A DNA stretch of 33,245 nt from a virus (IMGVR_UViG_3300032053_008780:1-33245); one strand, 5' to 3'; shown: positions 1 to 33,245, counted from the first letter of the stretch. Notes: a model not told the origin generated them from the letters alone. A program made the numbers and translations.

Positions 1-1580
1 CTTGGTATATAGCATTTAATACCTCTGGTTCATTAGAGGCATCACAAATACCATGGAATTTTGTTGATGGGAAAGTAGCAGTAGCAACTCTATACTGGAA
101 TGGTGTTGAAGGTCTCCTTGGAGACGAAAGACACGGCATTATAATGGACGGAATGACTCACGGTTATCTCCATTATTCAGTAGGAACTAGATATGTTTCT
201 GGTTTAACGGGGACATTCACAGACACAACCTTTGAAGTTACAGAGGGAGAGATCTACGACGAAGATATCCGTTTTTCTATAGATACCACTACACAGTGCA
301 GAATTATGTATCGTTCCGGCACAGACTTTCTTTTTACGGCAGCACAAACCAAATACTATACAGAAGTAAGTAATATACTTCAATATGATAATGCAGGAAC
401 TCTAACAGACGTAGACAACAATAAGTATGTTGCGATGTGGATTTTTGCTACTAATAATCTAACCAATCCTATCTATGCTCTAGTTGGACAGAGACAGGAT
501 ACGCTCTTAGCTAACGCAAGAACGAATAATACTTATGAATCTTTAAGTCTTGGTAATCTTCCATTCCAAGAGATGAAAATTCTATATAGAGTTTTGGTAC
601 GAAGAAATGGAACGAACGAGACTTATGTAGAAACACAAGATCTAAGATCTATTAGTAATTTACCAGCTGGAACTTATGTTGCTAGTGATCATGGATTACT
701 AACTGGTCTTACTGATGACGACCACTCCCAATATATCCCAGTTGATGGAACTCGTGGCTTTACAGGAACAGTATCTGGAATCACGCCTATATCTACTAAT
801 GATCTTGCTACTAAATTTTATGTAGATGATACAATTGCTGGATCAACTTATGAATTAAAAGACCTTACAGATGTCTCTGATTCTGATACTCCGGCCAAAA
901 ACGATGTGCTTAAATTTAATGGTACTGAATGGGTATTTGTTCCTTATACAACTTCATTCACCTTTGCAATAGCATCCTTTACTTGTACATCAGGAGCTAC
1001 AGGGACTGCTTTTGAGATAGGAACTGGTGACTGGAAAGCTATTGGAGCTATGAGTTTTTCGGCTACCTATACTAATGGTCCAGCTACCGGTGGATATGTA
1101 TCTCATACTGGGTGGAGCAACTTAACTTTAACTGGAACCGGATATGTTGGTCCAACAGTTAATGTTACTGCTGTGGCCTATCCTTCTGTGGGAAGTAGCT
1201 CTGCTTATACATTAAATGCAACTGATGGGACCGATCCAACGACCAGTACCATTACTTATTATTTTTATAACAGACGTTTCTGGGGCGTTTCTACAGTAGC
1301 TAGTAGTTATTCCGAAGCTAATATAGAAGGTCTAGCTAATAATGAACTTTCAAACTCAAAGTCTAAAACATTTACAGTAACAGCTGGAACAAATGAGTAT
1401 ATTATATTTTCTTATCCTTCAAGATTAGGCACGGCCACATTTACTGTTGGTGGTTTCGGCGGCGGATTCCAGTCGCCAGAAACCGTAAGTATAACTAATG
1501 CATTAAGTTATACTGAGAACTATTACGTATACAGATCAACTAATCATAGTCTTGGTGCTACCACTGTAGTAGTAAGTTAA
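1..1580 (+). CDS. Tail-fibre-like structural protein, 5' end cut by window edge
   Basis: The frame is open from base 3 through the ATG at 144 with sensible protein sequence, so the gene begins left of the window; 144 is an internal Met. About 525 residues are visible. The middle carries a GLTDDDHSQY motif (about 705-735) and an LATKFYVDD stretch, both typical of phage fibre and collar proteins. The last 240 residues (from about 861) are Gly/Ser/Thr/Tyr-rich, probably beta-structured, and are paralogous to the end of the next gene. It ends in TAA ten bases before the next start. Likely role: virion fibre or receptor-contact protein. The exact fibre type cannot be told. Confidence 0.8.
   Translation, partial: WYIAFNTSGSLEASQIPWNFVDGKVAVATLYWNGVEGLLGDERHGIIMDGMTHGYLHYSVGTRYVSGLTGTFTDTTFEVTEGEIYDEDIRFSIDTTTQCRIMYRSGTDFLFTAAQTKYYTEVSNILQYDNAGTLTDVDNNKYVAMWIFATNNLTNPIYALVGQRQDTLLANARTNNTYESLSLGNLPFQEMKILYRVLVRRNGTNETYVETQDLRSISNLPAGTYVASDHGLLTGLTDDDHSQYIPVDGTRGFTGTVSGITPISTNDLATKFYVDDTIAGSTYELKDLTDVSDSDTPAKNDVLKFNGTEWVFVPYTTSFTFAIASFTCTSGATGTAFEIGTGDWKAIGAMSFSATYTNGPATGGYVSHTGWSNLTLTGTGYVGPTVNVTAVAYPSVGSSSAYTLNATDGTDPTTSTITYYFYNRRFWGVSTVASSYSEANIEGLANNELSNSKSKTFTVTAGTNEYIIFSYPSRLGTATFTVGGFGGGFQSPETVSITNALSYTENYYVYRSTNHSLGATTVVVS
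861..1580 (+). repeat. Diverged C-terminal duplication, copy 1
   Basis: This region encodes the last ~240 residues of the first fibre gene. It shares with 2899-3642 the order of motifs DxPxKNDxxKxNGxEWV, SGWSxLTxxGxGYVGPT, FWGVST, EGLANxEL, GTNEY, SPETVSITN and YTENYYVYRST. Similarity is clear in protein but diffuse in DNA, so the duplication is old. It is probably a shared distal tip or trimerisation domain. Confidence 0.8.
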
Positions 1581-1590
1581 GGAGAATTAA

Positions 1591-3642
1591 ATGGCAGGCG
1601 AAGTCACACTTATAGCTAAGATATTTCCTCAAAACGATAGTTTTCTTGGACTTTGTGATGCCCGTCAAATAATTGGTGACGCAGCAACTAATGTTCTACC
1701 CTTAAATACTATTAGTCTTTCAGGTGTTACTCAACATATAAGTGGTACTGGGTCAATTAGTTTTAGTAAATCTACAGGAATAATTTCTTACACTGGTGGT
1801 GGGACTGGAGTAACAGTTCATAGTGGATTAACTGGATTGTTAGATGATGACCATACAATTTATGCTTTACTAGCTGGACGTTCTGGCGGCCAAACCTTAA
1901 ATGGAAGTACTGAATCTTATGAAGGATTAACGATTCAAAGTAATCCCAATAACGATGGTGTAATATTTTTTGGTATTAATTCTCATTATGATGAAAGTTA
2001 TCAATATTGGGGACTAGGATTAGACGATCCCAATAATGTTTGGGCTACTCTACACGTAAAAGGCGATGGAATTTTACTCGAAAGCTCCCCCACCCCAGGG
2101 GCAGTTTTAATTTTGTCCGAAGCATGGGGTCAATCTATTTATTCTGGTATAGGAGGTATGTGGCAAGTAGGAGATGAAGCTACATCTTATGGTGCTATGC
2201 AATGGGATACAAATAATAAAGGGCTAAAATTTTGGTGCTATACAGAAGATTTTAGTTATCAAAACTTTTTTTATTCTTTGGCTGATATGAGTGAAACTAC
2301 TTTTACTAGCGATGCTTTTTATTTCTTAGGATATGACGGTGGTAATTTTCCTGAAATGTTTACCATAGATCAATCTGGATATAGTCAATATAATTCGCAT
2401 GTTATTATAGGGGGATATTCAGACCATGGTGAAAATAGAAATATTTTAACCATTAATAATCCAAGTACAGTAAGTTTATGGACTCAGATTTTTATTACTG
2501 CTAATGAAGGTATTCTTGCTTCCTATGTTGGGCTGAATGATGAGGGATATGGAGTTGTAGGAACCTATGGAAATGTTGATTTTTATTTACAAAGATATCA
2601 AGATACTGTAGCTATTTTAACTAGTTCTGGTTTAGTAATGGATTCGTCTTATGGTTTTTATCCATCGACAGTTCGTGGTATTACAATGACACAGAAGGTG
2701 ACTAAGTTTTCTATAGATGGGACTTTTACGGCAAATTCGGATTCATATGTTCCTACCGAAAAAGCTATTAAAACTTATGTTACTTCTGCCATGACAACTG
2801 TATCCGGGGTAGACCACGGAAGTTGTACAGGTTTATTAGACGACGACCATACAATTTATTTAAATACTACCAGAGCAAATACTTGGCTGGACACAAAAAC
2901 TATTACGGATTTAGCGGCAGATGCCCCAAGTAAAAATGATACAATTAAATGGAATGGAATTGAGTGGGTATGTTGTCCATATAATACTACATTTCCAGCT
3001 TTTGCTGTTGCTACTTTTACTTGTAATGCTGGAACAACTGCTTCCGATTATGAAATAGGGAGTGGGGTATGGAAAGGAATTGGAGAGTTAAGCTTCGAGG
3101 CTACCTATAGTAATGGAATAACTAGTGAAGCACATGTGGCTCATAGTGGATGGAGTGACTTAACTATGTCTGGGGCAGGATATGTTGGTCCGACTTTAAG
3201 TACCGCTACTGTTAGTTATCCATCTGTAGATGGGACTAAAGTTTTTGCTATCCATGCAACGACAGGAGAGGAAAACGCAACTAGTTCGTCTATATCCTAT
3301 CATTTTCATAATAAAAAATTCTGGGGAGTTTCTACTAAAGCAAGTAGCTATACTGAATCTGATGTTGAAGGTTTAGCTAATTCTGAATTAACAAATACTC
3401 AAAGCGTATTTGAACCTTTATTCTCAATAACCCTTGGGACTAATGAGTATCTTATTTATGCATATCCAACACGAATGAATACGGCTGCTTTTTATGATGC
3501 CATTTCTGATCCAATTTCTATGGAGTCTCCAGAAACAGTTTCTATCACCAACTCAAAAAGTTATACTGAAAATTATTATGTATATAGAAGTACAAGTCAT
3601 AGTCTTGGTGCAATTCAAGTATCAGTTATCGCCGATTTATAA
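1591..3642 (+). CDS. Tail-fibre-like structural protein
   Basis: A 683-residue protein with a strong AAGGAG site before the ATG. It has two GLLDDDHTIY motifs (nt about 1828-1863 and 2830-2860) and a PTEKAIKTYV stretch near residue 390, which are recurrent linkers of phage tail fibres. The central part is rich in Gly, Tyr, Asn and aromatic residues and looks like beta-structured shaft sequence. The C-terminal ~245 residues are paralogous to those of the preceding gene. The two genes lie in tandem and are probably co-transcribed. No enzymatic motif is visible, and the receptor is unknown. Confidence 0.8.
   Translation: MAGEVTLIAKIFPQNDSFLGLCDARQIIGDAATNVLPLNTISLSGVTQHISGTGSISFSKSTGIISYTGGGTGVTVHSGLTGLLDDDHTIYALLAGRSGGQTLNGSTESYEGLTIQSNPNNDGVIFFGINSHYDESYQYWGLGLDDPNNVWATLHVKGDGILLESSPTPGAVLILSEAWGQSIYSGIGGMWQVGDEATSYGAMQWDTNNKGLKFWCYTEDFSYQNFFYSLADMSETTFTSDAFYFLGYDGGNFPEMFTIDQSGYSQYNSHVIIGGYSDHGENRNILTINNPSTVSLWTQIFITANEGILASYVGLNDEGYGVVGTYGNVDFYLQRYQDTVAILTSSGLVMDSSYGFYPSTVRGITMTQKVTKFSIDGTFTANSDSYVPTEKAIKTYVTSAMTTVSGVDHGSCTGLLDDDHTIYLNTTRANTWLDTKTITDLAADAPSKNDTIKWNGIEWVCCPYNTTFPAFAVATFTCNAGTTASDYEIGSGVWKGIGELSFEATYSNGITSEAHVAHSGWSDLTMSGAGYVGPTLSTATVSYPSVDGTKVFAIHATTGEENATSSSISYHFHNKKFWGVSTKASSYTESDVEGLANSELTNTQSVFEPLFSITLGTNEYLIYAYPTRMNTAAFYDAISDPISMESPETVSITNSKSYTENYYVYRSTSHSLGAIQVSVIADL
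2899..3642 (+). repeat. Diverged C-terminal duplication, copy 2
   Basis: Second copy of the fibre C-terminal module found at 861-1580. It contains a short insertion (FEPLF region) before the GTNEY motif that the first copy lacks. Confidence 0.8.
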
Positions 3643-3650
3643 TATTTATC

Positions 3651-3679
3651 TTGCTGCTAAAATATAGTTATGTTATGCT
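3651..3679 (+). promoter_or_regulatory. Putative promoter before the dnaE block
   Basis: TTGCTG (3651-3656), a 17-base spacer, then TATGCT (3674-3679) preceded by TGT, which gives an extended -10 (TGnTATnnT form). It lies in the only gap between the fibre genes and the replication block, about 30 bases before the next start. Inferred by eye only. Confidence 0.5.
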
Positions 3680-3709
3680 CCTTAAGTACTTTAAACATAG
3701 GAGCGATCA

Positions 3710-3892
3710 ATGGAACGAGACTATTTTGTAGAATATGAAATGGCCCGTGACGAAATATCTAGTCTTAAAAGTAGAAATGAAGAGTTAGAAAAAACTCTTA
3801 AAGTATTAGTAGATGCTCTTGATAAAACATCTGTCTTGGTCTTCGCAAAGAATCTTTCCGAGCTCAATAACTTCTTAAAACAAAAAGAATAA
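3710..3892 (+). CDS. Small coiled-coil hypothetical protein (60 aa)
   Basis: ATG preceded by TAGGAG at good spacing. The 60-residue product is acidic and charged, with a heptad-like stretch from about residue 12 to 40 (ISSLKSRNEELEKTL) that predicts a coiled coil. It sits three bases before the replicase PHP gene, so the two are probably one transcript. An overlapping minus-strand frame is judged a shadow because it lacks a ribosome site and context. Function unknown. Confidence 0.7.
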   Translation: MERDYFVEYEMARDEISSLKSRNEELEKTLKVLVDALDKTSVLVFAKNLSELNNFLKQKE

Positions 3893-3895
3893 AAA

Positions 3896-4825
3896 ATGTC
3901 ATTTGTACACACTCATGTTCATGTTCAGACAAGTTTGTTAGATGGACTAATATCTAACGATAAACTAGTTAAGTATGTTAAAGAACTAGGGATGTCTGCT
4001 GTAGCTATTACAGACCATGGAACTATACATGGATGGGTAGACTTCTATAAGCAATGTAAAGAAAATAATATTAAACCAATTCTTGGTAGTGAATTTTATA
4101 TCACTTGGGACGAAGACAAAAAGGAAGAGACGATTAAAGACAACAGACATATGATAGTTCTTGCTAAGAATCAAAAGGGATATGAAGCTATTATTAAGAT
4201 GATTACTAATGCTAATCAGAATAACTTCTATTATAAACCGCGTGTTTATTATAAACATCTGGAGAATTACGCCGGAGATTTAATTTTAACCTCGGCATGT
4301 CTTGCGGGTCCAATAGCAAATCTATTTAAAGAACAAAAATTAATTGAGGCCGAAGAACTCTTTAAGTATTATAAAGAGACGTTTGATACTAATTTCTATG
4401 CAGAGATTCAAGAGAATGGTATTCCAGAACAGGAACCATATAATAGATATCTTATTGGATTATCTAAAAAGTATTCTATTAAAGTAATTCCAACTACAGA
4501 TGCACACTTCTTAAAGAAAGAAGACTATAAAACACATCAACTAATGATGGCAGCGCAGTTACAAAAGACTATTAAAGAGTACCTAGGCGACGATAAAATG
4601 CGCTATGGCCCCGAATATTATATAAAGACTCCAGACGAGATGAAACAGATAGCTATTAAATATGAAGTCCCAGAAGCAATTGAAAATACATTAGAAATAG
4701 CAGAAGCGTGTAATGTCGAAATAGAATTTGGTAAATCAAGATTACCATCTTTCCCAGTCCAAGACTCTGAAGATAAAGAGGAGTTTCTAGAATGGCAAAA
4801 GAAAAAACAGACAAGCGTGGAATAG
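3896..4825 (+). CDS. dnaE: DNA polymerase III alpha, N-terminal PHP fragment
   Basis: This 309-residue product covers only the PHP (polymerase and histidinol phosphatase) domain of DnaE-type replicases. The motifs run in order: VHTHVHVQTSLLDG at 4-17, AITDHG at 37-42, ILGSEFY at 62-68, RHMIVLAKN at 84-92, LTSACLAG at 131-138 and TTDAHF at 200-205. The nine usual metal-ligand positions all seem kept (H5, H7, D16, H41, E66, H85, C135, D202, H204), which in active family members supports 3'-5' proofreading. The protein ends just after the LPSFPV linker, where full-length DnaE runs on into the palm; that part is encoded from 5907. Together the two parts (309 + 871 aa) match a normal full-length alpha subunit. 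It overlaps the next gene by 34 bases. Confidence 0.88.
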   Translation: MSFVHTHVHVQTSLLDGLISNDKLVKYVKELGMSAVAITDHGTIHGWVDFYKQCKENNIKPILGSEFYITWDEDKKEETIKDNRHMIVLAKNQKGYEAIIKMITNANQNNFYYKPRVYYKHLENYAGDLILTSACLAGPIANLFKEQKLIEAEELFKYYKETFDTNFYAEIQENGIPEQEPYNRYLIGLSKKYSIKVIPTTDAHFLKKEDYKTHQLMMAAQLQKTIKEYLGDDKMRYGPEYYIKTPDEMKQIAIKYEVPEAIENTLEIAEACNVEIEFGKSRLPSFPVQDSEDKEEFLEWQKKKQTSVE

Positions 4826-5031
4826 TTCGAAAAGAATTTCTAGTTGAATGTTGGCAATGTGGCTTCGAGGAGTTTAGTGACTTTGATTGTAAGAATGTTA
4901 CTGAGTTCACAAATTATTTAGCCGATAGTGGTTGGGGTAAATTAGAAGGTGCAGGTTGGATTTGTGAAAGCTGTATAAGACTATTTCAAGAAGCAGAGGA
5001 AGAAGAAGAAAAAGGAACAGAGGAGAAATAG
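4792..5031 (+). CDS. Small zinc-ribbon-like protein (79 aa)
   Basis: The ATG lies inside the end of the PHP gene, in another frame, behind a strong GAGGAG site that is itself part of the PHP coding sequence. The product has two Cys pairs, CWQC near residue 20 and CESC near residue 62, spaced as in a treble-clef or zinc-ribbon fold, and a very acidic Glu-rich tail. It is one of three genes lying between the two replicase parts. Its role is unknown; DNA or protein binding is possible. Confidence 0.7.
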   Translation: MAKEKTDKRGIVRKEFLVECWQCGFEEFSDFDCKNVTEFTNYLADSGWGKLEGAGWICESCIRLFQEAEEEEEKGTEEK

Positions 5032-5032
5032 A

Positions 5033-5347
5033 ATGAAAGAAGAAACAATCGGTTTCCCAACTAAGTGGGAAAAAGAAGATGAGTATTTTAAAGATTTACT
5101 TAAAGAAGATAAAGAATTAGCTGAGTACGATGGTCTTACTAAAAATAAAAAAACATATATTGAGTTAGCAAAAGAATTAGACGAAAGAGATCCTTTTATT
5201 GAAGATATGCTTTTAATAAAAGATATAGTATCTACTCAATATCAAAATATAGTTTTATGGAAAGATGTTATTGAGAGTCCTCAATATAAACTAACACAAG
5301 ATATACTAGACCTAGTAAATAAATATCTTATTAAATATCACAACTGA
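5033..5347 (+). CDS. Acidic hypothetical protein (104 aa)
   Basis: Starts one base after the previous stop, behind a GAGGAG site. The product is helical-looking, rich in Lys, Glu and Asp, without Cys, signal peptide or membrane segment. I do not recognise the family. Position and tight spacing put it in the same transcript as the split replicase. Confidence 0.65.
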   Translation: MKEETIGFPTKWEKEDEYFKDLLKEDKELAEYDGLTKNKKTYIELAKELDERDPFIEDMLLIKDIVSTQYQNIVLWKDVIESPQYKLTQDILDLVNKYLIKYHN

Positions 5348-5356
5348 GAATAAAAA

Positions 5357-5914
5357 ATGGAAACATGGTTTACTTCAGATCTGCATCTAGGGCATGATAA
5401 TATCATAAGGTCATGTAATAGGCCCTTTAAATTTGCTCAGGAACACGACGAAACTATTATAGAAAACTTTAATTCTGTCGTCACAGATAAAGATATAGTA
5501 TATTTCTTAGGTGATTTTTCTATGAAATGGAAATACGTAGAAACCTATTTTCATAGATTACACGGAAGATGGGTTTGGATAAAAGGAAATCATGACCATT
5601 CGTTTTCTCATAAATTGATTAAACAATATCCCAAAAAGATTGAAGGATTTTATGACATCAGAGATATTAAAGTTGATAATACTTCTATAGTATTATGCCA
5701 TTATCCTATGGTTAGTTGGAATAGAAGTTGTCATGGTAGCTATCAGTTCTATGGCCATTGTCATGGAACTTATGATGATTCAAATAAACTATCTTTAGAT
5801 GTTGGAGTAGATGTCTGGGGGTTTAAGCCGGTACACCTCGAAGAACTTAAATCTAAGATGTTGGCTAAGATTGCTGTAAATAAACCTCATTTTGATCGGA
5901 AGCTTGATGAATGA
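5357..5914 (+). CDS. Calcineurin-like metallophosphoesterase (185 aa)
   Basis: The metal-binding motifs of the calcineurin-like phosphoesterase family are present in order: DLHLGH near residue 8, GDFS near 52, GNHDH near 77, CHYPM near 114 and GHCHG near 132. The size fits the small bacterial and phage group of this superfamily; the substrate is unknown (phosphomonoester, phosphodiester or nucleotide). The start has only a weak ribosome site (GAGAATAAAAA). Its last eight bases overlap the ATG of the palm-to-OB part of the replicase, suggesting coupled translation. It is the largest gene inserted between the two replicase parts. Confidence 0.85.
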   Translation: METWFTSDLHLGHDNIIRSCNRPFKFAQEHDETIIENFNSVVTDKDIVYFLGDFSMKWKYVETYFHRLHGRWVWIKGNHDHSFSHKLIKQYPKKIEGFYDIRDIKVDNTSIVLCHYPMVSWNRSCHGSYQFYGHCHGTYDDSNKLSLDVGVDVWGFKPVHLEELKSKMLAKIAVNKPHFDRKLDE

Positions 5915-8522
5915 ATCTGTTCAATATTTTGAGTTTAAATGCTGGAAGGGCCTTAAACTTCGCGGCCTAGACTCTAAACCCGAATATATAAAACGTCTCG
6001 AATACGAAATCAAAATTATTGAGGAGATGAATTTTGTTGATTACTTCTTAATAGTACAAGACTTTATCCAGTGGTCTAAACGTAATGCTATTATGATCGG
6101 ACCAGGACGGGGCAGCATAGGAGGAAGCCTGGTAGCGTTTTGCTTATATATAACAGAAATAGATCCTCTTAAATATGATTTACCATTTGAACGTTTTTTA
6201 AATCCTGGAAGAAAAGATTCATATCCTGACGCCGACACAGATGTCGATCCAGAACATCGCAATGATTTATTTAAATACCTGCAAAACAAATATGGAGAAG
6301 ATAGAGTAGCTAGAATTGGTACAGTTAATACAATGCTTGCCAAGTCAGCTATTCAAAAAGTTTGTACTGCATTGGGTATAGACATCTCTGAAGGTGAAAC
6401 TCTCCGTAAATTAATGCCCGCCCCAGATGCCGGTAAAACTCATACGCTAAAAGAATCTTATGAAATAGTTCCTGAATTAAAGAAGATTCGCAATGCTTCA
6501 ATCGGACCATCATATACAGAATCTCAAAGAACTCAACGCAAAATTCTTGAATGGGCCGAACGATTCGAGGGTATTATATCGGCGTATGGAGTTCACGCAG
6601 CGGGCACTGTAATTTCAAATATTCCACTTACTCAACTGGCCCCACAATATAAAGCTAAAGATGGCGGTCTTGCTACGATGTGGGACATGAAGGATATAGA
6701 AAAGATAGGTTTAATTAAATTTGATTTATTAGGGTTAGCAACTCTTTCAAAGATACGACACTGCTTAGATTTAATACTGCAATACAGAAATATTGAAATT
6801 GATATTAATAAAATTCCTATGGAAGATCCTAAAGTTTTTGAAACGATCCAAACAGGACTTCTATTAGGCGTATTTCAGATGGAAAGTTTGGGTATGCAAC
6901 AACTAGTGTTGGATGTTAAGCCCACCACTATTCAAGATTTATCGGCAATATTAGCTATTTATCGTCCAGGACCCCTTGGAACTTCGGGATTAGCAAGCTA
7001 CTTAGCTTGGCGTAATGGAGCTGAACCTGAGTATCTTGTTCCAGAATTAAAACCAATATTAGCTGATACTGGTGGGTTTATTATTTACCAAGAACAAATC
7101 ATGAAAATCGCAGTAGAATTAGCTGGATATACAATGTCTGAGGCTGATACGCTTCGAAAAGCAATGGGTAAAAAGCTTCAAGACGTACTAGACAAAGAAT
7201 ATCCTAGATTCAAACGTGGGTGGCTCAACCATGCCCTACCTGAACGCCAATTTGAAATACTATGGGAACAACTACTAGACTTTGCAAAGTATGCTTTCAA
7301 TCGCGCACACAGCGTTGGGTATGCTCATATCACATATCAAACAGCCTACCTTAAAACATATTATCCAGTTGAATTCTTAACTGCTTGTATGGAAATGGAT
7401 TATGGAAAGACAGATCAGTTAGCTGAATACCTAGTTGAGTGTAAAAGATTAAAGCTCAAAGTAGCTGGGCCATCTATAAATAAAAGTTCTAGAGGTTTTA
7501 AGATATATGGCGAGAATGAAGTCAGGTTTGGTCTAGTTACAATTAAAAATATAGGCGAAGGCCCAGTAGTAGAGATACTTGAAAAACGCTCTACAGGACC
7601 ATTTAAGTGTATTGAGGACTTCTGTGATAGAGTTCATCTGGGAAAAGTTAACCGTGCTCGTGTAGAAGCTTTAGTTAAGTCTGGTGCTTTTGATGAATTC
7701 CAACAAACTAGATCATCAATGCTTGCTTGGATGGACGAATATTGGGAATGGATGAAGTTAGATCGTGCATACCAAAATAAATATAATACATATAAAAATT
7801 CTATTAAAAAATATGAAGATAGATTAGAAGAAATTAAACGAGGCTCAACCAAGAAGTCTTTAAAGAAACCTGAAGAACCAGAATTACCTATTAAGCCTAT
7901 AGTTAAATGGATTCCCGAAAAAGATATGAAGGAGATGTTGCAAGATGAATACGAACTTCTTGGGTTTTTTGCTTCAAGTCATCCTCTTGATGGGATATCT
8001 AATGTTCCTATTGGTGATTTAGATGTAATTAAGTCTTTTAGTTATCTTCCTAACAACTCGCCAATTAAATTATGTTGTATATTTTCTACACTTAAAGAAC
8101 ATTTTATTCTTAAGAGTAAACAGTATATGGCCTTTTGTACTCTAGAAGATTTAACTGGAAGAACTCAGGGCGTAATCTTTCCTAAAGCTTATACTCAATT
8201 TAAAAAATTAATTGAAGTAAACTCTCCTATAGTTATTGATGGGGTATTACAAGCTGAAGAGACTGAGGACGGAAATAAAAAAATTAGCGTAATCGTTAAT
8301 AGGATTGAACCATTAAAAATAGATAACGTTCCTAAAGAAATTGATCTTGACTGTTCTATCAAGTTATCTAATTTAGACAAGTTAACTAAATATATTTCAA
8401 ATGAAAAAACAAATTATAAAATCAATCTTTCTGTGAAAATCAATAAAGAGTTATCTTTGAAAGTGAATAAACCAATATACACAACAAAACATTTAATAGA
8501 TATAAAACAAGAGTTGACTTAA
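5907..8522 (+). CDS. dnaE: DNA polymerase III alpha, palm-to-OB fragment
   Basis: With the ATG at 5907 (GGAAG upstream; a TTG at 5892 is also in frame) the product has 871 residues. It starts where the PHP part stops, with PEYIKRLEYEI and MNFVDYFLIV, which in one-piece DnaE follow the PHP domain. PGRGSIGGSL (66-75) and PDADTD (107-112) are palm motifs; D273 in KFDLLGL matches the third catalytic Asp. IYQEQIMKIA and AFNRAHSVGYA mark the fingers and following region, and an OB fold (CTLEDLTGRTQGVIF) lies near 745-800. The short Lys-rich end shows no clear tau- or clamp-binding motif. Polymerase activity looks intact; it probably binds the separate PHP protein. Confidence 0.92.
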   Translation: MNESVQYFEFKCWKGLKLRGLDSKPEYIKRLEYEIKIIEEMNFVDYFLIVQDFIQWSKRNAIMIGPGRGSIGGSLVAFCLYITEIDPLKYDLPFERFLNPGRKDSYPDADTDVDPEHRNDLFKYLQNKYGEDRVARIGTVNTMLAKSAIQKVCTALGIDISEGETLRKLMPAPDAGKTHTLKESYEIVPELKKIRNASIGPSYTESQRTQRKILEWAERFEGIISAYGVHAAGTVISNIPLTQLAPQYKAKDGGLATMWDMKDIEKIGLIKFDLLGLATLSKIRHCLDLILQYRNIEIDINKIPMEDPKVFETIQTGLLLGVFQMESLGMQQLVLDVKPTTIQDLSAILAIYRPGPLGTSGLASYLAWRNGAEPEYLVPELKPILADTGGFIIYQEQIMKIAVELAGYTMSEADTLRKAMGKKLQDVLDKEYPRFKRGWLNHALPERQFEILWEQLLDFAKYAFNRAHSVGYAHITYQTAYLKTYYPVEFLTACMEMDYGKTDQLAEYLVECKRLKLKVAGPSINKSSRGFKIYGENEVRFGLVTIKNIGEGPVVEILEKRSTGPFKCIEDFCDRVHLGKVNRARVEALVKSGAFDEFQQTRSSMLAWMDEYWEWMKLDRAYQNKYNTYKNSIKKYEDRLEEIKRGSTKKSLKKPEEPELPIKPIVKWIPEKDMKEMLQDEYELLGFFASSHPLDGISNVPIGDLDVIKSFSYLPNNSPIKLCCIFSTLKEHFILKSKQYMAFCTLEDLTGRTQGVIFPKAYTQFKKLIEVNSPIVIDGVLQAEETEDGNKKISVIVNRIEPLKIDNVPKEIDLDCSIKLSNLDKLTKYISNEKTNYKINLSVKINKELSLKVNKPIYTTKHLIDIKQELT

Positions 8523-8531
8523 AAATAGTTA

Positions 8532-8561
8532 TTGCTTTTTAATTTTTGATAATGCTAGTAT
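8532..8561 (+). promoter_or_regulatory. Putative promoter before phosphoesterase-phoH block
   Basis: TTGCTT (8532-8537), 18-base spacer, TAGTAT (8556-8561), with TGC directly before the -10 (extended -10). It lies in the gap after the replicase gene. The start would fall near 8568, which favours the downstream ATG at 8595 as the translation start. Confidence 0.5.
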
Positions 8562-8594
8562 TAATAAATGGGTAAATCCCACAAAGGAGTTTTA

Positions 8595-9341
8595 ATGCGT
8601 GAATTTGTAATCCATACTGGAAGCAATAAAAAAGCAGAAGTCATACCCCTTGGGGATATCCATTATGGACACAAGGTGTGTGATATAGCATTATTGAAAA
8701 CTATGGTTACTTATATTGGGAAAGGATCAAATAGGCGTTGGTTTGGAGTGGGTGATTTCATCGAAGGAATACCCGCGAATTATAAGATTCCTACCTGGGA
8801 ACAAGACAAAACCCCAGACGAACAACGAAAAGAAATTTCATCTATATTAAAACCAATAGCAAAAAAGGGGTTGTTCTTAATTGATGGTAATCATGAAGAA
8901 CGAATTCTAAATCAAACCTCTATATCCCCAGGTGGATTAATTTCTGAAATGCTTGGTATGGCATTCCATGATGAACCAGAATATATTAAAATTATTGTTC
9001 GTTCTGGAGCTGGTCAAGAACAAGAATACTTATTTGTAGTAGCCCATGGTGGTAGTGCTGCACTGTCAAACGACAAAGAATTTGAAGACCTTCGCAAATC
9101 ATTTCCTATGGGAGATGTATTTTGTCTAGGCCACGATCATCGTCTTCGTGTATTTCCAGGAGTACATTTCTACGAGAACGTTACTAAGAAATTTTATTGT
9201 GTAAGGTGTGGAACTTATTTACGTTATCCAAGTTATGCCTTCAAAAAACTCTTATCCCCTAATGCTTTAGGGAGTCCTAGAATTTACTTGTCATCAGAAC
9301 GCTATAAAATAGAAATTGATGTTACAGGTGATCTCGAATAG
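8595..9341 (+). CDS. Metallophosphoesterase (248 aa)
   Basis: The ATG at 8595 is chosen over one at 8568 because an AAAGGAG site stands seven bases before it and the predicted transcript starts near 8568. Motifs of the calcineurin-like family are in order: GDIHYGH near residue 20, GVGDF near 48, DGNHEER near 97, VAHGG near 145 and LGHDHRL near 174. It is unrelated in detail to the phosphoesterase at 5357, being longer and lacking the CHYP form. The neighbourhood of replicase and PhoH suggests nucleic-acid or nucleotide metabolism, but the substrate cannot be read from sequence. Confidence 0.85.
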   Translation: MREFVIHTGSNKKAEVIPLGDIHYGHKVCDIALLKTMVTYIGKGSNRRWFGVGDFIEGIPANYKIPTWEQDKTPDEQRKEISSILKPIAKKGLFLIDGNHEERILNQTSISPGGLISEMLGMAFHDEPEYIKIIVRSGAGQEQEYLFVVAHGGSAALSNDKEFEDLRKSFPMGDVFCLGHDHRLRVFPGVHFYENVTKKFYCVRCGTYLRYPSYAFKKLLSPNALGSPRIYLSSERYKIEIDVTGDLE

Positions 9342-9374
9342 TTCTATTTTAAATTCTACAACTAGGAGTTAATC

Positions 9375-10229
9375 GTGGCTGAAATTTATACCGGTGTGAA
9401 GACTCTTGCGGTTTCTACTGAAAAAATTAATGAACTTTATGAAAAAAGGGAAATTAGTCTTGAAGCATTAGATGGAAGAATGAATTTTCATCCTAACATG
9501 TTTGTTATTGTTACAGCTGGGGAAAGTCAGTCGGCTATTACAAGGGTTAAAGATAAGAAGTTACAGATAGTTAAAAGTAAACGTAAGTCCTTTGGGGTTC
9601 AATCTAGGAATAAAGAACAAGATATGGCTCTGGATTTACTATTAGACGATGATGTTAAAGTAGTAGTCTTAACTGGCAGGGCGGGAACTGGAAAAACTTT
9701 GATTTCGCTTTCGGCCTCGTTTGAGTTAATGAAAAAAGAAAAATATCGTAAACTTATTTTAACTCGCCCCATGACCCAGGTGGGTAAAAGAGAACTTGGG
9801 ATTTTACCAGGAAATGTAAATGAAAAGTTCGGACCTTATCTACAAAACTATATCAACAATATAGAACAACTTACTGGTTCAGACGATATGGAAATGCTTG
9901 CCGAAAAATATCCCATGGATCTAATACCTCTTCAATTAATTCGTGGAGCTTCTTGGATTGATTCATTTGTAATAGCGGATGAAATGCAATGTATTGATTT
10001 TTTTGAATTACTAACTTTGGGAACTCGTATTGGCGAAAATAGTAAAATTATAATCATGGGAGATCTCAAACAACGAGACGAAAAAATAGCTATAGAAAAG
10101 ACTGGTATCTATAAATTTGTTAACGATGCTCGAAGCAAAGCATCTGAATTTGTTGGAGTTGTTCAATTGGAAAAATGTGAACGAAGCGATGTTAGCGCTT
10201 TATTCGCGGACATATTCGAGGAAGAATAA
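9375..10229 (+). CDS. phoH: PhoH-like P-loop ATPase
   Basis: A GTG start follows an AGGAG site. The 284-residue product has Walker A TGRAGTGKT near residue 100, the PhoH-typical LTRPMTQVGKRELG near 132, a Walker B-like FVIADEMQ near 198, and GDLKQRD near 229. This is the PhoH/helicase-like fold common in large phages, thought to act in RNA or phosphate-stress metabolism; its true phage role is unsettled. The ~80 N-terminal residues before the ATPase are less typical. The stop overlaps the next start (TAATG). Confidence 0.92.
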   Translation: MAEIYTGVKTLAVSTEKINELYEKREISLEALDGRMNFHPNMFVIVTAGESQSAITRVKDKKLQIVKSKRKSFGVQSRNKEQDMALDLLLDDDVKVVVLTGRAGTGKTLISLSASFELMKKEKYRKLILTRPMTQVGKRELGILPGNVNEKFGPYLQNYINNIEQLTGSDDMEMLAEKYPMDLIPLQLIRGASWIDSFVIADEMQCIDFFELLTLGTRIGENSKIIIMGDLKQRDEKIAIEKTGIYKFVNDARSKASEFVGVVQLEKCERSDVSALFADIFEEE

Positions 10230-10534
10230 TGGATTCAACAGAAGATTATATTGAAGTACTTGAGAAAGAGAATATTGAACTTCAAGAAGAACTTGATCGG
10301 GTTGAATATAAACTTCAAGAAGCTGAAGATCAGATTCAGTTACTAGAACAACAATTAGACGAAGATAAAAAAAGTGAACTAAAAGATTCTTTGCTTCAAG
10401 AATCCATCAAAATGATTGAGGACATTTATCGAATTAATAAAGACCATAAAGATTCACCAATGCTAAAGGCTTTATTACTCGATAGAAAATACGATATGTT
10501 CCTAGAGTTGAGGCAGGAATATTTAGAACTATAA
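10229..10534 (+). CDS. Acidic coiled-coil hypothetical protein (101 aa)
   Basis: The ATG overlaps the phoH stop, so translation is coupled. Residues 5-55 form a long Glu/Leu heptad pattern (VLEKENIELQEELDRV) that predicts a coiled coil, followed by a mixed-charge helical end. No enzyme motif. It may serve as an assembly or adaptor protein; I do not recognise the family. Confidence 0.7.
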   Translation: MDSTEDYIEVLEKENIELQEELDRVEYKLQEAEDQIQLLEQQLDEDKKSELKDSLLQESIKMIEDIYRINKDHKDSPMLKALLLDRKYDMFLELRQEYLEL

Positions 10535-10541
10535 TAAACCT

Positions 10542-10772
10542 ATGGAAAAGCTTCGCATTATATCTTATGATCCCTGTTACTACGATAAAAATAGTTATAT
10601 GATAGTTGGACAATGGATTGAAGATCCCACCGATGAAGACTTAAATAGTTTAATCAATCAAAAATTTTATTTTCAAGGTATTGAATATCAGACTTGGTGT
10701 ATTAAACATATTAATTTATTTAAGAAAGACGGAACAGTAACTTTACTTGCCTTAAGACTTGGACGAAATTAA
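10542..10772 (+). CDS. Hypothetical protein (76 aa)
   Basis: Starts seven bases after the previous stop with no strong ribosome site. The small mixed alpha/beta-looking product has Trp, Tyr and Cys residues but no recognised motif. Its stop touches the stop of the minus-strand gene that begins at 10773, so the two genes converge with no spacer. Confidence 0.6.
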   Translation: MEKLRIISYDPCYYDKNSYMIVGQWIEDPTDEDLNSLINQKFYFQGIEYQTWCIKHINLFKKDGTVTLLALRLGRN

Positions 10773-10982
10773 CTAACGTTTGATTCGATTTAAAATTTCC
10801 ACCCAAATACGTTCATGACAAAAATATACAACAAAACCTATTGAGTTATAGGTCAAAGACAAGGCAATTGATTTAAATATTTCGCCAGTAAAATAATAAC
10901 TTACTAATGTTGCTAGAGTTATTGATAGAATTTTCCAGGAAAGAGTTTTAAGAAGAGTCTTGATGAAGTCTCTTTTGGTCAA
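10773..10982 (-). CDS. DUF2061-like small membrane protein
   Basis: A 69-residue protein with an N-terminal RDFIKTLLKTLSWKI segment, two hydrophobic segments (about 18-32 and 36-55), and the closing CHERIW motif that marks the DUF2061 family. The start is TTG, with GGAGG nine bases upstream. A paralogue lies at 23861-24073. It is the only minus-strand gene in this block and has its own likely promoter at 11003-11031. The family's role is unknown; it is presumed an inner-membrane protein. Confidence 0.8.
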   Translation of the reverse strand: MTKRDFIKTLLKTLSWKILSITLATLVSYYFTGEIFKSIALSLTYNSIGFVVYFCHERIWVEILNRIKR

Positions 10983-11002
10983 CGCATATGACCTCCAACT
11001 TA

Positions 11003-11031
11003 AGCATAAACCTTTTTAACAATAATAACAA
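11003..11031 (-). promoter_or_regulatory. Putative minus-strand promoter for the DUF2061-like gene
   Basis: Read on the minus strand: TTGTTA (11031-11026), 17-base spacer, TATGCT (11008-11003). The -10 is identical to that of the promoter at 3674-3679. The transcript would start about 15 bases before the TTG start codon. Confidence 0.5.
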
Positions 11032-11073
11032 GTAATAAAGAGAGATATAGAACAAGAAAAAGGAGAGAAAGAA

Positions 11074-11832
11074 ATGGCTTTAGTATCTATGGAGCATGTC
11101 GATGGTACTGTGCGAGGGGTTCTTACCGCCGAAAAGATTTTAGATACACCTAAAGAACTTGGCCCTAAAGAAAAGTTTCTATCTAAGAATCACAAGGTGG
11201 GGCTTTCAATTAACTTTCCACATTTTAGAACCTGTTGTCCTACAAAAATTTGTAATAGCTTCTGTTATGGCGCTATACGTGGAGCACATATTACTTATGA
11301 TAGATCCTTATTAAAGTATCTAAGGAACTACCATTCAGTTATTAATAATCCACCTGAAGTAATTGGAGAAAAAATCGCCGCAGAATTCCATAAACAAAAG
11401 AATTTTGATTTCATTAGATGGAATGGTGTAGGAGATCTATTTCCAGAAGCAGTTAAAGTAATCAACTATCTAATAGATAATCACCCAGACATTAAACTCT
11501 GGATAGTCACTAGAAAGCCTGAGATGGCCGTACAGATTAAATCTAGTCCTAATATATACATTATGTTTTCCCTTGACAAAAGTTCCCTAGATAGGCAAGA
11601 TAAGGTAAATAAACTAGGGGGCCACAGTAGACTTTATTTCTCTTACTTAAAGGTGGACAATAATGATCAAAACATGCCTCAAGATATTAGCATTGTATTT
11701 AATGCAAAGCAGCTTCGCAATCTTGATGAAACTAATGTGGGATTTTATTGCCCAGTTGATAACCGAAAAAACAAAAGTAAAAACGCCTGTATGTCTTGCA
11801 GAAAGTGCTTTAGTGAAAGTGTAATTAAATGA
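11074..11832 (+). CDS. Gp88-like cysteine-rich phage protein
   Basis: A 252-residue product behind an AAAAAGGAGAG site. It shows an N-terminal cluster CCPTKICNSFCYGA near 51-64, RWNGVGDLFPEA near 117, LWIVTRKPE near 143, MFSLDKSS near 162, and C-terminal Cys at CPVD and CMSCRKC (about 226-245). This pattern matches the Gp88-like phage proteins as I recall them: two Cys clusters framing a TIM-barrel-like centre, resembling radical-SAM or DUF5131-type proteins. Metal or Fe-S binding is inferred. The activity is unknown. The next ATG overlaps the stop (ATGA). Confidence 0.65.
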   Translation: MALVSMEHVDGTVRGVLTAEKILDTPKELGPKEKFLSKNHKVGLSINFPHFRTCCPTKICNSFCYGAIRGAHITYDRSLLKYLRNYHSVINNPPEVIGEKIAAEFHKQKNFDFIRWNGVGDLFPEAVKVINYLIDNHPDIKLWIVTRKPEMAVQIKSSPNIYIMFSLDKSSLDRQDKVNKLGGHSRLYFSYLKVDNNDQNMPQDISIVFNAKQLRNLDETNVGFYCPVDNRKNKSKNACMSCRKCFSESVIK

Positions 11833-12368
11833 GTACTTTACATTTCCCTCGTGAATTAACTCTGCAAGTATCAACAGGGAATGGTCCGAGAAAAATTCAT
11901 CTGGGGGGATTCAAATTAAAAGCCGCTAGCCCAATGACCATAGAGTTTATTTTGGGTTTTAACGTGGAAGATCTTTATCCATTGCTAGGGATTTCTACGT
12001 ATAAAAAGCAAGTAGATTTTAATGGAATTACCAAAGAAGCTTTAGAAGCTTTACTACTTGATGATATTCTTACTCAAGACGGTAGAACAATAACCATTAG
12101 TAGAATAAATTCATTTGAAGCACTAAAAATAACTAATATTTATCATGATATATGCTTTCAAATTAATGCTCGAATAACAGGTGATTTTGTAATTAATCCA
12201 TATGAAGATTTATTTAGAGAAATCAATCAACCAGTAGTAGAGGTTGAGCCTGAAAAAATTAAAAAGATTCTAAAGAAAAGACAAAAGAAACAACAGTCTA
12301 AAGTAAAAAAAGAATTAACTAGATCAAATAAAATATTTTTAAAAAACCTAGAGAGTTTTAATAAATAA
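11829..12368 (+). CDS. Hypothetical protein with basic tail (179 aa)
   Basis: Coupled to the previous gene by an ATGA overlap. The first ~135 residues look beta-rich and mixed. The last 40 are strongly basic (KKILKKRQKKQQSKVKKE), suggesting nucleic-acid or membrane-surface contact. No known motif was recognised. It is probably in the same transcript as the Gp88-like gene. Confidence 0.65.
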   Translation: MSTLHFPRELTLQVSTGNGPRKIHLGGFKLKAASPMTIEFILGFNVEDLYPLLGISTYKKQVDFNGITKEALEALLLDDILTQDGRTITISRINSFEALKITNIYHDICFQINARITGDFVINPYEDLFREINQPVVEVEPEKIKKILKKRQKKQQSKVKKELTRSNKIFLKNLESFNK

Positions 12369-12372
12369 TATC

Positions 12373-12401
12373 TTGCTTTTAAATTTTGGTTAGAGTAAAT
12401 T
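12373..12401 (+). promoter_or_regulatory. Putative promoter before the 43-aa membrane peptide
   Basis: TTGCTT (12373-12378), 17-base spacer, TAAATT (12396-12401). The first part (ATCTTGCTTTTAAAT) resembles the sequence at 3649 (ATCTTGCTGCTAAAAT). It is placed just after the previous stop and before an AGGAG ribosome site. Confidence 0.45.
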
Positions 12402-12422
12402 ATTCACAATAGGAGAATAAAT

Positions 12423-12554
12423 ATGAGCGAAGTAACTAATTATCTTAAAGAGACCATGAAAGATGGAATGAAACAGAATTTTATAGGTAGAGTAGCTAGA
12501 TCAATTATGACTTTCTTTTATTATATCGTTCAGTTAATAAAAAATAGTCTTTAA
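12423..12554 (+). CDS. Small single-pass membrane peptide (43 aa)
   Basis: A short gene with an AGGAG site seven bases before its ATG. The product has a charged N-terminal half (SEVTNYLKETMKDGMKQ) and one hydrophobic helix (ARSIMTFFYYIVQLI) near the C-terminus, ending in Lys-Asn-Ser-Leu. It sits between a promoter-like site and the next gene, with 15 bases to that gene's start. The site, frame and spacing support a real gene; function unknown. Confidence 0.6.
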   Translation: MSEVTNYLKETMKDGMKQNFIGRVARSIMTFFYYIVQLIKNSL

Positions 12555-12569
12555 CTAAAAGGAGTTAAA

Positions 12570-13283
12570 ATGAGTCAAGATGAAGTAGTAGATAATGTAA
12601 TTCAATTCCCCGGTAAGGTAGAACAACCAGCAGTTAACAATTGTGACTGTGGAGAGAAATGTACCTGTGAAGACGATCTTGAAATAGATACTCCCGAAGA
12701 CCTAGCAGATGCTGCTGCTGCTGCTTCGAATGCTCCGCCCCCAACCCCAGAAGCCTCTGTAGAAGCACCAACGCCTCCTAGTGACACCAAGAAGATTAAC
12801 CCACTAGAGGAGTTAAAGAAGACTCAGAAAACAGCTGCTGAGGGATTACAGAAGATTCTACAGAAGTATCCTCTTAGTAAGAAGGATGTAGCTATTGCTC
12901 TTCGTCAATTTGCAGTATTACATGGTTGTTTAGAGCGCTACTTGAATCTATTGGTTCAAGATTTCTTCCGGCTAGTTCAGGGCATTGAAGAAGATAAACA
13001 CAATCTATTTATCCTTGCCAATCAAGTAGCTACTCTTAATACTGTACTATTAGAAAAGAATGTTATCTCTCAAGACGAGATGCAAAATGCTTATATTAAA
13101 TGTATGGAAGAATCTAAACGTACTATTCAGGAAACTATTGAAAAGGTTACAAAAGAGCAAACTGAAGCTCCCGTAGCTCCTCAACCGGTAGAGAATCTCC
13201 CTCAAATAGTACCCGATAAACAAGAATTCGTTCCTCAAACGTCAGCTGACTTACCTGAGTCTGCTGTAAATCAACTTGTTTAA
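12570..13283 (+). CDS. Hypothetical protein with CxC cluster and Pro/Ala linker (237 aa)
   Basis: Start behind AAGGAG. Near residue 24 is a tight cysteine cluster CDCGEKCTC followed by acidic residues, a possible metal site. Residues ~48-70 are Ala/Pro-rich and disordered-looking; the Ala run comes from five GCT codons at 12711-12725. Residues ~85-200 form long amphipathic helices (LHGCLERYLNLLVQDFFRL). The last 45 residues are Pro/Glu/Val-rich. The final 137 bases overlap the opposite-strand gene at 13147-13707. Family not recognised. Confidence 0.7.
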   Translation: MSQDEVVDNVIQFPGKVEQPAVNNCDCGEKCTCEDDLEIDTPEDLADAAAAASNAPPPTPEASVEAPTPPSDTKKINPLEELKKTQKTAAEGLQKILQKYPLSKKDVAIALRQFAVLHGCLERYLNLLVQDFFRLVQGIEEDKHNLFILANQVATLNTVLLEKNVISQDEMQNAYIKCMEESKRTIQETIEKVTKEQTEAPVAPQPVENLPQIVPDKQEFVPQTSADLPESAVNQLV

Positions 13284-13707
13284 TTAATCCTGCCAGAGTA
13301 AATTCCTTAAGTAATAAAGCTTCATCTAAATTATCTTGATAATAATAATCGTCTTGTTCCTTACTATAGGATTTCTCTTTAAGGATTGATTTAATTCTTT
13401 TATGTAAGAGTTGTGCAATTTTAATTTCGGCTACCCGGTACATCAGTTTGGTTAGAGACCTAGCTTTTCTAAGTTTAGATCCTTGTTTAGAGTAGTAAGT
13501 ATGTAATAGTGAATCCCATACCATATAAATCTCTTGATATAAATCTTCACTGTCAATAACGTCTGGGAAGTCTAGCGGGTTATATTGAATTACTTTACAC
13601 ATTAGATCAAATGAATGTTTAGTATATAGAGAACGACCTTGGGCGACTTTAATTAAATCATCGGCGATATACTTATGAGAAAGTATAATATTAATGGTCT
13701 CAAGCAT
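13147..13707 (-). CDS. Possible phage sigma-70-like factor (186 aa)
   Basis: Residues 48-65 (VIDSEDLYQEIYMVWDSL) and the following LTKLMYRVAEIKIAQLLHKR resemble sigma region 2, and the end (LTFEERILVYRVLFEG with SLPVEELRE) resembles the first helices of region 4. Size is close to T4-type late sigma factors. This is pattern matching, not a proven assignment. Its ATG overlaps the stop of the nuclease gene upstream by eight bases, so it is coupled. Its 3' end overlaps the plus-strand gene ending at 13283 by 137 bases. It could alternatively be an unrelated helical protein. Confidence 0.5.
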   Translation of the reverse strand: MLETINIILSHKYIADDLIKVAQGRSLYTKHSFDLMCKVIQYNPLDFPDVIDSEDLYQEIYMVWDSLLHTYYSKQGSKLRKARSLTKLMYRVAEIKIAQLLHKRIKSILKEKSYSKEQDDYYYQDNLDEALLLKEFTLAGLIKQVDLQQTQVSQLTFEERILVYRVLFEGDSLPVEELRELQFALL

Positions 13708-14284
13708 TGCCTTCCCAGTTAGGAATGATATTCTTAAAAGACTTATTAAGATCGTTATAGTAAGCCATGCATTTCATTTCCATAGAATTATAAAACTGAG
13801 TAGCTTTAGTAGATGCACTACCGCTTATATATTGAAGCTTAGAGAATTCATCAGGATAATACTTTTTGAATCTGCGGATTGCGGCTTTATTTTGAGAAAG
13901 TAATTGACCCTTAACTTCTACCCAAATATCTAACTCAGGTAAATAGAAATCTGGGCAAAGAGAAGTAGTCCCATGTTTAATTTCTAAGAAAGGAAATACT
14001 TTAGGCTCATATATCCATTTGATTCTTTTATGATTAAACCATCTAGCCGTATTTGATTCCCAATTACTTCGAAAAAACTGATTCCCCAAGTCTTTACGTT
14101 TGCCAATAAAAGACTTTTTATTCTTTTTGATTAGGGGGGCTTTGCCGTCTAGTTCTAGAAGTTTATTTTGTATGGCATTTCGAGATTTAGCGAGGTAACC
14201 AGATAAAGCATTAATTGATTCATCTCTGTGGGCCTTAAGATAATCTGTTTCGCAGCAACTCCAAACTGTTCTTTTAAAAAACAT
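13700..14284 (-). CDS. PD-(D/E)XK nuclease with N-terminal DNA-binding domain
   Basis: Residues 6-46 (VWSCCETDYLK and YLAKSRNAIQNKLLEL) look like a SANT/Myb-type helix-turn-helix. The nuclease core follows: RSNWESNTARWF near 72-83 with E76, PDFYL at 111-115 with D112, and WVEVKG at 121-126 with E123 and K125. This layout is typical of free-standing phage homing-type endonucleases. Its ATG overlaps the amidase stop (TAATG), and its own stop overlaps the start of the sigma-like gene. Confidence 0.8.
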   Translation of the reverse strand: MFFKRTVWSCCETDYLKAHRDESINALSGYLAKSRNAIQNKLLELDGKAPLIKKNKKSFIGKRKDLGNQFFRSNWESNTARWFNHKRIKWIYEPKVFPFLEIKHGTTSLCPDFYLPELDIWVEVKGQLLSQNKAAIRRFKKYYPDEFSKLQYISGSASTKATQFYNSMEMKCMAYYNDLNKSFKNIIPNWEGNA

Positions 14285-14979
14285 TAGATCATTCCCAACA
14301 AAGACTCATCCGTATGACACTCTTTAGCTAAAAATTTTTCTTCTGCCTGCATAGATTTTGGCCCGAATATTCCATCTATCTTATCTGTGTAAAAACCAAG
14401 TTTAGATAATATAGTTTGCATATTAACAGCAACTTGTTTCCTACATTGTTCTAAATTAACTTTCATACCCGGACAACTCTTTACTAATTTCTTTTCACCA
14501 TTAATCATTTTCCAACCAGTAGTCTCAAGCTCCCTGTGACCCTGTACGTCAGAAGGAAAGAGACCTAATTGAAGACATTTAACGGCTATTAAATTTAAGG
14601 CTGTGCCCAATTGCTTAGCTGCAGGAGATTTTGGACTTAGGGTCTCGTCTGCCGGATCGTAAATAAGACAAACTCCTAAACATATCTTGTTCCATCTACC
14701 AACGTGCCAACTAACCTCTGTATCTTCTAAGGTTTTATAAATATCTCCATCTTCACCAATAGTATAATGATATGTATAGGAAGCGCAGCCTGTCGCTGAA
14801 ATATGATTATTGGGAGAAGTATCGTATTTAGCTATGGCCTCGATAGTTTTTTGAGCCCCAGCAGCCATTTGTTTCATCCCGGTACAATGTAGAATGATTT
14901 GTTTAATATCATTTGGGGTTCGTTGTTCGTTCTTTTTGGTTGGATGTCTAACTAATTGAGAAATAATATTTTTAATCAT
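14284..14979 (-). CDS. N-acetylmuramoyl-L-alanine amidase endolysin with PG-binding domain
   Basis: The start at 14979 is chosen because a GGAGGAAAAGA site precedes it; the longer in-frame reading overlaps the upstream gene. The 231-residue product is an Amidase_2/PGRP-type enzyme that cuts the MurNAc-L-Ala bond: IILHCTG (H31), YHYTIGEDGDIY, WHVG, GHRE near 137 and SCPG near 157, giving the usual His-His-Cys zinc ligands. The C-terminus (FYTDKIDGIFGPKSMQAEEKF) resembles a PG_binding_1 repeat. No signal peptide is seen, so release needs a holin; candidates lie at 18707-19359. Confidence 0.9.
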   Translation of the reverse strand: MIKNIISQLVRHPTKKNEQRTPNDIKQIILHCTGMKQMAAGAQKTIEAIAKYDTSPNNHISATGCASYTYHYTIGEDGDIYKTLEDTEVSWHVGRWNKICLGVCLIYDPADETLSPKSPAAKQLGTALNLIAVKCLQLGLFPSDVQGHRELETTGWKMINGEKKLVKSCPGMKVNLEQCRKQVAVNMQTILSKLGFYTDKIDGIFGPKSMQAEEKFLAKECHTDESLLGMI

Positions 14980-15517
14980 TCTTTTCCTCCTGCTGAGATT
15001 TAATTTTCTTAAGCCATTCTTTTTTGTGTTGATATTGTTCCTTGCGAAAAGCTTTTGCTTTTTCTTTATTGTAGTTAATTTTAATCTTAGGTGTTTTATT
15101 AAGAAGTAACGGTTTAGTTTCTTCAAACTTTTCTATATAAAGTTTCCAAATATAATCCTCAGTCACTAATTTAATTTCATCAAATTTAATTGCTATGTAT
15201 ACAAACCCAGCATCTATAGCCGCTTGTTTCTTCCGTTCATCCCGTTCCTGGATATCTTTAAGGCCAGTTTGGCCGCAGCCGAAAGCTACTTTATAATGTT
15301 GTCCACCCATAACTTCAATTACACATTTAAGATCTAGAAGTACCCAGTCAAAATGTTCACGACCAGACTTATGATTAGGATTAATTTTACAGACAGGATA
15401 TTCTTGAAGTACTTGATAATTTTGAAATAATTTACTAGAACGTAAAATATCTCCGACTATACGATGTAATTTACTGGCAGATTTTCGATACTCATATTTG
15501 AATCTAGAACTCTTCAC
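14972..15517 (-). CDS. VSR/PD-(D/E)XK-like endonuclease (181 aa)
   Basis: Core motifs fit a DUF559/VSR-like nuclease: QEYP with E39, HFDWVL with D57, IEVMGGQHY with E68 and H74, then KDIQERDERKKQAAIDAGF and VYIAIKFDE. The last 55 residues are strongly basic (KAKAFRKEQYQHKKEW), likely DNA-contacting. The start is a GTG with no proper ribosome site; a TACAAT element lies just upstream, so the message may be leaderless. The stop overlaps the amidase start by eight bases. Confidence 0.75.
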   Translation of the reverse strand: MKSSRFKYEYRKSASKLHRIVGDILRSSKLFQNYQVLQEYPVCKINPNHKSGREHFDWVLLDLKCVIEVMGGQHYKVAFGCGQTGLKDIQERDERKKQAAIDAGFVYIAIKFDEIKLVTEDYIWKLYIEKFEETKPLLLNKTPKIKINYNKEKAKAFRKEQYQHKKEWLKKIKSQQEEKND

Positions 15518-15523
15518 CTATGT

Positions 15524-15553
15524 ATTGTACTATAGAAACTATTAAAAAGTAAA
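15524..15553 (-). promoter_or_regulatory. Possible promoter giving a leaderless message
   Basis: On the minus strand: TTTACT (15553-15548), 18-base spacer, TACAAT (15529-15524). Initiation seven bases on would fall at 15517, the first base of the GTG start. The -10 equals that of the promoter at 18612-18617; the -35 is weak. Confidence 0.35.
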
Positions 15554-15853
15554 GAGCTTTGGAGACTGCCTCATACGGCTGGGGATATCGAGAAGATTTT
15601 TTTCTTGGACAAACGCGGCTAGATCATTAGCAAGATTATCATCGTCTATAAACTTTAAGCATCCGGTTACGTCTTCCGTTTTAGGGTTAGCAACTAAGAC
15701 GGCCTCTTCAATATAACACTTGCCGTCCACTGAACCCTTAGTGCCAACGAAAACAATAAATTCCCTAAGACCACTAGTAATGGTAGCTAGATGTATAAAC
15801 CGCTTGTCTCCCGGCATAGGAAAAATATTAGAATCTTTTATCTTAAAAGACAT
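15542..15853 (-). CDS. Hypothetical protein (103 aa)
   Basis: The ATG overlaps the stop of the zinc-ribbon gene upstream (TAATG). The product begins with a beta-rich part (FIHLATITSGLREFIVFVG) and ends in an amphipathic helix and a short basic tail. No motif recognised. It is the last gene of the minus-strand set that starts at 18576, before the possible internal promoter. Confidence 0.65.
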   Translation of the reverse strand: MSFKIKDSNIFPMPGDKRFIHLATITSGLREFIVFVGTKGSVDGKCYIEEAVLVANPKTEDVTGCLKFIDDDNLANDLAAFVQEKNLLDIPSRMRQSPKLFTF

Positions 15854-16236
15854 TAGATATCCTCTGATTTTAGTGAATCTATTTTAGCTGGGGGTGGTGG
15901 CGGGAGAGTAGTCTCTTTTTTAAACTTCTCAATATCATTTTGAAATTCAACAAGTTCGTGCTCAAGGGGATGACGAATATAATTATAGATATTGGGCAAC
16001 ATAATATTCTTACAAAAAACACACTCTAATACGTGTAAAATATCATAGCTTTGGCGCATAGGAACTCTTTGACCTAACACAACTTGAGCCGACGACGAGT
16101 ATTGAGCGAGATCAATTTGTTGAAACCACTTGTGTCCACACTTGTCACAGATAACGGGGGGATCAATTGGTCCGCCAGTATCATCTGTTACCGTGAGAAT
16201 AGATGTTCCATTAATGTTTTGAATTTGAGTGGGCAT
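15853..16236 (-). CDS. Zinc-ribbon-like hypothetical protein (127 aa)
   Basis: Two Cys pairs, CDKC near residue 30 and CVFC near 73, frame a central beta-rich stretch, as in a zinc ribbon. The C-terminus has an acidic helix and a five-Pro run (TLPPPPPAK). It is coupled to its neighbours on both sides by TAATG overlaps. Its role is unknown. Confidence 0.7.
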   Translation of the reverse strand: MPTQIQNINGTSILTVTDDTGGPIDPPVICDKCGHKWFQQIDLAQYSSSAQVVLGQRVPMRQSYDILHVLECVFCKNIMLPNIYNYIRHPLEHELVEFQNDIEKFKKETTLPPPPPAKIDSLKSEDI

Positions 16237-16400
16237 TATTTAGTCCCTTTGTCTTTAATTTGTTTAGTTTTTTCCTCTTCAGTATTTTCTTCTTCAGTAT
16301 TATCTTCAGTATCATCTTCAATCGTAAAGGGAGCATCTTTACCATCCTCCCAATAAAATTTAATCTTACCGGTCTTTTTATCAATAAATTTAAGTCCCAT
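16236..16400 (-). CDS. Small acidic hypothetical protein (54 aa)
   Basis: The start at 16400 is chosen because GGAGG lies five bases before that ATG; an earlier in-frame ATG lies inside the upstream gene without a site. A short beta-like N-terminus (MGLKFIDKKTGKIKFYW) is followed by a Glu/Thr-rich acidic tail. It overlaps the end of the upstream Cas4-like gene by 11 bases and is coupled to the next gene. Function unknown. Confidence 0.6.
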   Translation of the reverse strand: MGLKFIDKKTGKIKFYWEDGKDAPFTIEDDTEDNTEEENTEEEKTKQIKDKGTK

Positions 16401-17130
16401 AACAACCTCCATTTTTTTTGTTAAACTCACAAAGCACACAATCTTCTCGAAGAACAGGATAACATATCCCCATCGAAATAGCTTTAATAATGTTCTTTAT
16501 AAAATTTTCTATTTCATTATCTTGTTCTAACATTATTTTTAATCTACCACAACGTAATTGTTTAAAATCAAAAAATTCAACGTAATCAATTTTGATATTT
16601 AAATAGCTTTGAACCAACCACATTATAACCTTAAGAGGGAAACTCTTGTATATCTTTGTAATCCAAGATTTTTGTTCCTTATCTGTGTTCCATTTAGAAC
16701 CCTCTAAGATAATACCTACACTATTTTTATAGTAAGCAGATTTATTTTTCTCGTCTTGTAATAGAATCAATGGTATTTTAGCAACAATAAAATGATCTCC
16801 AAGCTTGTAATTTAAATTCAGGCCCGCAATTCCATAACGCTGATCGTTTGTATAATTATTTTCGTACCACCATAACAACTGGGAGAGGGCTTTTTCTAAA
16901 TCAAAGTCCTGCTTAAGCACCGACTTAGTAATAGATTCTCGTAAAACACCCCAGTCGATATCTTTACCTGTTAAAAATCTATGATGATATGCCTTAAGAA
17001 CTATTTCTTCATAGAGATTGCCCACGACCGTTTCTTTAAAATTACTATACAAGTCTATGGTTTTAGAGCCCAACTTGTATTTAAGTGGACAGTGGATATA
17101 AGTGAATATATCCTGCAAAGATGTGCGCAT
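16390..17130 (-). CDS. Cas4/RecB-like Fe-S protein with eroded active site
   Basis: The 246-residue protein opens with SLQDIFTYIHCPLKYKL (C14), the start typical of Cas4/AddB-type proteins, and ends with CVLCEFNKKNGGC (C231, C234, C243), giving the usual one-plus-three Cys set for a 4Fe-4S cluster. The RecB nuclease motifs between are poor: the expected G-x-x-D is AKIPLIL, and only a loose EGSK stands where D/E-x-K is usual. It may be structural or inactive. It overlaps the preceding gene's stop (TAATG). Compare the intact version at 19583. Confidence 0.6.
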   Translation of the reverse strand: MRTSLQDIFTYIHCPLKYKLGSKTIDLYSNFKETVVGNLYEEIVLKAYHHRFLTGKDIDWGVLRESITKSVLKQDFDLEKALSQLLWWYENNYTNDQRYGIAGLNLNYKLGDHFIVAKIPLILLQDEKNKSAYYKNSVGIILEGSKWNTDKEQKSWITKIYKSFPLKVIMWLVQSYLNIKIDYVEFFDFKQLRCGRLKIMLEQDNEIENFIKNIIKAISMGICYPVLREDCVLCEFNKKNGGCYGT

Positions 17131-17435
17131 TAGATTTCTTTTATTTTCTCAATAAGACGTTTATAAGTATTACGAACTCGCTTATATACTCGGGCAGGCT
17201 CTGCAAAATAGACAGTATCGTGTTCTAAAAATTTCTTTTTATTCACCGTACCGTTACCATTAAGATATCCCGCTTCCATTAATCCCCACCATCCTATGGC
17301 TAAGATATTTTCTCCCAAACAGCGCTCAATCTGTTGTTCTCTTGCTCCTATATACAGAGCAAAACAATGACTCGCTTCTTCAACCGGCAAGTCAGTTAGT
17401 TCTTCTAGATTTGATTTACATACTACAACCTTCAT
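17130..17435 (-). CDS. Hypothetical protein (101 aa)
   Basis: AAGGAG stands seven bases before the ATG. The product has an N-terminal beta strand (MKVVVCKSNL), a mid part with GWWGLMEAGYLNGNG, and a basic helical end (YKRVRNTYKRLIEKIKEI). No family recognised. Its stop overlaps the Cas4-like gene start. Confidence 0.6.
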   Translation of the reverse strand: MKVVVCKSNLEELTDLPVEEASHCFALYIGAREQQIERCLGENILAIGWWGLMEAGYLNGNGTVNKKKFLEHDTVYFAEPARVYKRVRNTYKRLIEKIKEI

Positions 17436-17450
17436 AAAAAACTCCTTGTG

Positions 17451-18395
17451 TTACAGGTTTGTTGAAAGAGACAAACCTACAGCCCATCGACCACCAGTAT
17501 CAATAGCTAAGTCTGGACCAATCCATAAATCGCTTATCAGCGGAATATGATTACCTAAATTATACATTATGGGGGTGAACAAGAACATGACCTTTGCTTC
17601 AAGGTTAACGCCAATACCTAACTGAAATAATTCTAACATCTCTTTGCCGCCACGTAAATACTTGCTAGCAGATATTCCTAAAAAGGCAGATGGAAGATAT
17701 CCAGAAGTACCCACTACACTTTCGTGTACACCTAGTTTTAAATTAGGTGCCCACCATTGCATACCCGTAACCGAATTATCTTCGAACGCCATATCAAATT
17801 TAGTAATTAATAATTCTTTTACTTCAGAATTTCCGTCTAATTCAAATAATCTAGCATGCATAACTAGTGCGCCATTATTAATATTCTTACTTTCTAATAA
17901 ACTTAACCCAAATTTTTGATGAAGATCGTAATCAAGACTGCCTGACCATTTATTTTTGTGAAGTCTAATAGCTGATAAATCTATATCAATTTGATAGTTA
18001 GACATCTGGAGATGGAGGCTTTCCCCGTCGAAAAGTTTCCAGCAATCACTATTGTCAGCAATTGGATTGGGAAGTGTTGAATCTACATTGGTGTTTTGAT
18101 GGACATGGTTGGTATACTGAGCCTCTAAATTAGCATAAGCAATTAATTTTTCATCATATTGCTTTAGGGTTTTTCCATATTGTTTTTGCAATGCTTTAAA
18201 TTTTTTATTAGCCACATTACTATCGTTATTTGCTGTTGTGTAATCAGAAAGAAGCAGTTGATTTTCTTCGTTTTTATTAAACGAATCTGTCATCAGGGTA
18301 TATATTTTATATAAACCAAACGCAGCCCCAGCTAAGATTACTACAATAAAAACTATATCTATAACTTTATTTACTACATTATTAACGACAGTCAT
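17451..18395 (-). CDS. Membrane-anchored protein with coiled coil and beta-rich domain (314 aa)
   Basis: The ATG at 18395 is chosen because GGAGAG lies six bases upstream; a longer frame to 18434 runs inside the previous gene. Residues 12-32 (IDIVFIVVILAGAAFGLY) form one membrane helix or signal anchor. About 50-100 is a Lys/Gln/Asn-rich coiled coil. The remaining ~200 residues are beta-rich with amphipathic strands and end in RWAVGLSLSTNL, as outer-membrane or surface beta proteins often do. Possible roles are spanin-like or envelope-associated; none is shown. It overlaps the previous gene by 14 bases. Confidence 0.65.
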   Translation of the reverse strand: MTVVNNVVNKVIDIVFIVVILAGAAFGLYKIYTLMTDSFNKNEENQLLLSDYTTANNDSNVANKKFKALQKQYGKTLKQYDEKLIAYANLEAQYTNHVHQNTNVDSTLPNPIADNSDCWKLFDGESLHLQMSNYQIDIDLSAIRLHKNKWSGSLDYDLHQKFGLSLLESKNINNGALVMHARLFELDGNSEVKELLITKFDMAFEDNSVTGMQWWAPNLKLGVHESVVGTSGYLPSAFLGISASKYLRGGKEMLELFQLGIGVNLEAKVMFLFTPIMYNLGNHIPLISDLWIGPDLAIDTGGRWAVGLSLSTNL

Positions 18396-18576
18396 TTGAT
18401 ACTCTCCAAGATCCCCAGGAAACATGTCTTCCAAGACAGGGCATTTGTTTCTTTAACTCATCAGGGCCAGCGCCGCATTCTTTTTCTTCGCAACCCTCCT
18501 CTAGAGGATCGTCTATTTTGTGAAATTTCTCTTGTATTTTTCCACACTTTTGACACTCATAATTATAAATTGGCAT
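18382..18576 (-). CDS. FmdB-like zinc-ribbon protein (64 aa)
   Basis: The start at 18576 follows TAGGAGT and gives the family's usual opening, MPIYNYECQKCG, with a first Cys pair. A second pair is less regular (CEEKEC), and another Cys lies in MPCLGRH. These FmdB/CxxC_CxxC-type regulators are small zinc-ribbon proteins of unclear role. It is the first gene of the minus-strand operon and lies 36 bases from a strong promoter match. Confidence 0.75.
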   Translation of the reverse strand: MPIYNYECQKCGKIQEKFHKIDDPLEEGCEEKECGAGPDELKKQMPCLGRHVSWGSWRVSNDCR

Positions 18577-18611
18577 ATTAACTCCTATAGTTAATAGTTG
18601 TTTACTTCTAA

Positions 18612-18640
18612 ATTGTATTCGCCGCAAACCTAGAAGTCAA
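18612..18640 (-). promoter_or_regulatory. Minus-strand sigma70-type promoter
   Basis: On the minus strand: TTGACT (18640-18635), 17-base spacer, TACAAT (18617-18612). This is the best minus-strand match to the sigma70 consensus in the window and lies about 36 bases before the FmdB-like start. Confidence 0.65.
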
Positions 18641-18647
18641 TTGCTAT

Positions 18648-18676
18648 TTGCATCCAGTCGCTTCAAATGATAAGAT
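18648..18676 (+). promoter_or_regulatory. Plus-strand promoter, divergent partner
   Basis: TTGCAT (18648-18653), 17-base spacer, TAAGAT (18671-18676) with TGA before it (extended -10). Its -35 is seven bases from the -35 of the opposite promoter. Initiation near 18683 leaves only six bases before the ATG at 18689, so the ATG at 18707 is the more likely start. Confidence 0.55.
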
Positions 18677-18706
18677 AAAGGTAAGAAAATGCTTGGAGTA
18701 TATCTT

Positions 18707-19054
18707 ATGATAAAAAAAGTTGCTGAAAAATTTTCTTTTCATAATACGTTTCAACAAATAAAAAAATGGGGATTTCTTATTGGGATAATACTTTCCACAT
18801 TATCTATATTAGGTATATTGAGCGGGATATTCATAACATGGGGAACTAAAGCACAAGCATTAACTAATATAGAAAATTCTGTCTCAGAATGTAAAATTAT
18901 TTTATCCGAACACTTGGAGAAAAATTCCCAGGAAACAATCGTCGTAAACCGCCATGACGTAGAAATACAACTATTAAAAAATAATTTAGATGGAATATCT
19001 AATCGTTTAGATTCTATTTATACAATCCTTTTAAACCAAAATAAGGGAAGATAA
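18707..19054 (+). CDS. Single-pass membrane protein with coiled coil (115 aa), holin candidate
   Basis: The start at 18707 is supported by GGAG eight bases upstream and by the promoter position. Residues 22-45 (WGFLIGIILSTLSILG and on) form a membrane helix, after a basic N-terminus. The rest is helical and ends in a heptad pattern (LLKNNLDGISNRLDSIY). Topology fits small phage membrane proteins such as class III holins or pre-lysis factors, but no family was recognised. TAATG overlap with the next gene. Confidence 0.6.
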   Translation: MIKKVAEKFSFHNTFQQIKKWGFLIGIILSTLSILGILSGIFITWGTKAQALTNIENSVSECKIILSEHLEKNSQETIVVNRHDVEIQLLKNNLDGISNRLDSIYTILLNQNKGR

Positions 19055-19359
19055 TGGCTAGTTTAACTGCAAAACAATTACAATTAAATTTTATGACACG
19101 CAAATATCGTGGATTTTTGTATCTAATCTTATCTGATTTAGCAGCATTATTTATTACTATCTTAGCTAAAGACTTATTGACAGTAGATGTTTTTGGGTTA
19201 TATACTACGTTTAGTGGAGCAATAGGATTAGGATATGCAACTTACTGTGGAGCAAATGTTTTACAAGAAAAGTTTAAAACAACTACTCCCTCAACAGAAA
19301 TCATCGAAGATATCGAAACTGCTCCAGAAACTCCTGAAAAAACAGAGGAATCAAAATAA
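19054..19359 (+). CDS. Two-helix membrane protein (101 aa), holin candidate
   Basis: Two hydrophobic segments, about 20-38 (GFLYLILSDLAALFITI) and 46-66 (VFGLYTTFSGAIGLGYATY), are followed by an acidic Thr/Glu/Pro-rich tail. Two membrane helices with a charged tail suit a class II holin, but the family is not recognised. It is translated in coupling with both neighbours (TAATG). Confidence 0.6.
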   Translation: MASLTAKQLQLNFMTRKYRGFLYLILSDLAALFITILAKDLLTVDVFGLYTTFSGAIGLGYATYCGANVLQEKFKTTTPSTEIIEDIETAPETPEKTEESK

Positions 19360-19562
19360 TGGCAGAATCAATTAGCGATACAATATATATTCAATTAAAA
19401 GCTATTAGAGATGAATTAGTTAGTATGCGCACAGCTATTAATAATCTAGCCTCTAAACAACAGCTTTATCAACTACAGGCCATCCGTCAACGCGAACTTA
19501 CCGCACTAGTCAGCCGAGTAGACGACCTCGAAAGTCGTCTTGCTATCATCGAAAATAGTTAA
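19359..19562 (+). CDS. Coiled-coil hypothetical protein (67 aa)
   Basis: The ATG overlaps the previous stop. Almost the whole product is heptad-like (QLKAIRDELVSMRTAINNL and SRVDDLESRLAIIENS), with no membrane segment or Cys. It may act with the two membrane proteins upstream. Function unknown. Confidence 0.65.
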   Translation: MAESISDTIYIQLKAIRDELVSMRTAINNLASKQQLYQLQAIRQRELTALVSRVDDLESRLAIIENS

Positions 19563-19582
19563 CATCTAACATAGGATATTAT

Positions 19583-20509
19583 ATGCCTTATGATACTTAT
19601 GATTTGATCGCCCATACCGATCAACAAATTGAACGTCCTCGTCTGCGCTTTGGTAATTCTAAAAACCTCTATCCATCTGAAGCTTCAGTATCCTATATAG
19701 ATGAATTTGGAGATAAAGTAGTAGCAGGAACATGCCATCGTAAATCTTATTATCGAATCAAGGGAGTAGAGGGCTCTCCTACTAATGCTAGAACTCAATT
19801 GATCTTTGATCTTGGCAAAGCAGTTGAACGAAGTTTAATTGAATATTGGAAACAAATGGGCATCTGGGTGGACAATAATGTAGAATTCCAAACATCTGAA
19901 TTTGGATTTCCGATTAAGGGTGAGCTAGATTGTATTTTATCTGAGCCCCCAGACGGAAAACAGTACCTAGTTGAGGTTAAGAGCTTTTATGGATTTGACG
20001 CTACAAAAGAAATTATGGGGAATTATGCTAAAAAGGGAGCACCTAAGATTAGTCAATTGTTACAAACATTAATATATGTATATCTCTTCAGAAAACAATT
20101 CTATTGTGGACGTATGGTATATATGGCAAGAGATGAAACCTCTAATCGTAGAACTTTTAAAATAGAGCTAGAACAAGAAGGTGAAACTTTTTGGCCTAAA
20201 GTAGATGGCGAAGTTTTAAAATGGTTTAGCGTAAATGATATTTTTCGTAGGTACAGAACCTTACAAGACTATATTAATAAAGACGAATTACCTCCTCGTG
20301 ATTTTGAAATGAATTGGTCGGACGAAAAGATAGAAGATTTTTATAAAAAAGGAAAAATATCTGAGTCTAAATATAAAGAACATCAATCTAATCTTCGAGT
20401 TAAAGACGGCACTTCCCGCATGAAAAATCCTCAAGTAAAAACAATAGGTTGCTGGGAGTGTAGGTATTGTCCCTACATGTCTAAGTGTTATAATCAAGCT
20501 GATATTTAA
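19583..20509 (+). CDS. Cas4-like Fe-S nuclease (PD-(D/E)XK)
   Basis: The 308-residue protein has RecB-family motifs: GKAVERSLIEYW near 78-89, IKGELDCIL with D116, YLVEVKS with E131 and K133, and a QTLIYVYLF helix near 170. One N-terminal Cys (C51 in GTCHRK) and the C-terminal CRYCPYMSKC (C293, C296, C302, with C290 also present) give the Cas4/AddB-type 4Fe-4S set. Such phage proteins are 5'-3' exonucleases or recombination nucleases. There is no CRISPR array here, so a replication or recombination role beside the primase-helicase is more likely. Confidence 0.85.
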   Translation: MPYDTYDLIAHTDQQIERPRLRFGNSKNLYPSEASVSYIDEFGDKVVAGTCHRKSYYRIKGVEGSPTNARTQLIFDLGKAVERSLIEYWKQMGIWVDNNVEFQTSEFGFPIKGELDCILSEPPDGKQYLVEVKSFYGFDATKEIMGNYAKKGAPKISQLLQTLIYVYLFRKQFYCGRMVYMARDETSNRRTFKIELEQEGETFWPKVDGEVLKWFSVNDIFRRYRTLQDYINKDELPPRDFEMNWSDEKIEDFYKKGKISESKYKEHQSNLRVKDGTSRMKNPQVKTIGCWECRYCPYMSKCYNQADI

Positions 20510-20515
20510 TTCTTA

Positions 20516-20545
20516 TTGACACCCCCCAAATTAAAGTGCTATAAA
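20516..20545 (+). promoter_or_regulatory. Consensus-like promoter before the primase-helicase block
   Basis: TTGACA (20516-20521), 18-base spacer containing a run of six C, TATAAA (20540-20545). This is the closest -35/-10 pair to the sigma70 consensus in the window. It lies about 20 bases after the previous stop and before an AGGAG site. Confidence 0.7.
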
Positions 20546-20572
20546 TTAGAGACCCAAATATAGGAGAATACC

Positions 20573-20851
20573 TTGAGCTGGGATGTAAGTAGAGATATAC
20601 AAAAAATTGAAAGCGACGCCTGGATTCGAGATAGTAAAGATCGAGTTTATCTTAAAGCAACAGTTGGAAATCGAGGAATTATAATTTCAATCCCAAGAGA
20701 CTTACTTGAGATTATTGGAGAATCTAATACGTATAAACTTTTAGAATTACGATCTCAAGACTTAAATTCTAATGGCTCTTTATCTTTACGGCCCAAAAAA
20801 CAAAATAATATTTTAGACATAGAAGCAATTGAATCATTCCATAAAGAATAA
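20573..20851 (+). CDS. Hypothetical protein, possibly AbrB-like (92 aa)
   Basis: A TTG start lies six bases after AGGAG. The middle (VYLKATVGNRGIIISIPRD, about 25-43) resembles the swapped-hairpin strand pattern of SpoVT/AbrB-type DNA-binding proteins, where a Gly-x-hydrophobic-x-IP motif is usual. The rest has no clear match. It directly precedes the primase-helicase and could be a regulator; this is inference only. Confidence 0.45.
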   Translation: MSWDVSRDIQKIESDAWIRDSKDRVYLKATVGNRGIIISIPRDLLEIIGESNTYKLLELRSQDLNSNGSLSLRPKKQNNILDIEAIESFHKE

Positions 20852-20874
20852 CAACTAACAAACAAGAGAAAAAT

Positions 20875-23373
20875 ATGAGATCTTACCAACGTTTTCAGCA
20901 CAAGTATAAAGAAGTAATAGAGAAAATTAAACCACACCTTAACGAATATATTTCTTTATTTGACCGCAATCCCGAAAATGATAAATTCTCCTGCATTAAT
21001 CCCGCCCATCCAGACAAGAATCCTAGTTGTACAACTAAAGGAAATGATGGTTTAACCTTTAGATGCATGTCAGGTTGTGGGGCAGCTGGGGATATATTTA
21101 ATGCTGGATACTTATTAGAGGGTTATCCTTGTTCTGGGCCTGAATTTTATTCAATAACACTTCCATATTTTGCTCAAAAATATGAAATTGAAATGCCTGA
21201 AATTGAATTAAACGAAGAAGAAATTTATGAAATAAATACCTATAGAGCTTATCGATTAGCTGCTGAATATATTTTAAATTCCCCGCTAAATCAAAAAGTT
21301 AGCGACGAACTCACCAGACGTTGTTGGTCTAATGAAACCTATAGGCGAGTTGGTGCTGGGACAGTTAGTTCATTTGATGACTTCTGGTCTCATATGAAAA
21401 AACAATCTGGATATAACAACGAAAAATTCTCTGTAGATTTTTTACATAAAATTGATTTACAACGCAAAGACCTATTCAACGAAAACTCTATGATATTCAT
21501 TATTAAAGACGAACACGGACAAGCCGTAGGATTTGCTTCAAGAGATTTAGATTACAAACCTGGTAGCGGAAAATCTAAATATACAAATAGCAGAACAGAT
21601 TTAAAAGGAACAGGGACCGCTTGTAATATCTATCGCAAAAGTGAACGTCTATACAACTTCCACAATGTGCTTTTAAAGCACGGAAAGAAGCCCTGTCCAA
21701 TTTATATCATGGAAGGATATGGAGATGTCCTTTCTGCTGTAGAGAATGGTATAGACCAATGTGTAGCTCTTGGGGGCATATCCTTTACTGAAGAACAATT
21801 ACACCTATTAAAACGCCATAACTTTCATAAATACATCTGTTGTTTGGATGGCGATGAGGCAGGAAGAACCAAAACAGTAGAAATATTAGACAGGATTATT
21901 GCTGGCCATAAAGATATAGAGATGTTTGTTAAGATAATGCCAGTAGGTATAGATCCAGATGAGCTTTTAAAAGAAGAGAATGGCAAAGAAAAGTTTGAAA
22001 AGATTAAAAATCAAGATGCTTTTTCTTGGCGACTGGACCAGTTCCTTGACGAGGAGAATTCCGACGAGATTTGCGCTCGAATTATTCCTCTAATCGTTAG
22101 CGAACCTAATAAGATTAAACAAGAGAAGATGGTTAAGCTGCTTTCTGAACGAACCAATATATCTCATACCTCTATAGAAAAAGAAGTTGAACGTCTACAA
22201 AACGACAGAGAAACGCAAAAGAGTTTATACAGAGAAGAAATAGTTTCGCTAATGGTTTCAAAGTTAATGAAGAAAAACGATACTCCAGAGAACGTAATAG
22301 CTGAAGCTCAATCTGCTTTATATGAACTTACGCGACAATACAACGAAGACCACCTATCTAAAGATGGAACTTTAAGCTTGATTGAGTCTCAAAAGAAATG
22401 GCAAGAAGAACATGGTAATGAATTTATGGGATATAATTTTGGGCCGGACTTCTCGCAATTATCTAAGGCTCTTAATGGTAATTGGAAAGGGACATTCATG
22501 TTAGTGGGGGGAAAGCCGAATTGCGGCAAAACCGCATTTCTTACATCACTAGCTTGTAGAATTGCTAAGCACGGATCGGAAACAGAAAATAATACCTGTG
22601 TCATTTATCACACTATTGATGATACCGCCGCCCAAATGCTACCTAAATTTGTTTGCGCAGCAGAAGGAAGTAAAACGTTAGAAATTAATCAAGTTTTAAC
22701 TCCTGGGTATTACCAAAGCTTGGGGATAGATGTTGTAGAAAAAAGAAATGTTGGATATTCAAAAATAAAAGATTTAGTAGAAAGAGGTCGTTTAATATTA
22801 AAAGATTCCCAAGATGGTAATTCCTTGGCGTTTGTAGAGTCATTAATTAAATATTACACAGAAGAATATCCTAAAAGAAATATCATTTATATCCTTGATA
22901 ACTTTCATAAGTTACAAGATTTACAAAATAATGCTATTGGACACGAAGTTTATAGATCTATGAGTCAAAGAGTTAAAAATATTGCAGGCAAATATAATAC
23001 AACAATTATTGCCACTGTTGAATATACAAAAACTCCTTATGGAGAAAAACCAACCAATTATAATATTAGCTCAACTGTTCAATTAGAATATGACGGTAAT
23101 GTTATTATGCACTTATATAATGATTTACATGATAAAAAGGATAGAGCTAATGATTACCATACTGTTAAGTATAATAATACTATTACTCGTCTTCCTCGTA
23201 TTGAACTATCTATTCAAAAAAATAAAATTTCTTCATTTAAAGAAAATCTTTTCTTTGATTTTTATCCCGCCAGCAGCGATTTTAAAGAAGTCCCCATAGA
23301 GACCGTAATCTCTGACAGAGAGACTAAAAAGAATAGTGGAAGAGACGAAGCTCAAGAAGTCTTTGAGAACTAG
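20875..23373 (+). CDS. Bifunctional primase-helicase
   Basis: The 832-residue product joins a DnaG-type primase to a DnaB-type helicase. A zinc-binding start has CINPAHPDKNPSC and CMSGC (about 40-75). The TOPRIM part has MEGYGDV near 279 and CLDGDEAG near 325. A linker with helices (about 360-520) leads to the RecA-like motor: Walker A GGKPNCGKTA near 544, HTIDD near 580 and Walker B IIYILDNFHK near 670. It resembles T7 gp4-type fusions in layout. It would prime and unwind at the phage fork with the DnaE parts at 3896-8522. Confidence 0.92.
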   Translation: MRSYQRFQHKYKEVIEKIKPHLNEYISLFDRNPENDKFSCINPAHPDKNPSCTTKGNDGLTFRCMSGCGAAGDIFNAGYLLEGYPCSGPEFYSITLPYFAQKYEIEMPEIELNEEEIYEINTYRAYRLAAEYILNSPLNQKVSDELTRRCWSNETYRRVGAGTVSSFDDFWSHMKKQSGYNNEKFSVDFLHKIDLQRKDLFNENSMIFIIKDEHGQAVGFASRDLDYKPGSGKSKYTNSRTDLKGTGTACNIYRKSERLYNFHNVLLKHGKKPCPIYIMEGYGDVLSAVENGIDQCVALGGISFTEEQLHLLKRHNFHKYICCLDGDEAGRTKTVEILDRIIAGHKDIEMFVKIMPVGIDPDELLKEENGKEKFEKIKNQDAFSWRLDQFLDEENSDEICARIIPLIVSEPNKIKQEKMVKLLSERTNISHTSIEKEVERLQNDRETQKSLYREEIVSLMVSKLMKKNDTPENVIAEAQSALYELTRQYNEDHLSKDGTLSLIESQKKWQEEHGNEFMGYNFGPDFSQLSKALNGNWKGTFMLVGGKPNCGKTAFLTSLACRIAKHGSETENNTCVIYHTIDDTAAQMLPKFVCAAEGSKTLEINQVLTPGYYQSLGIDVVEKRNVGYSKIKDLVERGRLILKDSQDGNSLAFVESLIKYYTEEYPKRNIIYILDNFHKLQDLQNNAIGHEVYRSMSQRVKNIAGKYNTTIIATVEYTKTPYGEKPTNYNISSTVQLEYDGNVIMHLYNDLHDKKDRANDYHTVKYNNTITRLPRIELSIQKNKISSFKENLFFDFYPASSDFKEVPIETVISDRETKKNSGRDEAQEVFEN

Positions 23374-23382
23374 GAGAATGCC

Positions 23383-23880
23383 TTGAAGAGGAAAACTAAT
23401 AAAAAGATTAGTCCAATAAAATTAATAGTATTCGATGTAGATGGAGTATTAACAGATGGAGGGTACTATTTCAACGAAGAAGGAAAAGTCACAAAAAAAT
23501 ATTGTGGAAGAGATATAGATAGTCTAAGAACACTTAGTAAGGAATTTAAGGTAATATTTCTTACGGGTAGTAAAAAGATAAACCAAAGTTTCGGTGCTTA
23601 TGTCGGAATTGAAACCTATAATAGTGATAATAAATTTAAGTTTTTAAAGAAGTATTGCCAAGAAAATAAATTTGGTTTACAAGACACTCTCTTTATTGGA
23701 GATGCTCCAATAGATCTAGAATGCATAGATAGGGTAGGTTACTGTATGTGCCCCTCAGATGCTGAAAGAAAAGTTAAAGATAAAGTAATTGAAAAAAAAG
23801 GTTTTGTTTTAATTAAAAAAGGTGGCGAGGGTATAGTAGAAGAAGTAATAGAATTGTTGACTAGTTATATTTCCAATTAA
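23383..23880 (+). CDS. KdsC-like HAD phosphatase (165 aa)
   Basis: TTG start behind CTAGGAG. HAD motif I is FDVDGVLTDG (D18, D20), then motif II FLTGSKK near 65, and motif IV FIGDAPIDLE near 106. Size and GVLTDGGYYFNEEGK fit the KdsC (KDO-8-phosphate phosphatase) type, but the KdsC signature RDGxGI reads GRDIDSL, so the substrate may differ. It is in the primase-helicase transcript but faces the heptose cassette and could supply the missing heptose-bisphosphate phosphatase step. Its last 20 bases overlap the opposite gene. Confidence 0.75.
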   Translation: MKRKTNKKISPIKLIVFDVDGVLTDGGYYFNEEGKVTKKYCGRDIDSLRTLSKEFKVIFLTGSKKINQSFGAYVGIETYNSDNKFKFLKKYCQENKFGLQDTLFIGDAPIDLECIDRVGYCMCPSDAERKVKDKVIEKKGFVLIKKGGEGIVEEVIELLTSYISN

Positions 23881-24073
23881 TCTTACTCCAAAATCGTTCA
23901 TGTAAAAAATATAAAATAAATCCAGTAAAATTAGCGCTTAAAGAAATTATAGTTGCCTTGCTCCAACTTCCTAAGAATATATAGGCTATCAAGCCCCCGT
24001 TTAAAATAGCAATTGCTCGCCATGTTAAACCCTTAATAAAAGACCTTGTTGATGTTTCTTTGGGTGTTGACAT
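23861..24073 (-). CDS. DUF2061-like small membrane protein, second copy
   Basis: The 70-residue product has the same plan as the gene at 10773: SFIKGLTWRAI start, two hydrophobic segments, and a closing LHERFW motif. Its start overlaps the stop of the SIS-domain gene (TAATG), so it is the last gene of the sugar cassette. It converges with and overlaps the HAD gene by 20 bases. The family role is unknown. Confidence 0.8.
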   Translation of the reverse strand: MSTPKETSTRSFIKGLTWRAIAILNGGLIAYIFLGSWSKATIISLSANFTGFILYFLHERFWSKINWKYN

Positions 24074-24633
24074 TATTTTAAATTATTAAGAATTCTTACT
24101 AAACAATGACCAACAAAATCATGCACTACTTCTACAAAACCAGCATCTAAAGATTTAGTAGTAACTATAATGTCCGAATATGGCTCTAAAATATCCTTAT
24201 AAGCTCCAACTAAAGATACTACTTTGAATCCTAACTTCTTAGATTCTATTGCGGTCTGAAGAATATTTTTTGAAGTCCCCGATGTACTTAAAAGTATTAT
24301 CGTACAGTCTTTAATAAGTTTAGTTCGTTTTATTATTTCTTCCGCCATAGCTCGTTCGTAAGATATGTCATTGCTATAAGCAGAAAAGGAAACTAAATTG
24401 TCTCCTATAGCGAACATATTTCCTTCGACTGGGGAGTTTATTAGAATATCGCCCGCCATGTGAGATGCGTTTGTGTAAGAACCTCCATTGCCACAAAAAA
24501 TAGTTAGGCTAGATTCTTTAATTAAATAAGCAATATCTATTATTTTTTGCATATCTAAGCACTGAATTAAACCATTAATCTCTTTAATATAGTCTTTTGA
24601 AATATCTATTATTTGTCTTGGCTCGGTGTACAT
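24073..24633 (-). CDS. gmhA: GmhA-like phosphoheptose isomerase (SIS domain)
   Basis: A 186-residue SIS-domain protein behind AAGGAC. Motifs follow GmhA: FCGNGGSYTNASHMAGDI near 45-62, AYSNDISYERA near 90, LLSTSGTSKNI near 114 and EVVHDFVGHCL near 168. GmhA converts sedoheptulose 7-phosphate to D-glycero-D-manno-heptose 7-phosphate. The usual Ala-Ala-Asp after GNGGS is Tyr-Thr-Asn here. It is followed by DUF2061 and preceded by the kinase/nucleotidyltransferase fusion, which carries the next steps of the same pathway. Confidence 0.85.
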   Translation of the reverse strand: MYTEPRQIIDISKDYIKEINGLIQCLDMQKIIDIAYLIKESSLTIFCGNGGSYTNASHMAGDILINSPVEGNMFAIGDNLVSFSAYSNDISYERAMAEEIIKRTKLIKDCTIILLSTSGTSKNILQTAIESKKLGFKVVSLVGAYKDILEPYSDIIVTTKSLDAGFVEVVHDFVGHCLVRILNNLK

Positions 24634-24642
24634 TGGGTGTCC

Positions 24643-26118
24643 TTATTTTGTTAAAGTAGTTATGTATTTCTTAAGAGTTATTAAATCAATTGCTTCTTTA
24701 TTTCCCATAATTCTTGAAGCTAAAAGTCCCACGGCGTTTCCCACTAATCCAATTTCTTCAGCACGAGATCCAAGATACACCAATGGGGCGGTAATTGCAA
24801 AATAAGCATCACCAGCACCAGTAGTATCTATTACTTCAGAAGAGAATACAGGAACCGAAGTTTCTTTTTTATTTTGATAAATTTTTGTACCATATTTACC
24901 CTGAGTTATAGAAAGAGTTCTACAATCAAAAAATCCACTTAATTCATTGGCTAAATCTTGTACGAGAGAATATTTATTACTTAAAGCTAATCTAGCCTCT
25001 GGGAGGTCTATTGATATATAGTCGGCCCAGGAATACTTTGTTACAAAATTGAAACCTTTATTTGCGCTATTAGTTTGTACATTTAAACACAAGAAAGCCT
25101 TTTTATATTTACCTAGAAAATGTATTATCTTTTCAGTAAACATTCCGTGACCAAAATCATTAATTAAAATAATATCTATATCAGCATTATTAATATAATG
25201 AATAATTTCCTGTTCGTATTCTATATAAGGAAGATCATTCATATAATCCACACAAAATAATTGTTTCTTTTTATCGTCAATAAAACGCTCTTTTATTATC
25301 TTTCTATCCTCTGAAATTTCAAACGAATCTATTTTAATATTTTGTAAATTTTGCGTTACTATGCTTTTATCTAGACTAGTTAATCCAGTATATAAAATAA
25401 CGTTATCGCATACTTTACCAAGATGCCTTGCCGTTGCTAAAGCTCCACCAAAATGAGTTTCTGTAAAATTAAATTTAGAAGACAAGATGGCGTGTTTTGA
25501 TGCAACATTAGTAATGTTGACATATGTATATTTATCATAAATTGCCTCCCCGACCACAAGAATTTTTAATGTTTTTATCTTATCTAAACAATTAAAAATA
25601 CTATCAATATCAATAGAAGCTTTACTCAAAAAAAGTTGAGCTTCATTACTAAGAGGATCAAAAAAATTATTTAATAATTTAGTAGAACTAAAAACTACTT
25701 CGTCTGTAAAAACTAATTGGCCACTATAGGCTTCTACAGCATCTTTTTCTAAAGAAATTTTACCAGTAATATCCTTATTTAAATCTAAGTACTCACTTCC
25801 TTTAACGAAAAAATTAGGTCGAATTAAATTGATTATTTTTATCGCATCTTCTGAATCTGATAGAATCACATAATCAACTATATCTAAAGCAGCTAACATT
25901 TCCATGCGTAAATCTTGTTTAAAATACGGTCTACCAGGCCCTTTGTTGACATGCCTATCTGCGGTAACAGCAACAACCAAAACATCTCCATATGTCTTGG
26001 CTGAAGCTAAATGTTTTAAATGTCCTATATGTAATAAATCAAAACACCCCTGACATAAAACTATCTTACCTTCTTTAACTATTTCTTTAACGTCAAAAAT
26101 TACTTTAGCTGAAGACAT
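24643..26118 (-). CDS. Nucleotidyltransferase-PfkB kinase fusion, HldE-like with reversed domain order
   Basis: Residues 1-155 form a cytidylyltransferase-like domain (CQGCFDLLHIGHLKHL near 23-38 with HIGH; FVKGSEY near 104). Residues ~180-491 form a PfkB/ribokinase domain ending in DTTGAGDAYF near 430. Bacterial HldE has the kinase first and the nucleotidyltransferase last; here the order is the other way round. Expected roles are phosphorylation of heptose 7-phosphate at C1 and nucleotide transfer to heptose 1-phosphate. The nucleotide cannot be read from sequence. Overlaps the epimerase stop (TAATG). Confidence 0.85.
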   Translation of the reverse strand: MSSAKVIFDVKEIVKEGKIVLCQGCFDLLHIGHLKHLASAKTYGDVLVVAVTADRHVNKGPGRPYFKQDLRMEMLAALDIVDYVILSDSEDAIKIINLIRPNFFVKGSEYLDLNKDITGKISLEKDAVEAYSGQLVFTDEVVFSSTKLLNNFFDPLSNEAQLFLSKASIDIDSIFNCLDKIKTLKILVVGEAIYDKYTYVNITNVASKHAILSSKFNFTETHFGGALATARHLGKVCDNVILYTGLTSLDKSIVTQNLQNIKIDSFEISEDRKIIKERFIDDKKKQLFCVDYMNDLPYIEYEQEIIHYINNADIDIILINDFGHGMFTEKIIHFLGKYKKAFLCLNVQTNSANKGFNFVTKYSWADYISIDLPEARLALSNKYSLVQDLANELSGFFDCRTLSITQGKYGTKIYQNKKETSVPVFSSEVIDTTGAGDAYFAITAPLVYLGSRAEEIGLVGNAVGLLASRIMGNKEAIDLITLKKYITTLTK

Positions 26119-27083
26119 TATTTAATCCCTTGTTGTTGCATCCATAAACCATTATCATTATGAACTTCTTTTTTAGAGAAAGTACCATCTATAAAAAGAT
26201 TTATTAAATCATTAATAGCGTCATCTACAGTAAACTTCGGCTGGAAGCCCGCCGTTAAAATCTTTTTAGAAGAGACCCTGTAAGAACGAGGATCGTTCGA
26301 TGGAGTAACTCGAACCTCTACCTCTTTATTTAACCTAAACTTAACGCTAGATTTAACTTTATCGGCAAGTTCTAGTAAAGATAAATTCTCAAAGCCCACA
26401 TTAAAAATCTCCCCAGAAGTAATTTCTGGATTATCTAAACACCAAATATATGAATCTGCAATATCTTTAATATGAACATTGGGGCGTACTTGTTGACCCC
26501 CAAATACTGTTATAATACCTCTTTCCAACGCACCCACTGTTAGAGCATTAACCGCTAAATCAAATCTCATTCTAGGAGAATATCCACAGACAGTAGCTGG
26601 TCGAATAATGGTTACATCAATATCATCTTGATAACTAAGAACAACTCGTTCCCCGACCATTTTAGTTTTATTATAATCAGAAATAGGAAGCAGATATAAG
26701 TCTTCGGTAACCTCTAATTCTTCTTTTATTCCGTACACACTCCCAGACGAAGCAAATATAAAACGAGGGATATGTTGTCTTTTACAGGCGTCTAGTAATT
26801 GATGAGTGGCTAACACATTTACTTCCCAAGCAAGTTTACTATCTATAATGGCACCTGGATCGCTGGCAACGGCAGCTAAATGAAAGACTATATCTGCTTC
26901 GCCTAAATCCTCAGCAGTTAATTCTCTAGTGTCCTTCTTAAGGATAGTTAATCTAGAGTGAGGTTCTAATCTATTACCAAACCATTCGGCATCTATAGAC
27001 AGAACATCATGACCTTGTTTGAGTAACTTCTGAACCAAGATCATTCCTTTATATCCACATCCGCCCGTAACTATTGTACGCAT
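26118..27083 (-). CDS. NAD-dependent sugar epimerase/dehydratase (321 aa)
   Basis: An extended SDR enzyme: TGGCGYKGM at the N-terminus (NAD-binding Gly motif), IVFHLAAVASD near 70, FASSGSVYG near 109 with the catalytic Ser, and YNKTK near 136 with Tyr and Lys. It starts behind GGAGG and overlaps the radical SAM gene by 13 bases. In this cassette it may act on an activated heptose, like HldD, or on another nucleotide sugar. The substrate is not certain. Confidence 0.85.
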   Translation of the reverse strand: MRTIVTGGCGYKGMILVQKLLKQGHDVLSIDAEWFGNRLEPHSRLTILKKDTRELTAEDLGEADIVFHLAAVASDPGAIIDSKLAWEVNVLATHQLLDACKRQHIPRFIFASSGSVYGIKEELEVTEDLYLLPISDYNKTKMVGERVVLSYQDDIDVTIIRPATVCGYSPRMRFDLAVNALTVGALERGIITVFGGQQVRPNVHIKDIADSYIWCLDNPEITSGEIFNVGFENLSLLELADKVKSSVKFRLNKEVEVRVTPSNDPRSYRVSSKKILTAGFQPKFTVDDAINDLINLFIDGTFSKKEVHNDNGLWMQQQGIK

Positions 27084-28414
27084 TTGTTTGCCTCCTGGTT
27101 TAACTGGTCAACACGTTTCTTAATAACCTTAAAAGTAATTAGAGATGTTTCATCTATCACATCTAATAACTGTTGTCTAAAGTTTGCAATCTCTGCATTA
27201 CGTTCTTTAGAGCTAACCGCTGATAACTGAAGACTTGAACCACTAAAGAAATACTTACTATACGGTGCCTTTGGATCAATAACATAACCATACTGCTTGG
27301 GATTTCTTTGTATATCACAACCAGGAAAAGGTATAAAGGTAGCTAATGTAACAGAGTCAGGCTTGTATTTCCTCAAGAATTCTTTTGTAAGATCTACATC
27401 AGCCTGTGTTTCGGTAGGGAGACCTACTATGATACATGCCCTCACTTTAATTCCGGCTTTATGTGCATACTCAATCGCATTACCATTATCTTCTACACGT
27501 TCTCCCTTTCTAACTAAATCTAGAATACGTTGTGATCCAGATTCAACTCCCAAATCTACTTGCCTGCATCCTGCGGCATATAATTGATCTAATTTCTCTT
27601 GAGTCGCAGCATCACCACGAATAGCGGCTCTCCAAACTGAATCATTTTCCTTAAAGATAAGACATATTTCAGTTAATCTCTTCTTGTTTAATAAAATTGT
27701 GTCGTCTACTATATAGTAATCTTTATAGCCCTTCTCTTTTAGATAGGCTAAATAATTTCTAATATAATTAATACTATGAAACCGAACTTTTCTCTGGTTA
27801 ACAAAAGGACTACAACAAAATGCACAATTATGAGGGCAACCTCGGGCGGTTATAATGGGAATACCTTTAATAGAATCTCCGTCTGAAGTAGTAAAGACTC
27901 CACAGTGATATGATTCCATATCAATAGAGTCTATCTTTGGATAAGAAAATTCGTCTATCTCTTTTTTTGGTGGTCGTTTATCTGTAGAGAAAATCTTTCC
28001 TTGATATTTATATGTAATCCCTTTTATTAAGTTAAGTGGTATACCTTGGGACAATTCTAATAAAGCTTCTTCTCCTTCGTGCTGGACAACTAGATCAAAA
28101 TCATTTCCTACTATACTTTCTTCTGGCACACATGTTCCATGAACTCCCCCTAGAACTACCAAGTTAGTATTAGTTTTAATCTGTTTGGCAATTTGGCAGG
28201 CTATTTCAAACTGAGGAGTCATAGACGCAATACCATATATGTCTCCGTCTTTGGGTATAATCCATTGTTCTATGGGCATACCGGCTAAATCTATAATTTG
28301 AACATTTACATTATTATCTTTTAGGAACGAATGAATAAAGAGAAGACCTAATGGTATATTACACCTATCATCTAATAAAAAATCAGTAGGAGGATTAATT
28401 AAATAAATTTTCAT
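27071..28414 (-). CDS. B12-binding-type radical SAM enzyme (447 aa)
   Basis: The ATG at 28414, overlapping the previous stop as ATGA, is preferred over a TTG at 28426. The N-terminal ~150 residues look like a cobalamin-binding Rossmann domain (INPPTDFLLDDRCNIPLGLL, LGGVHGTCVPEE). The radical SAM core follows with GCPHNCAFC (CxxxCxxC), then VDDTILLNKKRL, DLGVESGSQRIL and IVGLPTETQADVD. Such enzymes methylate or rearrange unactivated carbons; in a sugar cassette it may modify a sugar or glycan. Whether B12 is bound is inferred from order and similarity only. Confidence 0.85.
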   Translation of the reverse strand: MKIYLINPPTDFLLDDRCNIPLGLLFIHSFLKDNNVNVQIIDLAGMPIEQWIIPKDGDIYGIASMTPQFEIACQIAKQIKTNTNLVVLGGVHGTCVPEESIVGNDFDLVVQHEGEEALLELSQGIPLNLIKGITYKYQGKIFSTDKRPPKKEIDEFSYPKIDSIDMESYHCGVFTTSDGDSIKGIPIITARGCPHNCAFCCSPFVNQRKVRFHSINYIRNYLAYLKEKGYKDYYIVDDTILLNKKRLTEICLIFKENDSVWRAAIRGDAATQEKLDQLYAAGCRQVDLGVESGSQRILDLVRKGERVEDNGNAIEYAHKAGIKVRACIIVGLPTETQADVDLTKEFLRKYKPDSVTLATFIPFPGCDIQRNPKQYGYVIDPKAPYSKYFFSGSSLQLSAVSSKERNAEIANFRQQLLDVIDETSLITFKVIKKRVDQLNQEANKCVQ

Positions 28415-28986
28415 ATATATAACCAAGCTCGATTTTCAACAATCTTAATAGATAAATTAAATTTATTTGCTACTTCTTTTACGGCTCTTTGAACAGGTAA
28501 GTCTTCTCTAAACCCCCAATCGTCTCCAGCAATAAGTGCTTTAGGAAATAAAGTAAAAGCGGTTTCTATATCATATTTTGCCACTTCATAAGTATGATCT
28601 CCGTCTATATAAATCAAATCAGGGACAATACCTTCTTTATGCAGAAGTTTCAGGCCTTGAACACTATCCATTTTTAATGGATATAATCTATCTTTATAAT
28701 TCCAACAATTTACCAAAAAAGTTTCATAAAGGACGGGGATAACATCAAGATGTTGCATCTCTGGATTACCCTTCCACGTATCTATAGTAAATACAGTAGC
28801 ATTAAACGCTTTATCTAAAATAAATTTAGTAGAACCTGCTCCAGTCCAAGGGCCAATTTCGACAACACACTTAGTCTTATCGCTTAAAAGGGTAGCTAAT
28901 AATTTAGCATTAGGATCTCTAAACCAATTATTATCATTTGGTAAAATATCTGGCTTTTCTTTCGGCCATAAGTCTAAAATATTCAT
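28411..28986 (-). CDS. Class I SAM-dependent methyltransferase (191 aa)
   Basis: The SAM-binding motif is VEIGPWTGAGST near 42-53; TIDTW follows near 72; IYIDGDHTYEVAKYDIE near 125 is the pattern of the Methyltransf_24 group. AGDDW near 152 is a further family feature. Members often methylate sugars or small metabolites. It is coupled to the radical SAM gene (ATGA) and is two bases from the glycosyltransferase upstream, so it belongs to the sugar cassette. Confidence 0.8.
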   Translation of the reverse strand: MNILDLWPKEKPDILPNDNNWFRDPNAKLLATLLSDKTKCVVEIGPWTGAGSTKFILDKAFNATVFTIDTWKGNPEMQHLDVIPVLYETFLVNCWNYKDRLYPLKMDSVQGLKLLHKEGIVPDLIYIDGDHTYEVAKYDIETAFTLFPKALIAGDDWGFREDLPVQRAVKEVANKFNLSIKIVENRAWLYI

Positions 28987-28987
28987 T

Positions 28988-29887
28988 TTATTCTTCTTTC
29001 AAATATTGTTTAACAAAATTAAAAACTTCTTCTGAACTATAAGTCCATCTATTTTCTTCGGCCAATATATATAACGGAGTATTAAACGGATTAACGTCAA
29101 ATGCTTTTCCCTCTACAACAATTACTTGTCTAAGATGTGAGGCGTTCCCCCATGTTACTGTAGGGCATCCTATATATGCAGTAAACCTACAAGCTCCTGA
29201 AAAAGACGTAAGAGCAAGTTGAGCACTTTGTGTATACATTACCTGATCTTCTAAGGTAGATCCTAATATATTTAAAAAATTATCATGTTTTATATCCAAA
29301 GAAAGACTATCTGCAATATTCCCACATAATACAACTTTATAATTATTATTTAATAATAAACACACAAGTTCGTACCAAGAAGATTCGGGCCAATTTCTAA
29401 AAGAATCAGTGATTCTATTTCGAGGAAATATTACTATATGATTAGTCCATGGACTAATTTTAGAAGTCTGTATTGGTAAATGTAAAGTATTTTTTTGATC
29501 TAAATTATATTTATCAGTCTTTAAAAAAGGATTAATATAATTAATTTCTTGATTAGGAAATTTATTTTTTATCTCTTGTTCAAGCCACTGTATTAAATTT
29601 TGAATATCTAGATTATTAATTGATACAGCTTGTTTAGTTTTGGTATCAAGTAAAATATTCCAAATTGTATTATATATTTTTTCATCTAATAACTTCGTAA
29701 AAAAATTAGGATGTCCTAAAAAATCATTTGCAAAATCTGAATATATTATTTCTCGACCTGGATAACTTGAAACTATCAAATAAGACTCAAGATGTTGTGA
29801 TTTAAAATATCTAAGTCTCGGAATCCAATCTTCTATTTCAGGACCAAATTCACCAATCCATGGCCCAGCAACTATAATCTCGTTCAA
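28988..29887 (-). CDS. GT9-like glycosyltransferase (299 aa)
   Basis: Opens with AGPWIGEFGPEI. The C-terminal half has VIFPRNRITDSFRNWP near 152, VVLCGNIADS near 185, a LTSFSGACRFTAYIGCP region near 230 and WGNASH. This is a GT-B fold with features of heptosyltransferase-type (GT9) enzymes. The next gene upstream is a paralogue. It probably transfers a heptose or related sugar; donor and acceptor are not known. AAAGGATTTAAC precedes the ATG. Confidence 0.7.
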   Translation of the reverse strand: MNEIIVAGPWIGEFGPEIEDWIPRLRYFKSQHLESYLIVSSYPGREIIYSDFANDFLGHPNFFTKLLDEKIYNTIWNILLDTKTKQAVSINNLDIQNLIQWLEQEIKNKFPNQEINYINPFLKTDKYNLDQKNTLHLPIQTSKISPWTNHIVIFPRNRITDSFRNWPESSWYELVCLLLNNNYKVVLCGNIADSLSLDIKHDNFLNILGSTLEDQVMYTQSAQLALTSFSGACRFTAYIGCPTVTWGNASHLRQVIVVEGKAFDVNPFNTPLYILAEENRWTYSSEEVFNFVKQYLKEE

Positions 29888-29888
29888 G

Positions 29889-30923
29889 TTAAATCCTTTG
29901 ATAGTTTAATTTTTGATAAACAAAATCTCTAATACTTTCTGCTTCAACGGTCCATGATTTTCCAGTATCTAATAGAAAAACAGGAACTCCAAAAGAATTA
30001 GTCCCAGGAGCCATTCCTTCACCCTTAATGACGGCCTGAAAATGATCACCCGATCCAAATACTACAGCTGGGGTGCCCGTATATGTAGAAAGATACGTTG
30101 CGCCACTCATTGGATTAATTGATATTTTAGCATTTTGTAAAAAATATATTTGGGTAGCTAAGTCTGTTCCAATTGTATTATAAAAATTTGGATGGTTAAT
30201 ATTAAAATTCAAACTATCATCTTTACCATGTCCCAATATTGCAATTTGAAAACCATCATCAATAAAAAATTGTGCTAATTTTTCCCATTGTTGATTTTGC
30301 CAATTTCTAAACGGATCACTAAGTTTATCTCTTGGAAATATAACTATAAGATTATTTAATTTTAAACCCTTATCTATCGGACTCCTTATCAATTTATGTT
30401 CTGGCTCTAATGGGAAAGCTTCGAGAAAAGAACATGGAGATGGATGTGTTTGTACAACCGTATAACTAGGAGTAAATAAACTAGAAATTCTTTTCGTAGG
30501 TAAAAAATAATTAAATCTAGAATGTCTATTTTCTAAAATTTTTGTATATGGAGTGCCAAAGTCAAAACAGGGAGAAATAATAGTAATATCTTGATTTCCA
30601 AATTCTTTATTTATTCGAGTCTCCAAAGAAACCCAAGCTTCATCTAAAAATGGAGTATCCCATCCGGCGTTTTTATAAGTCTTTTTATCTATAATGCCCC
30701 CCCCACAAGTAAAATATTCTTTACTTGCCATCTGATCAACAAAAGACTCTGGAAGCGACCAATATCTATCAGCAAATTCATAAAACAAATCTCTACCCGG
30801 ACAACTATATCCAATAACAATATTTTCTTTTAAAAATTTATTTTTTAAAGATCTTAAATAAGGCAACATTATTAATTCAGTAGCAAATTCACCAAGCCAT
30901 GGCCCTAAAATATAAACTCCCAT
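29889..30923 (-). CDS. GT9-like glycosyltransferase, paralogue (344 aa)
   Basis: Shares with its neighbour the opening LGPWLGEFATEL, the central VIFPRDKLSDPFRNW near 195, AILGHGKDDS near 229, and SINPMSGATYLSTYTGTP near 272. It is 45 residues longer, with an insertion before the C-terminal domain. The start overlaps the GMD-like gene stop (TAATG). Two such paralogues next to each other suggest sequential addition of related sugars. Confidence 0.7.
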   Translation of the reverse strand: MGVYILGPWLGEFATELIMLPYLRSLKNKFLKENIVIGYSCPGRDLFYEFADRYWSLPESFVDQMASKEYFTCGGGIIDKKTYKNAGWDTPFLDEAWVSLETRINKEFGNQDITIISPCFDFGTPYTKILENRHSRFNYFLPTKRISSLFTPSYTVVQTHPSPCSFLEAFPLEPEHKLIRSPIDKGLKLNNLIVIFPRDKLSDPFRNWQNQQWEKLAQFFIDDGFQIAILGHGKDDSLNFNINHPNFYNTIGTDLATQIYFLQNAKISINPMSGATYLSTYTGTPAVVFGSGDHFQAVIKGEGMAPGTNSFGVPVFLLDTGKSWTVEAESIRDFVYQKLNYQRI

Positions 30924-31864
30924 TATAAATCTCCAATCATTTCTTTTATCATATCATAAGTAGATATTGAAATCTCCCAATTTAAAATATTTTTAGCTTT
31001 ATTGTTGTCTCCAATCAAAATTGGTATTTCTGTTTTACTTGTATACATGGGATCTAATTCAATATATTGTTGCCAATCAGATATGCCTGCAATTTTAAAT
31101 GCCATTTTACATAATTCGCCTAAAGTATATGTTTCATTATTAGCTAATATATAATCGTCTGGGGTGTTTTGCTGGAGTATTAAATAAATACCTTTTACAA
31201 AATCTTTTGCGTGACCCCATCCTCTTATTGCGTCTAAATTTCCTAATTTAAGTTTTGTATCTTTACCAGATTTAATATTCTTAATTCCTAATATAATCTT
31301 CTTTATGAGAGAATTAGGATTTCTTCTAGGACTATCGTGATTAAAAAGAATACCGTTACAAGCAAATATACCATAATTTTGTCGATATAGTTTAACGGCA
31401 AGATGTCCCCAAAGTTTGGCTAAAGCATATGGATTTTTGGGACCATAAGATGTATCTTCGTTTATAATCCCTTCAACACTTCCATAAATAGAAGCAGAAG
31501 AAGCTTGAAAAAATTTAGTTTCTGGACTATATAGACGTATACTTTCTAAACATTTAATTACTATTTCTCCTGTAATTTCCATAGTAAGCAAAGGTTCTTT
31601 AAAAGAAGCACATATATTACTCTGAGCGGCTAGATTATAAAATTCAATAGGTTTTATTAACTTGCAAATTTTATTTATTTCTATTGGATCTTTAAGATCT
31701 ACAGTTAAAGTTTCTATATAATTAACAAGATGAATAGCACTCCCTAGATTATTATGATGTAATAATCCATAAACTTTATAACCCTTTTCCAGAAGTAATT
31801 CGGCTAAATAGCTTCCAGTTTGACAACTTATTCCTGTTATAATACATTTTTTTACAGACATCAT
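30923..31864 (-). CDS. gmd: GDP-mannose 4,6-dehydratase-like enzyme (313 aa)
   Basis: Many GMD motifs are present: TGSYLAELLLEKGYKVYG near 17, FYNLAAQSN near 76, FFQASSASIYGS near 118, PKNPYALAKLWGHLA near 141, NGILFNHDSPRRN near 168 and LGNLDAIRGWGHAKDFV near 208. The YALAK motif keeps the catalytic Tyr and Lys. The Gly motif reads GISCQTGS where GMD normally has GITGQDGS, so one NAD(P)-loop glycine is Cys. At 313 residues it is shorter than typical GMD (about 345-370). It may act on GDP-mannose or GDP-heptose. Two adjacent ATGs are possible starts. Confidence 0.85.
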   Translation of the reverse strand: MMSVKKCIITGISCQTGSYLAELLLEKGYKVYGLLHHNNLGSAIHLVNYIETLTVDLKDPIEINKICKLIKPIEFYNLAAQSNICASFKEPLLTMEITGEIVIKCLESIRLYSPETKFFQASSASIYGSVEGIINEDTSYGPKNPYALAKLWGHLAVKLYRQNYGIFACNGILFNHDSPRRNPNSLIKKIILGIKNIKSGKDTKLKLGNLDAIRGWGHAKDFVKGIYLILQQNTPDDYILANNETYTLGELCKMAFKIAGISDWQQYIELDPMYTSKTEIPILIGDNNKAKNILNWEISISTYDMIKEMIGDL

Positions 31865-31878
31865 ATTCCCAAAATTTT

Positions 31879-32514
31879 TTAATATTTCATCTCGTTATAA
31901 AGCTGAACCACTTTAGTTTGTTTTTCTCTTAACCAGTTCATATGAAGATATGATACGTTTGGATCTAGCCAATCAGTTTCTTTATCTGAGTTCATATGGT
32001 GCTTACCATCGGGATATTTTAATCCTTCCCTTCCCCAACGTCCTACCCATCTAGCGTTAGAATCCCACCGATGTATCATAGCTCTATATGATAGATCGCC
32101 ATGAACTATTTTACTCCGATCCTCTTTGTCATAACCAAGATCTCTAAAATTCAATTTAACAAATCTTTGAGGAGACTGTTCATGATCTTCAAGAAATTTT
32201 CTGAGTCTTTCACAGTCTTGATAGCTATAAACCTCATCATCGGCAATATTCCAAGACCAAGTAGTGTCGGGGGGAGCAGCTAACCAAGCGACATTACGAG
32301 CGTTGCATATATAATATTCAGGAGCTAATGAACCAAATTCAATAACTTTAATCTTAGGATATTTATCTGCAATAGCCTTAGCTATATTCAATGTCGCATC
32401 TGTAGATCCTGTATCTACTATTACCCCACCATCTATAAAAGGTATTACCTTAGTAATCGCTGCGCTCAAAAATTCTTGACCGTTCCACACAACCCAATCT
32501 GCAAATAGTTTCAT
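31879..32514 (-). CDS. GT2-type glycosyltransferase (211 aa)
   Basis: Short GT-A transferase: VDTGSTDATLNIA near 33-45 is the nucleotide-binding start of GT2 enzymes, ARNVAW near 73 is common in the group, and IADDEVY near 90 stands at the DxD metal site (Asp-Asp-Glu). The C-terminal part (SYLHMNWLREKQ) lacks a membrane segment. The start is one base from the methyltransferase stop. Donor and acceptor unknown. Confidence 0.8.
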   Translation of the reverse strand: MKLFADWVVWNGQEFLSAAITKVIPFIDGGVIVDTGSTDATLNIAKAIADKYPKIKVIEFGSLAPEYYICNARNVAWLAAPPDTTWSWNIADDEVYSYQDCERLRKFLEDHEQSPQRFVKLNFRDLGYDKEDRSKIVHGDLSYRAMIHRWDSNARWVGRWGREGLKYPDGKHHMNSDKETDWLDPNVSYLHMNWLREKQTKVVQLYNEMKY

Positions 32515-33245
32515 TTAAATTTTCCTCATAAAAAAAGAAAGAATATTGTGTAGATTTGTATGCTCTAACTTATTTTCTTCTAACCCAGGAACATATTCAA
32601 TTTGATTTCCAATTAATTCTAGCCCATATTGAACACAAGGATTTAGAACATCTTTTTGAAGATCTTGTCTGTCATAAATATGCCATTTATTATTTCCTGC
32701 TCGTAAATGCGGATGATAATTCCGTACTTGATTCACATCAGTTGTAAAAAATAATAAACCATTAGATTTAATAACACGAGCAATTTCTTTTATAAGATTA
32801 GTTTCTTCGTGATGAGGAAGATGTTCTAAAACAGAAATACACGTTACAACATCAAAAGATGATGTGTCTGCATTAATGTGATACCCCAAATCATTCCAAG
32901 CATCACTAATAGATCTTTCATAATGCTCAATAGGAATAAATGTTACTGGAGGAAAAACTGAATGTTTCATAAAAAAATCTTGATATTCTGGAAATTCATA
33001 AACCGATATATCAATTCCTAAAGAAGCCAAATAAAAAGGCAAAGTAGAACTCGCAGATCCTATATCAAGCCACTTAATATCTTTTAAATTTTTATCTTTA
33101 AGGAATTTTAATAAATTCCCTATTCCCCAACCGTATTCCCATTCTCTACAGCGTAAACCACACACTACCGAAGAATCAAATAAACGCATTTGTTCTACTG
33201 TTTCTTTAATAACACCAGGTTCGTTTACTTCATCTTGTCTTAATA
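32515..33245 (-). CDS. SAM-dependent methyltransferase, 5' end cut by window edge
   Basis: WLDIGSASSTLPFYLASLG near residue 40 is the SAM-binding motif; VVTCISVLEHLPHHEE near 114 and IKSNGLLFFTTDV near 140 are later class I motifs. The frame stays open past the ATG at 33189 to the right edge (18 more codons), and no ribosome site precedes that ATG, so the true start is probably outside the window. It is probably part of the sugar cassette and may methylate a sugar or glycan. Confidence 0.75.
   Translation of the reverse strand, partial: LRQDEVNEPGVIKETVEQMRLFDSSVVCGLRCREWEYGWGIGNLLKFLKDKNLKDIKWLDIGSASSTLPFYLASLGIDISVYEFPEYQDFFMKHSVFPPVTFIPIEHYERSISDAWNDLGYHINADTSSFDVVTCISVLEHLPHHEETNLIKEIARVIKSNGLLFFTTDVNQVRNYHPHLRAGNNKWHIYDRQDLQKDVLNPCVQYGLELIGNQIEYVPGLEENKLEHTNLHNILSFFMRKI

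What the first reader, a model, noticed from the sequence alone, without database searches (positions are those of the whole stretch)
3896..8522. Phage DnaE replicase split at the PHP-palm border, with three genes between the parts
The sequence shows a 309-aa PHP gene and an 871-aa palm-to-OB gene that together make a normal alpha subunit (about 1180 aa), separated by a zinc-ribbon gene, an acidic gene and a phosphoesterase. Both halves keep their motifs (nine PHP metal-ligand positions; PDADTD and KFDLLGL in the palm), so this is not decay. A free-standing PHP domain could be a separate proofreading subunit. PHP and polymerase in one chain is the rule for DnaE.
Basis: partly seen in the sequence, partly recalled or inferred. 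Interest (0 to 1): 0.78.

Follow-up and report, generated by a model that had tools for sequence, protein, structure and literature searches.

The report
Two-gene phage DnaE replicase
This phage makes its main DNA-copying enzyme (DnaE) as two separate proteins, a PHP proofreading-type domain and the polymerase, instead of the usual single chain; the split is real, inherited across related phages and has apparently arisen several times, so it is a natural two-part version of a known enzyme rather than a sequencing error or an unheard-of case.

Summary
A 309-aa PHP gene (3896-4825) and an 871-aa palm-to-OB polymerase gene (5907-8522) together cover a complete DnaE alpha subunit. Three genes lie between: a zinc-ribbon protein, an acidic protein and a calcineurin-like phosphoesterase. 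All nine PHP ligands (HHDHEHCDH) and the catalytic aspartates are kept; each half is predicted to fold confidently alone and matches solved alpha subunits. It is not an artefact: relatives L051, L152 and L089 share the split and form one clade with the window in both the polymerase and the PHP tree. L051 also keeps PHP, zinc ribbon and phosphoesterase in that order. L152 and L089 have the halves adjacent, the polymerase start overlapping the PHP stop. Over the polymerase tree the split needs five changes; one clade is rejected (AU p=0.012). All 80 related bacterial dnaE loci are fused. The split is not new in kind: Microbacterium cluster EF phages (PMC7302621) and Gordonia phage Suzy carry it. 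Best reading: a two-chain alpha subunit with PHP bound non-covalently as scaffold and probable proofreader. New here: the recurrence, the inherited cassette between the halves, and the kept PHP site. Complex formation and exonuclease activity are untested.

The parts
3896..4825 (+). PHP gene: free-standing DnaE PHP domain, 309 aa, all nine metal-ligand positions kept
   Evidence: Pfam PHP E=2e-43; phrog_405 DNA polymerase columns 42-347 E=8e-86; HHDHEHCDH; AlphaFold2 mean pLDDT 92.2; Foldseek best hits Taq Pol III alpha, TM about 0.85
4792..5031 (+). 79-aa zinc-ribbon protein, start overlapping the PHP stop by 34 nt
   Evidence: C20xxC23 and C58xxC61 and FLVEC..CG kept in the gene at the same place in L051, 36% identity; no Pfam or PHROG family
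5033..5347 (+). 104-aa acidic protein, function unknown
   Evidence: ORF; no family; not found between the halves in L051
5357..5914 (+). 185-aa calcineurin-like metallophosphoesterase
   Evidence: Pfam Metallophos E=1e-5, phrog_547 E=1.5e-49; 45% identical to the gene at the same place in L051
5907..8522 (+). Polymerase gene: palm, thumb, fingers, HhH and OB of DnaE without PHP, 871 aa; ATG overlaps the upstream stop by 8 nt
   Evidence: Pfam DNA_pol3_alpha E=3e-79, DNA_pol3_finger, HHH_6, OB; phrog_405 columns 335-1136 E=7e-229; AlphaFold2 mean pLDDT 89.0; Foldseek hits are bacterial Pol III alpha

Best explanation
The phage's DnaE replicase is a two-chain alpha subunit. A PHP-first dnaE was broken into two open reading frames at the PHP-palm linker in an ancestor of this phage clade, and the halves were then inherited together. 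In relatives L152 and L089 they are adjacent and overlapping, which suggests translation re-initiation; in the branch leading to the window and L051 a zinc-ribbon and a phosphoesterase gene came to lie in the junction. After translation from one operon the PHP protein most likely docks non-covalently on the palm/thumb side of the polymerase, as the tethered domain does in bacterial Pol III. There it supports the polymerase and probably supplies the metal-dependent 3'-5' proofreading nuclease, since no DnaQ-type exonuclease is visible in the split-clade contigs. Shown: the split, its inheritance, conservation of motifs, confident predicted folds of each half. Inferred: docking, nuclease activity, translational coupling, order of split and insertion.
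For: Both halves match consecutive ranges of the same solved alpha chains and their models match Pol III alpha. L051, L152 and L089 share the split; the four-member clade has SH-aLRT 99 in the polymerase tree and 100 in the PHP tree, so both halves share one history. Nine of nine split representatives that can be judged keep the full PHP ligand set, against 63 of 97 fused representatives (related sequences, so no formal test). Conserved PHP and polymerase positions are retained at near the fused level (window 0.77 and 0.94; fused means 0.83 and 0.92). One PHP-family match per split genome or contig searched. No RNase_T/DnaQ match in the window, L051, L089, L152, L084, L106, L136, Suzy or FreddieHg records. 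Junction overlap ATGAATGA in both the window and L152. [quoted passage not shown] split halves of the B-family polymerase of Aeromonas phage 25 co-purify and are active (PMC2988022).
Against: No complex was predicted or tested, so docking rests on analogy. Absence of DnaQ is weak evidence because most records are fragments. The order 'split first, insertion later' is parsimony on four loci. Some PHP consensus positions differ in the window (for example L6T, G110N, G164D, H174N).
Confidence: 0.72

Rival explanations
1. The PHP protein has left the polymerase and works alone, for example as a free nuclease or phosphatase, while the polymerase works without a PHP domain.
For: It is a separate gene near a phosphoesterase and, downstream of the polymerase, a DNA-repair-exonuclease-like gene. 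Free-standing PHP nucleases exist: RNase AM is a structural hit.
Against: The window's split clade appears in both trees, conserved PHP positions are kept, and every split locus keeps one PHP gene just upstream of the polymerase. PHP integrity is needed for Pol III stability in E. coli.
Confidence: 0.14
2. The two halves end up in one chain after all, by protein trans-splicing or programmed frameshifting.
For: A split intein does occur within the polymerase of a related phage (L136), and in L152, L089, L084 and L136 the two frames overlap.
Against: No intein motif at the PHP end or polymerase start in the window, and three genes over 1.08 kb between the halves exclude frameshifting there.
Confidence: 0.03
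3. Gene decay or an assembly or frameshift error in one contig.
For: The window is a virus contig of unknown completeness; single odd contigs such as L182 have an in-frame stop inside PHP.
Against: The same split in L051 (two contigs), L089 (three contigs) and L152, and in isolate genomes Suzy and FreddieHg; all motifs kept.
Confidence: 0.02
4. About origin: a homing endonuclease insertion created the split and was later lost or replaced by the present genes, so the arrangement is mainly a scar of selfish DNA. Compatible with the two-chain reading of function.
For: L106 carries an HNH gene directly before the polymerase; inteins or LAGLIDADG genes sit in the polymerases of L089 and L136; published precedents are nrdA of phage Aeh1 and gene 43 of Aeromonas phage 25 (PMC2988022).
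Against: None of the three inserted genes of the window matches an endonuclease family, and adjacent, insert-free split forms L152, L089, L084 and L182 need no insertion.
Confidence: 0.25

Closest known systems
Microbacterium cluster EF (Krampusvirus) phages, e.g. FreddieHg genes 57/58, and Gordonia phage Suzy genes 64/65
   Same: PHP and polymerase of DnaE in two genes, split at the same domain border
   Different: Adjacent genes on a distant branch of the tree; the paper notes the two genes in one sentence without analysis
Bacterial DnaE1-type Pol III alpha (M. tuberculosis, T. aquaticus, E. coli)
   Same: Domain order, catalytic residues and fold; full PHP metal site as in the active PHP type
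   Different: One chain there; in the window two chains, and the polymerase has a long predicted helix (602-644) between HhH and OB
Group 2.2 jumbo-phage minimal Pol III alpha, split into NTP-binding and template-binding proteins (PMC7824862)
   Same: A phage C-family polymerase encoded by separate genes
   Different: Cut inside the catalytic core, lacks the other Pol III domains, accompanied by a family B polymerase
Split gene 43 of Aeromonas phages 25/44RR and split nrdA of phage Aeh1 (PMC2988022)
   Same: Essential phage enzyme in two chains with genes or sequence between; halves reassemble and are active
   Different: Different enzyme families; homing endonucleases implicated
Split-intein DnaE of cyanobacteria
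   Same: DnaE encoded in two genes
   Different: Rejoined by trans-splicing (mentioned in PMC3919608); no intein at the window's junction

Membership tests
C-family DNA polymerase, DnaE type | PHP, palm, thumb/fingers, HhH, OB domains in this order | tested here: met
   All present over two genes in this order
C-family DNA polymerase, DnaE type | Three catalytic aspartates of the palm | tested here: met
   D108, D110 and D273 invariant
C-family DNA polymerase, DnaE type | PHP and polymerase domains in a single polypeptide (stated as general in PMC3666897) | tested here: not met
   Two open reading frames with three genes between
Active PHP proofreading exonuclease | Nine ligand positions HHDHEH[C/H]DH | tested here: met
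   motif definition in PMC12926913
Active PHP proofreading exonuclease | 3'-5' exonuclease activity | not testable with these tools
   Needs an assay
Split phage DnaE (Krampusvirus/Terapinvirus type) | PHP-only gene followed by palm-first gene | tested here: met
Split phage DnaE (Krampusvirus/Terapinvirus type) | Common descent with those split genes | tested here: inconclusive
   All ten split forms as one clade are rejected in the polymerase tree (p-AU 0.012, quick tree) and Suzy/FreddieHg lie on a distant branch; the PHP tree alone does not force separate origins
Split-intein (trans-spliced) DnaE | N- and C-intein pieces at the junction | tested here: not met
   No intein sequence at either end, no intein family hit

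The most novel reading that the evidence does not exclude
The PHP protein is a true, separately regulated proofreading subunit acting in trans, and the zinc-ribbon and phosphoesterase proteins encoded between the halves are accessory parts of the same replisome (for example bridging PHP to polymerase or acting on a reaction product), so that these phages carry a multi-subunit C-family replicase that has evolved repeatedly from the one-chain enzyme.
Probability: 0.2. Interest if true: 0.78.

Novelty: new variant of a known kind. Interest (0 to 1): 0.52.

Why it matters
C-family polymerases are described as having PHP, palm, thumb and fingers within a single polypeptide (PMC3666897), and the PHP domain is thought to be both scaffold and, in many lineages, proofreader; the two roles are hard to separate by mutation because PHP mutations destabilise the whole enzyme. 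Natural two-gene versions allow the PHP protein to be added, left out or exchanged, so its contribution to stability, polymerisation and proofreading can be measured directly. The repeated splitting in phages also suggests that the covalent link is dispensable and marks the PHP-palm linker as a tolerated break point.

Tried and rejected
A single-protein search with the PHP gene in viral contigs found only one relative, and the first PHP alignment had no block conserved enough to search with. 'Relatives' cannot be drawn for a virus record. Early lists suggested Pseudomonas PB1-like phages might be split because they had polymerase but no PHP match; PB1 ORF55 is one long ORF with extra N-terminal sequence, so rejected. 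Staphylococcus S-CoN_Ph7 and L026 are broken inside the polymerase, not at the PHP border. Moorella MTATph1 and Agathobaculum AB434P3 are fused. A promoter of its own for the polymerase: promoter-like sites are no more frequent than in shuffles. An interface test by modelling the two chains together was not possible: the structure tool takes one chain, and a joined chain is not encoded by the window. L182 was left out of the ligand count because an in-frame stop cuts its PHP. The 2011 survey of viral replicases that I know of (doi 10.1093/nar/gkr581) is not held, so an earlier mention of the split there cannot be excluded.

Full report
What is in the sequence. The window carries, on the plus strand, a tight row of genes: 3710-3892 (60 aa), PHP 3896-4825, 4792-5031, 5033-5347, 5357-5914, polymerase 5907-8522, then 8568-9341 (phrog_7339, DNA repair exonuclease) and a PhoH gene. 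The PHP protein matches the PHP part of DNA polymerase III alpha (phrog_405 columns 42-347) and the polymerase protein the rest (columns 335-1136). The halves match consecutive ranges of the same solved chains, for example M. tuberculosis DnaE1 7pu7 9-322 and 328-924. Profiles built from relatives are covered to the last PHP column and from the first polymerase column, so nothing appears to be missing at the border.

Both halves look functional. The nine PHP ligand positions read HHDHEHCDH, the definition of an active site used in PMC12926913. The palm aspartates are invariant across the 38 aligned sequences. AlphaFold2 models of each half alone have mean pLDDT 92.2 and 89.0, and their closest solved structures are bacterial Pol III alpha subunits. 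Positions conserved in fused relatives are kept at 77% (PHP, fused mean 83%, sd 10) and 94% (polymerase, fused mean 92%, sd 5).

Relatives. In phage isolates and viral contigs most DnaE genes are fused: 194 of 217 loci, with redundancy; after clustering at 70% identity, 10 of 109 representatives are split at the PHP-palm border. These ten are the window, L051, L089, L152, L136, L084, L106, L182, Gordonia phage Suzy (L034) and Microbacterium phage FreddieHg (L035). The four representatives most similar to the window's polymerase, L051 (50%), L152 (48%), L089 (43%) and L136 (41%), are all split. All 80 related loci from bacterial genomes are fused.

Inheritance. On the polymerase tree the window, L051, L089 and L152 form one clade (SH-aLRT 99), with window+L051 and L089+L152 as pairs; the PHP tree gives the same four as one clade (100). 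The two genes have therefore most likely been inherited together since a split ancestor. Over the whole polymerase tree the split label needs five changes, at least three of them forced by well-supported branches, and holding all split forms together is rejected (p-AU 0.012, quick tree); the shorter PHP tree also needs five but forces only one. Repeated splitting is the simplest reading; repeated re-fusion is not formally excluded.

Anatomy of the junctions. L152, L089, L136, L084 and L182 have adjacent genes in which a polymerase start overlaps the PHP stop; L152 uses ATGAATGA, the same eight bases with which the window's polymerase start overlaps the phosphoesterase stop. L051 has PHP, zinc ribbon, phosphoesterase, then a 171-aa and a 113-aa gene, then polymerase; its zinc ribbon and phosphoesterase are 36% and 45% identical to the window's. 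L106 has about 1.4 kb between the halves, with an HNH gene directly before the polymerase. So split forms without and with an insert coexist in the window's clade, and part of the insert is inherited. PHP proteins of this clade end in a shared pattern of acidic residues followed by FL.W.

How it probably works. In bacterial Pol III the PHP domain sits beside the thumb and is a major structural element (PMC3666897). The likeliest reading is that the PHP protein binds the polymerase non-covalently at the same place. No DnaQ-type exonuclease was found in the window or in the other split records except that of L182, whose PHP is interrupted by an in-frame stop; together with the intact metal site this favours PHP as the proofreader. 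That step is inferred, and most records are fragments. There is precedent for phage enzymes working in two pieces: split nrdA of phage Aeh1 is fully active, and the split B-family polymerase of Aeromonas phage 25 co-purifies and is active (PMC2988022).

Known or new. [quoted passage not shown] A different split of a minimal Pol III alpha is known in jumbo phages (PMC7824862). I found no paper in the held library that analyses the PHP-palm split, its recurrence or the inserted genes; the 2011 survey of viral replicases is not held. New here are the recurrence, the inherited split with part of a cassette in the window's clade, and the kept PHP site. Verdict: real, a new variant of a known kind, of moderate interest because it makes the role of PHP directly testable.

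Noticed in passing
L136 7995-11763: Polymerase itself broken by what looks like a split intein: N-part ends GRYSFNK|CLVPETTVVLADG, a separate LAGLIDADG gene (9738-10586) follows, C-part begins ...VSGN|SHSAAYS; so this phage's DnaE appears to be three genes, two of them probably trans-spliced.
   Followed up: partly
L089 7171-8332 (same in L133, L134): Intein with LAGLIDADG domain in the polymerase at YQEQ|C...VHN|C.
   Followed up: partly
L115 1422-4961: Fused phage DnaE with what looks like a small intein at the same FNK|C...SN|SH site as the split intein of L136.
   Followed up: no
L106 5603-6013: HNH endonuclease-like gene between PHP and polymerase, ending over the polymerase start.
   Followed up: partly
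L182 about 6600-7910: In-frame stop inside the PHP gene just after the H-x-H motif (NLHTHSEYS*RSSLDG); the same contig carries a DnaQ-type exonuclease. Possible recoded stop, error or decay.
   Followed up: no
L026 5062-8625: Phage DnaE broken at the PDxD catalytic motif (436-aa and 541-aa frames with about 630 bases between); PHROGs holds families that begin or end at the same place (phrog_13169, phrog_12219), so an intron or endonuclease insertion there may be common.
   Followed up: no
window 5907-8522, protein residues 602-644: Long predicted helix between HhH and OB; similar sequence in L051, L089 and L152, in the region where E. coli alpha has its clamp-binding motif.
   Followed up: no
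window 24643-27083: Two neighbouring minus-strand genes resemble a heptose kinase/adenylyltransferase and a nucleotide-sugar epimerase, suggesting phage-borne sugar synthesis.
   Followed up: no
window 14972-15517: HNH homing-endonuclease-like gene on the minus strand overlapping the endolysin ORF.
   Followed up: no
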